Shown here: positions 1 to 64,000 of the stretch, in pieces
How the letters are laid out: each line of letters opens with the position of its first letter
Numbering within the stretch: position 1 is the stretch's first letter
DNA from: Pseudomonadota bacterium
GTDB taxonomy: Bacteria > Bdellovibrionota > Bacteriovoracia > Bacteriovoracales > Bacteriovoracaceae
NCBI GenBank assembly: GCA_027488375.1
Contig: JAIYBW010000002.1
Span: forward strand, 124,001 to 188,000
Length of the DNA: 64,000 nucleotides
Reading direction: 5' to 3'
Notes under the pieces: generated by a model
Told to the model about the DNA's origin: nothing
Database searches by the model: none
What the model saw: the letters and a program-made list of their open reading frames with translations, nothing else
Program-made: the position numbers and the translations under genes

Positions 1-10
1 CGGAGAAAGT

Positions 11-604
11 ATGGCGCTTACAAAAAAACAAAAAGAAGTTTTAGACTATATCACTGAGTATGTTAGAGAAAATGATTACTCACCTACTCAAAAAGAAATC
101 CAAGAACATTTTGGCTTCAAATCACTTGGCTCTGTTCAAGACTATATAAAATACCTCACGAATGGAGGTTACCTCGTCAATGACTCTCATTCCGTCAGAG
201 GGCTGATGCCATCCGTTGTTCAACAAAACACTGAAGAAATCCCTCTCCTAGGCTCAATTGCAGCGGGAACACCTATTGAAGCGATTGAGAACTCTGATCG
301 TATAAGTGTCCCCACTCATATGCTTGGTAAAGGCCAATACTATGCGCTTAAAGTGAAGGGAGAATCCATGATCGAGGATGGGATCCTTAACGGAGATATT
401 GCTATCATTAAGCATCAAACTCAAGCGGATAACGGTCAAATTGTCGTGGCCGTTGTTGAAAATGAAACAACGCTTAAGCATTATTTTAAAAAATCTAAAC
501 AAATTGAGCTTCACCCTGCTAATAAAACAATGCGACCAATTATTATCAAGGACCGAGATTGTGAAATTCGAGGTGTCATGGTTGGCCTCATGAGAACTTA
601 CTAA
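11..604 (+). CDS. lexA: LexA repressor (SOS regulator, self-cleaving)
   Basis: This is the transcriptional repressor of the SOS DNA-damage regulon, which inactivates itself by cleavage when stimulated by RecA. It has 197 residues, the normal LexA length. An N-terminal winged helix-turn-helix covers residues 1-65. The Ala85-Gly86 cleavage bond lies in the GSIAAGTPIE segment. The catalytic dyad is Ser119 (in GESM) and Lys156 (in TTLKHY), at the usual LexA numbering. A GGAG ribosome-binding site lies 5 bases before the ATG. Any upstream SOS box is outside the window. Family assignment is firm; the regulon cannot be inferred from this window. Confidence 0.97.
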   Translation: MALTKKQKEVLDYITEYVRENDYSPTQKEIQEHFGFKSLGSVQDYIKYLTNGGYLVNDSHSVRGLMPSVVQQNTEEIPLLGSIAAGTPIEAIENSDRISVPTHMLGKGQYYALKVKGESMIEDGILNGDIAIIKHQTQADNGQIVVAVVENETTLKHYFKKSKQIELHPANKTMRPIIIKDRDCEIRGVMVGLMRTY

Positions 605-658
605 ACATTTTTTAACACACACACTTAGTCATCATTTTATTCGTCAAGGAGGACGTTT

Positions 659-856
659 ATGGCGGCACACGCACTTTTTTCTGATTTTTCAAATGTACAA
701 AATGAAGCAGAGATTTTTTCAAAAATTCAATTTGAACTTATTCAAAGGTACTCAGTCGAACCTGGTCTCGCCTCCGAAATGGCCTGGGATCTCATTGAAG
801 TTCTGAGCGCGATTGATGGTAATTTTGAAATTTTTGAGAAGTATTTTCTGCAATAA
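659..856 (+). CDS. Small conserved-type hypothetical protein, 65 aa
   Basis: I do not recognise this protein. It is a short, acidic, probably soluble and mostly helical protein, with no signal peptide or membrane segment. It starts 54 bases after lexA in the same direction, behind a strong AAGGAGGA ribosome-binding site 4 bases before the ATG, which supports it as a real gene. It may be co-transcribed with lexA, but nothing in the sequence gives a function. Confidence 0.7.
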   Translation: MAAHALFSDFSNVQNEAEIFSKIQFELIQRYSVEPGLASEMAWDLIEVLSAIDGNFEIFEKYFLQ

Positions 857-961
857 TTCTTTCTCAAGTTAACAATCACAAATTGAGTTTAATTTTTCCT
901 CTGTCCGAATGGACTGAGGCTTTAAAAAAATTAAATTCACTTTTAAGAATAAGGAGTATTT

Positions 962-1051
962 ATGGTATCAGATCATGACCTTTGGATTAGTCGATCACTA
1001 CTCATTTTCATGGGGAGCTTTATTTTTTTTAGTATTATAGGTGCTATCTAA
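962..1051 (+). CDS. Tiny single-pass membrane protein, 29 aa
   Basis: This short gene has an AAGGAG site 5 bases before the ATG and encodes 29 residues: a polar start (MVSDHDLWISRS) and one hydrophobic helix (LLIFMGSFIFFSIIGAI) up to the stop. The layout is typical of bacterial one-helix small membrane proteins. It is third in line behind lexA and the 65-residue protein, so it may belong to the same transcript. Its stop overlaps the convergent DUF5522-type gene by 4 bases. The call rests on the ribosome-binding site and the clean hydrophobic profile; the function is unknown. Confidence 0.55.
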   Translation: MVSDHDLWISRSLLIFMGSFIFFSIIGAI

Positions 1052-1425
1052 AAAAGATAAGCCTCTAATAATTCTTTTGAAATACCCTGATTTTGGAAAT
1101 GAGGTTTTAAAATGAAATGTTTTATAACAATATGATTTTTAAAAAGAACACCACACAATTGATTTTTTAGAAAAATAAAATTTATATTTTCATAATTAAA
1201 TGTTTTCCAATCTAAATGAGTATTGGATTCAACAAGCATGGTTTCTAAAAGAGATTTATCCTCTTCCTTAAAATCTTGAAATTGGAAACCATGCTTTTTT
1301 ATAGTAAAACCATAAGGACAATGTAGGCACGCTGAACGACAGCAGGTCCCCTTCTTTTTTAGGAATTCACTTGTAAATACAGTGTATCCCTCCATCGTTT
1401 CATAGCTTAGTTCCTTATTATTCAT
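1048..1425 (-). CDS. DUF5522-like cysteine-cluster protein with a truncated GNAT-like tail
   Basis: Residues 1-45 (from MNNKELSYE) resemble the DUF5522 family, short proteins with the pattern tCCrsaCLHCPYGF that look like a metal-binding cysteine cluster. The rest, about 75 residues, ends in a segment resembling GNAT acetyltransferase strand 4 and the acetyl-CoA loop (LKPHFQNQGISKELLEA). It then stops, lacking the second half of a GNAT domain. The reading frame is open for 27 more codons upstream (to 1506), but that part would overlap the divergent gene at 1446, and the family similarity begins at 1425. No clear ribosome-binding site is visible. DUF5522 call moderate; GNAT tail tentative. Confidence 0.6.
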   Translation of the reverse strand: MNNKELSYETMEGYTVFTSEFLKKKGTCCRSACLHCPYGFTIKKHGFQFQDFKEEDKSLLETMLVESNTHLDWKTFNYENINFIFLKNQLCGVLFKNHIVIKHFILKPHFQNQGISKELLEAYLF

Positions 1426-1445
1426 TTTTATATTATAATACAAAT

Positions 1446-2216
1446 ATGCTTCACTGGCCCTTTTTAATCTTATTAAGTACCCCAGGTTTTCTTCAAGAAA
1501 CTTCAATACAAGAATATTGTTTTGGCAGTTCTATGAGATCTTCTCAAGTTCTTGAAAATTTAAAATTCATCCTTGTTCCATCTGATCAATTAAAAAAAAA
1601 TGATCAATGTCTGACTGTTATAAGCTCCCCCCATCGCCGTGAACTCTTACAAAATTACATCCGAAAACTTGAGCCCGCAGTGCAAATTAGTTTTTCTTCA
1701 GAAGAGATTAAAAGAGATCCTTGTAAACTCAAGGTTGAAAGGATAAAAGTTTCAAATCAGGTGGAGAATGCAGGAGAAGCTAACATAGAGGGCAAAAATA
1801 TTTTCCTCACTGCGAGTTCGCAGCAATCATCTGGGAACAGTCATGAAACGATGACGCTTCAAACACTTAAAGACTTTGAGTTTCAAGTGCAAAAATCTTC
1901 AATCAAAGGAACTTGTCGCGCCATAACTCCAAATCGCTATGATATAACGATTGAGGTCCGGCAAAATCCTATAAAAAGATTTCCAGACCTTCCACCTGGG
2001 ACTGTCATTAATATGGCCAATTATCCACTGCCTGAGGCTCAAGAGACATCAGTTCTTTCAACATCCCTACAACTCACCACCGGACAGAAAATAGAAATAG
2101 GAAAAATCGTTAAGGATCTTCAAGATAAAAATCTAAAAACGAACCTCCCAACTGATGCGGTTGGAAGTGAAAAAATAAGCGATATATCAGAACAAGTTTT
2201 TCTTAGTATTGAATGA
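1446..2216 (+). CDS. Putative exported protein of unknown function, 256 aa
   Basis: No family is recognised. The N-terminus (MLHWPFLILLSTPGFLQ) is hydrophobic and could be a weak signal peptide, though it lacks the usual positive charge. The remainder is soluble and strand-rich, with a conserved-looking central part (TCRAITPNRYDITIEVRQNP) and a lysine-rich end. It is divergent from the DUF5522-like gene, with only 20 bases between the starts; TATTATAATA there could serve as a -10 box for both strands. No Shine-Dalgarno sequence is seen, so the start is uncertain. The next ATG, at 1533, would remove the leader. Confidence 0.6.
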   Translation: MLHWPFLILLSTPGFLQETSIQEYCFGSSMRSSQVLENLKFILVPSDQLKKNDQCLTVISSPHRRELLQNYIRKLEPAVQISFSSEEIKRDPCKLKVERIKVSNQVENAGEANIEGKNIFLTASSQQSSGNSHETMTLQTLKDFEFQVQKSSIKGTCRAITPNRYDITIEVRQNPIKRFPDLPPGTVINMANYPLPEAQETSVLSTSLQLTTGQKIEIGKIVKDLQDKNLKTNLPTDAVGSEKISDISEQVFLSIE

Positions 2217-2430
2217 TATTTTCTTACTCAATCTTACACTAAGAATCTTTGAGTTAGCTTGCCCAATTAAAGAACATTACTCATCTTTCGTTGTGAGCAA
2301 AAGTAAATCTGTCTTTTTTGCCCCTTGCTCAAAGTGATTTGTGGCAATATGACTCCTAGATTTTTTATTTTATCACACTGAAGCAATACTTAAAATTAGT
2401 CACTTGGCCCTCCTTAAGGACAAATATCTT

Positions 2431-2447
2431 TTGGCATTTGAGTTGCT
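2431..2447 (+). promoter_or_regulatory. Sigma-54 (-24/-12) type promoter upstream of structured RNA 1
   Basis: The 17-mer TTGGCATTTGAGTTGCT fits the sigma-54 consensus YTGGCACGRNNNTTGCW: TGGCA and TTGCT are intact, and the GG and GC dinucleotides are separated by exactly 10 bases. Counting from -12 puts transcription start near 2458, 3 bases before the closing stem of the RNA. The same arrangement recurs before the second RNA copy. A sigma-54 promoter would need an enhancer-binding activator; no binding site was identified. Confidence 0.6.
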
Positions 2448-2457
2448 CTCTCTAGCT

Positions 2458-2574
2458 TAAGCAGGGGGAGATGAACTCCACAAAAATTTCAATAAAAGTC
2501 CCTGGCAGATCAGATTAACCACTTGATCGGCCCCAAAAAATCCCGCCTTTTCTTATCACCGTTCCTTCCTCTGC
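2458..2574 (+). ncRNA. Structured small RNA, copy 1 of a tandem pair
   Basis: The predicted RNA begins with a 10-bp closing stem: GCAGGGGGAG (2461-2470) pairs with CTTCCTCTGC (2565-2574). Directly after the 5' strand comes GATGAACTCCACAAAA (2470-2485), and just before the 3' strand ATCACCGTTC (2555-2564). Both blocks are identical in copy 2, while the interior differs. A small internal hairpin (GATCA/TGATC) lies between 2500 and 2522. The stem differs in sequence between copies but keeps its pairing, which is evidence for RNA structure. There is no open reading frame. I could not match it to a known riboswitch or RNA family. Confidence 0.65.
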
Positions 2575-2586
2575 AGGTTATTTTAT

Positions 2587-2615
2587 AAAAAGCCCTCTTC
2601 GAGGGCTTTTTATTT
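2587..2615 (+). terminator. Intrinsic terminator (bidirectional-looking) after structured RNA 1
   Basis: A perfect hairpin, AAAAAGCCCTC / GAGGGCTTTTT with loop TTC (2587-2611), is followed by ATTTT. It lies 12 bases after the closing stem of the first RNA copy, as expected for the end of a small RNA gene. The other strand also has a T-rich end, so it could also stop transcripts coming from the rapA operon. Confidence 0.85.
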
Positions 2616-2726
2616 TGGTGTCAAAGATAGAGACCTCGGTGGCAAACGGTCACTCAAGGTGACAGGCCGGCCCCAGGTTATTTTTTCACGATAATTAAAA
2701 TTTAAGGAGTTAGGGGCTTCTAGGAA

Positions 2727-2743
2727 TTGGCACTTAACATGCT
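2727..2743 (+). promoter_or_regulatory. Sigma-54 (-24/-12) type promoter upstream of structured RNA 2
   Basis: TTGGCACTTAACATGCT matches the sigma-54 consensus at TGGCAC and TGCT, with the required 10 bases between GG and GC. It predicts a start near 2754, 4 bases before the closing stem of RNA copy 2. It differs from the copy 1 promoter in the spacer while keeping the invariant positions. Confidence 0.6.
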
Positions 2744-2753
2744 TTATAGGTTC

Positions 2754-2870
2754 TTGAGCTGAGGGTGATGAACTCCACAAAAGTTCCCAAAAAGATCACC
2801 GGAATTTGAATCTAAACCAATTCAAATTTCTCCCCCTACCGCCAACCACCATCACCGTTCCACTCTCAGC
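2754..2870 (+). ncRNA. Structured small RNA, copy 2 of a tandem pair
   Basis: The closing stem GCTGAGGGTG (2758-2767) pairs with CACTCTCAGC (2861-2870) in all ten positions, with compensating changes relative to copy 1. The conserved blocks GATGAACTCCACAAAA (2767-2782) and ATCACCGTTC (2851-2860) sit in the same places. The interior has its own 9-bp hairpin, AATTTGAAT (2803-2811) with ATTCAAATT (2820-2828), so the fold is retained while the sequence is not. The stem is followed by AGGTTTTTT, a possible weak termination signal, 12 bases before the end of the convergent GNAT gene. Confidence 0.65.
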
Positions 2871-2887
2871 AGGTTTTTTCTAAGATT

Positions 2888-3343
2888 CTAATTTTTTAAC
2901 CACTCAAACAAATGATAATGCTCACCAGACATACCCAACGATTCATAAACTTTTTGAGCATCATGATTCGACTTATCGACGTAAAGCCTTAAACCTCTAA
3001 GATCATTTCCAGCTTGCACCAAATTTTTTAGATGGGAGTAAAGCGCCTTAAAAACTCCAGACTTTCTAAATGTTGGAAGCACATAAACGGAGTGAATCCA
3101 AAGCACAGTTCCATTTCTCCAATCACTCCATTCAGGAATAGTGAGGAGACACCCCACCACTCTCCCCCCTGATTCTGCAATCCAATACTTCCCCTTACTG
3201 GGATCATCAAAAACAGCACTTACTCCATTCTGAACAGTAGGAGGATCCAGTTTCAGCTTCTCTGTTTCCCAGGCCATTTGAACTTGAAAGTCTGCAATCG
3301 TATCAATATCAAAAAGCAATCCTGGTCGTATTAAGATACCCAT
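2888..3343 (-). CDS. GNAT family N-acetyltransferase
   Basis: This is a complete single-domain GNAT acetyltransferase of 151 residues, transferring an acetyl group from acetyl-CoA to an unknown amine. It shows strand 4 and the CoA-binding loop at IHSVYVLPTFRKSGVFKALY (about residues 83-102) and the C-terminal motif RLYVDKSNHDAQKVYESLGM (about 119-138). It is the last gene of the rapA-thioredoxin-DUF6952 operon, and its ATG shares one base with the stop of the gene before it, suggesting coupled translation. The substrate cannot be deduced. Confidence 0.88.
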   Translation of the reverse strand: MGILIRPGLLFDIDTIADFQVQMAWETEKLKLDPPTVQNGVSAVFDDPSKGKYWIAESGGRVVGCLLTIPEWSDWRNGTVLWIHSVYVLPTFRKSGVFKALYSHLKNLVQAGNDLRGLRLYVDKSNHDAQKVYESLGMSGEHYHLFEWLKN

Positions 3344-3579
3344 TATTTTAAAACCCCTCGCACTCGCTTTGAGAATTCTCTGACCGCTTCATTGATCGCC
3401 ATGCCTTGATCAATATAACTACGAAGTTCAGCGGCCTGGAGATAGTCACTCATCTGATCACCAGCATCTTCTTGAGTTTTGACTGGAGCGACACCAGTGG
3501 TCTCAAACTCATCCGCAAACTTATTTAATTCCTCAATCTTATATTTCTCAGCTAATTCTTTAATTGATTTGATATCCAT
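3343..3579 (-). CDS. DUF6952-like small protein next to thioredoxin
   Basis: This is a 78-residue soluble, charged protein. The opening MDIKSIKELAEKYKIEELNK and the ending INEAVREFSKRVRGVLK resemble DUF6952, a short family often found beside thioredoxin-like genes. That matches its position 3 bases after a thioredoxin-like gene. Its Shine-Dalgarno (AAGG) lies within the end of the thioredoxin gene, so translation is probably coupled. Role unknown; the genomic pairing suggests redox or thiol-related work. Confidence 0.7.
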   Translation of the reverse strand: MDIKSIKELAEKYKIEELNKFADEFETTGVAPVKTQEDAGDQMSDYLQAAELRSYIDQGMAINEAVREFSKRVRGVLK

Positions 3580-3582
3580 AAA

Positions 3583-3888
3583 TTACGCCTTCATTTTTTG
3601 GACAAATTCTCTAAAGACATCTTCTTTTGTCACATTGATGAGATCTTGCGGCTCTCCCTTCTTAAAGCATCCGACAGAGGGAAGACCTGGAAGTTCTAAG
3701 CTCTCTTTAATTTTAGGATTTTTCTCGACATCGATTTTAAAAATTTTTACCCCTTCTTCTGTTGCTACTCGCTCAAACATGGGCGCAGCAATCCGACAAG
3801 ATCCACACCAAGAAGCGTAGAAATCAATAAGGACTAAATCTTCTTTTTCAATAACATCAAAAATCGTTTGATCATTTAATTCCTGCAT
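3583..3888 (-). CDS. Thioredoxin-like protein (WCGSC active site)
   Basis: This is a 101-residue cytoplasmic single-domain thioredoxin fold. The active site is WCGSC within LIDFYASWCGSCRIAAPMFE (about residues 20-39); classical thioredoxin has WCGPC, so the redox potential probably differs. The cis-proline loop is at LPSVGCF (about residue 70). It has no signal peptide. It lies 9 bases downstream of rapA with GAGG 4 bases before the ATG. It is likely a thiol-disulfide reductant; the variant motif makes a specialised partner more likely than general housekeeping use. Confidence 0.88.
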   Translation of the reverse strand: MQELNDQTIFDVIEKEDLVLIDFYASWCGSCRIAAPMFERVATEEGVKIFKIDVEKNPKIKESLELPGLPSVGCFKKGEPQDLINVTKEDVFREFVQKMKA

Positions 3889-3897
3889 AAAACCTCT

Positions 3898-6636
3898 TTA
3901 GTTTAAAATTATTCGTAAAGAATCAAGTGACAACTCTGCCTTATCCATCGCTTTGAGCATGGAATCTCGATTAAATTTGAGGAGTAGAATTTCTGTTTCA
4001 GATACAGTTGGATTAATTTGTCTTAAAGCTTCTAAACGCTGAATCTCTCCATTCATATGGTTCAGCATTTCATCTCGAAACTTATCTTTATATTGTTTGG
4101 CACGAGCGAGACATAATTCTCTGCCCTTTTTAATACATTCTTTGAGAAACTCCTTTGGAATTTCTTTCAGCTGACTTCTTTTTTCCTGAGAAAGTGTTTC
4201 TGTACTCTCATCAATGAACTTCTTTGGTATTTTCTGAGTCAGATCACTGAATTGGGCATTAAGAAGAACCCTCAGCGGTGTCGGTGGAAAAAACTTTTGA
4301 AGTTGTAGTTTTTTATCGGCCACACTATGGAGTAAAAAGAATCCTTCAAAAAGAAAATTTTCCTTTGATGGATTTTTCCAATTCACAAATGAGGCATTTC
4401 CCATTTCTTTAGATGAAATAAAATCCATAATTCCCAAGACCATCGGATGGTCCCAAGTTAAAAACGTCATATCCTCACGCTTCAGAGCATTCTCGCGCTT
4501 AAACGTGATTGTCATCCCCTCATTATCAAGACCAGGAAAATGAGGGAGGTACATATTATCACCTGGACGGATAAAAAACGTATCGGGATCATTCATATCC
4601 TCAGTTTCAACTCCCAGTTGATTAAATATCGTAAGCATAAAATCTTTAAGCTCTGACGATTCATCTTGTTGTTTTAATTCCTTGAGAAAACTCATTGCTT
4701 TAGTATGATTAAATGAATTGAGCTCTACCAGTTGGTCTTGACCCTCTTCTAATTTTTTTTCGATACCTTCATGAACAGCTTTTGTTTTATCCAAAAAGTT
4801 TTTAAAATCATCTTCAGAAAAAGAATCACTTTCAACAGATCCTAAAATATTAAGTAAGTCAGGTCGAACAGAGGCATAGAGCTCGGTCGCTCCTCTTGGC
4901 GAAGACTCAAAGGCATTGAACCCCTCATGATACCAGCGCATAAGAATCTCATCGGCTGATTTTTCAACGAAAGGGACATGAATATTGATGTTATTTTTTT
5001 GTCCTATCCTGTCGAGTCGTCCAATTCGTTGCTCAAGGAGATCAGGAAGCTTTGGAAGATCAAAGAGAATGAGATGCTGAGCAAATTCAAAATTTCGTCC
5101 TTCGGAACCGATTTCGGTTGAAAGTAATATATCTGCGCCCTCGGGATCAGAAAAATAAGCGGCTTGTCTATCTCGATTCATTAGATTCATTCCTGAATGA
5201 AAGAAAGCAATCTTACCCGTGGTTCGATCTTTTAAAAATTTCTCAAGATCGACAATCACCTCTTTCTCATGACAGATAAGGAGAATTTTTTGAGGCTTCG
5301 TGGTCTCAATGAAGTTTGCTAGCCAATTGGCCTTCGCTTCAAAAATCTTTTTTTCAGGGTTCTTTGTTTTAGAGACTTCTATACGGTGTGAATGAAAGAC
5401 TCTCTTGGGAAAAAACTCCTGGAAAGTTGCCATGGTTTTTCGTGTATTACGAAAATAGATTCGCCCCGTACCGTGTCGGTCAACCAGCATCTGTAAGGCT
5501 TTATCGGGATCGAGAGATTCAGCTTCAGGACCAATTTTTTCTTTTAAGGATTTTTTATCGGACGCTGAAAGAGCTTTCCCTGAAATGAGCTTATTCGCCA
5601 AATCAGAAATAGGTTTATAGCCCATTGTCTCTTCAATAAATTGGTTAAAATCATGAAAGCGATTTGGATCTAATAAATGAAGTCTCGCATAGTGCCCCGC
5701 CAGTCCTAAAATTTCAGGCGTTCCCGATAAGAGCAACACTCCAGGCGTGCTTTTCGCCAAAGCGGCCACAAAATCATACTCGACTGAGGAGTGATCAGGT
5801 GCCCATCTGAGTTGGTGAGCTTCGTCGACAACGAGAAGATCCCAATTTGACTCCATCACTTGATCTAAGAGCCAATCTTCCTTAATGAGATACTTAAGTG
5901 AGGCCACAAAAAGTTGACCATCTTCAAAAGGTGTATCCCCTTTTTCTAATTTTGAGTCATGGTTAATGGTGGTGAAAGTGAGTTGAAACTTTCTCAGCAT
6001 CTCCACAAACCACTGATAGACAAGTGAATCAGGAACCAGGATGAGGGCCCTTTCAACTCGTCCAGTGATAATCAAATGGTGTAGAATAAGGCCTGCTTCA
6101 ATGGTTTTACCAAGTCCAACTTCATCGGCCAGCAAAACTCGAGGTCTCCCCCTTTTTGAAACTTCACTGGCCACATACATCTGGTGAGGGATCAAATTTA
6201 ATCGAGGACCAGAAAATCCTCTGGTTGGAGAAATAAAAAGCTTTCTTTGATTGAGTAAAACATCATAACGAAGCTTGAAGAGCTCATTTGAATCAACACT
6301 TCCTGCAAATAAACGTTCTTCAGGTTTAGAAAATGAAAGAGTATCGGCCAAATGTGTTTCAGAAAGAACAATACCTTTGGCCACATAACTTACGATGCCC
6401 TGAGCTTCAGTTATGTTTTCAACAATAAATGTTTCACCAGATTGAGATTTAACTTCATCACCTTCAACAAAACGAATCCTTCTTAAAGGTGCGGTCATAG
6501 AACCATAGCGCCGATCAACTTTTGAGGCAGGAAAAAAACATGTCACGGTTTTGGCTTCGACCTCAACAATCACACCTAAACCGAGTTCAGGTTCCGACTC
6601 CGATATCCAGCGCTGACCAATGATGAACTGCTTCAT
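3898..6636 (-). CDS. rapA: RNA polymerase-associated helicase RapA (SWI2/SNF2 family)
   Basis: This ATP-driven translocase binds RNA polymerase and helps recycle it after transcription. From the ATG at 6636 it has 912 residues, near the E. coli length. The N-terminus (IGQRWISESEPELGLG) matches the RapA Tudor-like region. The Walker A motif DEVGLGKT is at about 171-178, DEAH at 271-274, and the motif LLLSGTPEI follows. The helicase C part ends with RIGRLDRIGQ. The frame is open for 17 more codons upstream, but GGAGG lies just before 6636 and the family similarity begins there. First gene of a four-gene operon. Confidence 0.95.
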   Translation of the reverse strand: MKQFIIGQRWISESEPELGLGVIVEVEAKTVTCFFPASKVDRRYGSMTAPLRRIRFVEGDEVKSQSGETFIVENITEAQGIVSYVAKGIVLSETHLADTLSFSKPEERLFAGSVDSNELFKLRYDVLLNQRKLFISPTRGFSGPRLNLIPHQMYVASEVSKRGRPRVLLADEVGLGKTIEAGLILHHLIITGRVERALILVPDSLVYQWFVEMLRKFQLTFTTINHDSKLEKGDTPFEDGQLFVASLKYLIKEDWLLDQVMESNWDLLVVDEAHQLRWAPDHSSVEYDFVAALAKSTPGVLLLSGTPEILGLAGHYARLHLLDPNRFHDFNQFIEETMGYKPISDLANKLISGKALSASDKKSLKEKIGPEAESLDPDKALQMLVDRHGTGRIYFRNTRKTMATFQEFFPKRVFHSHRIEVSKTKNPEKKIFEAKANWLANFIETTKPQKILLICHEKEVIVDLEKFLKDRTTGKIAFFHSGMNLMNRDRQAAYFSDPEGADILLSTEIGSEGRNFEFAQHLILFDLPKLPDLLEQRIGRLDRIGQKNNINIHVPFVEKSADEILMRWYHEGFNAFESSPRGATELYASVRPDLLNILGSVESDSFSEDDFKNFLDKTKAVHEGIEKKLEEGQDQLVELNSFNHTKAMSFLKELKQQDESSELKDFMLTIFNQLGVETEDMNDPDTFFIRPGDNMYLPHFPGLDNEGMTITFKRENALKREDMTFLTWDHPMVLGIMDFISSKEMGNASFVNWKNPSKENFLFEGFFLLHSVADKKLQLQKFFPPTPLRVLLNAQFSDLTQKIPKKFIDESTETLSQEKRSQLKEIPKEFLKECIKKGRELCLARAKQYKDKFRDEMLNHMNGEIQRLEALRQINPTVSETEILLLKFNRDSMLKAMDKAELSLDSLRIILN

Positions 6637-6711
6637 CTCTCCTCCACTAAGTGACAAATAAAAAGATTTGAACCAGAATAATAGCAAATGCCCTTAAGTG
6701 GGTAAAAGGCT

Positions 6712-7920
6712 ATGATGAAAAAAAACATTTTTGCTCTGATTTTGTTAATGGTTTTTATTCCAAAACTCTCTATGGCCCAGGCCATTAAACCTGGATTCTG
6801 GAAGTTTATTTTAAAAACTGATAATGCTGACATTCCTTTCTTGATAAAATTTCGATTTCAAGATCAAAAATTAACTGGAACGCTACACAATGGGGGAGAA
6901 AAAATACCTCTGCTAGAGATGACAACAAATGATAAATCACTCTTAATTCCACTGGGTTCTTATGAACTGGTTTTGGAACTCAAAATTCGAGATGAAAAAA
7001 ACCTCCAAGGACACCTTGTTCGATTAAATAAAAATCCAGTAACGAAAATTCCAGTCTTCGGGATCTATGGAGTAAAAAGGCGATTTGAAATTAAAAAAAA
7101 TAGACCGGCCACTGTCAATATACAGGGGAAATGGGCCTTAGAATTAACATCTGGGGATTCAGAAAAAATATCTGCGATAGGGCAATTTGTTCAGACTAAA
7201 AATAAATTTAGTGGCTCAATCCTGACTCCCACTGGAGATTATCGCTATATTCAAGGTCAAGTTTTTGGTGAGGAATTTGAGGGGGCCAGTTTTGATGGAG
7301 TTTATAATTATCTTTTCAAAGGTAGCCTTAAAAATGGATTAATGGAGGCGCAAATTCTCTCCAACTCTCGCACTAAAGTGACTGGAGCAAAGAGTGATAA
7401 AGCGACATTGCCAGATGCTCTCAATCAAACACAACTTTCTGAATTAAAATTTATTTTCCCTGATCTTAAAGGGCAAAATGTTACTTTGACTCATGAGAAA
7501 TTTAAAAATAAACCCGTTATTGTCCAGATCTTTGGTTCATGGTGCCCAAATTGTATCGATGAAATGAAATATCTCATCCCCTGGTATCAAAAAAACTCCA
7601 AGCGAGGTATTGAAGTCATTGCCCTGGCCTTTGAAAGAAGCCTGGGAATTGAAGAAGCAACAAGACAATTAATTAAAGTTCAAAAAAGATTTGAAGTTCC
7701 TTATGTCATCCTTCAGGCCGGTTCAACCAGTGAGGATAAGCCTGCAGACAAATTATCAAGTCTAAAAAATTTCATCTCTTTTCCAACAACTATCTTTCTT
7801 AATAAGAAACATGAAGTTATTAAAGTCCATGCTGGCTTTAATGGCCCGAGCACTGGTGAATTCTACGTCAAATGGCAAAAAGAATTTAATCTCATCGTCG
7901 ATGAACTCTTGAGAAAATAA
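6712..7920 (+). CDS. Exported TlpA-like thiol-disulfide protein with an N-terminal beta domain
   Basis: A signal peptide (MMKKNIFALILLMVFIPKLSMAQA) is followed by about 220 residues of strand-rich sequence and then a TlpA/ResA-type thioredoxin domain from about residue 245. The redox motif is SWCPNC, followed by DEMKYLIPWYQK as in this family, and the cis-Pro region is SFPTTIFLN. The N-terminal half resembles the domain often found before TlpA modules in Bacteroidota-like proteins. It should act in the periplasm on disulfides or as a thiol reductant. It is divergent from rapA and followed after 1 base by a membrane gene. Confidence 0.85.
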   Translation: MMKKNIFALILLMVFIPKLSMAQAIKPGFWKFILKTDNADIPFLIKFRFQDQKLTGTLHNGGEKIPLLEMTTNDKSLLIPLGSYELVLELKIRDEKNLQGHLVRLNKNPVTKIPVFGIYGVKRRFEIKKNRPATVNIQGKWALELTSGDSEKISAIGQFVQTKNKFSGSILTPTGDYRYIQGQVFGEEFEGASFDGVYNYLFKGSLKNGLMEAQILSNSRTKVTGAKSDKATLPDALNQTQLSELKFIFPDLKGQNVTLTHEKFKNKPVIVQIFGSWCPNCIDEMKYLIPWYQKNSKRGIEVIALAFERSLGIEEATRQLIKVQKRFEVPYVILQAGSTSEDKPADKLSSLKNFISFPTTIFLNKKHEVIKVHAGFNGPSTGEFYVKWQKEFNLIVDELLRK

Positions 7921-7921
7921 A

Positions 7922-8254
7922 ATGTTTAAAACAATTGGATTGCTAATCTTATCAAATCTCTTCATGACCTATGCTTGGTACGGTCACTTAAAAACTCTGG
8001 CCGCAAAGCCATTATGGATGGCGATTGCTGTAAGTTGGGGTGTGGCACTCTTAGAGTATTGCTTTCAAGTTCCGGCGAATCGAATTGGTTTTAATTACTT
8101 TACCCTACCTCAACTTAAAATCATTCAGGAAGTCACCACAATGGTGATTTTTTGTGGTTTTGCCGTTTTTTTTATGAAAGTTCCCCTCACGAGGAACTTT
8201 CTTTATGCATCTTTGTGTTTGATTGGGGCCGTTTACTTTATTTTTAGAAAATAG
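7922..8254 (+). CDS. DMT-type small membrane protein (DUF486)
   Basis: This 110-residue integral membrane protein with four hydrophobic helices matches the DUF486/DMT family of short putative transporters; its opening MFKTIGLLILSNLFMTYAWYG is typical. It begins one base after the TlpA-like gene and is probably translated from the same message. The substrate is unknown. A hairpin within the gene (8177-8200) is explained by coding sequence. Confidence 0.85.
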   Translation: MFKTIGLLILSNLFMTYAWYGHLKTLAAKPLWMAIAVSWGVALLEYCFQVPANRIGFNYFTLPQLKIIQEVTTMVIFCGFAVFFMKVPLTRNFLYASLCLIGAVYFIFRK

Positions 8255-8256
8255 TA

Positions 8257-8871
8257 TTAATCTTCTTGTTTTGATTCATCATCATCCAAATTTTCTTCAT
8301 CTTCGCCTTGGGTGTAGTCATTATCATCGGGCTTAAGGCTTTCATTTTCGTCCATTGGTTTTTCGGATTCAGATGTATTAAGTCCAGGTGTTGGTAAAAG
8401 ACCTTGTTCTGATTTTGCTTCTAAGGCATAGGCACTGGCCGCACCATAACGATAAACAAGTTCTCCGCCAGCATGTCCTGTCCTGTAAGCCAAAAAGCTT
8501 GAAACAAGACTAAGAACAAAAACCACTAGTTTTAAAATAAATTGAAACTCTTTTCTCAAAAAGAAGGCAGCCGTTGATAAAACCAGGGCAATAACGGTTG
8601 AACCAACAAAAATCTCCGCTCGCTCCTCATGTTCATGAATCAGTTTTTTATCTAAAACTTTTTCTACGACATCTTCTGCCTCTTCGCCGGACTCTAAAGA
8701 AACATATCCAGTCACAGTTGTTAGAAGTTGAAGCCCAATAATAATAAACCAGGCCTGAGGGGCCATTTTGTTTTTCTTTATCATGAGAGAAAAAACCAGG
8801 ATGAGGACCGGTAAAATAAAGGCCAAGGCGATCGGAAAATGAACAATAGCAGGGTGTAACGGAGTATTCAT
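8257..8871 (-). CDS. DUF2231 membrane protein with an acidic tail
   Basis: This 204-residue protein opens with LHPAIVHFPIALAFILPVL, the signature of DUF2231, a family of four-helix membrane proteins with a conserved histidine. The helices lie in roughly residues 8-32, 41-58, 92-108 and 113-130. The last 50 residues are a highly acidic, low-complexity tail (DENESLKPDDNDYTQGEDEE). A GGAAGG site precedes the ATG. Function unknown; some family members are thought to relate to haem or redox chemistry, but nothing here confirms that. Confidence 0.82.
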   Translation of the reverse strand: MNTPLHPAIVHFPIALAFILPVLILVFSLMIKKNKMAPQAWFIIIGLQLLTTVTGYVSLESGEEAEDVVEKVLDKKLIHEHEERAEIFVGSTVIALVLSTAAFFLRKEFQFILKLVVFVLSLVSSFLAYRTGHAGGELVYRYGAASAYALEAKSEQGLLPTPGLNTSESEKPMDENESLKPDDNDYTQGEDEENLDDDESKQED

Positions 8872-9126
8872 ATAACCTTCCAGTTAAAATTTAGAGCATT
8901 ATAAATCCCGGCCGGCCTTAAAGCCATAAAAAGGACCTTAAGATGGTCTGTTTGAGAAATTTTCATGAGTTTTCGCATTTGCTAAAGTGTCAAAAAAACG
9001 TCATTTTGATGAAGTATTTTTTAAAAACATCATATATCTACCTGTGATTTTGTTAACGCCTTACATCCCCTCTCAATCCTGAAAGCAAATGTTAGATAAT
9101 ACGCTTTGTTCGTAGGGGCTAAATTC

Positions 9127-9155
9127 TTGGCAATCAAAATAGACGTTGTTTTAAT
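9127..9155 (+). promoter_or_regulatory. Sigma-70 type promoter for the dksA homologue
   Basis: TTGGCA (9127-9132) and TTTAAT (9150-9155) are separated by 17 bases and lie 48 bases before the ATG at 9203, behind which is an AAGGAG site. This is the best promoter in the 331-base gap 8872-9202; I see no gene or repeat in the rest of that gap. Confidence 0.5.
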
Positions 9156-9202
9156 TTTCAGAACACATTTACACACACCACCTGTAACAAGGAGAACTAA
9201 GG

Positions 9203-9640
9203 ATGTCAGTTCGACTAAACAGTCACTTATCAGACAAGCACCTCACGGCGCTTAAAGATAAACTTTTAGCTGAAGCAGAGCGTATTAGAACTAATTTTCA
9301 ACTCAAGAAAAATGAGTACGAAAATAGCACTTCAACCGGCGGAAAGGATGAAGTTGATTCGGCCAATGATAATATCTTACTGGCGGCCGATATGCGTTTT
9401 TCAAATCGTGAAAGCCTCTATTATAAGAAAATTATGAAAACCTTAAGTAAGGTTGAAACAGAACAATATGGTATGTGCGATGAATGCGGTGACCCTATCA
9501 CTTACACTCGCCTTATTGCTCGTCCAACCTCTGAAATGTGCATTCTCTGTAAAGAAGAGTCTGAAAGAGAAGAATCTCAGAACTTCTTTGAAAGAAGATC
9601 TAAGTCCCTTGGAAGAGAAATGAGCGTTAGTGCTCACTAA
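9203..9640 (+). CDS. dksA: DksA/TraR-family zinc-finger transcription factor
   Basis: DksA-type proteins enter the RNA polymerase secondary channel and, with ppGpp, retune transcription during starvation. This 145-residue protein has an N-terminal helical hairpin, including the conserved acidic segment GGKDEVDSANDN (about 47-58). A C4 zinc finger uses Cys92, Cys95, Cys113 and Cys116 (CDEC...CILC). The classical coiled-coil tip differs (KDEVDSANDN), so it may be a DksA paralogue. The YciO-like gene follows after 3 bases. Confidence 0.88.
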   Translation: MSVRLNSHLSDKHLTALKDKLLAEAERIRTNFQLKKNEYENSTSTGGKDEVDSANDNILLAADMRFSNRESLYYKKIMKTLSKVETEQYGMCDECGDPITYTRLIARPTSEMCILCKEESEREESQNFFERRSKSLGREMSVSAH

Positions 9641-9643
9641 ATT

Positions 9644-10279
9644 ATGATTGATTACGTCGTCGCTCACAATCCTGACGACAGAGTTCTTTTAAAAGCCTCC
9701 CAGATTTTACGAAATGGGGGGCTTATTTGTTTTCCCACTGAAACGAATTGGGTCGTGGTCGCTGATCCCTACAGTAAGGAAGGAGTTGAGAAACTCTACC
9801 GACTACGTCATGTCGAGAATACCAAACATTTTACCGTCCTCTGTGACTCTTTTAAAAAAGCTCAAGAAGTCTCACTGATCGATGACAATGCCTTTAGGAT
9901 TTTAAAAAAGATTACCCCTGGCCCCTACACATTCATTTTTGAAGCCCAAAAAAAAATCACAAAGCATCTTAAAGCTTCAAAGTCAGATAAAGAGGTGGGA
10001 ATACGATTTCCTCCATCAAAGCTCGTACAAAAATTTTTGCAGTCTCATGACAATGTTGTCCTCTCATCCCACCTCTCGGCTGACATGATGGCCATGGAGG
10101 ATGAACATACTCTTATCTATGGGGCACTTATTGAGGATTATTTTGGAGAAAAGATTGAAATGATTATTGATCCGGGGGAGTACGATTTTATTGGAACTTC
10201 GACAACGATTATTGATTTCACCAGTGGCGCCCCAGAAATCATTCGTGAAGGCGCCGGACAGGTGGATTTTCTTGGATAA
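9644..10279 (+). CDS. YciO/YrdC/Sua5 family protein
   Basis: This 211-residue single-domain protein of the Sua5/YrdC fold is closest to the YciO branch. Seen motifs are ICFPTETNWVV, KHFTVLC, PGPYTFIFEA and VGIRFPPSKLVQKF, ending with TTIIDFTSGAPEIIREGAG. YrdC/Sua5 enzymes make threonylcarbamoyl-AMP for tRNA t6A modification; YciO proteins share the fold but their role is less clear. It follows the dksA homologue with a 3-base gap and no clear Shine-Dalgarno, so translation is probably coupled. Confidence 0.85.
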   Translation: MIDYVVAHNPDDRVLLKASQILRNGGLICFPTETNWVVVADPYSKEGVEKLYRLRHVENTKHFTVLCDSFKKAQEVSLIDDNAFRILKKITPGPYTFIFEAQKKITKHLKASKSDKEVGIRFPPSKLVQKFLQSHDNVVLSSHLSADMMAMEDEHTLIYGALIEDYFGEKIEMIIDPGEYDFIGTSTTIIDFTSGAPEIIREGAGQVDFLG

Positions 10280-10280
10280 A

Positions 10281-10802
10281 TTACTTTAAAGAATACCAAC
10301 CAACATACATATCAGCGATGCTATAACCTCTCATGTTGATAGCAACAGTGTTAACAATCGAACTTCCATTCCAAACATAGAACTTCTTATTTGATACAGC
10401 TCGGGCCAATTCAATTGTACTTGAGGCATAACCATCTTTTTGAAGGACTGAAAGCTTCAACTTACCACCATTCCCATTAAACCCAGAAAGGGCTTTAATC
10501 TTAAGCACTGGAGAAGCACCCCCGTCCATATAGAAATCTAGAGATCCACCATTCATCAGATCCAGAAGGGCTTCCTTGTGCTGAATTTTTGTGTTGTAGC
10601 CAAAAAAACCTGCAGTGACATCAATACTTATTGAAGTGATCTTGTTTTGGGCATCTGTTGTAACATTCAAAAATCCGCTTCCCGAACTAACATCTAATTT
10701 GCCGTAGCCAAGTGAAATTTTGGCCATCGAATAAGTCGCGGCCTGGATTCCAATTGAAAAAAGACAAATAGAAAGAACAATCAGTGATTTTATCGTTTGC
10801 AT
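10281..10802 (-). CDS. Exported protein of unknown function, 173 aa
   Basis: A clear signal peptide (MQTIKSLIVLSICLFSIGIQA, cleavage after AQA/ATA region) leads into a glycine- and serine-rich, strand-rich domain without cysteines. The start is supported by AAGGAG 6 bases upstream. It resembles small periplasmic beta proteins such as YceI-like domains in general pattern, but I cannot assign it. It converges on the YciO-like gene with 1 base between them. Confidence 0.65.
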   Translation of the reverse strand: MQTIKSLIVLSICLFSIGIQAATYSMAKISLGYGKLDVSSGSGFLNVTTDAQNKITSISIDVTAGFFGYNTKIQHKEALLDLMNGGSLDFYMDGGASPVLKIKALSGFNGNGGKLKLSVLQKDGYASSTIELARAVSNKKFYVWNGSSIVNTVAINMRGYSIADMYVGWYSLK

Positions 10803-11004
10803 GGGATACTCCTTGCTAGGACCCCAATGCTAGGTTCAATTTAAATTTTTCACAACCGACTGTGAAAGAATTGCAAACCGCACCTCCTCGAGTGGTGACC
10901 ATTTGGCCCCATGGAAGGCTTAAGTCTTTATAATTCGATCCCTTCTGACTCCATGAGATGGCATGAAATTTGGTAATTAAAACAAGAAGCCAGGAGGGCG
11001 CCAA

Positions 11005-11496
11005 ATGAACATCATCACTATTCTTTTTCTTTGGACTATCGGAATTGCACTTGCTCAAGGAGGATCAAGTTGTGAAGACAAGTATCTAAGGGCCGCAGAT
11101 GCCCTAGATAAGGTGAGAGCTCAATGCGGACTGAATGAGAAGACTGACAAATTCTTTTGTCGAGTTGCCAGCAAAATAAACGTCCCCGTAGATATTTCTG
11201 GTTTTAAATTCAATCTTAATTTAGCAGCGATCTATCGCTTCATGAATGACCTTCATCTTTTGCCAAATAATCTAAGGAGGACGGCAAAACTCATCCAAGA
11301 AGCAAAATCGGCAAACGGTCGTCGCTTAAAAAGATTCACAAAAAGAATTTCAAAAAATTTACCAGGAATTAAAACTGAGGATGTGGCCAAAACCATTAAA
11401 AAAATGAATTTTGACCAGCGATTATGTCCTGGAGATCAATTATTCACCTATAAACAGATTCGATTTTTAATTGAGGATGAACTCGCTAGGCAATAA
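11005..11496 (+). CDS. Exported helical protein of unknown function, 163 aa
   Basis: A short signal peptide (MNIITILFLWTIGIALAQGG) is followed by a basic, largely helical domain with four cysteines (SCEDKYL, AQCGL, FCRV, LCPGD) that could form two disulfides in the periplasm. An AGGAGG site precedes the ATG. No known family is recognised. The 200-base gap upstream separates it from a divergent exported protein; no promoter stood out there. Confidence 0.65.
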   Translation: MNIITILFLWTIGIALAQGGSSCEDKYLRAADALDKVRAQCGLNEKTDKFFCRVASKINVPVDISGFKFNLNLAAIYRFMNDLHLLPNNLRRTAKLIQEAKSANGRRLKRFTKRISKNLPGIKTEDVAKTIKKMNFDQRLCPGDQLFTYKQIRFLIEDELARQ

Positions 11497-11586
11497 GTGC
11501 GGACGCGCATATCGTCATCCTTGTAAACACCAACTCCCTATGAGAAAATTGATCCCATCTTAGAACTCAGATGAGGACCTTTTTTT

Positions 11587-13518
11587 ATGAATAAGCCCTT
11601 TACTCCACCGGCCAATGTTAAGGATTTACTACAAAACCTCAAGCGTCCAAAAACAGCTGTCATAACGGCCGGTATGCCTTATGCGAATGGTCCGGTTCAT
11701 CTTGGTCACTTGGTTGGCGCCTTGGTTCCACCTGATGTGATGTCCCGCTATTTAAGAATGATGATCGGTCATGAAAATGTTCTCTTTGTCAGTGGAACAG
11801 ATGATCATGGCTCAACCTCAGAGGTTGCGGCCCTTAAAAATAATCAACCGGTCAGGGAATTTATCGATGGCATTCATGCCAAACAAAAGATGACCATGGA
11901 TCGCTATGGAATTTCCCTCAACGTATATGCTGGAACATCAAGACCAGATACCTTCCCTCTTCATAAAGAAGTGTGTCAGGATTTTCTACGTAAGCTTTAT
12001 AAAAATGGCCTCCTTGAGAAAAAAACCACCAAGCAGTGGTTTGACCCGAAACTCAATCGCTTCCTGCAAGATCGAAATGTCACTGGCAAATGCCCCAATA
12101 CAAATTGTTCCAATTTAAGTGCTTACAGTGATGAGTGCGAGGTTTGCGGAACCCAATATAGTCCATCCGAACTTCTTAATCCAAAATCTTCACTCTCTGA
12201 TGCCACACCTATTCTTAAGGATACTGTGCACTGGTGGCTTGATATGTGGAAAGTCTCTGATCAACTGGTGGAGTGGATTAAGACTAAGCAAAATAAATGG
12301 CGTAAAGGTGTCTTCAATGAAGTCTTTGAAACTGTTCAGCCTGCCTTCCAGTTTGATAATACCCACGAACCGATCTTTAAAGAATTAAGGGCCAATCTTC
12401 CCAAGCATAAGAGTCGGTATGCTCCTGGAAAAAAAGTGGTGGTGCAATTTGAAAACATGTCTGATTACCAGACTGGTCTGAAAATTCTTGAAGAAAAATC
12501 AATTCCTTGCTCACCTCTTGATGGATGGGCCCATCGTTCTATCACACGTGATGTCCTCTGGGGTATTCCACTACCAACAGATTTAGATCCAGAAATGGAA
12601 GGAAAAACTCTTTATGTTTGGCCTGACTCCCTGATTGCTCCTATTTCATTCTCTCAAGTGGCCCTTAAGGCCCAAGGGCGTGATCCTCAAGAGTATAAAA
12701 AATTCTGGAAAGATCCTGAGGCCAGAATTTTTCAATTCCTTGGGCAAGACAATGTTTACTTTTATGTACTCATGCAGGGAGCGATGTGGTTAGGCTCTCA
12801 AAATAATCCTTTTAAACAACCTGAAGCAGGAGATTTTCAACTCACTGATGTTTTCAGTGTTTTTCACTTGATGGTTGATGGTGAAAAGATGAGTAAGTCT
12901 CGAGGGAATTTCTATAGTGCTGACCAGCTCATTGATGAAATGGGTTATGATGCTGATCAAATCCGCTATTTCCTTTGTACGCTGGGTTTAGCCGAAAAAC
13001 CTTCAAACTTTGATTTCAATACGTTTAATGAGCGAAATAAATTTTTAGCAGGACCTATGAATGCCGCCATTGAAAAACCTATTTCAGCGGTTCACACACG
13101 CTTTGAAGGTAAAATTCCTGCGGGAAAACTGATTGAAAAAATTGAGAAAGAAACGATGAAAGTGGTGCAGCTCTATCTCAAAAATATGGAGAAAGCTGAA
13201 TACATCACCCTTCTTGGTCAAATTGAAAACTATGCCCGCCTCATCAACAGCTTATTTGTTCAGTACAAGCCCCATGATGACCGCGCTCCACTTGAGGGAC
13301 GCCAGGATGCTCTCTATACAAGTTTTTATGTGCTTAAAAACCTCATGATCATGCTTTATCCTTTTGTGCCTCAGACCATGGAAAAGGTTCGTCAGTCGCT
13401 TAATTTGCCAGAGTCAGTCTTTAGCCTTGATGAATTGGGAGTCCCTATGGAAGCGGGTCATTTGATTGGTGAAAAACTAGTTTATTTTCCAGGGAATCAA
13501 GAGGTTGAAGAAGCATAA
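11587..13518 (+). CDS. metG: Methionyl-tRNA synthetase
   Basis: This enzyme charges tRNA-Met. It has 643 residues: a Rossmann catalytic domain with HLGH (residues 38-41), a zinc-knuckle insertion with CPNTNC...CEVC (about 158-177), KMSKS at about residue 434, and a helical anticodon-binding domain. It lacks the C-terminal EMAP/Trbp111 tRNA-binding domain found in longer bacterial versions. The start is supported by family alignment. It is a stand-alone gene ending in a terminator. Confidence 0.95.
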   Translation: MNKPFTPPANVKDLLQNLKRPKTAVITAGMPYANGPVHLGHLVGALVPPDVMSRYLRMMIGHENVLFVSGTDDHGSTSEVAALKNNQPVREFIDGIHAKQKMTMDRYGISLNVYAGTSRPDTFPLHKEVCQDFLRKLYKNGLLEKKTTKQWFDPKLNRFLQDRNVTGKCPNTNCSNLSAYSDECEVCGTQYSPSELLNPKSSLSDATPILKDTVHWWLDMWKVSDQLVEWIKTKQNKWRKGVFNEVFETVQPAFQFDNTHEPIFKELRANLPKHKSRYAPGKKVVVQFENMSDYQTGLKILEEKSIPCSPLDGWAHRSITRDVLWGIPLPTDLDPEMEGKTLYVWPDSLIAPISFSQVALKAQGRDPQEYKKFWKDPEARIFQFLGQDNVYFYVLMQGAMWLGSQNNPFKQPEAGDFQLTDVFSVFHLMVDGEKMSKSRGNFYSADQLIDEMGYDADQIRYFLCTLGLAEKPSNFDFNTFNERNKFLAGPMNAAIEKPISAVHTRFEGKIPAGKLIEKIEKETMKVVQLYLKNMEKAEYITLLGQIENYARLINSLFVQYKPHDDRAPLEGRQDALYTSFYVLKNLMIMLYPFVPQTMEKVRQSLNLPESVFSLDELGVPMEAGHLIGEKLVYFPGNQEVEEA

Positions 13519-13546
13519 AAAAAGCCCATCCGAAGATGGGCCTTTC
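13517..13546. terminator. Bidirectional intrinsic terminator between metG and the convergent exported gene
   Basis: The hairpin CCCATC (13525-13530), loop CGAA, GATGGG (13535-13540) is flanked by A-rich sequence on the left and CCTTTCT on the right. On the minus strand it is followed by TTTTTTT, making a strong terminator for the exported gene at 13571; on the plus strand it terminates metG. Confidence 0.8.
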
Positions 13547-13570
13547 TATAAACTTTGCTTTTAGCAAAAC

Positions 13571-14182
13571 TTAGTAGTTACATTTATCAGCAATAGCGTT
13601 TCCAACAGTAGCTGGTTGTGTTTTTACACAATTAGTACCTTGAAGTGAGAAACCAGTTGGACAAGAGTAACATTTACCATTTACAAGAGACCCACCGTTG
13701 TCACAACGATAAGATACGCTGAATGAAACATTACATTTAACTTCTTTAGGGTTTTTCTTTTCATCAGAACCACGTTTAACAGAAGTATTACCTTCAAGTT
13801 TTGTGCCTGAACACTTTTCAACTGGAACTATTCCAGAAGGGAATACTTTTTTAACCGCTTCATTTTTATAATTTCCGCAAGCATTAGTTGCCATGTTTTT
13901 ACAATTTGTTCTTGCTCCAGTCCAGTCCCCTTGAGGAGTTAATCCCAAGTATTTTTCGTCTGTAGAAGGCTGATCAAGGTTATTGATAACTAGAAAGTAT
14001 TGAGATGAACATCTCCATGGACAAGAAAGGCCTTCAGACACAGCATAACCCTTATCTTGACACTTGTTTTTTGAAATAAAAACACCAGGAGCATCACCGC
14101 CCCCATCCTTAATACAACATTTCCAAGCAAATGAATTGGCCGACATGATCATCATGGCGAGCGCGAGTACAAACTTCCGCAT
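13571..14182 (-). CDS. Exported cysteine-rich protein of unknown function, 203 aa
   Basis: A signal peptide (MRKFVLALAMMIMSANSFA) is followed by a mature protein with many cysteines, including pairs and short-spaced ones (KCCIKD, SCPWRCS) and an EGF-like ending (CDNGGSLVNGKCYSCPTGFSLQGTNC). It is probably disulfide-rich and acts in the periplasm or outside the cell. AAGGAG lies 6 bases before the ATG. No family is recognised beyond the EGF-like spacing. Confidence 0.7.
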   Translation of the reverse strand: MRKFVLALAMMIMSANSFAWKCCIKDGGGDAPGVFISKNKCQDKGYAVSEGLSCPWRCSSQYFLVINNLDQPSTDEKYLGLTPQGDWTGARTNCKNMATNACGNYKNEAVKKVFPSGIVPVEKCSGTKLEGNTSVKRGSDEKKNPKEVKCNVSFSVSYRCDNGGSLVNGKCYSCPTGFSLQGTNCVKTQPATVGNAIADKCNY

Positions 14183-14427
14183 ACGTTCTCCTTTAAAGAA
14201 TTAAAATTTTGCGACAATAACAATTTTACTTACATATAAATAAATTAAAACCACCAATGACAAAAATATTTGTAATGTTAATAAATTTCGTGAATTAATG
14301 ATTTTTTCTCAAGAATAACACTCATCCAATATGGCAATAAATGTAGGCAGTAAAATCATTTCAGTAACTTAAGCTATCCTGACAAAAAAATTCAAGTTAC
14401 CATTCTTTTTCACCGAAAAGAGAGACC

Positions 14428-14541
14428 ATGAGTAGTAAAGTAGCAAAAATGACCGCTTTTGGTTGTCTGTTTTTATCGGGCTTGGTGTCGGCTCAAATCA
14501 ATACCAACCCTGACCCGCAGCCACGAGCTGCCCCAATCTAG
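14428..14541 (+). CDS. Possible tiny exported peptide, 37 aa
   Basis: The ATG opens a 37-codon frame: a signal-peptide-like segment (MSSKVAKMTAFGCLFLSGLVSA) with a good cleavage site before Q23, then only 15 residues (QINTNPDPQPRAAPI). The upstream GAGAG is a weak ribosome-binding site. It lies in a 696-base stretch (14183-14878) that otherwise holds only a decayed gene fragment. It may be a real small secreted peptide or the stump of a longer lost gene. Confidence 0.4.
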   Translation: MSSKVAKMTAFGCLFLSGLVSAQINTNPDPQPRAAPI

Positions 14542-14599
14542 GATCTGAAATTGAAGTCTTTAAAAATACCTCGTAAGGAAAATCATTACTGAGAAAACT

Positions 14600-14752
14600 T
14601 CAAACAAAAATGATGGCACCCGTCACGAGATTTGTGGCATCAGATCTAAAGACTACATAGCGACCATTGGCCGAAACTTTTGATTGCGATGATTGAAGTT
14701 TTCCAGCCCCAATAATTAAATGCACGATCCTGGGGGACGGTAATTATGGTTT
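14600..14752 (-). pseudogene. Decayed fragment of a PD40/TolB-type beta-propeller protein
   Basis: On the minus strand one open stretch, without a start codon, encodes a segment ending in KVSANGRYVVFRSDATNLVT. This is the typical strand pattern of PD40 propeller repeats (sxsaDGRYVVFxSdAtNLVpGD). Stop codons close the frame on both sides and no further repeats are readable nearby. It is best explained as the remnant of a lost exported propeller gene. Confidence 0.6.
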
Positions 14753-14878
14753 ATGAGGAGCAAATTCAATAAGGTGAGAGCTTGTGCCTAGGAAGCTTTG
14801 GACGAATTTTTTAGCTTCTTCTCTATATTGCAATATTTGTCATGTTAAATACTATATTTCCATAGCATCTTTAGGCTT

Positions 14879-15868
14879 TTATTTCAGCTTATAAAAAGCA
14901 TCCAAAGGCTTTGCAGAAGAAACCTGGATCTTTTTTAAATTTAAATATTCCATAACAGCTAAAACATAATCGATATTGATTGATTGATTTTTACTATAGG
15001 GACCAGAGAAGGATTCAGATTTAGTACCCTTTAAATTAGCTCGAAGATCAGTGACATCTTCAATTGTATAAACTCTATCAGCTGAGTTACTAAGTTTTTG
15101 CAAAGTCTCATAGATGGCCCTCTCGTGCACTCCACCAATCCCAAAAATCGGTATTTCCGGGTTCTCGATGATGAAGGATAAAATCATTTTCATATTTGAT
15201 TGTTCAAATACGTCCTGAAAATATCGTTTTATTTCCTTTTCTTTGCTTTTTTTTGTGAATGAGTGTGTGGCCTTAAAAACTCTTTGGGACCCAGGCAATC
15301 CGAGAGCAAAGATTGATTTATCCTTAGACTTTCTACAAGCAAAAAGCATGCTGTCCCCACCTATATCCCATACGCAATAGGGCACAAAGGTATTCAAGTC
15401 TGGATTAACGGCCTCTAGCGCAAGCTGGGCTTCATCAATAGAGGAAATGACATTTACTTTGGTTAAAAATAACTTTTCTACTTTATCAAAAAAAGATTCT
15501 AAGTTGGATGCCCGTCTGAAGACTCCGGTCGCAAAAATATTAACGTCTTGGACCGAATTCTGAGAGAACCTTAGCTTAAGTTTATCCAAATATGACAGGG
15601 CCTGATAAAATATTTTGGGGTCAATAGAAATTGACTGGTCAAATTCATCACTGAAGCTTTGACTGAACTCAAGAGGCTCACTATTTGATTCAATTTCTTT
15701 CTTGACAATTGTTTTGCATGAGTCGAAATCAAAAATTTTTGACTTCACTCGGTTCGTCCCAAATTCAATCACGGCAGTACGTTTCAAACAATTATTTGGT
15801 TTGCTCGTTTTAGTACCCGCACAGCCTACAAATACTACTAAGAGAAATAAAAAAAAGATCTTATCCAT
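14879..15868 (-). CDS. Exported lipoprotein with a Ppx/GppA phosphatase-like domain
   Basis: A lipoprotein signal (MDKIFFLFLLVVFVGC, lipobox FVGC, Cys16) precedes a 310-residue domain with the ASKHA motifs of the exopolyphosphatase/pppGpp phosphatase family. These are the phosphate-1 loop AVIEFGTNRVKS (family: DiGSNS), FATGVFRRASNLESF, ISSIDEAQLALEAV (family: iSGeEEArL), CVWDIGGDSMLFA (DIGGGS) and phosphate-2 FGIGGVHERAI. Family members are normally cytoplasmic, so export is unusual. Loop changes (IGGDS for IGGGS) make activity uncertain. It overlaps the upstream ABC-like gene by 8 bases, so the two are co-transcribed. Confidence 0.8.
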   Translation of the reverse strand: MDKIFFLFLLVVFVGCAGTKTSKPNNCLKRTAVIEFGTNRVKSKIFDFDSCKTIVKKEIESNSEPLEFSQSFSDEFDQSISIDPKIFYQALSYLDKLKLRFSQNSVQDVNIFATGVFRRASNLESFFDKVEKLFLTKVNVISSIDEAQLALEAVNPDLNTFVPYCVWDIGGDSMLFACRKSKDKSIFALGLPGSQRVFKATHSFTKKSKEKEIKRYFQDVFEQSNMKMILSFIIENPEIPIFGIGGVHERAIYETLQKLSNSADRVYTIEDVTDLRANLKGTKSESFSGPYSKNQSINIDYVLAVMEYLNLKKIQVSSAKPLDAFYKLK

Positions 15869-17900
15869 TGCGAAACCTCATTAAAAAATTTATTCCTATA
15901 TCCTGGCCCAAAGACAAGAATGTTCCCTGAGCTAATTTTAGTTTATCATCGAAATAAAGATATTCATCAGCGCAAGAAAGGTATTTCTCATCTTTACCAC
16001 TAATAAGTACTATTTTATTATTTGCCCTGGCCGATAGTTGAACCAGTCTCCAAAGTTCAGGATTAAGGCAACTGTCAATTTTGCTAAAAATCCAAATGTG
16101 ACTTTTATTATTCAAAAATGCTCTCGCTAGTAGAATCCTGATAACTAAAGAATAGGGAACAAAAGTTTTTTCAGTCACAACACTTTTAAGTGAAAGACCC
16201 AGTTCTTCGAATAATTCAAAAATCCCCAATAAACTTAAAACCTCATTAAATTCAGTCGAAGGAGCATCGCCGTCACCTATGTTATCTTCAATAGTACCTG
16301 GGACAAGTCTTAATTCGGGGGAAAAGTAGGTCACATTTGAAGAAAATCCCCTACTCGTCTTCCAGCTAGTTTCTCCCGAGTCAACTTCAAAAACGGAAGA
16401 AAGCTTGATCCCGGCCAAAAGTTGAAAATATAAGTCCGTTGTTTCCGCTTTTGGAAAGGAAACATTGTAAATTTTTCGTGAGTAAAGGACAAAAGACTCA
16501 TTCAGCAAAAGATCAGATGAAATTAAGTTTTTGAACGTATAGCTCTCAGAGTTCCAAGTTTTAAAAAGATCCACGCTCGTTTCAGAAGCCAGGTTATCTT
16601 CTTGAAAAAAAGAAACATTGCTCATTTCTTTATAGACCGATCTTAACATTGGATACTTTTTAAAAATCAGAGCAATCGACAAGTTAACCGTTTGAAAGAG
16701 AACAATCTCGATGCCCAAATGAGAAGATTGCTTCCATCTGAATACAAAAAACACGATCAAGCTTACAACGGTAAGCTGATTATAAAGTGAGTAAAAAACA
16801 TTTTGTATGCACGAGAATTCAAATCTTGCGTCAAGCCAATTTCTTAAATTTTCAGCTTGGTTGGTCTTGAAGTTTGAATTGTCTATTAAAGTCCGACTTT
16901 TTGAAAGGAGGTTATACTTAATCTGACAAAAATGATCCAAAATCAAAAAAAGACCCACAATCCCAGCAACCCATGAGATCAGGAAAAGCACAAACTCTGG
17001 AGTGTAGAAGACGGCTACCACAATGGCACCGACAAGGGTCACGGCAGTGGTAGGAAGTATTAAATCGCGATAATTTAAAGTCTGTCGGATGATCATCATC
17101 AAAGAGACCACTCTACCTAGAGTCAAATCTCTATGAGAATAAGCAATCATTTTGGAGATTAATTTTTTAAACTTTGAAGTCATTAAATCTGTGACGTGAC
17201 CGGCATTAACAGTAAAAAGAAGAAATTTGCAGATCATATTCAGGGCACAAAAAAATCCAATCCAAAGCCAAAAGCTTGAGGGATGAATGGTTACACTTTT
17301 CGAAGAAAATAGCAGCCTCTGAGACAGAAGGATGACAAGGCTCGAGATCCCAACAAAAAGGCACAATGCAACGGCCTCAGAGGTTAACAAAAAAGGCTTC
17401 TTCTTTGTTATCACATTTATGTTCGGCTTGAATTTCTGAGTGGGATCAATAATTTCTGATAAATGTTCAGTCGTGCTTTCTTCGTTGAGCGATAAAATTT
17501 CAACGAATTGTTTTTCTGGATCCTGTGAAATTTGATGGCCTGAAAGTTTATCCGAAAAATTGGAAATAAATTTTTCAATTTTTCTCTTGGGATACCCAGC
17601 TTCAATCCACAAATGAATCATTTTGGACATTGAGGGATAGCTGACTAAGAACTTAAGAACGATGTTTTGATCTGGTCTTGAGTACGACCAAAGCGACGCA
17701 TCAACGAGAGCTAAAACTTTTGAGCGCCCTGACAAGAAAGTATTTTGGTCAATCAAGTTTTTTTCGGACTCTTCCCATAAGACCCCCTGGGAAAGATAGA
17801 TCAATTTGTCCAAAGGTAATTCATAATAGCTACCAGCAGATAAAACAATTTTTTCCGCATCTAATTCGGGGTATAATAGGTTTATCGGAGATTCCACCAT
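15861..17900 (-). CDS. ABC-exporter-like membrane protein with a degenerate ATPase domain (subunit A)
   Basis: This 679-residue protein has the layout of a type 1 ABC exporter. An N-terminal cytoplasmic region of about 165 residues may be cupin- or cNMP-like, as in NHLM-type exporters (weak similarity). A membrane block follows from about 170 to 430 with five or six helices, then an ATPase-like domain. The latter keeps recognisable landmarks (YFSPELRLVPGTIEDNI for the Q-loop region, RILLARAFLNNKSHIWIF around signature and Walker B). I see no GxxGxGKS, LSGGQ, Walker B DE or switch histidine, so it is probably not an ATPase. Its start codon overlaps the divergent gene's by 2 bases. Confidence 0.7.
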   Translation of the reverse strand: MVESPINLLYPELDAEKIVLSAGSYYELPLDKLIYLSQGVLWEESEKNLIDQNTFLSGRSKVLALVDASLWSYSRPDQNIVLKFLVSYPSMSKMIHLWIEAGYPKRKIEKFISNFSDKLSGHQISQDPEKQFVEILSLNEESTTEHLSEIIDPTQKFKPNINVITKKKPFLLTSEAVALCLFVGISSLVILLSQRLLFSSKSVTIHPSSFWLWIGFFCALNMICKFLLFTVNAGHVTDLMTSKFKKLISKMIAYSHRDLTLGRVVSLMMIIRQTLNYRDLILPTTAVTLVGAIVVAVFYTPEFVLFLISWVAGIVGLFLILDHFCQIKYNLLSKSRTLIDNSNFKTNQAENLRNWLDARFEFSCIQNVFYSLYNQLTVVSLIVFFVFRWKQSSHLGIEIVLFQTVNLSIALIFKKYPMLRSVYKEMSNVSFFQEDNLASETSVDLFKTWNSESYTFKNLISSDLLLNESFVLYSRKIYNVSFPKAETTDLYFQLLAGIKLSSVFEVDSGETSWKTSRGFSSNVTYFSPELRLVPGTIEDNIGDGDAPSTEFNEVLSLLGIFELFEELGLSLKSVVTEKTFVPYSLVIRILLARAFLNNKSHIWIFSKIDSCLNPELWRLVQLSARANNKIVLISGKDEKYLSCADEYLYFDDKLKLAQGTFLSLGQDIGINFLMRFRNG
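17872..17890 (+). promoter_or_regulatory. -10 box and ribosome-binding site for the 17899 gene, inside the divergent ABC-like gene
   Basis: TATAAT (17872-17877) is a perfect -10 hexamer 22 bases before the ATG at 17899, and CGGAG (17886-17890) is a good ribosome-binding site with 8-base spacing. Both lie within the first codons of the divergent gene. No clear -35 box is seen at 17 bases. Confidence 0.5.
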
Positions 17901-18264
17901 GCTAATAAAAAACCTTTATCATAATAGGATTGTCCATACTCTCTTCCCGTTGATCACTCTTTCTTCTATCGTCATACTTCTTGCAACAGATTTTAGCATA
18001 AAATTAAAAGCCGAAGCACACAAAATAAATTCTAATGAATATAAAATAGATTTCACCAAACGCTCAATCTACTTTTCGAAAGTTCCCAAGCTTGAGCTTC
18101 CTCTCCCTTTTAGTTCAAGCTGCAAAGTGACTTCTTTTGATTACCCTTCACTCGTTTCAAAAATTGATTGCCCAAAACTTGTGAATTATCCAGAGCAACT
18201 AGACGTAAGCTTGAGCTACACCAACGTCGAACTTTTCACGATTCTCTTGAGTGGCCTGGACTAA
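17899..18264 (+). CDS. Single-pass membrane protein of the pseudo-ABC cluster, 121 aa
   Basis: It has a basic start, one transmembrane helix (about residues 15-31, LFPLITLSSIVILLATDF) and an extracytoplasmic domain of about 85 residues with two cysteines (SSCKVTSF, SKIDCPKL). The size and layout resemble a much shortened adaptor (HlyD-like) protein, which would suit two exporter-like neighbours, but there is no sequence proof. A good -10 box and GGAG site lie upstream. The ABC-like gene starts 5 bases after its stop. Confidence 0.6.
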   Translation: MLIKNLYHNRIVHTLFPLITLSSIVILLATDFSIKLKAEAHKINSNEYKIDFTKRSIYFSKVPKLELPLPFSSSCKVTSFDYPSLVSKIDCPKLVNYPEQLDVSLSYTNVELFTILLSGLD

Positions 18265-18269
18265 CAAGC

Positions 18270-19652
18270 ATGATTAAATTTCCCATTCGTTATACTAGGG
18301 ACTTACTACCTCGGGCATTTGAAAGCCTTTTGACTCTTCTGTTTTCCACTTTCCTCGCCTTAACGACTTCGAAATTATTATCTTTGCAGTCAAAAGGTAT
18401 CATTGAAATAAATTTATTTCACGGGCTGCTCTTAATTGTCATTCTGCTGGGCTTACTTCTTTGGGACATTACAAGACAAATCAGGATTTCGTCGTGGGAG
18501 AGAAAACAAGATGATGATCTCCTTGAAGAGGTTTTAAAATTGCCAGAATCGCAAAGAGTCTTTAGCTGGTTTAGAATCATTCCTCTACTTGATAGCTATA
18601 GAAAAATGAATCTGCATGAAGTGGTTCCCACTTATTGGTCACTTATTTCTACAAGCTTTCTTGCTGCGATTATCATTTTTAAAATTGAAAAATACTGGGC
18701 ATTTCTCGTCTTTTTTTATGTTCTCTATTTATTGAGTATTTTGAATGCGACTCTGAGACATGTAAAACTCAGAGAGGAAATCGAGAACGAAATTTCGGCG
18801 GCACATTCTCAAGCGACTCTCTTTCATCAAAGACAAATTGACTGGCTTGCTCATGGTCGCATTTCTGAATATAAAAATAAACTAGAGCAGATTTTTGATC
18901 AATTTTGGATCATCTTTCAGAAAACACTGAAAAATGGCATTGGCCCAACAATACTTATCGAAATGACATGGTCGATAATTTTCATTTCAAGTTGTCTTTG
19001 GTGTTATTTTAAAGGCCTCGACACGAAGAATTTATCCTCCCCCTTTCTTTCAGTAGTCATATTTGAATTATTAAAATCATTTAGTGCGCTGAATTCCAAC
19101 TGTTTTAAAATTGGAGAAAGTATTCAAGTCAAAAAGTACTTGAATAAGATCTGGGACCAAAATTTGGTCTCTCCACCTGAAGAAAAGAGAACAGCTTTCT
19201 CTTCTCTGAAAATCAGTAATCTAAATTATTTTAGCAAAGGTCTTAAAAAGTCTCTCGATAAATTTAGTCTGGAACTAGGTCCGCAATCAATGCTTTGTCT
19301 TTTTGCTCTGGATAAAGACAAAAGTGATATCTTTTTATCTCTCTTAAAAAATCAGATAAAGTCCGCTTCTGATCAAATCATTTTGACTCCATCAAATTCA
19401 GAGATCGTCATACTCGATTGGTCAAATTACGGATCATACTCATCTTATCTCTCAGCTCAAAACTTCGTTTTAAATAGAATGAAAGAAAGACAAGGTGCTC
19501 TTTTTATTATTGACTCAATCCTGGATGATCATAACGACTTTGGGTCTTCAACATTATTGCCCATTATCAAAACGAATCAACTAGGCTGTATCTTAATAAC
19601 GCAAAATAAATTTTTCTTAAAAGAATTTGAGAATTTTAAAATTTTAACATGA
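18270..19652 (+). CDS. ABC-exporter-like membrane protein with a degenerate ATPase domain (subunit B)
   Basis: This 460-residue protein has a membrane block (helices near residues 15-35, 45-65, 130-150, 155-175, 240-260) and a C-terminal domain matching an ABC ATPase in strand order (LKISNLNYFSKGLKKSLDKF, then SMLCLFALDKDKSD where Walker A should be). GxxGxGKS and LSGGQ are absent; ALFIIDSILDD may be a Walker B remnant. It is shorter than typical exporters. The frame is open from 18168, but that would overlap the previous gene by 97 bases, so the ATG at 18270, just after its stop, is preferred. Probable partner of the protein at 15861. Confidence 0.65.
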   Translation: MIKFPIRYTRDLLPRAFESLLTLLFSTFLALTTSKLLSLQSKGIIEINLFHGLLLIVILLGLLLWDITRQIRISSWERKQDDDLLEEVLKLPESQRVFSWFRIIPLLDSYRKMNLHEVVPTYWSLISTSFLAAIIIFKIEKYWAFLVFFYVLYLLSILNATLRHVKLREEIENEISAAHSQATLFHQRQIDWLAHGRISEYKNKLEQIFDQFWIIFQKTLKNGIGPTILIEMTWSIIFISSCLWCYFKGLDTKNLSSPFLSVVIFELLKSFSALNSNCFKIGESIQVKKYLNKIWDQNLVSPPEEKRTAFSSLKISNLNYFSKGLKKSLDKFSLELGPQSMLCLFALDKDKSDIFLSLLKNQIKSASDQIILTPSNSEIVILDWSNYGSYSSYLSAQNFVLNRMKERQGALFIIDSILDDHNDFGSSTLLPIIKTNQLGCILITQNKFFLKEFENFKILT

Positions 19653-19663
19653 CGATAGGATAA

Positions 19664-20146
19664 ATGATGAACACTACCAGATGGTTATTCGGCGAATCAC
19701 TTGCTATTCATTTAGATACAGACAGTAAAATCGTCTTTGTAGAGGGAATTATAAATCAGAAATTTGATCACAAAATGATTCAAATTCCAGAGAATCTAGA
19801 AACTTTATCTATAGACCTTTTGAAATTATCCCGTATCAATTCCTACGGGATAAGAGAGTTTATCCTTTGGTTGAACGCCATATCTAGCAATAGACAAATT
19901 CTTTATGTTAACTGCCCAGTATCCTTTGTTCATCAGGCGAATATGGTAGCGGGAATCATCAAAAGTAATGTCATGATCTATTCGTTTTTTGCACCTTATT
20001 TTAATGAACTGGAAGACAAAGAGGAAATAATTCTCCTTTATGCTAAAGACATCATCAATCTCAAGGTCCCAACCCAATTAAATCTTGTCTTTGATTGGGA
20101 TGAAGAAAATTTCCTTTCATTCATAGAAAAGCAGGGGAAATTTTAA
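19664..20146 (+). CDS. STAS-domain protein (anti-sigma antagonist-like), pseudo-ABC cluster
   Basis: This 160-residue cytoplasmic protein has a STAS-like core: LSIDLLKLSRINSYGIREFI (about 47-66) corresponds to the segment carrying the phosphorylated serine in SpoIIAA/RsbV, here N-S-Y-G. The following FVHQANMVAGI and SFFAPYF resemble a STAS subfamily of myxobacteria and Bdellovibrio. It is clearly paralogous to the STAS protein at 47982 (RINSYGIREFI vs KINSCGIRELI; FVHQANMV vs FIHQANIV; FFAPYF vs FYCPYF). A second ATG at 19667 is better spaced from AGGA. Last gene of the plus-strand pseudo-ABC operon. Confidence 0.72.
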   Translation: MMNTTRWLFGESLAIHLDTDSKIVFVEGIINQKFDHKMIQIPENLETLSIDLLKLSRINSYGIREFILWLNAISSNRQILYVNCPVSFVHQANMVAGIIKSNVMIYSFFAPYFNELEDKEEIILLYAKDIINLKVPTQLNLVFDWDEENFLSFIEKQGKF

Positions 20147-20305
20147 TAGCATCAAGCCAATGACTTTTAGTCAGTAAAAACATTTTTTTGAAATTTTTGA
20201 TCATTTCCTTAGGCAAAAAAAGTTATGACCATTTCATATTCCCCAGCAACTTTCAACATTTCAGTTTACATGCTTTAGCTCTTAAAATTCGGATAGGAGA
20301 AAATC

Positions 20306-20404
20306 TTGCAAGATAAATTACGTACACAGTGTCACGAAGCGACAATTTTTGTCTCAAGCTACAATCTGGAAAAGAAAAACGAAGAATTCAAAATTCATTT
20401 TTGA
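20306..20404 (+). CDS. Possible small protein with a TTG start, 32 aa
   Basis: A TTG lies 5 bases after AGGAGA and opens a 32-codon frame (LQDKLRTQCHEATIFVSSYN and on) without a membrane segment. It is the only gene-like signal in the 314-base gap 20147-20460. The ribosome-binding site is good, but the start is non-ATG and there is no family support, so this is a weak candidate. Confidence 0.25.
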   Translation: MQDKLRTQCHEATIFVSSYNLEKKNEEFKIHF

Positions 20405-20460
20405 CTTCCATTGAAACGACCATTTTTTAAGGATATGATGGAGCCCTTCAAAGGATAAGC

Positions 20461-21120
20461 GTGAGCACTATGGCACAAATGAGAATAGAAAAAGAAAACT
20501 GGATTCAATCACTTTATGGATTAACCGTGGATGAATTACCACTTACAAGAAACCCTGTTGCTGATTTTGATAGCTTGTCAGAAAGAGAGAAAGACAAGCA
20601 AATGCAAATATATGCATTAAAGGGTGAAACTCTTAAGATCTTAGCTGAATATGAATCATTTTACCTGACGATGAAAAGAGATGGTGTCATTGGTTGGATT
20701 GAACAGAAATTTGTCAAAAAAGATCTCTCAATAACATCATTCCCTAAACTAGTTTCCAAACTTCAGAGTCCCCACTCATTCTTTGAAGAATGGCTGGCAA
20801 CACCCTATCGCTGGGGTGGAGTCAGTAAAGCTGGAATCGACTGCTCGGCCTATACCCAACTCTATTATTTTGAAGTGCTTAATATGGAAATACCAAAGAA
20901 CTCTCAAGACCAAAGAAAGCTTGGCACTTCTATTACCATAGAAAATATTCAAGATAATGATCTCATCTTTTGTAAGGGAAGAAAGATTCCTCACGTAAAT
21001 CACGTTGGTATTTTCTACCAAGGTAAAGTACATCATGCTCAACTTCACTGCGGAGTTACAACTGATGAGCTAAATCAGTTTTGGGAAAAATACTTGATTC
21101 AAGAAATTAGGCGAATTTAG
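20461..21120 (+). CDS. NlpC/P60 family cysteine peptidase
   Basis: This cell-wall-type peptidase probably cleaves peptide stems in peptidoglycan. Of 219 residues, the first 95 resemble a bacterial SH3-like region (LKGETLKILAEYESFYLTMK). The NlpC/P60 domain follows with WGGVSKAGIDCSAYTQLYY (catalytic Cys128) and PHVNHVGIFY (His181), and a third polar residue near 192-196. No signal peptide is visible, so it may act inside the cell or leave by another route. Start GTG at 20461 follows AAGGAT; ATG at 20470 is an alternative. Confidence 0.87.
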   Translation: MSTMAQMRIEKENWIQSLYGLTVDELPLTRNPVADFDSLSEREKDKQMQIYALKGETLKILAEYESFYLTMKRDGVIGWIEQKFVKKDLSITSFPKLVSKLQSPHSFFEEWLATPYRWGGVSKAGIDCSAYTQLYYFEVLNMEIPKNSQDQRKLGTSITIENIQDNDLIFCKGRKIPHVNHVGIFYQGKVHHAQLHCGVTTDELNQFWEKYLIQEIRRI

Positions 21121-21138
21121 TAAAAAAATTAGGTAATT

Positions 21139-22356
21139 TCATTTTTCTTTCTCCAGAAACTGGAACTCCAATCCAGAATCCCATAAGAGTTTCTCCGGAA
21201 CATCTAGATCCCCGGTCTTTTGATCGTAGATAATTTCTGGATGATCAAGAGAATTAGTCGCAGGATTTCCCCAGGAATTTCTTAGAAGGTAGCGGTAGCC
21301 CGATTTATCTTTTCGGTAGCCGATGATCGCAACCCCATGGTTCCCGTGGCCTTTGACCGCAATGCCTTTCTTGGTCATTAAATGAGTTTCGAAACTGAAC
21401 CCTACAGGAGTTCCTCCATCGATGCTCTTCACGATACCGTCCCGAAGTTTCTTCACATCATCAAAAGTCCTGTCTACACATCTCAAGCTAGAGATTGAAT
21501 CTTTAGCACCCGAACCCTTTTCGCTGAATGCTTCTAAGAACGCCGAGAATGAATCCTCACGCTTTTTCTTGCTATCGATACCAGATCCGTAAAGCATTTT
21601 ATAAAAAGCGATCAGCTGGTTGCGCTTATCGCCGCTGCAGGAGAGCTTATGCTTGGTGTTTGCAACATAAACTGGGAAGCAGGCACTCACATTGAGGAGT
21701 GTCCCTGCCTTGACCGAAACTCCTCCGACGGAATTTATTTGCCATTTGAAGCTGTGCTTTTGCAGTTCCTCGCTGAGCGTTCGGCAAGCCCCCGGGCGAG
21801 AGCTCCAGTAGTCCATAATGTCACAATCCTTCTCGCCGCTCTCCAGGCAATCAATCACTGTCTTCTTATTTCGGATAAGACCAAGGCTATTCTGGCAGGT
21901 TAGAAAGAGCTCCGGAAGCTTTCCATTCTGAGGCCGAAACAGCACCTCGGCCGTGCCCCATTTGGAAAGCTGAGAAGATCTCGCTTTGAGTTTATTAAAG
22001 GTCTCACACAACAAGCCACCCTCATTAATCTTTGAGGCAGCAGACGCAGGACAATTATAGATAGTATCATTTCGAAATTCGGATTTGAGGATCTTGTAGG
22101 TCCGGGTGACCGGATCGTCTGCAATCTTCGGAGCAGCGTAATAGCTTGCTAAGATTAACGGACTCGAGACCCAGCTAATGTGCTCAGGATTCTTTCGAAC
22201 AACCGCATCCACCATGACCGTGAGTGCATGAGCGTAACATGTTCCAAGTTGTCCCTGGTCATGAGTAGAGTAATTTTTAAGAGTTGGAACAGTCTTCCAA
22301 TCTAGTTGAGAAGAAGCGTGGACCAAAAGTATTGGCGCAAAAAGGAAATAAATCAT
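21139..22356 (-). CDS. Exported papain-like (C1) cysteine protease
   Basis: From ATG 22356 the protein begins with a signal peptide (MIYFLFAPILLVHASSQ) directly before the family start LDWKTVPTLKNYSTHDQGQ. Catalytic features are GQLGTCYAHA (Gln36, Cys40), HGNHGVAIIGY with the catalytic His, and LLRNSWGNP with Asn. It is about 405 residues, larger than classical papain because of a long cysteine-containing insertion. The frame is open to ATG 22605, but the extra 83 residues look like AT-rich chance sequence and neither start has a good ribosome-binding site. It is the last of three consecutive minus-strand exported proteins. Confidence 0.85.
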   Translation of the reverse strand: MIYFLFAPILLVHASSQLDWKTVPTLKNYSTHDQGQLGTCYAHALTVMVDAVVRKNPEHISWVSSPLILASYYAAPKIADDPVTRTYKILKSEFRNDTIYNCPASAASKINEGGLLCETFNKLKARSSQLSKWGTAEVLFRPQNGKLPELFLTCQNSLGLIRNKKTVIDCLESGEKDCDIMDYWSSRPGACRTLSEELQKHSFKWQINSVGGVSVKAGTLLNVSACFPVYVANTKHKLSCSGDKRNQLIAFYKMLYGSGIDSKKKREDSFSAFLEAFSEKGSGAKDSISSLRCVDRTFDDVKKLRDGIVKSIDGGTPVGFSFETHLMTKKGIAVKGHGNHGVAIIGYRKDKSGYRYLLRNSWGNPATNSLDHPEIIYDQKTGDLDVPEKLLWDSGLEFQFLEKEK

Positions 22357-22635
22357 AATAAAACGACTGTAAAATCTTATCAACCCGAGATCAAAAACCG
22401 TTACTTCAATTGGGTATACACTATATTCATTGTTTGCAGAAAAAGCCTTGTGGAAGGCATATACTATTTCATTTAAGAAGAAAGAATAGACACCATAAAT
22501 AAGAAAAAAAATAGGTTTTATTCTGTATTCAAGATGTCTCGAAATAGCGTCCTCTGTTCGGCGCCTTAATTGATTTAAGAAAAATTCCTTCATTTGACTT
22601 CTCATTTAGTATTATTCAAAACTTAATGACATTTT

Positions 22636-23733
22636 TTAAAGACATGAATCTAATTTTCCACAAGACCTGATTCGAAATGCTTTAATATGGCTTAACGATC
22701 CAGGATTTAAACTTGGGTTATTCACATTTGTTGAAAAAAACTCGTTAAAAAAAACATTTTTGTCTTTCAATTGACCGTTTATTGAGTGACGATCATCTGA
22801 TGTATTCGCCGCAAAACTATATGCAACTGGAAATTCTGTGCAAGCTCCTGGAACTCCAGCATGGTCTTGACTGACAGAACTATTCCAGTTGAATGCGTGA
22901 CAAAGCTCGTGCAAGATTATTCCGCTTATATAGAATCGAAAATAGTCCTCATTTTTTCGAGCTTTTCTAAACCAACTTAAAGTTGGTTTATTAGCTTTTT
23001 CCTGAATACGGTTGAATGCATCTTGGTCATATCTTAGTGGGTTGTTTTTCATTTTTGGCACATTTACCCCTGACATTACATACTGAAGTATAGAACCTAG
23101 CCTAACGACTCCATCTTCAGCTTCATCAAGTGAGACGACTGAAAAACCACCAAACAAACGTAAACCTTTTCTAGCTTGTACAGAATTAAAATTAGCTTCT
23201 GATGGATATACTCGGTAACGAAAAGCTGATGTAAGGTTTGCATTACTCTCTGGATAGTTACTAACCGTTTTAGGCATGTCGGGTGGAGCTACTTTATCAG
23301 TTACAGCCATGACTTCCTTATCAAAAAAAGGTTTTTCAGTTAAAGGAGTAGGATTTTTGGGATCCATGAAATAATCACGGATATGTAGTTGGCTAGTCCC
23401 TGACTGAATAAATACTGGGAACACATTTCCTCGAACATTACCGCCATTACTTGGAAGATTGATCCTCCTTAATCCGTGCAGATCAGTTACAACGACTTGA
23501 AAAGGTGCCCCCCAACTCGTGAGAGTTGTTTCAATTTGGTCGGCAGAATACTTCAAAGATTTGGCGGGGCAATTTACTTTGCCGCATTTAAGATTTACAT
23601 CTATTAAAAGAATAGTAGATTTTCTTTCATCATAAACGGTAGAGGGGCATATCTCTACCGCAAAAGAAGGAAATGAGAAAAGGATAGTTAGAAACAGAAT
23701 TCTAGTGCACTGATTATAAAATACACTAAACAT
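22636..23733 (-). CDS. Exported putative zinc metallopeptidase (HELCH)
   Basis: A signal peptide (RILFLTILFSFPSFA, residues 11-25) is followed by a 340-residue domain with HELCHAFNW at about 275-283, an HExxH zinc site. No clear third ligand could be assigned. The cysteines suggest disulfides and a periplasmic or extracellular place. ATG 23733 is chosen because GGAG sits 7 bases upstream; the frame extends 16 codons further, overlapping the giant gene. It lies between the giant exported protein and the papain-like protease in one orientation, so it may act on the same target or process the giant protein. Confidence 0.7.
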   Translation of the reverse strand: MFSVFYNQCTRILFLTILFSFPSFAVEICPSTVYDERKSTILLIDVNLKCGKVNCPAKSLKYSADQIETTLTSWGAPFQVVVTDLHGLRRINLPSNGGNVRGNVFPVFIQSGTSQLHIRDYFMDPKNPTPLTEKPFFDKEVMAVTDKVAPPDMPKTVSNYPESNANLTSAFRYRVYPSEANFNSVQARKGLRLFGGFSVVSLDEAEDGVVRLGSILQYVMSGVNVPKMKNNPLRYDQDAFNRIQEKANKPTLSWFRKARKNEDYFRFYISGIILHELCHAFNWNSSVSQDHAGVPGACTEFPVAYSFAANTSDDRHSINGQLKDKNVFFNEFFSTNVNNPSLNPGSLSHIKAFRIRSCGKLDSCL

Positions 23734-23768
23734 TTTGGATCTCCGATTCTTATTTTTATAATCCATCC

Positions 23769-26700
23769 TCACTGCAGACACTCTTTCCCTTGCTCGATCC
23801 CCGAGGCAAAGAACACAGTCACGGCCTGGACTTTATCATCAATAGTGAGAAGAACAGGAATCTCAGTGCTTCCCTTCAAGAGAAACGAGTTGAGCAGATC
23901 CGGACCGAAGTTTTCGATGAAGCTTTGGGTCTTCCAAACAAGAGGAGTGCCGGGTTCAACATCAAGAGATTCTTCGAAGATTATTTTATCCTTAGAACAA
24001 GGCTTCTCCCTACAATATCCGATCTGAACCTTGGAAGCCTTGTACGCCGACAGATCGATCATCGAACCGCAGAACTCTTTTGAAGCGACGACCTTAGGGC
24101 CCCCGACTGAGTCATTTTTTGAAATCACATCTTTTGGTACTGGCCCGTCCGAGTTTTCAATAGACGTATCAACGTCAAGGTTTGGATCACAAGGACTAAA
24201 GCGATACGGATGCCCCGGATGCAGCTCGGACTGTAGACCCCATTTACAGGCAAGATAGCCTTCGATCTTTTCAACTTCTGCAGACGTTAATTGGCGTCGG
24301 TACAGAAGCACTTCTGCGATACCGCCGTTGATAAGGCGCGATGGAGTTGCACGATCAGATCCAATAAAGTGCTCTAACTCTGCAGAGAGGTCGAGGATTG
24401 AGGAAAGATTAAAGTTATAGATGCGGTAATTTGCTGGTCTAGGAAAACTCCAGTTTTTGGGAAGATCTAGACCATTATCTCTCACTCGAGCAGCAAGTAC
24501 TGCTTCCGGTGAGTGAATAGTATCTCCATGGAGAAGACCATGAGCACCATTAACTTTACCACGAGAGTTTACCCCAGGAGCTGTGAAAGCACCTGTCGTA
24601 TAAGGTGTACTAAATAGGGCCGCAGGACTATTTCTAAAAACAATAAAGATCGAGCCCACTTGTTTCGCACTCATTTTACCACTGAGCCAGTTTGCACTAT
24701 TTGAGTTTATGAGAATGTGCGGACGATCAGCTCTCACATTATCATCTGACAAACGACCATAGCTCGGAAACTTCGTCGCTCCTCGTGGAACCTTAAAAGC
24801 TTCACCGCTCAGACGATCTTTTAGACAGCCTACTCTCTCCCCAACGGACGAACGAAAGGTGCAGTTTTCATCTTTAAATATATTTTTAGCATGGGCTGTA
24901 TCAATCCAGCTCTCTAGACCCTGAACACCGTTACTAAGTAAAGGCTGGATCGAAGGATACTGACAAGATTCTTGAAGAACCCAGGTCCGTTTATTCAAAA
25001 AATCACCAGTGATTCTTGCTGATGCGGCGGATACGAGGTTGGGACCGTAGTCTAAGAAGCATATACGTGCACCAAACTTCCTTGTCTGTCGTTGACACTC
25101 ATCGAACGTATCACTAAGGAGAAGCGTCTGTGAGCTAGAGGCGTAAGTCGGAGTGATAGCTCCAGTCGTTTCTCGAGTGAAACTCATAACCTGACGTGTG
25201 GTTTGGCGAGGCCAAGCATCTTGTACTGGAAGACGAGAATAATTCAAGGTTGAGGACTGTTCTTCAGAGTCGGACCTTACAATCGCACATCGTCGATCCC
25301 GGTCACTTCCCCAGTTCGGAATCATCGGGTATGAAATTGAGGATTCACAAATAGGATTTATCTGGGATGGAAGATTGACTGTGCGATCCCCCATCCTCAA
25401 TCTCAGCATGATTGAGTTTCGATTTGTCGGTAGCTCTCCAGATCCTGTCACGAAGCTCGAACAAACAGGGTCTAGCTCCCCTTGCTCATATTGCACTTGA
25501 TTGAGAGTCGTAAGAAGATTAATACATGAGTCTAAATTTTGATGATAGTTATGAGCACCATCGATTTTAGCGTAGTTTCCTTTAAATGGACCAAATGATG
25601 CTAGTTGACCTGTTCCAATCCAAATTCGCTGTATGCCCTGTCCAACATCAACCTCAACTTCACAACGACCAGGAGCTGAGAAACGGTAGACAGTCCTGGC
25701 AGATTCCTCAAATCTATTTTGAGCAAGGTCGGTTTTTAGATTACTGTCTGCCCGCGCAGACCAGGCACGCAAACAATAACCTGTCCCAGGTTTAACGTTA
25801 TAAGTTGTTCTCGAACCATTTGGATTGGTGATCGTTACAGGATTAAGCGAAGGGACCACAAAGCCACCTACAGTATTTTGGTCAATATCACTGGAGTAGA
25901 TTGGGACGTAGCTGCTACATTTGTCATCGACAGACCTTTCAAGAAATACAAAAGGTAATAATGTCCCGCTATGTAGGTCGGCCACAGTCGCACTATGTTT
26001 AAGCCGTAACTCTTCATTGAAGACTTCCGCAATTTCCTTGATAACAGGAGCTGTTGGACATTTACGAATAATCCTCATGGTGCTCTTATCAAGCGAAGAA
26101 CCGTAACTTGCCACTAATGAATGTGAAACCGTTCGATCAAATACTGCTCCCTGAGGTAGTTCATCTGCACATTGAGAAACTTTATTTTGGTCCTTACGGG
26201 CCGAATCTTCTGATAAGATTGCAGAGGCACATGCTTCCATGGAAGTGGCTGCGGCTATAGCTCGAAGTTCAATTGCTTTACTCAGACTCGTTCTTGGTTT
26301 ACCTGGTTCAAAGTTTGTCACTAAGGCAACTCGGCATTTTTTATCCTCTGAACTGACCTCACATTGGACCAATGGAATCTGAGCAGTACCGAATCGAACC
26401 CAAGAAGAAATTCTACCAGCAGGCAGGGAGGGGTCACTTTGAATTTTATCGCAAAATGAATTCGTATTGCTATTTGCCTGAATACCATACATGTTTTTAA
26501 ACAGAGATTCACATGTAGAGAGAGTGGTTGGTCTTTGTGCTATGAGAACACTTAATTCATCAGCAAGATAGTCTCTTTGCAGGGCTGAAACACCTGGTCC
26601 ACCAAAGTTGTTGTGATAAAGATCAATGCGACAATCTGGTACAGGACAATTAAGTGCCTCTGTTTCACTTAAAGGGTTTGGAACTATCAGATTATTTTTT

Positions 26701-29700
26701 TCTGCTTCAGATAGAATATCCCTATACCAGACTTTCACTACTCCACTTCGATCAGCTGCTATACGATTAATGGGATTTTCAACTCCGTCACTAGCGTTTA
26801 GGACTTGATCACATGTTACATTGGCATAAACAGGCACTTTAAAGATCGCTTTCGCACTTGGGCCAGCAAATACAATTCGCTGATTAACTTCTTTAACTAA
26901 ACAACCTTTTGAATTGGCCTGAAATATTGCAGATAGTGTCGAGTAGGATGGGTGACGTGTGCTCAAGGATTGCTGGATACATGTTGAGGAATCCGTTAGG
27001 GCGAGAGCTTGTCCAAAAGACTGATCATAGGAATTGAACTCGGCTCGACTCACTAAGCGTACCGGATGGGCTTCAGATCCCCAACTCGTAAGGATGGCCC
27101 CACGGTTATTTTTCCAGTCCGTATAATCTGAGCTCGACGCAGGAATAAGCATGAATTCGCAGTCATAAGTACTCGACGCGGTGTCAGCCCAGTTCCCTGG
27201 AGTTGAACCAGTTGGAGAAAGACGATGGGCCACGTTCACCTGAAGGAAGCTTGTCGCAGCTGGTGAACCAAGCGTCCAACCGAGTCTCGTAGCGAGGTCT
27301 CGCGCTACTCGAGAATCGCTGTTTGATGCTTGATAATTTAATTTGATCGCTTCACAGGCCAGGACCTTGTTAGCAGGATTACTCATAAGTGCGGTGTGGC
27401 CGTTAAGACATGAACCAGCTTCAGCAGCATACCGTACGGTGCTAGGCTGATGAAAACCTTGGCCAGCAGAGTTTACCACCCACGATCCAAGCTCACAGTC
27501 GGAGTTTGCCATGAGTGCTGAGGTACTGGCGTTCGGATTATTGGCCAGAGTTTGTGTACAGGAAAGCGGAGAAATGGAACCCTCGATGCCCATGTATTCC
27601 ACTGAGAGAGGCTGAGATTGATTAAATACTAGAGCTTCAGGTCGCTCGTAGACACCCTTACAGATGTGAGAGTTCCAAACTTCCCAGTAGGCCGCACTAC
27701 CGCTCACCTGACGATTGAGATCTGCTGTGATCAGTGTGCTTCTTACGTTCAAGAGCGCGAGGTCGATGGAGCTTTTACAAGTAGAGCCACTGGCCTGAGA
27801 AATTTTTACGTTAATCTCAGTATCTCCCTGGGCGAGCTTGATTCCACAGCTACTTTCGCGAAGGGCCGCGAGCTTCGCGTTTGAGAGTTGGCACGATCGT
27901 TTATGGGATGGAAGAGCCGGTGTAGATGTGCCAGAGGCGCTACTCGCTCCAGATACCGTCGGACCTGAAGCCGAGATGCCATTGGATTCAGAGGCCCCTG
28001 TCAGCTGCTGAAGTTCAGAAGCGGATGAAGGGGTTTGACCTTGAACAAGTCCAAGCTCGAGGATGAGGCCATTTGTCGATGCAAGAGTATTTGGCGGTAT
28101 AACTTTTTTAAGGAAATCGATCGGTAAACTCTCACAGAATCGGTTCAGTTTTTCCTGCTCAGTTGTACCATCCTGATTTAAGGCCGGAGCGAAACAAGCT
28201 GAGACAAAATTTCTTCGTGATTCGTTCACAGACTCAATGCACTGGCGATCTGGGTCTCGGCAAATAGTTCGACCAGTAGATGTTCGACCACCATCAAGAC
28301 TCTCTGGAAAACATCCGCCCATGTTACAGCGATTCTCTGCAGGAGGCGCAACATATTTTGCAGTGAAGACCAACTTTTGGTTCTGATCCACTCCGCCTTG
28401 AGATCGGCCAATAAGAAGTTGGCAGTTCGCCGGAGTCGAAAGATCAGTTGCCAGATACGGAGGCCGTGCCTCGTAAGACTGAATGGATGTCCCAGACCTT
28501 GTGGTAGAGATTGTTCCCTGGATTTGCGAAAACGCATTTGTGTTTTCAACTCCAACGATCGCTCGATCTGTTTGAGATGAGTTACCACCCCGACGACAAT
28601 CACCCAAGACTATTCTTTCCGCAGACACTACACTTCGAGCGCCCCAAAGAGTGCGAGCCGATTGAAACTCAATGGAGATGGGGATAGTTGTATCAGATGA
28701 GTTTGTAAAAACGTTCTTCGAATTACAATATAGATTCAAGTCCGTGAGGTTAGACTTGAGGAGACAATCTTGCGGGCTTGTGGCAGAGATCGGATCACTA
28801 TTTATTTTATTCGAACCATGAAAAACAGAACATGAGCCCTCGGTTTGTCGAGTCGATTCGGCAGAAGCAAGTTCCTGACCTTCGAGCTGAAGTTTACATG
28901 AATCCGTACCACTTCCTGCTACACATAATTTCAGGGCCCCTGCTAGAACTTTCGTCTCGAAATTAGATTTTAAGTACGATGGAATGTCAGAGACATTCTC
29001 GACAGGCTGGTCTTGTGAAGTTATAGGTCTAATGTTTCCTTTGAACGATGTAGTTGAGTCGGTTTTGCCCTTGAAGCTAAATTGAAGAGCACTGAAATAA
29101 GCTTCGTAATTTATCAGACGACCAACTGCGTAGGGATTAAAACGATCAGTAACTTGAGAATTATCGATGTAGCCACCAAAAGCACAAAACTTTTTAAATC
29201 GGATTGATGGTGGCGGAATGTTGGGAAAGAATGGAAACAATCGTGAGAAAAGTCCCGACTCTAAAGGGCATCCAATATCTAAATCGTAACCCAATGGCCA
29301 GCTTGATGGAAAGTTATAACTGATTTCGTCTTTGTATCTCAAGTCCCAAGTATTTCTCCCTTGATCTGGCCCTTCCTGAACAGAGAAATCCTCAGCGATG
29401 TAAGCTTCAATCTTCTTATTTAAAAAAAGATCCCAAACCTCCTCATCCGAAAGATTTGCCAGATACACCAATTCGCGAACTTTATCTTGAGGGAAACAGC
29501 TTCCTTCGGCCAGTGCCTTCCGCAGGTGGCAAGCAATGAAGGCATCGCCACCACCGCCGTCTAAGCGACAATCGACTCCTGGCATACTCATCAAATCAGA
29601 GATCCTTCCTTCCGCCGCGTCCCGAATCTCGTCCTCATTAGACAGGAGGTTCGCATCCACTTTAGGATAAGTTTCCGCGAGCACCTTTATTCTTCTTTCA

Positions 29701-32033
29701 TCTCCTGAACCAATCACGGAGCAGGCTCCGAGGCGAAAATTTGTGGCAAGTCCAACCAAAGTTGGATTGTTCAGATGGATCAGGTCTCCGATGAAGATCT
29801 TCTTATCTCCGCGCTCGGCACTTGGATAAGTTTCACCATCGACCTTGAGAAAAAACTCCGGTTGATCTGCGTAGGCCTGCTTAATACTGCCGTCACGATC
29901 CATGTAGCGGATCCCCACTGAGGGCAGAGTGTAGAGAAGGTCTGCCGGATTTTCAGATGAAAGGTCAGCCGAAGTCTCAGAGGAGGGAATGAAAGTTCCA
30001 TCTTCAGATAAGGTAAAACCACTTATAGTCTTCGTAGATACCAGACTTCGGGGATCTCCCTCTGCTCCAACCTCTTCGATTAGCAAGGCCGGTTTGTTCA
30101 ATGGTGTCCGATAGAAGGTAAGAAATCGATCTGGGTGAGCATCGAATGCATTAATAAGCAACTCATCCTGAGAGCTTGAACTTTCGCCGCAGTTACTACT
30201 TGTTCCGATCGGTTGCCCGGAAGATGTTCTGTAGATACATCCAGCATTTAGGGAAAGAGTCGGTTCGCCGAAGTAATCTTTCTTGAGTTGATCATGGAGT
30301 GCTAATCCCGGTGCCGCCTCGCTGAACCCATCAGGAGTATCATCACACCGGGCCGGGTCTGATGGTTGACCACCAAAGATGCCACCACACCAGACAAAAG
30401 AACTACTCCCCGCCGGTGGGCGAAAGTCCACACGGGCCACCGTTGAGTTCTTGGCGGTTGCATAGCCCTTGAAGGCCAGAAGATTTTTTCGGCCTTCATA
30501 TCTTATGGCCATTGGTGGAACTCCGGCGGAAACTCCGTAGATGGCATCGAGGGCCGCCACGAGACGCACCATCTGGAACTCACCGTAGATGTCGAGGTAT
30601 TTAGACTTCGTCGAAAGTCGAGCACCAGCTCCGAGGCTTGCGTCCATAAGGAGTACTTTACCTTCTAGACCCACATAACCTTTTACTACGACTGCATCCA
30701 GGGCGAGGACCGCCTGCGCCCAGGCACTGGCCCTAGCATTTAACCTGACAGCGACGTCGGCCGTGATCTCAGGAATCTGTTTAAAATCACCGTCTACGAC
30801 AGCGCCAATCATATTCGCCGTCTGTTCAGTTTTTTTGTAGATATCAGCAGCGGAAGTATAGAGTTGATTCACACTGGAGACGACATTCTGTGCGGCACCG
30901 ATTTTAGCATCGATCATTTCTCGAGCATTACCAATAGGTCTTAGGATTGAATCGATTCTGTCGCACATAGCTTGCACGCCAACTTCTTCGCCCTCTTCAT
31001 CGGTAGAATTCTCATTTAATGCAAGAGCGTCTCGATAAAACTCTTTTTGCTTAAGCTCTTTTAGCTCATCATTCGCTTTTTTGATTGAATCACGAGTTCT
31101 GTCAACCGAGCCCTGAAGAGTGTTAGCAGCATTTTTAAAATCATTGTAGAAGTCTGATCCCCGCTGACTCGTCGTCACCGCAGTCATCTTGCAATCATTG
31201 CCTCCTACAGGAGCTTCACAGAAACTTTTGCCATCCCCGGTTTTTGATTGGTAACTCGTTGTTGAACGGTAGGAAAAAAACGGTGAATCAACACCGTAGG
31301 TGAACATAAGTGTTGCCTGGAGTGTGAAACCAGCGTCGATACCCACGTAAAGGACAGGAGGGACGATATCAACTCTAGGCATTTGTCCGCCCATCTGTTC
31401 TGATATCCGTCGACTAAAATCCAAGAGCTTTCCACCGACACCCTCTTTAGCTGGCTTAGGTGGATCCATATCTTCAGTTTCTTGAGTGGCAGAGTTCTCT
31501 ATATTTTGCCTAGCATTTTGCTCAAACTGCTCGGCTTTTGCCTTAAACTCAGGAGCTCGATTTTTTTTATCAAGGATATCTATACCAATGAGTTTTACCG
31601 AGAGCTTAAGGTTTTGATCTGAGGCCGGAGTCGAAGAGTAGCCTCTCTGCTTTCCCAGCATGCGAATATCTAAGATATCCGCTCTTCGCCCAAAAATGTT
31701 GGCACTCACTAAATAACTTGGCGACAATCCAAAATCACCTGTACCAAATTTTTTATCTTCTGGATTAGCACAATTGTAAGGAGGCATGTTGAGCTGTCCT
31801 AAGCTGCCATCCCCAGTAATTCCAAACTGACTGCTTCCAGCGTTGAAGTCAGCGACATTAGCGTATTGCTGGACGTATTTGTTTACGTGTTTGGTCGCCC
31901 GGTCAACATATTTTCTTGCCTCTTTTACAAAAGCATCACATACCCCAAAACAAGATAACGAATCTTCCTGAGCATTTAAGTGTATTGATGCTGTTAAAAG
32001 GAGAACAGAACAAACTATACGTTTTATTTTCAT
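23769..32033 (-). CDS. Giant exported protein, 2754 aa, with a C-terminal LamG-like domain
   Basis: This is a single uninterrupted reading frame. It has a signal peptide (MKIKRIVCSVLLLTASIHLNA), then about 400 residues including a helical, probably coiled-coil part (TRDSIKKANDELKELKQKEF, about 300-320). A very long cysteine-containing middle without recognised repeats follows. Near the C-terminus is a LamG/concanavalin-type domain (GGIAEVLLYRRQLTSAEVEK and the following GYLACKWGL, about 2595-2630). It is likely surface-exposed or secreted and could serve in adhesion or prey contact, but that is inference. Base composition looks richer in G+C than its neighbours. It is the first gene of an exported-protease operon. 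Confidence 0.85.
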   Translation of the reverse strand: MKIKRIVCSVLLLTASIHLNAQEDSLSCFGVCDAFVKEARKYVDRATKHVNKYVQQYANVADFNAGSSQFGITGDGSLGQLNMPPYNCANPEDKKFGTGDFGLSPSYLVSANIFGRRADILDIRMLGKQRGYSSTPASDQNLKLSVKLIGIDILDKKNRAPEFKAKAEQFEQNARQNIENSATQETEDMDPPKPAKEGVGGKLLDFSRRISEQMGGQMPRVDIVPPVLYVGIDAGFTLQATLMFTYGVDSPFFSYRSTTSYQSKTGDGKSFCEAPVGGNDCKMTAVTTSQRGSDFYNDFKNAANTLQGSVDRTRDSIKKANDELKELKQKEFYRDALALNENSTDEEGEEVGVQAMCDRIDSILRPIGNAREMIDAKIGAAQNVVSSVNQLYTSAADIYKKTEQTANMIGAVVDGDFKQIPEITADVAVRLNARASAWAQAVLALDAVVVKGYVGLEGKVLLMDASLGAGARLSTKSKYLDIYGEFQMVRLVAALDAIYGVSAGVPPMAIRYEGRKNLLAFKGYATAKNSTVARVDFRPPAGSSSFVWCGGIFGGQPSDPARCDDTPDGFSEAAPGLALHDQLKKDYFGEPTLSLNAGCIYRTSSGQPIGTSSNCGESSSSQDELLINAFDAHPDRFLTFYRTPLNKPALLIEEVGAEGDPRSLVSTKTISGFTLSEDGTFIPSSETSADLSSENPADLLYTLPSVGIRYMDRDGSIKQAYADQPEFFLKVDGETYPSAERGDKKIFIGDLIHLNNPTLVGLATNFRLGACSVIGSGDERRIKVLAETYPKVDANLLSNEDEIRDAAEGRISDLMSMPGVDCRLDGGGGDAFIACHLRKALAEGSCFPQDKVRELVYLANLSDEEVWDLFLNKKIEAYIAEDFSVQEGPDQGRNTWDLRYKDEISYNFPSSWPLGYDLDIGCPLESGLFSRLFPFFPNIPPPSIRFKKFCAFGGYIDNSQVTDRFNPYAVGRLINYEAYFSALQFSFKGKTDSTTSFKGNIRPITSQDQPVENVSDIPSYLKSNFETKVLAGALKLCVAGSGTDSCKLQLEGQELASAESTRQTEGSCSVFHGSNKINSDPISATSPQDCLLKSNLTDLNLYCNSKNVFTNSSDTTIPISIEFQSARTLWGARSVVSAERIVLGDCRRGGNSSQTDRAIVGVENTNAFSQIQGTISTTRSGTSIQSYEARPPYLATDLSTPANCQLLIGRSQGGVDQNQKLVFTAKYVAPPAENRCNMGGCFPESLDGGRTSTGRTICRDPDRQCIESVNESRRNFVSACFAPALNQDGTTEQEKLNRFCESLPIDFLKKVIPPNTLASTNGLILELGLVQGQTPSSASELQQLTGASESNGISASGPTVSGASSASGTSTPALPSHKRSCQLSNAKLAALRESSCGIKLAQGDTEINVKISQASGSTCKSSIDLALLNVRSTLITADLNRQVSGSAAYWEVWNSHICKGVYERPEALVFNQSQPLSVEYMGIEGSISPLSCTQTLANNPNASTSALMANSDCELGSWVVNSAGQGFHQPSTVRYAAEAGSCLNGHTALMSNPANKVLACEAIKLNYQASNSDSRVARDLATRLGWTLGSPAATSFLQVNVAHRLSPTGSTPGNWADTASSTYDCEFMLIPASSSDYTDWKNNRGAILTSWGSEAHPVRLVSRAEFNSYDQSFGQALALTDSSTCIQQSLSTRHPSYSTLSAIFQANSKGCLVKEVNQRIVFAGPSAKAIFKVPVYANVTCDQVLNASDGVENPINRIAADRSGVVKVWYRDILSEAEKNNLIVPNPLSETEALNCPVPDCRIDLYHNNFGGPGVSALQRDYLADELSVLIAQRPTTLSTCESLFKNMYGIQANSNTNSFCDKIQSDPSLPAGRISSWVRFGTAQIPLVQCEVSSEDKKCRVALVTNFEPGKPRTSLSKAIELRAIAAATSMEACASAILSEDSARKDQNKVSQCADELPQGAVFDRTVSHSLVASYGSSLDKSTMRIIRKCPTAPVIKEIAEVFNEELRLKHSATVADLHSGTLLPFVFLERSVDDKCSSYVPIYSSDIDQNTVGGFVVPSLNPVTITNPNGSRTTYNVKPGTGYCLRAWSARADSNLKTDLAQNRFEESARTVYRFSAPGRCEVEVDVGQGIQRIWIGTGQLASFGPFKGNYAKIDGAHNYHQNLDSCINLLTTLNQVQYEQGELDPVCSSFVTGSGELPTNRNSIMLRLRMGDRTVNLPSQINPICESSISYPMIPNWGSDRDRRCAIVRSDSEEQSSTLNYSRLPVQDAWPRQTTRQVMSFTRETTGAITPTYASSSQTLLLSDTFDECQRQTRKFGARICFLDYGPNLVSAASARITGDFLNKRTWVLQESCQYPSIQPLLSNGVQGLESWIDTAHAKNIFKDENCTFRSSVGERVGCLKDRLSGEAFKVPRGATKFPSYGRLSDDNVRADRPHILINSNSANWLSGKMSAKQVGSIFIVFRNSPAALFSTPYTTGAFTAPGVNSRGKVNGAHGLLHGDTIHSPEAVLAARVRDNGLDLPKNWSFPRPANYRIYNFNLSSILDLSAELEHFIGSDRATPSRLINGGIAEVLLYRRQLTSAEVEKIEGYLACKWGLQSELHPGHPYRFSPCDPNLDVDTSIENSDGPVPKDVISKNDSVGGPKVVASKEFCGSMIDLSAYKASKVQIGYCREKPCSKDKIIFEESLDVEPGTPLVWKTQSFIENFGPDLLNSFLLKGSTEIPVLLTIDDKVQAVTVFFASGIEQGKECLQ

Positions 32034-32155
32034 AACCTTCCCTATGACTGGATTTTCAGGGAAGAATTGATTTCATGCAAGTTATTATCTAAGTCATTTT
32101 TGACTATGAGAAAATTTATGATGCAGCAAAAAAAATAAGGCATTAGAATTAACCC

Positions 32156-34114
32156 ATGAAAAAAATAGTAACTATTATATCGGCATTCTCTTTGATTTTT
32201 TTAACTTTAAAGTTGTTGGGCGATAAAAAACAAATGACCTCTGAGGCTTTTTTTAATTCTAATCCTCACCTTAAAAAAATGTCTCTCAAATCACATCTTT
32301 TTAAAGAAATAGAAAAAAGAGGTACTTCTGATTTTAGGCGTGGTGATTACTATTTTCATGCAGGAACTGTTGTGGAGATAAAGTTTTCAACATCCACTGG
32401 ACTTGAGATGAAATCAGAGGATAAAACCTTGTCCCGTTCAGTCAATGGGTCTCTCCACATCCGCTCACTTGGATTTCACGATGGTTTATTGTATCTCTTA
32501 TCTGAACCCAAGTACTCAAGTTTTAATTTTTCTCCTGATTCAATTGGAGGCTCTCTCAAACGTTTACAAAAAAACTCTCTTCCATCACCAGAACTATCCA
32601 TGCTTTTTAAAATAGATCCTAATGGAAGAATCGCTCAGGTATTTTCTACGAACAAACTCATAAAGGAAGAGGTCGCTATCCACTTCAACATCATCGATCA
32701 GGCACTGCGTCCCCTTCCCTCGAATTATGACGAGGTGGGAACCCATCCGATGAAAGAGAAAGATGCTTCCGGAAGAGATTATCAAATCACCTACACTATT
32801 TCTCGTCCAGACTCTGGTACACTTAAGATCAAGGCAGAGCATGAAGCGAGCAGCTCCCTTGGCTCTCCATCCCAAAGTGCAGCCGCAGGTTTGAGCATGC
32901 TCGATGATCTCTCCCTCCGTGTTTCTCAGTCTCAAGGTCTTGAGTGGTTGTGGGACTCCAATCTCAACCTTCCGCGCTCGCAAAAACTAAGTGCGCAAGC
33001 CAAGGTCGAAAAGGGTTCGATGCTTGTTTCTCGTCAGTTTTCGACGGCCCAGCTTGACTGGACTATTTCTTCTGAAAAAAAACTAACACCAGGCTTCGAG
33101 CAGTTGAAGCCACTCTATCCGAAATCATGGAGTCCTCGTGAGCTTGACGACGCTCTTTCTTTTTCTTCAGAAGGAGATCCTAGCAAGACCCAGGGCCGTA
33201 CCCGCCGCAAGCTCCTTGCAAAGATTGGAAGCATAAAAGGCGCAACCGCCACTGAGCAGGAAAGCTATTTTATTGAACTCTTTAAAGCACTTGACCAGGA
33301 TCCTACCCTCATTCCCGAATATAAATCAGAGTTCTATAAACTAAGCCCCGGCGATCGAGGCAGGAACATGCTCCTTGGGGCCCTGGGGTTCGAAGGATCT
33401 GTGGAGTCTCAGGCGGCGATGGTTGAATTATTCAAAACACCTGGTGCCACCGGTGATGAAAAGCTCAAAGTCCTTCAGGAGCTTGCTCTGCTGAGTTTTC
33501 CTCTATCGGCGCAAGCTAAGACCTTTCTTCAGCAGGAATACGTAAAAAATAGCGACGTCGATCTTGCAAACTCTGCCATGCTGGCCCTCGGATCATCGAT
33601 ATCCAAAGACGGTGATCCAAGCTCAATTACCTTCATTTCCAGTGAGTGGAAGAAGAGCTCACAGACGGATTCAGGAATTCGCAAAAAAGAAGTTCTTCTT
33701 CTCGGAATGGGAAACTCAAAAAGTGATGCCTTCGAAACGGAGGTAGAGACGGCCCTTGGATCGAATATTAAAAGTCTCAGGTCAGCTGCCACTAATTCTT
33801 TGCGATTTGCTCAGCAAGAAAAACTACGAGAAAAACTAACAGATCTGACTCTCGAAGATGAAGACGCTGATATCAGGGCAACGGGTGCAGCCTCTTTCCG
33901 CTACCAACCCAAAGATGATCTCACGCACAGGACCCTCTCCACCTGCGTCTCTGATAAGGAAGCCCAGGTTCGAGTGAGTTGTTACCGAACAATTTCAGTT
34001 TATCAGGAGGATCCGAAGTACCGCACACTTCTCGAGAACGCTGTCGGCAATGAATCGGATCCGCAGTTGAAAGAGACCTTGGGGACTTTGCTTAACGGTG
34101 ATACCAAGCCGTAA
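32156..34114 (+). CDS. Exported HEAT-repeat protein, 652 aa
   Basis: A signal anchor or signal peptide (IVTIISAFSLIFLTLKLLG, residues 4-22) precedes a strand-rich region of about 320 residues. A helical half follows with HEAT-like repeats, e.g. AMLALGSSISKDGDPSSITF, AATNSLRFAQQEKLREKLTD and ATGAASFRYQPKDDLTHRTL. HEAT repeats bind other proteins. It is divergent from the giant exported gene across a 122-base shared control region containing the inverted repeat AGTCA-TTTT-TGACT (32092-32105). The pairing suggests the two work together, for example in surface assembly; no catalytic motif is seen. Confidence 0.78.
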   Translation: MKKIVTIISAFSLIFLTLKLLGDKKQMTSEAFFNSNPHLKKMSLKSHLFKEIEKRGTSDFRRGDYYFHAGTVVEIKFSTSTGLEMKSEDKTLSRSVNGSLHIRSLGFHDGLLYLLSEPKYSSFNFSPDSIGGSLKRLQKNSLPSPELSMLFKIDPNGRIAQVFSTNKLIKEEVAIHFNIIDQALRPLPSNYDEVGTHPMKEKDASGRDYQITYTISRPDSGTLKIKAEHEASSSLGSPSQSAAAGLSMLDDLSLRVSQSQGLEWLWDSNLNLPRSQKLSAQAKVEKGSMLVSRQFSTAQLDWTISSEKKLTPGFEQLKPLYPKSWSPRELDDALSFSSEGDPSKTQGRTRRKLLAKIGSIKGATATEQESYFIELFKALDQDPTLIPEYKSEFYKLSPGDRGRNMLLGALGFEGSVESQAAMVELFKTPGATGDEKLKVLQELALLSFPLSAQAKTFLQQEYVKNSDVDLANSAMLALGSSISKDGDPSSITFISSEWKKSSQTDSGIRKKEVLLLGMGNSKSDAFETEVETALGSNIKSLRSAATNSLRFAQQEKLREKLTDLTLEDEDADIRATGAASFRYQPKDDLTHRTLSTCVSDKEAQVRVSCYRTISVYQEDPKYRTLLENAVGNESDPQLKETLGTLLNGDTKP

Positions 34115-34179
34115 TAAGCACTCTTATTTCAAATGCCTGGAGAAACGAAAATTTTTTGATAGTTTTAAGGAGTCAAGCC

Positions 34180-35916
34180 ATGAGGATTATGATTATTTTA
34201 TTCTTACAGATAATGATATTAAAATCTTCATTTGCGACTTGTAATCCCACTCCAAGAACCACTAGTTTTTTTGAGGAATGGTTACCGGGTGTTTCACTTA
34301 GAACAACACGAGATGGTCAGAATTTCCTTGAGAGGAATTCAAAGTTCTATCCCCTTAGAACCTACAAACTTCCACTCCCAAAAGATGAGCTCTTTGTAAC
34401 ACAAACAGATATTACTGTCATTCGCCCTTCTGCTGGTACGGCAATGTCAATGCCTAGATATGAAGTCAATTATACCACCAGTGCAAACCCTTTAGGCTGT
34501 GACAACTTTGCATTACTTGGTCGAGCCCCAAAAGATTTTGAACGTGAACCGACGGATGGATGGGGCAACATGTCTCGAGAAAGTCTCCGAGACAATTTCT
34601 ATTACGAGTGGACCTTGTGTGAGAAAAAATCAAAATCATACTGCAAGCCATATGATCCTGGAGTAGGGAAAAACCGAATAAAACTTGCCATCCCATGGAA
34701 GACCACGATTGCTGTTAATGCAGATACTAATTACCGAGATTTAGCTATCTGTGATGCTGTCGTAAACAGGCTAAGTTGGATGATTTACAACCTGGCAGAT
34801 AAAAGGCAGAGAGAATACGAACCAGATTCACTTATATGGAAACAATTAGATGTCGTAAAAACACAAATATCTCTTATCGACTACGAAGGAACGCATTTTT
34901 TAAAAAGTAAACAAAACCATGATAATGGGCTTAGTCTTTGTCGGGCCAAGCTAACGCTTCTTGCCGACAAATTTCTATACCGCTCAAACGTAAAGGAGAA
35001 ATCTTTAATCAAGAATCCTTCAACTAAATTTCCTTGTAGTGATCATAAGTTGCTTAGTCTTTCTCGCTGCTTGGCAATCCATATTGATTTGAGGAACAAC
35101 CCAGCATTAAGAGAATTTTATGAATCTGTAACTGAACTTTCCTCAAATGTAGGTTTTTTTCTAAGCCTCTCGCCGGCGCTTAAATTTAGCGGTAAAGTGA
35201 ACTCTTCAGTAGCTTTGCTCGTTAATTACTTAACAATCATGAATAATTACGAAGAAGGTAATATTCGCTTATCCACTCAACGATTTGTTGTTGATCAATC
35301 TGGTACATTGGCAGATATTGGCTTTATTGATAAACATGAGCATGAGAGTGAAAAACAGGCGCTCATTGAGGAAAAAATGCGTCTGAATATTCAGTTTGTA
35401 GCTGATGCTGCAGGTTTAGTTTTTGAAGCAACAGATATAAATGATTTTTTTAAACGAGCTGAAGGAGAATTAACCACTCCATTTCAAAGGACTGCATTGG
35501 GAAGTTTATTTTCTAACTGGCGGGCGGTGAGAGTTGGAGATGTAGCACAATATCATCTAATAGACCGCAATATCAAATCGATAGCTAATCAACTGATAAA
35601 AAATCTTGATAAATTTCCAAATAAATATTCAAAATTAAAAAGATTTATTGAAAAACACCGAGATATTATCAACTCTCACATTACTCACAATGCAGAGACT
35701 CAAATAACAGATAGAATAAAAGACAAATCTCGAGAGGCGCTCCTAGATATGATCTACACTTTTATGAGAGAGGGAATTATTATTCCAAAATTTAAAGATT
35801 CATACACGGAATTTAATATTTCTGATAAAAATATTCAAAATTTCAGTAGCCAATTAGACGAACAAAAACGACTTGTATGTGAAAAACTAAAAATTTCTCA
35901 AAATCGAAAGTGGTAA
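34180..35916 (+). CDS. Exported protein of unknown function, 578 aa
   Basis: A signal peptide (MRIMIILFLQIMILKSSFA) is followed by a soluble, charged, cysteine-containing domain of about 560 residues with no motif I recognise. The first third is strand-rich; the last third (from about residue 370) is helical. ATG 34180 is chosen because AAGGAG lies 7 bases upstream and the signal peptide begins there; a TTG at 34156 would only add residues before it. It follows the HEAT-repeat gene by 65 bases and precedes the glycosidase-like gene, so it may share their transcript. Confidence 0.7.
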   Translation: MRIMIILFLQIMILKSSFATCNPTPRTTSFFEEWLPGVSLRTTRDGQNFLERNSKFYPLRTYKLPLPKDELFVTQTDITVIRPSAGTAMSMPRYEVNYTTSANPLGCDNFALLGRAPKDFEREPTDGWGNMSRESLRDNFYYEWTLCEKKSKSYCKPYDPGVGKNRIKLAIPWKTTIAVNADTNYRDLAICDAVVNRLSWMIYNLADKRQREYEPDSLIWKQLDVVKTQISLIDYEGTHFLKSKQNHDNGLSLCRAKLTLLADKFLYRSNVKEKSLIKNPSTKFPCSDHKLLSLSRCLAIHIDLRNNPALREFYESVTELSSNVGFFLSLSPALKFSGKVNSSVALLVNYLTIMNNYEEGNIRLSTQRFVVDQSGTLADIGFIDKHEHESEKQALIEEKMRLNIQFVADAAGLVFEATDINDFFKRAEGELTTPFQRTALGSLFSNWRAVRVGDVAQYHLIDRNIKSIANQLIKNLDKFPNKYSKLKRFIEKHRDIINSHITHNAETQITDRIKDKSREALLDMIYTFMREGIIIPKFKDSYTEFNISDKNIQNFSSQLDEQKRLVCEKLKISQNRKW

Positions 35917-35971
35917 CTGTTCTTTTTTAAAGTCTTGAATGATATCAACCGACAATAGAACTTAAGACAGT

Positions 35972-37492
35972 ATGAAACAGGTTGCCTCTATGATATTTGT
36001 CCAGATGATTTTAGTGTTGATGACCATCATCCCTTGCTGGGGCCTATCTGTTTTAAATCCAGGCATCGTTAATGAAGTCACCCCCTCAATCCACCGCACT
36101 TTAGGGATTAATATTTTTAATCCCCAGGCCTATCTAGACCCTGTTGTTTACGAGGGCAATAATCAAATTGGGCCTCTCCCTGCAAAAATCAAGGAGCTCA
36201 AAGCCAAGTACGCAAGATTCGACTTAAAATGGTCTTATATTGAAAAAACGGAAGGTATTTTTGACCAGGCCGAGGTGGCCAAATTTGACCGCCTTATCAA
36301 ACAACTCAATCGCGATGGAATCGAGCCAGTCGCCATTCTCTATGAGCCTCCCTGCTGGGCCGTCTATTCCTATGACTGCCAAAGCTTACGGAATCCTCGT
36401 CGCCGATTTGTGAATGAACCGGCCCCATCTCAATGGTCAAATAATCAAATCCAAAACTACCGACAAAATTGGTTCAGAGTCCTGACCCCAGATCGGGAGA
36501 TGTGGAAAAGGTATGTAAGATTTGTCACCAATAGGTGGGCAAAACCGGTTCCAGGACGAACTCCCTATCCCAATGGTAGGATCAAGTACTTCGAGCCTGT
36601 AAATGAGGCAGAATCAAAATATGCCATGCTCAGCTGGCAAGGGATGTGGCCTGAAACGCTCATCCTTCAAGGGGAATCCACCCAAACGAATTTCTGGCCG
36701 GGAATAGAACCACTAGTGGAACTCCTGAGAACCTCAGCAACAATTATTCATTCAGACTCTGAGGCAAAAATTGTGGGGCCAACTTTTGCAAGCCCTCCAA
36801 CTTTTAGTGGACCTCTCTTTGAAGACTGGAAATCCAAACTTGGGCTCGCGCTGAGAGAGCTCTCTCCAAAGACAGAGAGGGAGAAGGCAGAATGCAAAAG
36901 AAAAAATGTCACCACAGAACAGCAATGTGAATGGTTAGACGTCATTTCCTTTCACCTCTATTCCTCCATCAACATGAATTGCAGAACAAGTTTTTTAGAC
37001 AATGATGTCAAAAGGATTATTCAAGAAAAAAGCTATTTTGGTAAAGCTGAAATATGGATTACAGAAATTGGTATTACTGAACCTCAAGGTGCTGCGAGTG
37101 GTTCAACCAACTGTTCTCCTCATCCTTTTCGCATCAATTCGGTAAGTAAGCAAAGACATCCCAATGTCTCCCTCGGTATTCCTAATTTTGAGCAAATAAC
37201 AAATCCAACCAGCGAGATTTTAAAGGCGGCCCATCTCATCGATATAGTGGGAGATTACTCAGTCATTCCGAGTTGGGTGGATGCACTCTTTCTTTATTCA
37301 TCAGTGGACCAAGAATATGGGCTCTTTAAAAATTTGGACCCAGCTCATACAAGAGTTGATTCAACAAAAAGTTTTGAATCAATTAAACGATTAAGAAATA
37401 GCACTACAGTCTACTCATGCAATACAGAAAAAGTGTGTGTGATGAAGCAACCGAAATCAAGTCCGATACGAATCAGAAATCTAGCAAATTAA
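35972..37492 (+). CDS. Exported glycoside-hydrolase-like protein (clan A TIM barrel)
   Basis: A signal peptide (about residues 1-25) is followed by a 480-residue TIM barrel of the GH39/GH5-like type. Landmarks are ARFDLKWSYIEKTEGIFD near the first strands, EPVNEAESKY with the probable acid/base Glu after Asn, and WITEIGIT with the probable nucleophile Glu. Several cysteines fit an exported enzyme. The substrate is a polysaccharide of unknown kind; loss of activity cannot be excluded. It converges on the aspartokinase gene with a 4-base overlap. Confidence 0.72.
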   Translation: MKQVASMIFVQMILVLMTIIPCWGLSVLNPGIVNEVTPSIHRTLGINIFNPQAYLDPVVYEGNNQIGPLPAKIKELKAKYARFDLKWSYIEKTEGIFDQAEVAKFDRLIKQLNRDGIEPVAILYEPPCWAVYSYDCQSLRNPRRRFVNEPAPSQWSNNQIQNYRQNWFRVLTPDREMWKRYVRFVTNRWAKPVPGRTPYPNGRIKYFEPVNEAESKYAMLSWQGMWPETLILQGESTQTNFWPGIEPLVELLRTSATIIHSDSEAKIVGPTFASPPTFSGPLFEDWKSKLGLALRELSPKTEREKAECKRKNVTTEQQCEWLDVISFHLYSSINMNCRTSFLDNDVKRIIQEKSYFGKAEIWITEIGITEPQGAASGSTNCSPHPFRINSVSKQRHPNVSLGIPNFEQITNPTSEILKAAHLIDIVGDYSVIPSWVDALFLYSSVDQEYGLFKNLDPAHTRVDSTKSFESIKRLRNSTTVYSCNTEKVCVMKQPKSSPIRIRNLAN

Positions 37493-38382
37493 TTCCGAAT
37501 CCAAGTTCCTAAAACCTCTGGTTGAAAAGTGCTTCCCACATAAATGGGAATACTCAGACGAAGGGCCGGAGTCATGGTTTCAGGGTGCAAAACTTTCGCT
37601 CCGTTCTTCGCCATCTTTATCGCCTGAGAATAACTTAAAAGTGGCAATTTTTGGGCGCAAGCATCCTTATTGGGGTCAGAGGTAAATACCCCAGGAACAT
37701 CTGTCCAAATTTCAAGGATAGAAGCATTGAGAGCTTCGGCCATGAGAGCAGCCGTAAAGTCACTCCCTCCTCGTCCCAGAGTAGTCGTACGCATCAAGTG
37801 ATCAGAACCAATAAAGCCCTGCATGACATATAATGTTTTTTCATCATAATGAATAAGCTCGTTGGCGATTCTCTTTATGTCCTCAGTATTTGGAGTTGCC
37901 GCTCCAAAGTTAGAATCCGTTTTAATAATCTCCTCTGAACTAAGAAGCTGAATTTTTTTATCAATACGCAATTGTTTCAGAAGAACACAAAATAAAATGG
38001 AAGAGATTTTCTCACCAAATGAAAGAACATAGTCCAGACTTTCCTGACTTAATATTTTCTCACTATTGATAAGCATTAATTTTTCTTCAAGATCTCGATA
38101 CAGTGATTCTAAAAGTGCTTCATCCGATTGGCCCAAAGTAAGATTACGAATGATGGGGTCATGCTTTGATTTGATCTGGGCAACCAGATCGCTTATGAGA
38201 CTTCGGTGAGAGTCAATCGCCTTAGTGGAAATTTCAATCAATAAGTTTGTGACTCCAGCCGCAGCAGATAAAACGACCACAAGAGGTTTTTGGCCCAAAC
38301 AAATAGAAGCGGATTTAGACATCGAATCAAAGTCTTTTAAGGATGTTCCACCAAATTTAGAGACGATTATTTTATGTTTTAT
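37489..38382 (-). CDS. Aspartate kinase, catalytic domain only, apparent AUA start
   Basis: Aspartokinase phosphorylates aspartate in lysine, threonine and methionine synthesis. The protein shows VSKFGGTSLKDFDS (the N-terminal substrate/ATP loop), VVVLSAAAGVTNLL, TTLGRGGSDFTAALMAEALN and EIWTDVPGVFTSDP. It ends after IPIYVGSTF without the C-terminal ACT domains that give feedback inhibition. The first ATG (38322) would remove the conserved KFGGTS motif. The in-frame sequence between the upstream stop (38410-38412) and 38322 has no ATG, GTG or TTG, but an ATA at 38380-38382 lies 6 bases after GAGG and gives the expected start. Misread or mutated start, or a frameshift, are the alternatives. 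Confidence 0.75.
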   Translation of the reverse strand: MKHKIIVSKFGGTSLKDFDSMSKSASICLGQKPLVVVLSAAAGVTNLLIEISTKAIDSHRSLISDLVAQIKSKHDPIIRNLTLGQSDEALLESLYRDLEEKLMLINSEKILSQESLDYVLSFGEKISSILFCVLLKQLRIDKKIQLLSSEEIIKTDSNFGAATPNTEDIKRIANELIHYDEKTLYVMQGFIGSDHLMRTTTLGRGGSDFTAALMAEALNASILEIWTDVPGVFTSDPNKDACAQKLPLLSYSQAIKMAKNGAKVLHPETMTPALRLSIPIYVGSTFQPEVLGTWIRN

Positions 38383-38544
38383 ACTTTTCCTCGATGCTAT
38401 AGAGGGTTTTTATCATTCTATATTTAAATGATTTGAGACAACTGGTCCACCGCTCCTAGAAATATTTCAAAGGGTAAGTGAATGATATTCAAATATGACT
38501 ACATTCACTTTTTAGCGTGACTTTTAACCATGAAGGTTTGATAA

Positions 38545-39441
38545 ATGCGAAAAATAAAGGATGTTATGACTATTTTCAAATTGATCTTCTGCTTAGTTGT
38601 TGTAATGAACTCAATAAAAGCTTTTAGTTCAGAAAATGTTATCTATGGTTCTGACGATCGCCACGAGTTCTATGAGGTCTCTGCTCTCTTACAAAAGATC
38701 TCTCAATCTACAGCTGCGCAAATAAATTCTAATATGATTGATCTCAGTGGTCCTGATGTTTACCTTAATGGTTTACCACTGTTTGAAACTCCCATTCTAG
38801 AGGGCGGTCTTCCTCTGTGCAAAAATGAACGTTTTTCGGAGCAAATGAGTGCAGCAAGATGCTCAGGATTTCTGATCTCACCTGACACTCTTCTCACCGC
38901 CGGTCATTGTGTGATGAACCAATCTGACTGCCAGGATAACTTTTGGGTTTTTAATTTTAAAAATACTGTACCCAACCAGACCGGACTGATGATTTCAAAA
39001 GAGAATGTCTATCGCTGCAAATCTATCTTAAAACAGGGACTCACTCAGGCGCCAGATGGGGCCATCGACTTTGCTGTCATTAAACTAGATCGTCCAAATC
39101 CTGTTGGAGGGCTTAAGATCTCAAAGAAAAGAATGAATATTCATGATGATGTGACAATGCTGGGACACCCGACGGGAATGCCTCTCAAAATAACGACCAA
39201 CGGGAAAATAAAACGTATCAGTGCTCAGGGTTACATCACAGACCTTGACGCTTTTGGTGGAAATTCTGGGTCCTTAGTGATTAGTTCAAAATCTGGTGAG
39301 GTCATTGGAATTTTATCCTCTGGCCAGCAAGACTACGTCCCCGATATGACGAATTTTTGTGCTAGAACTCACAGGACTGAATCCATGAATGCTTCTGAGT
39401 ATGTAAGCTCTATCCATCAAATTGGAATTATTAATAATTAG
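38545..39441 (+). CDS. Exported trypsin-like (S1) serine protease
   Basis: This protein has 298 residues, with a signal peptide (TIFKLIFCLVVVMNSIKAFS, about 9-28) and a glutamyl-endopeptidase/trypsin-like domain. The triad is visible: His121 in LLTAGHCV, Asp175 in AIDFAVIKL, Ser241 in GGNSGS. Cysteines near 106 and 122 fit the usual disulfide. It should act in the periplasm or be secreted. An alternative ATG at 38566 has AAGGA upstream and starts directly at the signal peptide. Stand-alone gene. Confidence 0.88.
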   Translation: MRKIKDVMTIFKLIFCLVVVMNSIKAFSSENVIYGSDDRHEFYEVSALLQKISQSTAAQINSNMIDLSGPDVYLNGLPLFETPILEGGLPLCKNERFSEQMSAARCSGFLISPDTLLTAGHCVMNQSDCQDNFWVFNFKNTVPNQTGLMISKENVYRCKSILKQGLTQAPDGAIDFAVIKLDRPNPVGGLKISKKRMNIHDDVTMLGHPTGMPLKITTNGKIKRISAQGYITDLDAFGGNSGSLVISSKSGEVIGILSSGQQDYVPDMTNFCARTHRTESMNASEYVSSIHQIGIINN

Positions 39442-39512
39442 ATAGCTTCGATTATGGTTAATCTAGAGAATGAACGTATTTATATGGAATGAATTATGAA
39501 CGATGTTCGATT

Positions 39513-42413
39513 TTACTCAAGCCTGTAGATAAAGAGCGTTCCTGGTCCTGTATCAAGCAGGCCCCTATATCTTACTCCCCCTATATCTAGTCGCTCAAAG
39601 TAGTGTGGAGTAACGAAATTCGCTCGTGGAATGTCTCTCGTAAACAGTTCGCTTGAAACTAAATTCAATTGAGGGGTTATTGAAAACTTAGCCGTTCTGA
39701 TGGGAGGGGTAGTTCCTGACTCAAAATAATCAACAAAAAAGCCTGATGGTGTGATTGTTAAACCACTCGATTCAGCTATATTTGTACAAAAGGTTCCGAG
39801 ATCAATTGCGGCGCTAGTGGATTCACCGATGATAAAGACTCGTGCCTTTCCAAGGAATACAATTTCTTCTCCTGGTTGGTCGTCAATCGATTTGGCTTTT
39901 AGATCAAAGCCGTAGGACATCTTGATCTCTTCTCCAGCACTTGGATTAGCTATCTCTTCACCCACAGTGATGTCAGATCCAGGCTGATTTATAGGTCCGT
40001 AAATAATTCCAATGACTCCTCTCTCTTTGACAGTTAAAGCAATATCGGAATCCCCGTCTGCATTGAAGTCGAGGATAACCGTTCCATTATAATTTGAGTC
40101 CCATAAAGAAGACGTAACTCCGTCTAGCATTGTGATATTGGAGTAGAATCTGACAGGATTAAAATCAAATGATCCGTCCCCAGGATTTTCAAAAATTTCC
40201 AGACCCGTAGTTCCCGATCCGGAGTCCGAGGTTAGTAAAATATCTATACTGCCGTCACCTATGAGATCTCCAAAATCCAAGCTTCCAGAAAGTTGCGCCG
40301 TATCTCCAACAGGTAATTGAGTCGAGATTGTGTGAGAAAATTCTAAAATGCCATTTGTATCAACTGAAACAATATGAATCTTTTCGTCTTTAGACAATAA
40401 AACTATTTCTTTAAGACCGTCGTTGTTAAGGTCTTGAGCGTAAGCCTTAACAAAATCTTCAGCACTTGGTGCCGATAATTCCTGTGTAGGATTGAATATG
40501 TTTAGATTTGTTGGATCTGAAATTTCGACTTCTTGAATTGAATTTCGATTTACATAAACCATCTTCGAGTAGGTCGGTTCATGGCCTGTGAAACTTCCAA
40601 TGACATCGGCCGAGAGAGCAGTAAGGCCATTAAAGAAAAGAGTTTTCAATGTAACGGTTTCATCGCTGCAGCCTGACCCGTTACAAACTCTAATAATCAA
40701 GGAAAATTCTTGATTATGATGGCCCGTAAGTATCGTACCGGAAATGAATCCTGTCGTTGTATTTAAACTCAATCCAAGCGGAAGAGAACCGCTTAAAAGA
40801 GTAAAACTCGATCCGTTTGATCCGCTAGATAGAATTGGTGATTGATTAAAAGGGCTGTGGATAACTATATCTGTATAACTAAGGCCTGCGGGAGCGACCT
40901 CGATGACGTTTAAGGTAAAGGGCATTGAAGTCGCGGATCCCTTCGAGTTTACAGCTTGAACAGTGATTGTTTGACTCTCGACTGTGGTAGGTTCTCCATA
41001 GATGTGTCCTGTTGATGAGTTTAGAGTCAGTCCCGCAGGCAGGGTTCCCGAAGTTATTGAGTAGGTAAGATTGGTACCTGTTGTTAAGGTTCGAGAAATA
41101 GAAGCATCTCGGTCTTTGGTCAGATTTCCTCCAGAATAACTTAGCCCTGTAGGAGCGATAGGTTCAACTGTTAAGGTGAATGTTTGCACAGAACTAAGAG
41201 TCCCATCTGTTACACTAAAAGAGATATCTGAAGTTCCAACCTGGTTCAGTCTGGGTGTAATAACAGCGGTGCAATTCGGTGCCGTTCCACCCCACACGAC
41301 TGCCGTCTCTAAAACTAAGGCCGTATTACTGCTCGTCATAGAAATCGAGCTTGAGCATGTAAGTGATGATTCCACGTCACTGACAGTGACACTAATACTC
41401 GGCGTGGAAGTATTTCGGGTGATGGTTATGGGGCTTACCGAAGACATGACTGGAGCGTCATTGACGGCGGAGATGGTTAAGCTTACGGGTGCAGAATTTG
41501 ATACTGAGAGACCGGTAGTCACTGTATAGCTAAAGCTTGCAACCCCATTATAGTTACTCGTTCCCGTAACTCCAACAGAGCAGGAACCAAGTGTACAGGT
41601 GCAGGCCTGAGAGACTATGATGTTTGTAAGACCAGAGAGAGCACAAGATGAAGCACTTTCTCCCTCAACATCAGAGTAAGAGAGAGTGATGATAGATTGA
41701 GTGTCTTCATTAAAGGCAGGCGGTATAAGTAAAGCTGCCACAGGTGCATCGTCCACTGGGTTAACTGTTACAACAAATGAACTACTTCTTGTTGAGTGTG
41801 TATCATTCACAACCAAAGTTATAGTCGAAATTCCACTCTGATTCAAAACCGGTGTGAAAGAGATTGTACAATTCGGTGCCACACCACCAATCACCAGGGC
41901 GCCACTAAGAATGACAGCCGCATTGCTCGATGTCGCCGTCACTGATCCACTACATGTGAGAGAATCGTCAGAGTCTGAGATATTAAAGTTGATAGCGCCA
42001 GAGCTTGTGTCTTCATCGAGCGAAAAATTGCTAATAGATGAAATCACTGGTCTGTCATTGACCGTGAGATTAAGTTGAGTCGAAACAGAGTCTCCATTTG
42101 GTGCTATTGCATTTATGGTAAACACTGTGAGTGCTAAGTTTTGCGTGGGTGTTCCAGTAATAGCACCGGTCGATGGATTTAAAGTCACTCCATTGGGAAA
42201 AATCCCCGTTGTTGTAAAATTTGAAAAGCCTGAAGCACTGGTTGTGGGAATGAGATTAATGGTCGTGGTATTTTTTTCGTATGTTTCAGGACCTGTATAA
42301 TAAAACGAGAAAGTAACGGTGGATGCTGGACTTATTTCTTTGAGACTCATATCAATACAACCAGACAAAACTGTCAGGATGGAAAGAAGGAAGATGTTGA
42401 AATATTTGTTCAT
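39513..42413 (-). CDS. Large exported lipoprotein with Ig-like repeats and FG-GAP repeats
   Basis: A lipoprotein signal with lipobox LSGC (Cys19) starts this 966-residue protein. Residues 30-600 carry tandem Ig/cadherin-like repeats of two kinds: putative-Ig units ending in LNPSTGAITGTP or LNSSTGHIYGEP, and units with SISMTSSNTALVL and TVNPVDDAPV patterns. The last 330 residues contain FG-GAP/VCBS-like calcium-binding stretches (DLNNDGLKEIVLL, DFNADGDSDIALT). It is anchored in a membrane and probably reaches the cell surface, where such repeats serve in adhesion. No enzyme domain is seen. The repeats make the DNA internally similar. Confidence 0.85.
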   Translation of the reverse strand: MNKYFNIFLLSILTVLSGCIDMSLKEISPASTVTFSFYYTGPETYEKNTTTINLIPTTSASGFSNFTTTGIFPNGVTLNPSTGAITGTPTQNLALTVFTINAIAPNGDSVSTQLNLTVNDRPVISSISNFSLDEDTSSGAINFNISDSDDSLTCSGSVTATSSNAAVILSGALVIGGVAPNCTISFTPVLNQSGISTITLVVNDTHSTRSSSFVVTVNPVDDAPVAALLIPPAFNEDTQSIITLSYSDVEGESASSCALSGLTNIIVSQACTCTLGSCSVGVTGTSNYNGVASFSYTVTTGLSVSNSAPVSLTISAVNDAPVMSSVSPITITRNTSTPSISVTVSDVESSLTCSSSISMTSSNTALVLETAVVWGGTAPNCTAVITPRLNQVGTSDISFSVTDGTLSSVQTFTLTVEPIAPTGLSYSGGNLTKDRDASISRTLTTGTNLTYSITSGTLPAGLTLNSSTGHIYGEPTTVESQTITVQAVNSKGSATSMPFTLNVIEVAPAGLSYTDIVIHSPFNQSPILSSGSNGSSFTLLSGSLPLGLSLNTTTGFISGTILTGHHNQEFSLIIRVCNGSGCSDETVTLKTLFFNGLTALSADVIGSFTGHEPTYSKMVYVNRNSIQEVEISDPTNLNIFNPTQELSAPSAEDFVKAYAQDLNNDGLKEIVLLSKDEKIHIVSVDTNGILEFSHTISTQLPVGDTAQLSGSLDFGDLIGDGSIDILLTSDSGSGTTGLEIFENPGDGSFDFNPVRFYSNITMLDGVTSSLWDSNYNGTVILDFNADGDSDIALTVKERGVIGIIYGPINQPGSDITVGEEIANPSAGEEIKMSYGFDLKAKSIDDQPGEEIVFLGKARVFIIGESTSAAIDLGTFCTNIAESSGLTITPSGFFVDYFESGTTPPIRTAKFSITPQLNLVSSELFTRDIPRANFVTPHYFERLDIGGVRYRGLLDTGPGTLFIYRLE

Positions 42414-42618
42414 AAACTTTGCAATAGTCTTTATTCCAGTAACTTATCGACTTTTTAGTGCCTGGTCTTTATAGCTAAAAAAGACTACTCATGCTGTGGG
42501 CTTGAAATAAAGACTGTAAGTCTCTAAAAAGTTGACGCTTATGATTCTAGTATCGCAATAACTGACTAGCTTGATTGCTTTTTTTCTTTGAATGAAAGTC
42601 ATATCTTTAGAGGACATA

Positions 42619-43815
42619 TCACTTGGGATTGATTGAGCCGATAATAAAACCGAGCCGGATGTTCATGATTGGCTCGATCTCCTGAGCTCCAGTGCTCTTA
42701 TCAATGTGTGGTAAGTTGTAAGATTGGTAGTTATTTAATTTTCCATAGGTCTGCGTGTAGACAATACTAAACTGAACTCTCTTACTCTGAAGTCCCATCT
42801 CATAGCTGAGAGAAGTATTCTGTCCATTTTTAAAAGACATCAGAGTAGCGGAAGAACCCAACTTTAAGGCCCAAGGGCTACTCGGCTTTTGATAGAAAAA
42901 ATAAGTTCCTGCCCCCACGTCAAAGCTGGTTGCTCCTAAAGGGGCCAGTCGACCTCCGGTCTGCGCGTATGAATTTATCCGGCAACTTGATCCGAAAATA
43001 AAATTCTTCTGCAACCCGAGGAATGTTTCGACTTGAAAACTGTCTCGGATTCCTTTCTTGTCCTGGATGTAGATTGGATCCGAGATACTCCGAGGGCCCA
43101 CCACATCTTGCAACATATTATGCCAACGAAACTGCTGACCGGAAGCAAGGAGGAGAGAATGAGTGTTGCGGCTATCGAGACGATGCCATCCCAATCCGGC
43201 TTTCCAGTAGAGAAGGTTTCCCTTATTCTTGGAATCCACCACAAGTCGAAGAAGATTCTCATTCGTAAATTTCTGGGCCTTATGGTACACGCCTTGAGAA
43301 TCAAAGAAGTTACCAGGGTGCTTTAGGATTGCTTGAGTGTAGAGATCGCTGGAACCGATGAAGCTCGTGGTCAAACCGGATTTATTTGTCCGGGAAATCG
43401 AAACCGATGCCCCGTGAGTATACCCAAGGTCATCCCCGTCATTGCCGAACATCATTCCCCAGAGACCAAAAAACTTATTATCATTAGGGAGAGAAATAAG
43501 CACGTTCACTGCTCCTCGCGTATGACCTTCGAGGATTTGGCCAGGTAACTGAGATTTGAGAATTTCTGGTAGACTTGAAGAATTTGGGTAACTAAGCAAA
43601 AAGGTGTGATACTGATGACTGAGCTCAGACCTTAGTTCACAGTGACAAATCATTTCATCTTTCGGCGCACTCTCTTCAGCACAGTGCTGATTAGGGGCCG
43701 TAGGATATATCCCCTTTGAAATGGACTCCGCAAATTTCGCAACCTCAAGAAAATCTTCAGGCCTTTCTTGAGCATTTGTAATGAGACTAATAAATAAAAA
43801 GATTAAATACACCAT
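42619..43815 (-). CDS. Outer-membrane beta-barrel protein, possibly LpxR-like
   Basis: A signal peptide (MVYLIFLFISLITNAQ) is followed by about 90 residues with three cysteines, then a barrel with alternating strands and an aromatic-containing end. LWGMMFGNDGDDLGYTHGAS resembles the start of the lipid A 3'-O-deacylase (LpxR, DUF2219) family (NDxF...DrxYTNG). The remaining catalytic positions could not be placed with certainty, so this is a suggestion only. Localisation in the outer membrane is better supported than the enzyme activity. Confidence 0.5.
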   Translation of the reverse strand: MVYLIFLFISLITNAQERPEDFLEVAKFAESISKGIYPTAPNQHCAEESAPKDEMICHCELRSELSHQYHTFLLSYPNSSSLPEILKSQLPGQILEGHTRGAVNVLISLPNDNKFFGLWGMMFGNDGDDLGYTHGASVSISRTNKSGLTTSFIGSSDLYTQAILKHPGNFFDSQGVYHKAQKFTNENLLRLVVDSKNKGNLLYWKAGLGWHRLDSRNTHSLLLASGQQFRWHNMLQDVVGPRSISDPIYIQDKKGIRDSFQVETFLGLQKNFIFGSSCRINSYAQTGGRLAPLGATSFDVGAGTYFFYQKPSSPWALKLGSSATLMSFKNGQNTSLSYEMGLQSKRVQFSIVYTQTYGKLNNYQSYNLPHIDKSTGAQEIEPIMNIRLGFIIGSINPK

Positions 43816-44082
43816 AGACTTTAGTCTTATCGGGTACTAACTGACCTTCTTGAATGGTGTTGGATTGCAGTTCAAATCTGAAATTTAAAAATTAATTTGT
43901 TTCATCCTTTCACATAGGCATGAGAAAGATACGAGTGACCAAAGAAGACAACTCTACTATACTTTGGAAAAATAATTTTAGCATCATTTTTATAGTGCAG
44001 CTTTCAATAATCAATTTAAGCACTGAAATTTATTGATTAATTCAAGACTTCAACACCATTTTAAGAGGGCAGTTTATAGTTC

Positions 44083-45375
44083 TTAAATTTTAACTTTCTG
44101 TCCATCTAGAATTTCTGGATGATCACTGATTTCTTTTAACCGAATGATGATTTTTTTCTTTAAGACGATTGAACTTTTAAGATCTTTCACTTCAATAGTA
44201 TAAACACCAGGCCCATTAAACTTATAGACTCCAGCACTTACTTTCTCAGCTCCTTTGATCTTTATGTCAAAATTTTCTAATTCTAGTCTCTTCATTTTAT
44301 AATTAAAAGGGAGGTCATCCACCAGGAACTCGGTATCAAGATCAGAGAGCAGGGCTTCAAGTTTCCTCATAAGATTTTGCTGTCGAGATAATATAAAAAA
44401 CTTGCCTGAATCACTCCACTGGCTTTTAAAATCACTCTGAATGGCACGAACTCGCCAATTAATGGGTGAATTCCTGGGTAGGGCGATAGTAAATTTTCTA
44501 TGATCTCCGGTCACCTCTTGGATTTGAGTTTGACCTTCAAAAGAGATCTCGACTTCAAACTTTTCAACATCTCCTTGATAAATCCAACCAAGGTCAATAT
44601 TCAACCCATCGTCAACTTCCGTTGCACCTTGGGGGAAGTGGATCAAAGGTATTGAGACAACCTTTTTTTCAATTTTTCCGCCTCCCATTAACTCTCCATC
44701 CAAATGAAGAGACCAATCATATTCACCCGCTTCGTGAAGGGATAGACTTTCTTCCCTTTGGCGAAGTCCTAGTTTTTTGTGGAAATCATAATTTTTACCA
44801 GTCACTTTAATAATCAGCTCCTGATCTTCTCTAGGCTTTGATGTCCAATCCCATCTAACGGTCGGAGTGAGCGTTTCACCTGGCCCGATAATTAATTGCG
44901 CTGGAGTATTAACAATATAAACTAATGGTTCTTTAGACTGCTCAGTTTGTTCAGTATATACAACTGTTTTTTCACGAGCAGTTTTGGGAACAGAGAGAAC
45001 CTTCCCCTTTTTCACTTTAAAATCAAATTTTTCTTTATTACTCGTTACAATTTCAATTAAGCTTCCTGGCATCAAAATCAGTTTTTTGCCATCTAAATAT
45101 GAAATCACAGCAACACTATGCTTTTCAGCAAATAATAAGGTATTAGCGGGTATTGCTAGTCCATGGCGAGCATCGGTCCAGATGAGTTCACCTGTAGGTT
45201 TGACTTTGACACTATTTTTGATCGACTCTATTTCAGCGATAACTTCAACATCTTGACCATCAAAATAGGGCATTCGAGATTGGTTAAAGAGGGAATAACC
45301 AAATCCTATTAGAAGAGCACTTATTAAGAATGATAAATATGTTGATGCTCGACTATTATATGATAAATTATTCAT
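44083..45375 (-). CDS. FecR-domain protein with a membrane anchor
   Basis: This 430-residue protein has one N-terminal transmembrane helix (about 13-32) and then a FecR-type domain: HGLAIPANTLLFAEKHSVAV and YLDGKKLILMPGSLIEIVTS (about 70-110). Strand-rich, fibronectin-like regions fill the rest. FecR domains sense or relay envelope signals, usually to an anti-sigma factor. It is divergent from the SpoIIE-type phosphatase gene with only 30 bases between starts, so the two genes share control elements. Its partner is likely part of the plus-strand module. Confidence 0.75.
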   Translation of the reverse strand: MNNLSYNSRASTYLSFLISALLIGFGYSLFNQSRMPYFDGQDVEVIAEIESIKNSVKVKPTGELIWTDARHGLAIPANTLLFAEKHSVAVISYLDGKKLILMPGSLIEIVTSNKEKFDFKVKKGKVLSVPKTAREKTVVYTEQTEQSKEPLVYIVNTPAQLIIGPGETLTPTVRWDWTSKPREDQELIIKVTGKNYDFHKKLGLRQREESLSLHEAGEYDWSLHLDGELMGGGKIEKKVVSIPLIHFPQGATEVDDGLNIDLGWIYQGDVEKFEVEISFEGQTQIQEVTGDHRKFTIALPRNSPINWRVRAIQSDFKSQWSDSGKFFILSRQQNLMRKLEALLSDLDTEFLVDDLPFNYKMKRLELENFDIKIKGAEKVSAGVYKFNGPGVYTIEVKDLKSSIVLKKKIIIRLKEISDHPEILDGQKVKI

Positions 45376-45405
45376 AGAATTTAATTCAAACCTTTAAGGT
45401 TACAA

Positions 45406-47121
45406 ATGTTTTTCTCTTTACGTACAAAGTTTATCATATTCATTTCAATTGCAGTTTTGATTTTTGAATTTTTATTTCTTTTTTATGCATTAGATCTTTA
45501 TGAAAAAGATAAATCTTCTTTTGTTCTTGAATCAGCAGCTGCCCAGAGTGGCTACCTAAGTAGGCTTCTCGCCCAGCGTTTAGATGAAATTCGTATTGTT
45601 TCTAACTATGATTTTGAAAATATTAGTGACATAGAACTGCCAAAATCGGTTGGCATCACTGATCTAGAAGTCTTTTCTAAAAAGTCAGGAAAGTTTTTTG
45701 ACCTGGCAAAGTCATCCGATTTACAATTGAATGAAACTCAATTCAGAAACTACCTTAAAAACAATTCCGAGATCATATCAATCACCGAAATTTCGGGAAT
45801 ATTTTTTATCACTTTCGCCAGGATTTCCGATAAAAAAAATCTCATTGTCATTAAATCGGATATAACTGCTATTATCGAATCTTTAAAAAGTAGCAAAACT
45901 TTTTCAATCTTCTTCTTTGAAAGATCTGGAAACTTACTATCAGCAGCGACCCATAATAAGGGTTTCAATAAATCTATTCTCCCTGAGCTAAAGAAATTAA
46001 TTCCACGTCAAGGTGCTTTTGAGACATCTCTTGCCGGAGTTCCCTACATCGTTTCGGTGTCTCCCCCATCAGAGTTAGGACTTGCTGTGATTACGACAAT
46101 TCCAAAGTCAATCGCTCTCATTGCCTCTAAAGCTATTGTCAGTCAAACTTTTGGACTAGGTCTTATCTTCACAGGAATTTCAATCCTTGGAGTCATTATT
46201 TTCTCTCGAGTCGTGACTGGTCCAGTTCAAGAATTAACTCTTGCGGCAGATAAAATCAGTCAAGGGAATTACGATCATAGTATTCGAATTAGATCTCAGG
46301 ACGAAATCGGTATTTTGACCGGAGCTTTCAACAAAATGATTGTTGAAATCAAAAACTTCATGGCCGAGATGATAATTAAAGACAGAATTGAAAATGAAAT
46401 GAGACTGGCCAGATCCTCTCAAGAGAGCTTCCTCCCAGAAGCAAACATCGAAAGTAAAAATATAAATATAGCAGGTTTTTACTCATCGGCTTCTGAATGT
46501 GGAGGCGATTGGTGGGGATTTAAAACTTTTGAGCATTCTACTTATATTTTTATTTCAGATGCCACTGGACATGGTCTACCTGCAAGTCTTCTGACTGCAA
46601 GTGTAAGTAGTTGCTGTGAAACACTACTTCGACAAATGGAGCTCGGGGATATAAACTCCTCACCTTCAAAGTTTTTAGAACTCATTAATTACGTGATTTA
46701 TACATCATCAGATAATTTAATGATGACTATGCTTGTTGCTAAAATAGACCATTTAGAAGATAAGGTGACCATCGCTAACGCAAGTCACGAGTTTCCCATC
46801 ATTATAAACGGAGATGGTCATGTTAAAATACATACACCTGCCCCTGGATATCGATTGGGGGAAAATCCAAATAGCACTTATGAAGAGTTTACCTACGACT
46901 TTAAAAAAAATGATACTCTTTTTTTGTATACTGATGGTCTCATAGAAAATCAATCGGTAGATGAAAAACCCTTTGGGGAAAAGAAACTTCTTCGAACCCT
47001 TAGAAAGATTTCTCAAACTCCCCAGGAGTATAAAGAAATAATTTTAGCAGAGTACCAAACTCATATCCAAGAGAGAGCACCAGAAGATGACGTTACGTTC
47101 GTGTTTGCGAGTCGTCTTTAG
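45406..47121 (+). CDS. Membrane-bound SpoIIE/RsbU-type PP2C phosphatase with HAMP domain
   Basis: This phosphatase should dephosphorylate a STAS antagonist. In 571 residues it has a first transmembrane helix (8-32), an extracytoplasmic sensor region (about 33-235), a second helix (about 245-270), a HAMP domain (VVTGPVQELTLAADKISQGN, about 267-286, and beyond) and a PP2C domain from about 355. In the PP2C domain are ASECGGDWWG, FISDATGHGLPASLLTA, LYTDGLIENQ and PEDDVTFVFASRL, matching the metal-binding aspartates. The downstream genes encode the STAS and kinase partners, overlapping by 35 bases at the next gene. AAGG lies 6 bases before the ATG. Confidence 0.9.
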   Translation: MFFSLRTKFIIFISIAVLIFEFLFLFYALDLYEKDKSSFVLESAAAQSGYLSRLLAQRLDEIRIVSNYDFENISDIELPKSVGITDLEVFSKKSGKFFDLAKSSDLQLNETQFRNYLKNNSEIISITEISGIFFITFARISDKKNLIVIKSDITAIIESLKSSKTFSIFFFERSGNLLSAATHNKGFNKSILPELKKLIPRQGAFETSLAGVPYIVSVSPPSELGLAVITTIPKSIALIASKAIVSQTFGLGLIFTGISILGVIIFSRVVTGPVQELTLAADKISQGNYDHSIRIRSQDEIGILTGAFNKMIVEIKNFMAEMIIKDRIENEMRLARSSQESFLPEANIESKNINIAGFYSSASECGGDWWGFKTFEHSTYIFISDATGHGLPASLLTASVSSCCETLLRQMELGDINSSPSKFLELINYVIYTSSDNLMMTMLVAKIDHLEDKVTIANASHEFPIIINGDGHVKIHTPAPGYRLGENPNSTYEEFTYDFKKNDTLFLYTDGLIENQSVDEKPFGEKKLLRTLRKISQTPQEYKEIILAEYQTHIQERAPEDDVTFVFASRL

Positions 47122-48004
47122 CTCCTTGGTTGCAAGCTTTTGCTTGAACGCATTAGGAGAATCAAATGTTGCATGGAAACTGCACCCAAAGGCGGTATCA
47201 TACAGTTATATCATCTCAACAGATGAATTATTCTTAAATCCAATCATTGAAGCTAAAACAAATTTCCCCAAGACCAAAGACCTAAATGATCTTTCACCGG
47301 GGGTATACTTCATCAAAGTAAAATTTATTGATCGATGGGGCAGAGAATCTCGATTTTCTCCTGCAAGCTCGTTTGAAGTTATCAAGGGTGAGGACATAAA
47401 TGTCACGAGTGCTCCATTAAATTGGAAATTGAAGTCAAATATAAATGCGAAACTAGCATTCATTCCCAGCTTATCAATCAAATTTAAGGGTAAAGATTTT
47501 TCTAGAAAAAATTTCATCGATACTTCTTTTACTAAGTTATTTACCAGGAGTTCTCATCGCTTTTTAGGCTCGGTGGGGGGGTTAATGAGTTCTTCTCATG
47601 ATTCGAGAATTATTTACTCTTATCTAGATATTGAAAAAGACATAAATCCTGAGAAAATTGTGATCGGTCTTCGTTCTACGCTTCAATATATTAAATTTTT
47701 AGAGGCTTCTAAAACTGAAAAATTAGATATATCTGGAACGCTTCTGACCATCGGCCCAACTTTAAGTATAAAGTCAGATTTTTGTTGCAGGGTCGATAGT
47801 CATTTTGGAATAGATACAAATTTTTCACAGCATATGAATCTAAATATAATTTTTCCAGAAAAAAGATTAAATTATTTCAGTTTATCTCCTGGCCTAGGCT
47901 ATACTAGAACAGAGATTTTTGGATCTGATGGCAGATTAGAGGTTGACTCATTTAATTTTCTCATCATCCTCAAGGAGGCAAATGATCATATATCAGAACG
48001 GTAA
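47087..48004 (+). CDS. Exported FN3-like/beta-rich protein of the partner-switching operon
   Basis: A signal peptide (MTLRSCLRVVFSSLVASFCLNALG) is followed by a fibronectin III-like segment (about 26-100: YSYIISTDELFL, LSPGVYFIKVKFIDRWGRES) and then about 200 residues of alternating strands that look like an outer-membrane barrel (LGSVGGLMSSSHDSRIIYSY, LNYFSLSPGLGY). It overlaps the phosphatase by 35 bases and the STAS gene by 23, so it is an integral member of the operon. It may provide the envelope signal or be the regulated structure; family unknown. Confidence 0.65.
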   Translation: MTLRSCLRVVFSSLVASFCLNALGESNVAWKLHPKAVSYSYIISTDELFLNPIIEAKTNFPKTKDLNDLSPGVYFIKVKFIDRWGRESRFSPASSFEVIKGEDINVTSAPLNWKLKSNINAKLAFIPSLSIKFKGKDFSRKNFIDTSFTKLFTRSSHRFLGSVGGLMSSSHDSRIIYSYLDIEKDINPEKIVIGLRSTLQYIKFLEASKTEKLDISGTLLTIGPTLSIKSDFCCRVDSHFGIDTNFSQHMNLNIIFPEKRLNYFSLSPGLGYTRTEIFGSDGRLEVDSFNFLIILKEANDHISER

Positions 48005-48446
48005 GCTTACTATTTCAAGTGAAAATAATTTCATCATATTTGATGGTGTCATCGATGAAGAATTTATTCATAAAAACTTACAAGTTTTTTCAAATCCTGT
48101 TTTAAAAATAAATCTTAAAGGGTTAAAAAAGATTAATTCATGTGGCATAAGAGAACTTATTGCCTGGCTCAATTCTCTAAGTCCCAATCAGCAAGTTTAT
48201 TACGAAGAGGCTCCTATTTTTTTCATCCATCAGGCAAATATTGTTAATAGTATCGTAGCTCCAAATAGGAAAATTTTAAGTTTTTATTGCCCCTATTTTG
48301 ACGAGAAACATAATTTAGAAGTTCAAAAGCTAGTGCATTTAGATGACCTGAAAAACTTTAAAGCACCATTATTTGATGGACTAATTTTTGATTCTGCCGA
48401 AGAAAAATATTTCTACTTCCTGAGGATGCAGAGTGAAAGATCTTAA
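47982..48446 (+). CDS. STAS-domain protein (anti-sigma antagonist-like)
   Basis: This 154-residue cytoplasmic protein starts at ATG 47982, behind AGGAGG. The STAS core LKINLKGLKKINSCGIRELI contains the N-S-C-G that aligns with the phosphorylated serine region of RsbV/SpoIIAA. It is flanked by the phosphatase, and by the kinase-type gene that overlaps its end by 14 bases. That is the standard three-part partner-switching set, though no sigma factor gene is present. It is a paralogue of the STAS protein at 19664; they share the FIHQAN and PYF patterns. Confidence 0.78.
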   Translation: MIIYQNGKLTISSENNFIIFDGVIDEEFIHKNLQVFSNPVLKINLKGLKKINSCGIRELIAWLNSLSPNQQVYYEEAPIFFIHQANIVNSIVAPNRKILSFYCPYFDEKHNLEVQKLVHLDDLKNFKAPLFDGLIFDSAEEKYFYFLRMQSERS

Positions 48447-49062
48447 TATCAATCTTAGTGAGTTGAAGATTATTGAGGACGTATCCAAAGAATGGCTAGC
48501 CTCAAATGAGGTTGTTTTAGGAACAGCACCTTTAGATAAGGCCCATGAATTACTAACGAATCGATCACAAAATATAATTGTCGATAGAACATTCTCTAAA
48601 ACAAACGATCTCCTTGTGAATATCAATCCAGTGATTGAAGAGTTAGAATTAATTGCGTCTCCATTTCAAGCTCAATCCATTTCAATTGTAATGGATGAAC
48701 TTATTACAAATGCAGTAAATCACTCTGGACCATGTGCAGACAAAATAAGATTGATATGTCAAAGATCAGTTGATAATGCAATCATCATTACGATCGTAGA
48801 TCAAGGTGGGATTCTCCCGGAAGAGCAGATAAAAAAACTTTTCATCGAAAGAACGAATCTAATGAGTCCACGAAATGAACCAGGTCAAAAAGGTGCAGGT
48901 CTTGGATTATTTTTTTGCCGGGAGTTTAGTTCAGGTATCTTTATCCATCTTATAGAAGGAAGCTCCACTTCTGTGACGTGTCTTATCCCCTACAGACCGT
49001 CTAAAAAGTCGACACTCGTACTTGCATGTATAGCCCGCAATCCAAATATGCCAACTTTCTAG
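48433..49062 (+). CDS. GHKL ATPase, anti-sigma factor kinase-like (RsbW/SpoIIAB type)
   Basis: This 209-residue protein has about 65 residues of unknown sequence followed by a histidine-kinase-like ATPase domain: N-box MDELITNAVNHSG (about 85-97), G1 DQGG (about 121-124) and G2 GAGLGLFFCREFSSG (about 152-166). Such kinases phosphorylate STAS antagonists and hold a sigma factor or other target. GTG is the start, with GAGG 7 bases upstream, overlapping the STAS gene by 14 bases. The extra N-terminal part may bind the unknown target. Confidence 0.85.
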   Translation: MKDLNINLSELKIIEDVSKEWLASNEVVLGTAPLDKAHELLTNRSQNIIVDRTFSKTNDLLVNINPVIEELELIASPFQAQSISIVMDELITNAVNHSGPCADKIRLICQRSVDNAIIITIVDQGGILPEEQIKKLFIERTNLMSPRNEPGQKGAGLGLFFCREFSSGIFIHLIEGSSTSVTCLIPYRPSKKSTLVLACIARNPNMPTF

Positions 49063-49175
49063 GTATTTTTGTTAACTCGTTAATTTAAAGATTAAATAAC
49101 AAAGCTTCCATCTCATTGATATCTCTCCAGTAAAAAGAAAAAAATAAGAAAATGCTGGTTTTTCTAAATCCCCCC

Positions 49176-49189
49176 CCACACTTATGTGG
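49176..49189. promoter_or_regulatory. Inverted repeat upstream of the XRE regulator gene, possible operator
   Basis: CCACA-CTTA-TGTGG is a perfect 5-bp inverted repeat with a 4-base spacer, 5 bases before the GGAGG site of the XRE gene. Its position would allow autoregulation by the HTH protein, but a single copy is weak evidence; it could also fold in the RNA. Confidence 0.35.
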
Positions 49190-49202
49190 AAATGGAGGAT
49201 TC

Positions 49203-50000
49203 ATGACATTAATTCAAGACAAAGACACTCAGAATTTTTTACCTGACGTCATTAGAACAGTGAGAAAGTTCTCAGGGTTAAAGCAGTCAGACATTGCACA
49301 AAAATTAAGTGTGACACAATCTACTTACTCCAAAATTGAAAGAGGAATAGTGTCTACAAGTGCTGAGAGATGGTTGGTATTTGCATCCATATTGAAACTG
49401 AACTTCGATGCTCCCTTGACGGGTCTTATTGAGGTTGAGTCACTAAACAAGCCTTTAGGAGAGAATGGTGGGGCAAACTGTTATTCTGTTAGGATTTTCT
49501 TTGTGCTCCAGAGAATACTGGTTCGAGAAGGATATGAACAAAAAGTAAAAGATTTTTTGAAAAAAAATAATATCGATCCAGACTTCTTCAGGATGACACA
49601 TCATTTTTTGAGCTCCGACATCCTTTATAATTTTCTTTCAGAATTATCCCTCACTAGTAACCCTAGCTTCTTTGTAAATAAAATGAATTCCACTGATCGA
49701 GAGCTTTTAATTGGAAAAGATGTATTACGCTCAAAAAGTAGATGGGCACTACTAGATAGTTTGGTCACAAGCTCAGGTTATCTTGGAAAATCATTTGAAT
49801 TCAAGATGATTGATAATGAAAATTCAGCAAAATTTATAATGAGTTCAATGGATCAAAAAGTTGGCCATCTTATTCTCACCCTTTTAAGTGAAGCTATTGA
49901 AACAGAAATTAGAGAAAGAAATCTAGATATCGTTATAAAATCAAAATCAAAATGTGAAACTTTAATTCGATTTGATCTTGATAGATTATCTCTATCTTGA
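49203..50000 (+). CDS. XRE-family helix-turn-helix regulator with a C-terminal domain of unknown type
   Basis: The ATG at 49203 lies 4 bases after GGAGG; the frame is open from 49152. Residues 10-65 form an XRE helix-turn-helix (RKFSGLKQSDIAQKLSVTQS, followed by TYSKIERG). The remaining 190 residues are alpha-helical without an assigned family and may sense a signal or mediate dimerisation. It lies 140 bases downstream of the kinase-type gene and could control the module; this is inferred from position only. Confidence 0.82.
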   Translation: MTLIQDKDTQNFLPDVIRTVRKFSGLKQSDIAQKLSVTQSTYSKIERGIVSTSAERWLVFASILKLNFDAPLTGLIEVESLNKPLGENGGANCYSVRIFFVLQRILVREGYEQKVKDFLKKNNIDPDFFRMTHHFLSSDILYNFLSELSLTSNPSFFVNKMNSTDRELLIGKDVLRSKSRWALLDSLVTSSGYLGKSFEFKMIDNENSAKFIMSSMDQKVGHLILTLLSEAIETEIRERNLDIVIKSKSKCETLIRFDLDRLSLS

Positions 50001-50142
50001 GGGATCAAAATCGAATTGAGTTCAGAAAAACTGACTCATAAAAAAGTTTGAAGACTTATGAAAGAAGATAAAACTTAGATCTACTTAAAAGACTGCACCC
50101 TTAATAAAAGAAATCTTGTCACAACCAATAACTTTTTTCTCA

Positions 50143-51477
50143 TCAGTTTCTTGGAAAGCGCCAGTCCTGATTTTCAGGGGTTTTTCTCTGAAGGGCCTGA
50201 TCAAGACCTTGTTTACCGTCTGCACTTCGCCAATAGGGCCGAGTCTTTCCCTGAATACTTTTATAAGTTTCCCAGGCCTCTTTTCTCAACTCAGTTGAAA
50301 AACCTTTGAGCTTGATAATTCCTTGATAGAGCAGATAACTTTCTCGGGGCCTGCGCTTTAATTGATTCGCTCTTTCAACTTCCACGAGACCAAACTTGGG
50401 CCCATAGCCATCACTCCACTCAAGGTTATCAGAGAGGGTCCAGTGAACATATCCAATCACAGGAATCTTATCTTTAATCGCCTCTAACACGGCCATGAGA
50501 TGCTCCATTAAATAGGCGGGTCTCACTTGATCAGTTCCATCTCCAACACCATTCTCCGTGATAATAATCGGGAGCTCTGGGAACTTTTGATGAATACGAT
50601 GGAGCAGTTTGTAGAGACCGATCGGGCAAATGGCCCGGCCTGCATCTGAAAAATCCAGATCCTCATATTGAGCAGGGCCTGCTGGCGTCATCCACTCGGC
50701 TCCATAGTAATTAATGCCAAAAAAATCCATGTGATGGTCAATTCGATCCAGAAATTGCCAGTGAGCGAGATAATCTGAAAGTTTTGAGAACCAGTGATTA
50801 AAAAATCCTCGCCCTTGATGAAGTCCCATATGGTGAGCAATTCCTACCGGTGCTCCTTTAATTTTTTTCACCATCGTAAAAAAATCATTATGAGACTGGG
50901 CCATATGCTTAAGGGCCCTAAAATGCGACAAAAGACTTCCCTTCTTTCCTGGAGGAAAAAGACCTTCTTGATAGGTGAGGTAAGACCAGGGCACTGGCTC
51001 ATTCAGCGTAATCCAAAAATCCACGAGTTCACCAAAATGTTCTAAGGATTTTTGAGAGAAGAATTTAAAATCATCCACTGAGGTTGAATGAACCCAGCCT
51101 CCCTCATCTTCCATCCATGTAGGAATTGAGTGATGAAAGAGTGTGAGCATAACTTTCATGCCACGACTTTTTATATCCCGAAGAATCTCAACATATCTCT
51201 GGGCCGCTTCTTCGCTCCACTCACCTTTCCTTGGAACAAGCCGCTCCCACGCAAGACTTAGTCTAAAAACCTGCACACCTAGATCTTGGGCGAGATCTAA
51301 TTCAACCTGAGGTTCTGACCAAAAACGAATCCGATCACTCTTAGCTGGTACATCTTGAAAGCAGCGAAGTTTATTCTGGCGGGAAAAACGAAGCCAATTA
51401 TCCTCCAAATTATCCTCCACTTGGTTAGCAGCATTAGAGACACCAAAAAAGAAATCTGAAGGAAATTGATAATTCAT
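50143..51477 (-). CDS. GH1 family beta-glucosidase
   Basis: This 444-residue cytoplasmic enzyme of glycoside hydrolase family 1 hydrolyses beta-linked glucosides or related sugars. Key motifs are FWITLNEP (acid/base Glu160), IIITENGVGD (nucleophile Glu308) and DNLEWSDGYGPKFGLVEVE near the end. There is no signal peptide. It is 4 bases downstream of the OPT transporter gene in the same orientation, which suggests that imported material is processed. Sugar specificity cannot be read from the sequence. Confidence 0.94.
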   Translation of the reverse strand: MNYQFPSDFFFGVSNAANQVEDNLEDNWLRFSRQNKLRCFQDVPAKSDRIRFWSEPQVELDLAQDLGVQVFRLSLAWERLVPRKGEWSEEAAQRYVEILRDIKSRGMKVMLTLFHHSIPTWMEDEGGWVHSTSVDDFKFFSQKSLEHFGELVDFWITLNEPVPWSYLTYQEGLFPPGKKGSLLSHFRALKHMAQSHNDFFTMVKKIKGAPVGIAHHMGLHQGRGFFNHWFSKLSDYLAHWQFLDRIDHHMDFFGINYYGAEWMTPAGPAQYEDLDFSDAGRAICPIGLYKLLHRIHQKFPELPIIITENGVGDGTDQVRPAYLMEHLMAVLEAIKDKIPVIGYVHWTLSDNLEWSDGYGPKFGLVEVERANQLKRRPRESYLLYQGIIKLKGFSTELRKEAWETYKSIQGKTRPYWRSADGKQGLDQALQRKTPENQDWRFPRN

Positions 51478-51481
51478 AAAA

Positions 51482-53350
51482 TTAAACCGCTGTCTCGAGA
51501 AGTATTAAAATAATACCGATAATTGATCCACCTGCGATCACTCCGGCCGCTAGGGTTTCTTGGTTATCAACAAAGGCTTTATAACCAACACCTTCTTTAT
51601 TCTTGCAAACTTTTCGAGCGATCCAGAAGACCAAAGTTCCTAGGGCCATAGACCAGGCATCAGTAAATCTTAAAACAAATCCAAGTCCTAATCCCACACC
51701 TGAAAGAGGAAACTTTCCATTGGTTTTTTTATTCAAAATCTCAAACACGATGCCTAAAATCCCACCGATGAGAGCTGCCACCTGGGCCGTGATGTGAAGA
51801 TTACTAAGTCCTTTAGTCAGAACTTCAGAAACTCCTTTCCAAATAGAAGCACTTGGAAGAGGTAGAGTTTCAGAGGTAAAAAGTGAAATATCACCATGAA
51901 AAAGACTGTAAAAGACGGGAACCGCGACGAGGCCTCCAGCAAAAATACCAAGGATGTGACCAATCGCCTGAAGACGAGGTTTCCCCCCTAGCATATAGGC
52001 CGGCTTAATATCCATGAGAAGGTTAGAAGCATTGAGTGAAACTTCTGAAGTAATCCCAGCGGTCATTAAGTTTGTCGTCACGTTACCTGGAGCAAGAACT
52101 CCATAGGTAATTTGAGTCAACTTTCCGAGGGCCCCACCAGGAGTGATGGCCGTAAGACCTGTTGAAGTCACTGCAATCAGTGTGAAAACAAATACGAGCG
52201 GTATAGCAATGAGACCTAACCAGTAATGAATGCCAAACCAAACATGTCCCATGTAAACTGTCAGAGCACCGACTACAGGAATCCCCACCACAAAAAGCCA
52301 CATCGGGAGCTCTATTTTTTCGAGAGGATCATTCTGATCTTTTTTCTTGCGGGAAACCATCTTCTGAAAACTTTGAAGAATGATTTGAGGCTTAGAAAAG
52401 AAATTAAAAAGAGATGACGTGGTCATGATGGCCGCTCCACCCCAGAGACTCCACATCGTAATCGCCTTAAAATTGGCCCCAGAAATCACACCGGCATCAA
52501 TATAATAAGGAGCTAGAATAAAATAATTGATGAACGCTCCAAGCAAAATCGACATGGCCGTCTTCATACTCATAAGTCCACCAGTTCCCATCATCACAAT
52601 GGAGGAATCAAACTGGATCGTGAGGTCTTTAAGAGGAGTGCCCATGATTTTAGGAGTCACAAAATTGTAGATAAAATCATCCCAATGATGAGGGATCGCC
52701 AGGAACTTTAATTTTATTTTTTCTAAAACTACATCAGCGCGAAGAATTTCAATTAAGGCAGAAAGACCGGCCCCCATCATCATGAGTTTTGCTTTAAACA
52801 TTCCATCATTAGATTCTTCATCATGCAAACTATCGAGCACCACTCCGGCCGCATAGCCCTCTGGAAAAGGCATTTGCTCATCATTGATAAATCTTCTTTT
52901 GAGAGGGAAAGCAAAGAGAACACCAAGAAGCGATAAAACCACGATCCACCAAAAGCACTGCCACATAGGAATCACTTGTCCCGTCACCATCATGTAGGCC
53001 GGAATAGAGGCCATCATAGGTGCCGTCATATACCCTGCACTAGTCGCAATACTTTGCATGGCATTGTTTTCCAGAATACTCATAGGAGAGCCAAGTTTAA
53101 TTTTGGCGAGGAATTTAAAAAGGGCGTAAGAAAGAATCACTGAAGAGATTCCTACGCCCAAGGTCCAACCTGTTTTAATTCCAATGTAGAGGTTTGTAAG
53201 AGAGAGAACACCTCCAAGCACCATTCCCGTCAGGGCCGAGCGAAGAGTCAGTTGGGGCATGTCACCTTTGTAAACATTTTTCAGCCACCACTGATCCTTT
53301 TCTTCTAAAGACATGGTGCTAATTTGTTCTTGAGTAAGTTCTTTAATCAT
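51482..53350 (-). CDS. OPT family oligopeptide transporter
   Basis: This 622-residue polytopic membrane protein of the OPT family imports peptides or metal chelates by proton coupling. Many helices are visible, along with the typical motifs SVILSYALFKFLA, NAMQSIATSAGYMTAPM, PFPEGYAAGVVLDSLH and GLGLGFVLRF. The ATG at 53350 is preferred, with AAAGG upstream; the frame is open 13 codons further. It is followed by the GH1 gene after 4 bases. Confidence 0.92.
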   Translation of the reverse strand: MIKELTQEQISTMSLEEKDQWWLKNVYKGDMPQLTLRSALTGMVLGGVLSLTNLYIGIKTGWTLGVGISSVILSYALFKFLAKIKLGSPMSILENNAMQSIATSAGYMTAPMMASIPAYMMVTGQVIPMWQCFWWIVVLSLLGVLFAFPLKRRFINDEQMPFPEGYAAGVVLDSLHDEESNDGMFKAKLMMMGAGLSALIEILRADVVLEKIKLKFLAIPHHWDDFIYNFVTPKIMGTPLKDLTIQFDSSIVMMGTGGLMSMKTAMSILLGAFINYFILAPYYIDAGVISGANFKAITMWSLWGGAAIMTTSSLFNFFSKPQIILQSFQKMVSRKKKDQNDPLEKIELPMWLFVVGIPVVGALTVYMGHVWFGIHYWLGLIAIPLVFVFTLIAVTSTGLTAITPGGALGKLTQITYGVLAPGNVTTNLMTAGITSEVSLNASNLLMDIKPAYMLGGKPRLQAIGHILGIFAGGLVAVPVFYSLFHGDISLFTSETLPLPSASIWKGVSEVLTKGLSNLHITAQVAALIGGILGIVFEILNKKTNGKFPLSGVGLGLGFVLRFTDAWSMALGTLVFWIARKVCKNKEGVGYKAFVDNQETLAAGVIAGGSIIGIILILLETAV

Positions 53351-53422
53351 AAAATGACCTTTAAACAGAGCATTAATAATGAAGAACATTTTAACAATTA
53401 ATTATCGAGAGTAAATTAAAAC

Positions 53423-54079
53423 TTAGAAAGAACCAAAGAGTTGATTTTGAAAATTCTCTAAAAAGAGAGTCTCTGTTGAAAATCCCACTTTAACAAAGCG
53501 CTTATCAGTTGTGGGAGAAATATGGGCTACAGAAAAATCGGCTGAAACATGAGTTTCTTTGGAATTTATTTTAATCATTTTGAAATAATGAAATTTCTTA
53601 AAGAAGTCCTTTTGCTTTATGGGCCAGTAAATACTAAAGCCATACTTTGAAATATCACAAAAAGAACTCGTGGCATAATCTGTCACCTGACCACTCATGG
53701 ACTTAAGAGAGACTTTGACTGAATCATATGGGAACTGAAAACGAGGATACTTTCTTTCTTCTAAGCACTTCGCCATTTGAGGAAATTCAACAATTAAAAC
53801 ATTCTTGTGAACTTTAATATCACTGTCATTAAATTTAAAAATCAAATTACGATGATCGATGAAACAATAGATGGGAGCAAAATACATGAAATCAAAGTCA
53901 CAGGTGGTTTGAAGAATAAGTTTATTATCAATTAAGTCTAATTTCTCAATTTGATAAATATCTCTTCGACTCCCTAGAGTTTGCCAAATTTTGCCCTTCT
54001 TGAGTACCGAACGATTTTTTATAATCGTTAAAAACTCTAGAGGATCAGTGATAAAACGGTAGTTTGGTAAACCATTCAT
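53423..54079 (-). CDS. PilZ-domain protein (probable c-di-GMP receptor)
   Basis: This 218-residue cytoplasmic protein has a C-terminal PilZ domain: RxxxR at RKYPR (about residue 109) followed by DISKYG (DxSxxG, about 143-148), both needed to bind cyclic di-GMP. The first 100 residues form a strand-rich YcgR-like N-terminal region. It likely turns c-di-GMP level into a change in motility or envelope function. It stands alone, divergent from the SGNH gene. Confidence 0.85.
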   Translation of the reverse strand: MNGLPNYRFITDPLEFLTIIKNRSVLKKGKIWQTLGSRRDIYQIEKLDLIDNKLILQTTCDFDFMYFAPIYCFIDHRNLIFKFNDSDIKVHKNVLIVEFPQMAKCLEERKYPRFQFPYDSVKVSLKSMSGQVTDYATSSFCDISKYGFSIYWPIKQKDFFKKFHYFKMIKINSKETHVSADFSVAHISPTTDKRFVKVGFSTETLFLENFQNQLFGSF

Positions 54080-54212
54080 AAATATTAAAGTTAAGTGATA
54101 TCTGTTATAAAAACAACAAGTTAAGAGTTAAAACAATCTTAACAATTGACCTCTCTGAGGAGCTCGTTCTATAAAATATTGAAACTTTTTTCACATTTTT
54201 AAAGGTTTATGA

Positions 54213-54866
54213 ATGTTACGATTTCTTCTCATCAGTCTATGGGCCATTTCCTTTCATTCATTTTCCAAAACCCTCATCATTTCTGATTCCCATAGTGTTG
54301 GTGCCTTCGGGAAAGAGTTGGTCAAACTGATTGAAAAAGACGGTGAAGACGTTTCTATTTTTGCTTTTGGTGGCACTCGTCCGGTGGATTGGGTTCAGGG
54401 GAATAATTTAACTTGGGGCTATTGGGAACATCATACAGGGCGCCTTGATCGTCGAGGTGATAATCGGGCCACACCGAAATTAGAAATCTTAACTCAAGAT
54501 TTAACACCAAACAGAGTCATTATTGTTCAGGGGACAAATATGGTGTGGAGAAAGCTCACATCTTCAGATCAGAGTGATGTGCAATTTCTCATTGGCCAGG
54601 TTCAAAAGGCAGGAGCTGAGTGTGTTTGGGTAGGGCCTCCTGACCTCAATGTTCCTACTCTCGAAAATGAAGAAGGTGTGAGATCCGTTCAAAATATGCT
54701 CGCTCAAGAATCCCAAAACCTAGGCTGTCATTTTATAAAAAGCTGGACCTTTACAGACTACCCTCAAAATAAAGGTGATGGAGTTCACTACGACGCCATC
54801 CCAAGAATTGGTAAAAAACTCGCCAAAAAATGGGCCCGCGGTGTCCACGCTCGATTAAGATATTAG
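54213..54866 (+). CDS. Exported SGNH/GDSL-type hydrolase
   Basis: A signal peptide (MLRFLLISLWAISFHSFS) precedes an SGNH-fold esterase. Block I is ISDSHSVGAFG (Ser26 the probable nucleophile), block III VQGTNMVW (Asn), and block V GDGVHYD with Asp and His. Such enzymes cleave esters, e.g. acetyl groups on peptidoglycan or polysaccharides. The neighbouring L,D-transpeptidase makes a cell-wall role plausible. It has 217 residues. Confidence 0.82.
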   Translation: MLRFLLISLWAISFHSFSKTLIISDSHSVGAFGKELVKLIEKDGEDVSIFAFGGTRPVDWVQGNNLTWGYWEHHTGRLDRRGDNRATPKLEILTQDLTPNRVIIVQGTNMVWRKLTSSDQSDVQFLIGQVQKAGAECVWVGPPDLNVPTLENEEGVRSVQNMLAQESQNLGCHFIKSWTFTDYPQNKGDGVHYDAIPRIGKKLAKKWARGVHARLRY

Positions 54867-54926
54867 ACCCTAATAAAAACTAAACCATTTAGCTCCAACT
54901 TCCGATAAGTTAATGGGAGTTTTTAA

Positions 54927-56804
54927 ATGTTTAAATTATTAGGATTCCTCCTCCTCGCAGTGTCTTTCTCAGTGCAAGCTGCTGATATATCTTATTGGGT
55001 TCAAGACCTAAAAGTCATATTTCTCGAAATTGAAAAAAAACATCCAGAAAGCCTGAAGCTCGACGATGCTCCTTCTTTAGTCTTGAATCTAAATCTTATC
55101 AAATCTGCGTACGCATCAAGTGATCAAGATTGTATCTATGGCGGCTGGCCGAGCCAAAAAATTAAAGTGGGCGAAAAATTTCTTTGCCGCTCTCCTGTCT
55201 TAACTAAAAATTATCAGAATGGTCCCTGCTCGCAAAACGAATTACAGTGCCAACCTCTGCTTTTCGGGCCAGGAATGTGTGTCGGTTTTAAGTCAAAGCA
55301 AGAGAAACTCAATGCAACTCAAGCATGCGAAAATAAATTTAATCAATCAAAAAGAAATTATCAGTTCGTAAAAAAATTCGATTCTCACGATAAACAACAA
55401 CTCTTAAACCTCTCTTACTTGGCAGGAAATCTTTGTTCAAAATTCAAATCTCAAAGTTGCGAGGCCCTAAAAACTAAATTGCCAAAAGTTTTGAATCAAC
55501 TTGAAGAGAGAAGTGTCTCACCAAACCAAAAAAAGTCCTCTTCAGTTCAAAAAGAAAATCTCCTATGTGAAGAGCCACAAAAAGACTTCCCCAAGTCTAT
55601 CATGAGCATTGCAACCACCAATCTTGATCAGACCTATGAAGCATTAAAAAAAGATTTTTTAGCATCACCCCATTGTCAGCCTGAACTGGTCTTAGGAAAT
55701 CCCAAAGAGAGACCTGATCCGATTCTTATGCAAAATGCTATGCAGGAAATTTCAGAAATTATGAGTGCCAACAAGATGGGATTTGGCATTGAAGAACTCA
55801 TGGATCAATATGCTCTCAGTAACACTGAAAAAACAGAAATAAAGGCTTGGCTTGTCCCTTATCCAAAAAAATATAATGATAAAATTCGCAATGTCACAAT
55901 CAACGAAGACATGAGATTTTGGGAAAACAATCTTGATTATCGCAAGAATAGGAACCTGGCAGAGATTAAACTCATTCAGGGTATTATAAAATCCCTGGAA
56001 AAAAACTCACAAAGCTCTCAGGCAGAAATCGCCGATGGTCTGATGAATAATGGTATTTTTAACATTGATGAAGATGATAAGCCTGTATGCCCCTTTGTCA
56101 CAAAAGATGCCTTTATGAAAGCGATGGCCGGCCTTGAGGCGATTAAGAAGAAAGGCTCTCCTGTTTTAAAAAATAAAAATCAGCTTACGATTGTCGATTA
56201 CACTCAGCCCTCTAATCACCGCAGAATGTATGTATTTGATTTAGAGAAAATGCAGGTCCTTCATAACACTTGGACGGCCCATGGAGGCAAGGCCTCTGGG
56301 TCTGATGGCTGGGGCTCAAATCCTGAATTTAGTAATGAGATAGGCAGTGGAAAATCTTCCGAGGGTTTTATTTTGGCGAAATCAGCTTCCTATGGATCAC
56401 GTTTTGGAGACAATGTGATTCTACAAGGTCTTGATCAAAATAATTTCAATCTTCAAAGCCGGGCGGTGGTGCTTCATGGCTGGAACACACCACTAAGCAC
56501 GTACTCACCAGACATGATAAAAGAAATTAAACAAGTTAAAGACGGTACTTGGTTAGAACTAGGTCAAATAAAAAGCACTCTTCGCTCAGGTCTCACTTAC
56601 CAAAAATATATGAGTCCAACAGAAGGCTGCTTAGGAATTACAACTAGTAATGTGAGCCATCTTGATCGTAAAAAAAGAACTCCCTCAGAGATGAAGGCCC
56701 TCGAAGAAAAGGGCCATTCCCAAGTAGAATATCTACGCCAAGATCTCCCTGGAACAATTATTTTTAATTATTCCGGGGAAGATCAAAAATCAAAATTCTT
56801 CTAA
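54927..56804 (+). CDS. Exported L,D-transpeptidase-like (YkuD-related) protein
   Basis: A signal peptide (MFKLLGFLLLAVSFSVQAA) is followed by about 400 residues of unknown, helical character. A C-terminal catalytic region of the murein L,D-transpeptidase family then follows: RRMYVFDLEKMQVLHNTWTA, VVLHGWNTP with His517, and EGCLGITTSN with the catalytic Cys568. It probably remodels peptidoglycan cross-links in the periplasm. It is 60 bases after the SGNH hydrolase gene, in the same direction. The size (625 residues) is large for the family because of the N-terminal part. Confidence 0.82.
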   Translation: MFKLLGFLLLAVSFSVQAADISYWVQDLKVIFLEIEKKHPESLKLDDAPSLVLNLNLIKSAYASSDQDCIYGGWPSQKIKVGEKFLCRSPVLTKNYQNGPCSQNELQCQPLLFGPGMCVGFKSKQEKLNATQACENKFNQSKRNYQFVKKFDSHDKQQLLNLSYLAGNLCSKFKSQSCEALKTKLPKVLNQLEERSVSPNQKKSSSVQKENLLCEEPQKDFPKSIMSIATTNLDQTYEALKKDFLASPHCQPELVLGNPKERPDPILMQNAMQEISEIMSANKMGFGIEELMDQYALSNTEKTEIKAWLVPYPKKYNDKIRNVTINEDMRFWENNLDYRKNRNLAEIKLIQGIIKSLEKNSQSSQAEIADGLMNNGIFNIDEDDKPVCPFVTKDAFMKAMAGLEAIKKKGSPVLKNKNQLTIVDYTQPSNHRRMYVFDLEKMQVLHNTWTAHGGKASGSDGWGSNPEFSNEIGSGKSSEGFILAKSASYGSRFGDNVILQGLDQNNFNLQSRAVVLHGWNTPLSTYSPDMIKEIKQVKDGTWLELGQIKSTLRSGLTYQKYMSPTEGCLGITTSNVSHLDRKKRTPSEMKALEEKGHSQVEYLRQDLPGTIIFNYSGEDQKSKFF

Positions 56805-57790
56805 TCCATTTTTAACTTTTGCCCAAATCCCATGGCTCTTGTTTTCAGCATTGAAAAAATAATAGAAGTCATAATCAATAAAACAATAATTGAAAGTGAC
56901 CATTTGATAGGAAACTTTCCATCAAAAAGTGGATTTAACCACGCCATTTTAAGTCCCACGAAGACGAGTACTGCGGCCAATCCATATTTAATGTAAATAA
57001 AGCGGTCCATCACCCCAAGAATCATAAAGTACATGGCCCGGAGTCCGAGAATGGCCATGATATTGGATGTAAACACAATGAGTGGTTCTTTGGTGAGAGC
57101 AAAAATAGCTGGAACAGAATCAATCGCAAATATAATATCTGAGAATTCAATCACAAGAAGGGCAAGAAAAAGAGGAGTCACAAACCAACTCTTATTCTTC
57201 CTGATGAAAAAAGACCCCTCTCCATCATCCGTCGTGAGTGGTAATTTCTTTTTGAGAGTTTTGAGCAACCATCGATCATCTAAATTGCCTTCAGTATTCT
57301 GAAACGCCATCTTAAGACCCGTAAGAATCAGAAGAATTCCAAAAAAGATCACGACGCTATGGTAGTTCATCAGCTGACTTCCCAGAGCAATGAAAAGGGA
57401 GCGAAAGACCAAGGCTCCTATGATTCCCCAAAAAAGAATCCGGTGCTGAAACTTTGCTTCCACCTTAAAATAAGCAAACACCATGGCAAAAACAAAAATA
57501 TTATCCACCGCCAAAGTCTTCTCCACCACATAGCCAGTGAAAAACTCCAGGGCGACCTTTGAAGCTAGATCTGGAGAGGCGGGAAATTTTGCTAAAGTAT
57601 AATGATAGAGTCCCCAGTTTACGAGGACTGCAACCCCAATCCACACACTGGTCCAAAAGACGGACTCTTTAAAAGAAGGTCGATGAGGAGTTCGATTGAA
57701 AATGCCCAAATCAACAAGGAGTAAAACTAAGACGAGACCAATAAAACTTAGATAAATCCACCAGGTGGTTTCAAAGGGAAATAACATCAT
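56801..57790 (-). CDS. TerC/Alx family integral membrane protein, manganese-linked
   Basis: TerC/Alx proteins are multi-helix membrane proteins that export manganese or help load metal enzymes. Here 329 residues with about nine helices are seen, including VLLLVDLGIFNRTPH, EKTLAVDNIFVFAMVF and LLVIEFSDIIFAIDSVPAIF with the conserved acidic residues. ATG 57790 (or 57787) is chosen over the upstream TTG because GAGAGG lies just before. A yybP-ykoY riboswitch lies in its leader, so translation should rise with manganese. It converges with the transpeptidase gene, overlapping 4 bases. Confidence 0.92.
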   Translation of the reverse strand: MMLFPFETTWWIYLSFIGLVLVLLLVDLGIFNRTPHRPSFKESVFWTSVWIGVAVLVNWGLYHYTLAKFPASPDLASKVALEFFTGYVVEKTLAVDNIFVFAMVFAYFKVEAKFQHRILFWGIIGALVFRSLFIALGSQLMNYHSVVIFFGILLILTGLKMAFQNTEGNLDDRWLLKTLKKKLPLTTDDGEGSFFIRKNKSWFVTPLFLALLVIEFSDIIFAIDSVPAIFALTKEPLIVFTSNIMAILGLRAMYFMILGVMDRFIYIKYGLAAVLVFVGLKMAWLNPLFDGKFPIKWSLSIIVLLIMTSIIFSMLKTRAMGFGQKLKMD

Positions 57791-57802
57791 AAGACCTCTC
57801 AA

Positions 57803-57901
57803 ATAAAATAGTTATGAGATGGTCTCGTCATTTCATTCTGATCCGGAGGGATTACCTCGTGGTGACGAATCAGAAACTTTAGTAAGCCGACTACTCCCCA
57901 A
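57803..57901 (-). promoter_or_regulatory. yybP-ykoY manganese riboswitch, leader of terC
   Basis: On the minus strand the leader reads CTTGGGGAGTAG (57891 to about 57902), then CTGATTCGTCACCACGAGG, a closing segment CCGGATCAG, and TGACGAGACC (57821-57830). These are the hallmarks of the yybP-ykoY motif (GGGGAGUAG loop and GACGAGACC end). The GACCATCTC stretch can pair with GAGAGGTC that holds the ribosome-binding site of terC, suggesting control of translation. Confidence 0.88.
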
Positions 57902-57907
57902 GATGTT

Positions 57908-57913
57908 ATTATA
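57908..57913 (-). promoter_or_regulatory. -10 box of the terC riboswitch promoter
   Basis: On the minus strand TATAAT (57913-57908) precedes the riboswitch by about 7 bases, placing the transcript start just before CTTGGGGAGTAG. The -35 region is poorly conserved. The next 278 bases (57914-58191) hold no gene I can support. Confidence 0.6.
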
Positions 57914-58191
57914 GCAGATTCCACTGTATTTAATAAATTGATAATTAATCACTTAATAATCGATTTTATCGAACAAAAGGCATACGACTTGAACTCATTT
58001 CGCTTAACTCCTCAATCATCATTGATAAGGATATTTTATTCATTTAACTTGTCAGAAACTGAACCTATTACTTGATCTATAAGCTTTACCTATTATTAAC
58101 TTATGGATTTTGTGGAAAAAGAGGCAGAGTGACTTAGGAGTATTTAAGTATATTGTAGGGAGTTTTATTTTTTTGCTCATTTTCATTAACT

Positions 58192-58229
58192 CTTCCGTGA
58201 TAAAATTCCGTTAAGAAAGTTCACGGAGG
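58192..58229 (+). promoter_or_regulatory. Hairpin that could hide the ribosome-binding site of the small lipoprotein gene
   Basis: CTTCCGTG (58192-58199) can pair in eight positions, one of them G-U, with CACGGAGG (58222-58229), which contains the Shine-Dalgarno of the gene at 58237. The loop is 22 bases. This would block initiation unless melted. It holds only if transcription starts upstream of 58192, which I cannot show. Confidence 0.35.
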
Positions 58230-58236
58230 TTTGATT

Positions 58237-58377
58237 ATGAAAATCTTTATTACTCTCTCAGTTCTTTTAATCTTAGGAACATCCTGCTCCAGTCCAACAA
58301 GGGATCCAGCGTCAGTTGAAAGGGATAAAGAACAGTCCCATCAAAAATATCAAGGACTGTTTGATAAACAGGATTAA
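58237..58377 (+). CDS. Small lipoprotein, 46 aa
   Basis: The ATG lies 7 bases after GGAGG. The protein has a lipoprotein signal (MKIFITLSVLLILGTSC, lipobox GTSC, Cys17) and a 29-residue charged tail (SSPTRDPASVERDKEQSHQK and on). Tiny lipoproteins of this kind are common in envelope maintenance (compare entericidin-like ones), but no family is assigned. It overlaps the convergent exported gene by 4 bases. Confidence 0.78.
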   Translation: MKIFITLSVLLILGTSCSSPTRDPASVERDKEQSHQKYQGLFDKQD

Positions 58378-59225
58378 AAAATAAGACCATTGATCCATGC
58401 GCCCCAAGACGTAGATTCAATGTGTGTTTTCTTTCCATCAAATGGCCATGTCATGACGTAGGCCCAAATATTAAGGTGTTTATTAATAGCAAACGTTGGC
58501 CCAATCGAAGAAGAGGTAGGCCAGCGTTTGAGAAAAGTAATATCTGATTCAACAAATTGTCGAAATGATAAGCTAAGTCCTCCTCTCATTCCAACCTTGT
58601 CATTAAATGCGTAATTAATTGATGGATCTGCAGCAAGAATCATCCGTGGTTTTTCACCTGGTGATCGTCCACTTGCTTCCCATTCAGGTTCAACTGCTTG
58701 ATCATCAGAGTAAAAAAAGACCCGAGGTGATAGAATGGCATAAAAGGACCAACGATCATCTATTTGATAATTAAAACCTGTAAATAGACCAGGGTTAAAA
58801 ATCGTTTTTCTGAGGCTCGCATCTCTACCATTAAGTTCAGGAACATCAGTGTTAAATGCGCCTCTCAGCGACCATTTCTCTCCTGATAGGAGCTTACCTG
58901 AAATACCAATTCTTAGGCCCTGAAATCTCCATGAGGGACGAGTTGGTTCAGATCCCTTAAAGTCTCCTCTAAATGTAACTGGAATGTGCTCAAGCCTTGT
59001 TTGCAAATCAAGTCCAACGCGGTCAGAGAGTCTATAGGTTGTCGAAATTAAGTTAAAAAGTTGAAGACCGTCATCCAGCCGTCCACCTCTTTCATTTCTG
59101 GCCGTTTTCCCGTCATCCAGTGAATGACCTTCCCAGAATGAAAAATAATTCATCCCCCATGGAGAAGTCTCACTACCAAGTGCATTTAAACTTATTAAAA
59201 TTAATAAAAAGAATAAAAATTTCAT
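58374..59225 (-). CDS. Exported beta-barrel-like protein, 283 aa
   Basis: A signal peptide (MKFLFFLLILISLNALG) is followed by about 265 residues of alternating strands rich in aromatic residues (VGLDLQTRLEHIPVTF, WSFYAILSPRVFFYSDD, HLNIWAYVMTWPF), typical of an outer-membrane barrel. ATG 59225 starts exactly at the signal peptide and has AAGGG upstream; a longer frame to 59303 is less likely. No known porin family is recognised. Confidence 0.72.
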   Translation of the reverse strand: MKFLFFLLILISLNALGSETSPWGMNYFSFWEGHSLDDGKTARNERGGRLDDGLQLFNLISTTYRLSDRVGLDLQTRLEHIPVTFRGDFKGSEPTRPSWRFQGLRIGISGKLLSGEKWSLRGAFNTDVPELNGRDASLRKTIFNPGLFTGFNYQIDDRWSFYAILSPRVFFYSDDQAVEPEWEASGRSPGEKPRMILAADPSINYAFNDKVGMRGGLSLSFRQFVESDITFLKRWPTSSSIGPTFAINKHLNIWAYVMTWPFDGKKTHIESTSWGAWINGLIF

Positions 59226-59427
59226 AAAATCCCTTACGAGTGAGGTGCAAGTCTTCAACGAAGTTAATTTTTTATAATAATAAATAATTAACTCATTATC
59301 CAATCGATATTAATTAGAAAATCATTCGAAAAAAACAATAATAAATGTATTCAACGAGAAATAACAGGTCGAGGTGCATCCATGCATCAAAAAACTTATA
59401 AAAATGAAATCTAGCGGCATTTGAATA

Positions 59428-59958
59428 CTACGTTGCTTGGATCTTTTTCCTTATAAATCTATAAACTAAAAAGATTCCACCAAGTGGAGTTAAAATAAAA
59501 CACAAATAGAAATAAAGTTTATTTTCCATTGAGACTTTATTTTCAAGATAAGCAAGTCCATTTTCCTCAGGGGAGTAATAAACTGAAACAGACGCCCCAA
59601 CAGGATATTTCTTAAGGAGATATTCAAGCTGCTCAAAACTGCTAGACTTCGTTTTATTGATTGGATGAACGAGATTTGAACTATAAACCATTCCAGACAC
59701 TTGATATTTATAAATGATATCAAATTCATAAATGATAGATTGTTCATGCTTTTTATTTTTTTTATTGGCCGTTAAATTTATACTTCTTGAAGAAATGATA
59801 CGAGATTTTTCGATCTTTCCAGAGACCTCAGGCCATTTACGAACATCAAGTGTTAAAAAATAACCAGAAAACAATTCTTCAAACACAAAGAATGGAAAGA
59901 TGATGGCCATGACACCAATGAATAAATTATTTGATCTTTTTAACCTTCGCCTCATCAA
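59428..59958 (-). CDS. DUF3592-type membrane protein
   Basis: This 176-residue protein has two membrane helices (about 12-30 and 148-168). Between them is a strand-rich region with the DUF3592 pattern: WPEVSGKIEKSRI, YEFDIIYKYQVSGMVYSSNL, YPVGASVSVYYSPEENGLAYL. Function unknown for the family. Stand-alone on the minus strand. Confidence 0.8.
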   Translation of the reverse strand: MMRRRLKRSNNLFIGVMAIIFPFFVFEELFSGYFLTLDVRKWPEVSGKIEKSRIISSRSINLTANKKNKKHEQSIIYEFDIIYKYQVSGMVYSSNLVHPINKTKSSSFEQLEYLLKKYPVGASVSVYYSPEENGLAYLENKVSMENKLYFYLCFILTPLGGIFLVYRFIRKKIQAT

Positions 59959-60055
59959 GACTTATCGACTACCGTCGTGAAATACTTTATTCATTTTCTC
60001 TTTCTTCAAGTATTCTGCTATCCCTAGAATGACCAAAGGCTATTCAAACTAGAGC

Positions 60056-60913
60056 TTAACCAAATCTGACCGACCTCATAGAGAGAGATCCCATCTGAAA
60101 ACCTTGAAAAATAAATTGAATGATATCTTTTTCTTCAGAAGCCCCATAAGCATAGAGCAAAGGAAGATAATGCTCTAATGAGGGATGGGCCGTCTTCCAA
60201 AGCGTTTCAAGCTTTTCAACTGGCCCTAAAAGGGCTTTGTCATTTCTTTCTACCAGGGCCTGCTTGATCAATTCATCAAACTCCACTGCCCATTCAACCG
60301 GTTTGGGAGTCTCACTCCAATCAACACGTCGAAGATTATGAGTGACATTACCACTTCCAATAATAAGCACACCTTGCTCACGGAGTGGGCGCAAATCACG
60401 CGCCAGACTCAAGTGTTCTGCCAGAGTCTTATTTTGATTTAAACTAAGTTGCAAAACAGGAATATCAGCTTTTGGATAAAGAAACTTCAGTATCGACCAA
60501 GTCCCATGATCAAGACCCCACTCAGTATCGGCCGCTACGTTATGAGCTTTCATCAGTCCTATGATCGAGTCAGCCAGTATAAAATCTCCAGGAGCAGGAT
60601 ATTGAATTTTATAAAGGGCTTCAGGAAAACCACCAAAATCATGAATGGTTTTGGGGTGCTCTAGTCTCAAGACTTTTGTCCCACGAGTTTCCCAGTGGGC
60701 GGAAACAACCAGGATTGCACGAGGTTGCGTAATTGTCAGAGCAGCTTTCGATAAAAAATCGGTGAAGGTATTTTGTTGTATGGCATTCATGGGACTTCCA
60801 TGGCCAAAGAAGAGTGTCGGCATTTTCTGAGTTTCAGTTTCTAAATTTTTTAATAGTGTTCCGGCCACAATTCCTCCGGCGACAGTTCTCATAAATAATC
60901 TTCTGTTCATCAT
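60056..60913 (-). CDS. ygiD: DODA/LigB-type extradiol dioxygenase with a Tat-like leader
   Basis: This 285-residue protein is of the YgiD/4,5-DOPA extradiol dioxygenase family, non-haem iron or zinc enzymes that open aromatic rings. It shows FGHGSPMNAI (metal-binding His), VVSAHWETRG (His), IHDFGGFPEALYKIQYPAPG and WGLDHGTWSIL (His), and IGSGNVTHNLRRV. The N-terminus NRRLFMRTVAGGIVAGTLL is a twin-arginine-type signal, which the usual cytoplasmic family members lack, so it may be exported folded. Symbol tentative. Confidence 0.8.
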   Translation of the reverse strand: MMNRRLFMRTVAGGIVAGTLLKNLETETQKMPTLFFGHGSPMNAIQQNTFTDFLSKAALTITQPRAILVVSAHWETRGTKVLRLEHPKTIHDFGGFPEALYKIQYPAPGDFILADSIIGLMKAHNVAADTEWGLDHGTWSILKFLYPKADIPVLQLSLNQNKTLAEHLSLARDLRPLREQGVLIIGSGNVTHNLRRVDWSETPKPVEWAVEFDELIKQALVERNDKALLGPVEKLETLWKTAHPSLEHYLPLLYAYGASEEKDIIQFIFQGFQMGSLSMRSVRFG

Positions 60914-60962
60914 AAAAGATTTTTTTAAAGAGATGAGTTTGATGATGTTTATGAAGAAATAA

Positions 60963-60987
60963 GAGATCGGTCATTAAGACCGATCTC
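60963..60987 (-). terminator. Intrinsic terminator of the cysteine-repeat protein gene
   Basis: A perfect 10-bp hairpin, GAGATCGGTC (60963-60972) / GACCGATCTC (60978-60987) with loop ATTAA, lies 14 bases beyond the stop of the minus-strand gene at 61002. On the minus strand it is followed by the T-rich TTATTTCTT. Confidence 0.75.
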
Positions 60988-61001
60988 GATATTATAGATT
61001 T

Positions 61002-61577
61002 CTATTCTTCTTTAACTTTTTTCTTCGCTGGAGATGAATTTGTTGGTTTAACATCGTCAGCATCTATCAATTTCTTTGAATCTCTCGAATCATAAACATG
61101 AATCGGTGCTGGATGGCTCATCTCTACACATGTTCCACTTATTCCTAGCACACCAGGCTCTGGGCGCTGAAGCTCCAAACCTGGGCAACATTTAAGCTTG
61201 AAGTATGGATTCACAGGAATTGATTTACCCTCAGCAACACAAGACCTCTCCTCGGCTACACACTTACCAGCTGTACCCAGCATGCCCTTTGGAGGTGGAA
61301 TTCGTTTTAAACCTTCGCAGCACTCTTGAGGAGCTAACGGATGGATGACAATTGATTTCCCCTCTTCTACACATTCTTTTTTTATGTCTCGTACACATTT
61401 CCCACCTGTTCCAACCAAGCCTTCAGGAGGTGGAATTCTTTTTAAACCTTCACAGCAAACCTTGGGAGCATCTGGATGGATAACAATTGATTGGCCCTCA
61501 TGAACACAGCGAGGCTGGGCATGAACTGAATTCACGAGCAGAAAAAGTAATAACGTTATACCAAGCTTGATAGTCAT
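61002..61577 (-). CDS. Exported protein with three cysteine-rich tandem repeats, 191 aa
   Basis: A signal peptide (residues 1-20) is followed by three tandem repeats of about 45 residues (starting at Cys24, Cys69 and Cys113). Each follows C-V-x-E-G-x-S-I, then P...CC, then GL...P..G..G..G.CV, with four cysteines. The last 40 residues are a charged tail (SPAKKKVKEE). Repeats 1 and 2 are nearly identical (CCEGLKRIPPP in both), so they arose by recent duplication. Probably disulfide-bonded and extracytoplasmic; no family known. GGGAG precedes the ATG. Confidence 0.78.
   Translation of the reverse strand: MTIKLGITLLLFLLVNSVHAQPRCVHEGQSIVIHPDAPKVCCEGLKRIPPPEGLVGTGGKCVRDIKKECVEEGKSIVIHPLAPQECCEGLKRIPPPKGMLGTAGKCVAEERSCVAEGKSIPVNPYFKLKCCPGLELQRPEPGVLGISGTCVEMSHPAPIHVYDSRDSKKLIDADDVKPTNSSPAKKKVKEE
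61128..61508 (-). repeat. Three tandem 45-residue coding repeats
   Basis: Within the gene at 61002, three units run from Cys24 to about Cys150. Units 1 and 2 keep IVIHP and CCEGLKRIPPP; unit 3 is diverged (SIPVNP, CCPGLELQRPEP). The first two are also close in DNA, pointing to recent duplication. Confidence 0.8.
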
Positions 61578-61646
61578 GAGATCTCCCTTATAGGTCGCAA
61601 CCTAATCGGTCAGATAAACAAATTACTTGAGTCTAATAATCTTAGA

Positions 61647-62828
61647 TTAAAGATCTAAGGATTTAAGAGTATTGAGTATCATGCCTGCCCCCCAACTAAA
61701 ATCTTGTTCGGATTTAAAAATCCATGACTCCCAAGGGCGCAGCTCTTCTTCACTTTTATAAACTTCTCTAATCGCTTGATCTCGCATTGCCAGTTCTTGC
61801 AACTTATTTAAAATCTGAAAAGCACAGTCCTTGTCGTTCATCTTAAAAGCAACTTTTGCTGACAGGGCCATCAACCAAGACCAATAAACTTCATCGTGAT
61901 AATGGCCAAGCCCGGCCAGCTTTACAGCAAGGTGTCGCCAAGAGGCAGGATAATTAGGAACTGTATTAAATCCAGGTATAGTGTAACGAGTCCAAAGCTC
62001 ATGTTTTTTTAAATTTTGATAAATCTCATTTGCTGAGACCCCATCTAGGCCAAACTCAATAGCAAATAAATTTGCATCAAGAGAAATATATCTTTCATTT
62101 AAAATAGAAAGAAAAAGACCTGAATCGGCATCATAGAAATTTTGAATGAGCTTATCTCTTAATAAATTGACCTTCTCTCTTGCAATTCCAAATTCTGGAT
62201 ACTGCTGTAGCATATTGCAGACATGCCAATATAAGAGATTTGTATAGCAAGTCTTCCCCTCTCTTTTGACACTATCCTGCCAATCTGAAAATTTTCTTTG
62301 AATAATGAGTCCATCATCTAACTTATTATCATAAAAACTGACTGCCTTTTTTAAATAGGACTCATGAGTCTTTAACCAATCTAGATCTTTTGAAGCTTCG
62401 ACATAGGTCAAAGCAGTTATAATGACGAGTAAATTTGAGTCAATCGCCTCAGTCCCGTGTTCATCCTTATATTCAATAATGAGGGGATCTGTAATTTCTG
62501 GAATTGTTCCAATCCCAAAGAGATAACGGATAGAATTTCTAGTGACGCGGTATCGAGGAAGCATAGAATCAACAGTTCGAGGGACGAGTCCATCCTTTCG
62601 CATATTCTTTAGTAGAAATTGCAGATGATTTCTGACGACCTCATAATTCCCAACAGCAATTAATCCTCTGGCTGCAAAACAAAAATCTCGTGTCCACATA
62701 GATCGGAATTGATTTTTTCCCGCAACAAGAAATGGTCCCTCTTTTAATCTGACAGTATTTTTTGAGAGAGCATTAAGGCAAAAAGATTTAAGAGAATCAT
62801 ATTCTTTTTTAGAGTTCTGTTCATTCAT
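61647..62828 (-). CDS. Six-hairpin (alpha/alpha)6 glycosidase-like protein (amylo-1,6-glucosidase or invertase type)
   Basis: This 393-residue protein has an (alpha/alpha)6 toroid pattern as in glycogen debranching glucosidase, GH100 neutral invertase and related enzymes. Landmarks are FRSMWTRDFCFAARGLIAVG near the start (catalytic Asp in WTRD), EAIDSNLLVIITALTYVEAS, FSDWQDSVKREG and ELRPWESWIFKSEQDFSWGA near the end. It is shorter than full debranching enzymes. ATG 62828 is preferred over an upstream TTG. No signal peptide; probably cytoplasmic. Sugar and linkage unknown. Confidence 0.75.
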   Translation of the reverse strand: MNEQNSKKEYDSLKSFCLNALSKNTVRLKEGPFLVAGKNQFRSMWTRDFCFAARGLIAVGNYEVVRNHLQFLLKNMRKDGLVPRTVDSMLPRYRVTRNSIRYLFGIGTIPEITDPLIIEYKDEHGTEAIDSNLLVIITALTYVEASKDLDWLKTHESYLKKAVSFYDNKLDDGLIIQRKFSDWQDSVKREGKTCYTNLLYWHVCNMLQQYPEFGIAREKVNLLRDKLIQNFYDADSGLFLSILNERYISLDANLFAIEFGLDGVSANEIYQNLKKHELWTRYTIPGFNTVPNYPASWRHLAVKLAGLGHYHDEVYWSWLMALSAKVAFKMNDKDCAFQILNKLQELAMRDQAIREVYKSEEELRPWESWIFKSEQDFSWGAGMILNTLKSLDL

Positions 62829-63019
62829 AGTGATCAAAATCTACCAAGAGATAACATTGAAGTCCATCTATGACCATGAAAGAGAGCGTCATAGGCCCAC
62901 ACAATCTTAACTTAATTTTTCCACAAAAAATCATTATTATTTTTTTCGCTGGATAGGTTTTGATTGGAAGAAGCTCACTCTTATTCATGAGGAACCTATC
63001 TCAGCACCATTTTTATCTT

Positions 63020-63047
63020 TGTTAAGGTCTTGTTAATTCTTTGTTAG
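63020..63047 (+). promoter_or_regulatory. Pho-box-like direct repeats upstream of plsC
   Basis: Three units, TGTTAA (63020), TGTTAA (63031) and TGTTAG (63042), are spaced exactly 11 bp apart. This is the periodicity of Pho boxes (E. coli TGTCA-N6 units; the Bacillus TTAACA box read from the other strand is TGTTAA). They lie 53-80 bases before the plsC start, in a 271-base gap (62829-63099) without other genes. A phosphate-response regulator such as PhoB or PhoP would be expected to bind. Confidence 0.45.
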
Positions 63048-63099
63048 ATTCTCTAAGCCCCATTCCCTGTTCTTTAATTTCATTGTTTTAATTATCAGT

Positions 63100-63888
63100 A
63101 TGAAATATTTAAAGCTTTTATTTTTTACCTTAGTCCTCAGTCTATTTTTTCTTGTGACTATCCCTCTTTATCCTTTTCTCTATATGATGGAAAATAAGAC
63201 GAGAAAAATTCTTAATTTCATTGTCCAATGGACATCCAGAGCGTGGCTTAAAATTTTAGATATCCAAGTCAAAACGAACAGAAATATCAATACCGAAGAA
63301 ACTTATCTAATCGTTTCAAATCATCTCTCTTATTTGGATGCCCTGATTATTTCCGCCATCATCCCTTCATCGTTTGTAACCTCACTTGAAGTCAAATCAA
63401 CTTCTTTTCTAGGTCACTTATCGATGTTGGCCGGATGTCTTTTCGTTAACAGGAAAGACAAAAGTAAAATCAATCAAGAGATACAGGGTTTAAGAGATGC
63501 TCTAAAAGAAAATATCAGTGTGACTTTTTTTCCAGAAGCAACATCAACAGACGGATCAAATGTCATACGATTTCGAAAGCCTTTGTTTGAAGCCTCTATC
63601 TCTTCAGGTCGCTCTATCTTACCTTTAACTCTTAATTATGTTGAAATTTCAAAGCAAAAAATTAATCCCAAGAATAGAGATTATCTCTTCTGGTATGGAG
63701 ACATGACATTCTTTCCACATTTCATGAATCTTCTTAGTCTATCAAAGATAAAGGTAGAAATAGAAATTCATGAACCCTTTAAACCTGAAATATTTCCCGT
63801 TTTTGAATTAGCTGATCGTGCCCACAAGGTTATTTCCCATTCATATCACCCTATCGTAGCACCAGTGAGGTTACATGAAATTATTTAA
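63100..63888 (+). CDS. plsC: 1-acyl-glycerol-3-phosphate acyltransferase family protein (PlsC type)
   Basis: Enzymes of this family transfer an acyl group to lysophosphatidate, or, in OlsA relatives, to lyso-ornithine lipid. The 262-residue protein has an N-terminal hydrophobic region (about 3-28), SNHLSYLD (His75/Asp80 in the NHx4D motif) and TFFPEATSTDG (144-148, variant of FPEGT). It overlaps the next gene by 14 bases, so the two are coupled. The Pho-box-like repeats upstream would fit a role in lipid change under phosphate limitation, but this is inference. Confidence 0.9.
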   Translation: MKYLKLLFFTLVLSLFFLVTIPLYPFLYMMENKTRKILNFIVQWTSRAWLKILDIQVKTNRNINTEETYLIVSNHLSYLDALIISAIIPSSFVTSLEVKSTSFLGHLSMLAGCLFVNRKDKSKINQEIQGLRDALKENISVTFFPEATSTDGSNVIRFRKPLFEASISSGRSILPLTLNYVEISKQKINPKNRDYLFWYGDMTFFPHFMNLLSLSKIKVEIEIHEPFKPEIFPVFELADRAHKVISHSYHPIVAPVRLHEII

Positions 63889-64000
63889 GCTCAAAAAAAA
63901 TTCGATTGAAATTTATGACTGTCCAGGACTTTATCTTAATAGGATTGAGCTCAAGCAGCTTCAAAATGAATTGATTGAAATCGGCAGACAGTGTCTTGAC
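63875..64000 (+). CDS. Partial gene at the window end, unknown function
   Basis: ATG at 63875, within the end of plsC and preceded by GAGG, opens a frame that runs to the end of the window (42 codons seen: MKLFKLKKNSIEIYDCPGLY and on). It is not closed, so the family cannot be named. The overlap shows that it is co-transcribed with plsC. Confidence 0.6.
   Translation, partial: MKLFKLKKNSIEIYDCPGLYLNRIELKQLQNELIEIGRQCLD

Follow-up and report, generated by a model that had tools for sequence, protein, structure and literature searches.

Paired, stem-closed putative small RNAs behind sigma-54-type promoters form a new family in Bacteriovoracaceae

Small RNAs linked to sigma-54 are known from several bacterial groups. 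The Qrr RNAs of Vibrio occur in several copies, are transcribed from sigma-54 promoters under enhancer activation and depend on Hfq, while CrcZ and CrcY of pseudomonads sequester Hfq-Crc. For sigma-54-linked RNA regulation in hosts without detected Hfq, the sole close parallel known to us is Pxr. In the parts of the published accounts drawn on here, Pxr of Myxococcus and its relatives occurs in a host without hfq, has an enhancer region upstream of its predicted sigma-54 promoter, folds into two or three successive stem-loops and adjoins its activator gene nla19, and Cystobacter carries tandem Pxr paralogues, each with its own sigma-54 promoter (PMC5568312, PMC5684412). Bdellovibrio expresses the attack-phase small RNA merRNA, which contains a c-di-GMP riboswitch according to the portion of the report used here (PMC3627812).

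We describe a pair of RNA elements from a 64,000-nt stretch of a Bacteriovoracaceae contig (the window). The two stand on the same strand in a gap between a 256-aa reading frame on the left (1446-2216, + strand) and a convergent GNAT acetyltransferase gene on the right (2888-3343, - strand). The features of the locus are as follows.

2319-2346, + strand: enhancer-like dyad of copy 1, TGCCCC (2319-2324) ... GTGGCA (2341-2346), lying some 90-113 bp ahead of the -24 box
2431-2447, + strand: -24/-12 (sigma-54-type) promoter of copy 1, TTGGCA-N7-TGCT, with TGGC-N8-TGC at 2432-2446
2461-2574, + strand: RNA copy 1 (first paralogue), 114 nt, with P1 closing stem 2461-2470/2565-2574 of 10 bp
2473-2485, + strand: conserved 5' loop segment of copy 1, GAAC + UCCACAAAA, in which GAAC (2473-2476) pairs with a distant GUUC (2561-2564)
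2585-2613, + strand: terminator-like hairpin downstream of copy 1
2669-2674, + strand: possible, weak half-site, GGCCCC, of an enhancer for copy 2 (such regions are enriched in a degenerate half-site)
2727-2743, + strand: -24/-12 (sigma-54-type) promoter of copy 2, with TGGC-N8-TGC at 2728-2742
2758-2870, + strand: RNA copy 2 (second paralogue), 113 nt, with P1 closing stem 2758-2767/2861-2870 of 10 bp

A sequence-only reading of this DNA had pointed to two elements of 113-114 bases lying 297 bases apart, closed by 10-bp stems that differ in sequence and are fully paired. The start-to-start distance is indeed 297 nt, and the stems, GCAGGGGGAG/CTTCCTCTGC and GCTGAGGGTG/CACTCTCAGC, hold 10 pairs each, of which two and one, respectively, are G-U. 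The segments that it named as common to the two copies, GATGAACTCCACAAAA and ATCACCGTTC, are found in both, inside the closing stem and together with one internal hairpin. On the window alone, the elements do not clearly exceed chance: TGGC-N8-TGC occurs 4 times against 3.88 expected, i.e., at chance frequency, and folding of each copy compared with its shuffles gave a z of -1.0 for copy 1 (slightly better) and -3.9 for copy 2. We judge the two elements to be real because their homologues show a family, covariation and an in-register promoter, and not because of window statistics.

Comparison with described RNAs shows that the family is new, of the kind represented by sigma-54-driven multicopy small RNAs, with an unusual closed architecture. 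In the window no Rfam 15 family attains gathering score, and seven further related loci yield only a tRNA; the best weak match, ylbH (22.3 bits, where gathering requires 50), was set aside, as it falls on the opposite strand, over the terminator. We found no published description of these RNAs, as judged by titles and abstracts. The suggestion of a possibly undescribed regulatory RNA in this lineage is supported (no Rfam match, homologues found within the family under strict search filters); the regulatory role is one that we infer. The elements are also not Qrr, as had been stated, since Qrr stays below gathering score in the window and is absent even among the 14 weak Rfam matches there. Qrr had been offered as a parallel, and it is apt for several copies, sigma-54-type promoters and, probably, enhancer activation. 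Its fold is different, however, and it is a weak model for mechanism, being Hfq-dependent, whereas Hfq was undetected in 8/8 of these host genomes by a search that finds it in 5/14 control genomes. CrcZ and CrcY are likewise parallel small RNAs with sigma-54/CbrB promoters and C/A-rich sequence, but there Hfq-Crc is sequestered, in contrast to the present hosts, in which no Hfq is detected. With the attack-phase small RNAs of Bdellovibrio, merRNA among them, the present elements share a predatory host lineage and the lack of a downstream reading frame, but merRNA holds a c-di-GMP riboswitch (PMC3627812), and no c-di-GMP riboswitch family was matched here.

Pxr is the closest known system in setting, which we treat as an analogy based on excerpts of its description. 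The shared points are the sigma-54 promoter, a host without detected Hfq and tandem paralogues. Pxr differs in its row of stem-loops, whereas here a single closing stem surrounds everything, and in adjoining nla19, whereas here, among the frames typed, no activator gene was identified next to the pair. The type-2 stem GCUGARGGUG resembles the arm GCUGAAGGUGG of Pxr stem-loop 1, a lead taken from by-eye comparison with a published primer, and the conserved loop ACUCCANAAAAG is missing from those stretches of Pxr that primers display, which are parts of pxr and not the whole.

In the predatory family Bacteriovoracaceae, nearly all genomes of one genus carry the element. The first reading had suggested a covariance-model search for homologues with stem covariation, and such a model, built from 34 copies (alignment A2), finds the element in 25/26 genomes of the genus, with covariation above shuffles (below). 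The sole genus genome without a match, G021, is 59% complete. Of the carriers in the genus, 21 genomes hold two copies, 2 hold a single copy, 1 holds three and 1 holds four; one of the four copies in the last case is cut by a contig end, and in the three-copy genome (G018, C181:3342-6606) the second paralogue is doubled. In other genera of the family, single copies occur in one g37 genome and three g5 genomes. Many of the carrier genomes presumably come from fresh water. The weakest whole copy accepted scores 66.9 bits, and further weak matches within carrier genomes reach 35.6 bits, for a copy truncated by the end of its contig, and 25.3 bits. Outside the 29 carrier genomes, nothing among 368 genomes of the phylum exceeds 22.7 bits in a search that scored nine candidates per genome under strict filters, so that distant members may be missed.

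With blastn against 58 relatives (E up to 0.1), matches appear in 30, and the convincing ones belong to the same genus. A DNA-pattern search of genome contigs returned 24 stretches, 21 of them Bacteriovorax-type (labeled Bacteriovoracaceae, Bacteriovorax stolpii or Halobacteriovorax, and from metagenome-assembled genomes) and 3 others. Among these three, an Aquimarina stretch (L109:4190-4460, 30.9 bits) was judged unrelated: it consists of a long and perfect inverted repeat, flanked by two genes of the same strand, A/T-rich inside, without a -24/-12 motif upstream, and had been chosen by a pattern that holds the core of the model. The other two score at most 13.8 bits with the model. Viral contigs, plasmids and phages gave no matches to the element.

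First and second paralogues form separate groups in a tree (support values were not considered), and because they do, the duplication looks older than the genus.

The fold is established by compensatory change among the homologues, which upholds the earlier proposal of structured RNAs under selection on pairing. Alignment A3, comprising 52 of the 55 copies that are complete or almost so (it omits both G012 copies and the truncated one of G001), has standard pairs in 90.7% of cells and double-sided changes at 22/26 pairs. Double-sided cells number 282 against 95.8 in shuffled alignments (0/500 shuffles reach 282), and pairing falls to 41-56% when partners are slid by 1-3 columns; A3 is fitted to its own model and its orthologues are not independent, and single positions were therefore read as well. 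The GAAC of the 5' loop segment has as its partner a GUUC about 85-95 nt downstream. In 5/52 copies GGAC replaces GAAC, and in all five the distant partner is then GUCC (3) or GUCU (2), while the nearby GUUC (4) or UUUC (1) is unaltered. These changes indicate that a second helix continues the closing stem beyond a small internal loop. A local GAAC/AGUUC hairpin as the main fold was rejected, since the distant partner changes with GGAC and the nearby one does not. The nearby GUUC is nevertheless present in 43/52 copies, and may be conserved for another reason or may mark local pairing as an alternative state.

Open positions are highly conserved in sequence beside these covarying stems, and the open strands contain very little G (5.8%, 1.1% and 5.5%, vs. 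27.4% in paired columns). CUCC is found in 48/52 copies and UCCC in 51/52. The CUCCANAAAA loop varies at one position (C/A/T). A small protein or conserved reading frame was rejected, as loop lengths vary by single bases between copies and AUGAAC is intact in only 29/52.

The -24/-12 element (GG-N10-GC) lies in register in all 51 copies with upstream DNA (TGGC-N8-TGC in 50, CGGC-N8-TGC in 1); A always follows its first part and T its second, and its distance to the P1 stem is 14-15 nt in 47/51 copies and 12-13 nt in 4. RpoN is encoded in 8/8 genomes tested, above the family cut-off. Both results speak for the sigma-54-type promoters with -24/-12 geometry that the sequence-only reading had recognized.

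Upstream sites differ between paralogues. The dyad TGCC[CA]C-N10-20-G[GT]GGCA is present in 14/24 upstream regions of the first paralogue, which are orthologues and not independent, and in none of 300 Markov shuffles. It is found in 0/27 upstream regions of second-paralogue or single-copy elements. There, a degenerate half-site occurs in 18/27 regions (Markov resamplings: mean 4.05, maximum 9), and the strict half-site is not enriched (4/27 vs. a maximum of 5 in resamplings of the same kind). Because the dyad is enriched upstream of the first paralogue, an enhancer-binding activator for copy 1 is likely; that the same activator serves copy 2 is a guess. Among the frames typed in the window, no activator gene adjoining the RNA pair was identified.

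Copy 1 had also been said to end in a terminator. Its downstream hairpin agrees, and a terminator by a strict rule (perfect stem of at least 6 pairs plus a T run) likewise follows 24/25 first-paralogue copies. By that rule a terminator is present after 6/27 second-paralogue or single-copy elements and absent after 21/27.

Taken together with the absence of detectable Hfq, these features fit a reading to which we give an even chance: that the elements are ancient, paralogous small RNAs, activated through enhancer and sigma-54, independent of Hfq and probably acting in trans by mRNA pairing. The two elements would be stand-alone genes for paralogous regulatory RNAs of about 115 nt, with copy 1 reaching about 155 nt when its terminator is included. 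An enhancer-binding activator at the upstream sites would open sigma-54 RNA polymerase at each -24/-12 promoter, and the RNAs would be made only on signal. Transcripts would start 2-4 nt before the 10-bp closing stem, which continues via the small internal loop into GAAC:GUUC. The resulting ring would expose a hairpin at its apex together with two open strands that are conserved and hold almost no G (ACUCCANAAAAGUUCA, UCCC and a C/A-rich 3' side). Without Hfq, the open strands (ACUCCA, UCCC) would most likely base-pair to several mRNAs at their G-rich Shine-Dalgarno regions, which would block translation, and differences in loop and stem between the paralogues would lead to distinct targets or stabilities. 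Low G content may also do no more than keep the loops open, which counts against the pairing reading, and the one-base variation of the CUCCANAAAA loop disfavors a fixed long pairing. That most second-paralogue or single-copy elements have no terminator by the strict rule also speaks against the overall account.

A strict search for targets of the form TTTTGTGGAG-N3-10-ATG in the 26 genus genomes gave 45 matches, vs. 20 for the reversed pattern. No recurrent target stands: among the 30 of 45 loci examined (two being one site), only nadA appears in more than one genome. As a target nadA (3 genomes) was rejected, since the matching stretch falls within the coding sequence, where it specifies the conserved FCGVHFMAE. 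In the genome of the window itself, a TTTTGTGGAG start-site match precedes a predicted OPT-like oligopeptide transporter gene (G000:C7:551009-551027, L149).

The main rival to mRNA pairing, which we regard as possible though somewhat unlikely, is that the RNAs are decoys that would titrate an RNA-binding protein other than Hfq through the GAAC internal loop, the CUCCA strand and the AACCA apical loop. High conservation at open positions beside covarying stems would suit a protein-binding surface, as would the C/A-rich, G-poor open strands, and the arrangement of two parallel copies, each with a sigma-54-type promoter, is similar to that of CrcZ/CrcY. Against this, Hfq is undetected in the genomes searched, and no candidate protein has been identified. 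CsrA is present in 8/8 genomes, yet a CsrA decoy of the CsrB/RsmZ type was rejected, as a fully unpaired GGA occurs in just 2/52 copies and 10 have no GGA at all. Undetected Hfq, the rarity of unpaired GGA and the G-poor loops together favor Hfq-independent mRNA pairing in trans.

A bolder version of the pairing reading, which we hold to be doubtful, would make these RNAs a new small-RNA class: a stem-closed, Hfq-free ring with two G-free, Shine-Dalgarno-complementary strands, encoded by two diverged, sigma-54-switched paralogues kept throughout the history of a predatory genus and perhaps serving a life-cycle transition (prey contact or starvation). The family would tie sigma-54 signaling to RNA regulation in a predatory lineage without detected Hfq. 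Side-by-side paralogues across nearly the whole genus offer a natural system for studying division of work between RNA paralogues, and the predicted start sites, RpoN dependence and compensatory changes are directly testable in any cultured relative that carries the element.

Gene neighborhood bears on the remaining alternatives. The pair usually has a LexA-side block on one flank and a GNAT-DUF6952-thioredoxin-helicase block on the other (of 20 stretches compared, 17 have the LexA cluster and 14 the GNAT cluster). Neighboring copies on one contig share a strand in 22/22 pairs and are separated by 148-227 bp in 15 pairs and by 2.5-5.1 kb in 7. All seven wide gaps (L071, L072, L073, L077-L080) contain a 138-aa-type gene, which has no Pfam match, and a 620-aa Lnb_N/DUF7844 gene, both opposite to the RNAs. 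In G079 the RNA adjoins an MscS-like gene instead, and such a placement beside other genes fits the expectation for a trans-acting gene.

A cis-acting leader or riboswitch of a neighboring gene is very unlikely. It would find its best case in two of the three g5 carriers (G142, G029), where a 299-aa same-strand frame follows the RNA by about 90-100 nt without an obvious terminator; the encoded proteins (L075:7534-8433, L076:7863-8762) belong to an unknown family and are 68% identical to each other. In the window, however, a terminator follows copy 1, a convergent gene follows copy 2 and the next same-strand frame with a recognized neighborhood starts at 6712; elsewhere, the neighboring gene is convergent in G140 and G079, and first-paralogue copies are nearly always followed by a terminator. 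Even less probable is antisense regulation of the GNAT acetyltransferase gene by read-through from copy 2. That gene lies tail to tail with copy 2, 17 bases past it, and its cluster recurs in most stretches, but a terminator and copy 2 itself separate copy 1 from it, several genomes have different genes after copy 2 (L071, L077, L081) and the compensatory stem changes would go unexplained. Least probable of all is a repeat or selfish element with no regulatory role, such as a recombination repeat collecting cargo genes between its copies, as the constant gene content of the 7/22 wide gaps might suggest, given that genomes as a rule hold just two copies, that promoter, enhancer dyad and terminator are conserved and that the paralogues keep distinct stems across the genus (in the tree, read without support values). 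A small RNA pair acting by mRNA pairing remains our preferred reading.

Three features of the neighborhood deserve mention in their own right. DUF6952 (window 3343-3579) occurs in 4/48 genera of the family and 24/124 genomes, and three of these four genera carry the RNA; within 1.5 kb on each side of DUF6952 in G028, G141, G079 and G001, nothing scores above 9.3 bits with the model. At window 1048-1506, a DUF5522 domain is joined to a weak GNAT match and overlaps the start of the opposite-strand frame 1446-2216. Proteins with a Peptidase_S74 (endosialidase chaperone) domain, like tail-fiber or surface proteins, are encoded beside or between the RNAs at L072:7166-8752 and L071:13899-15992.
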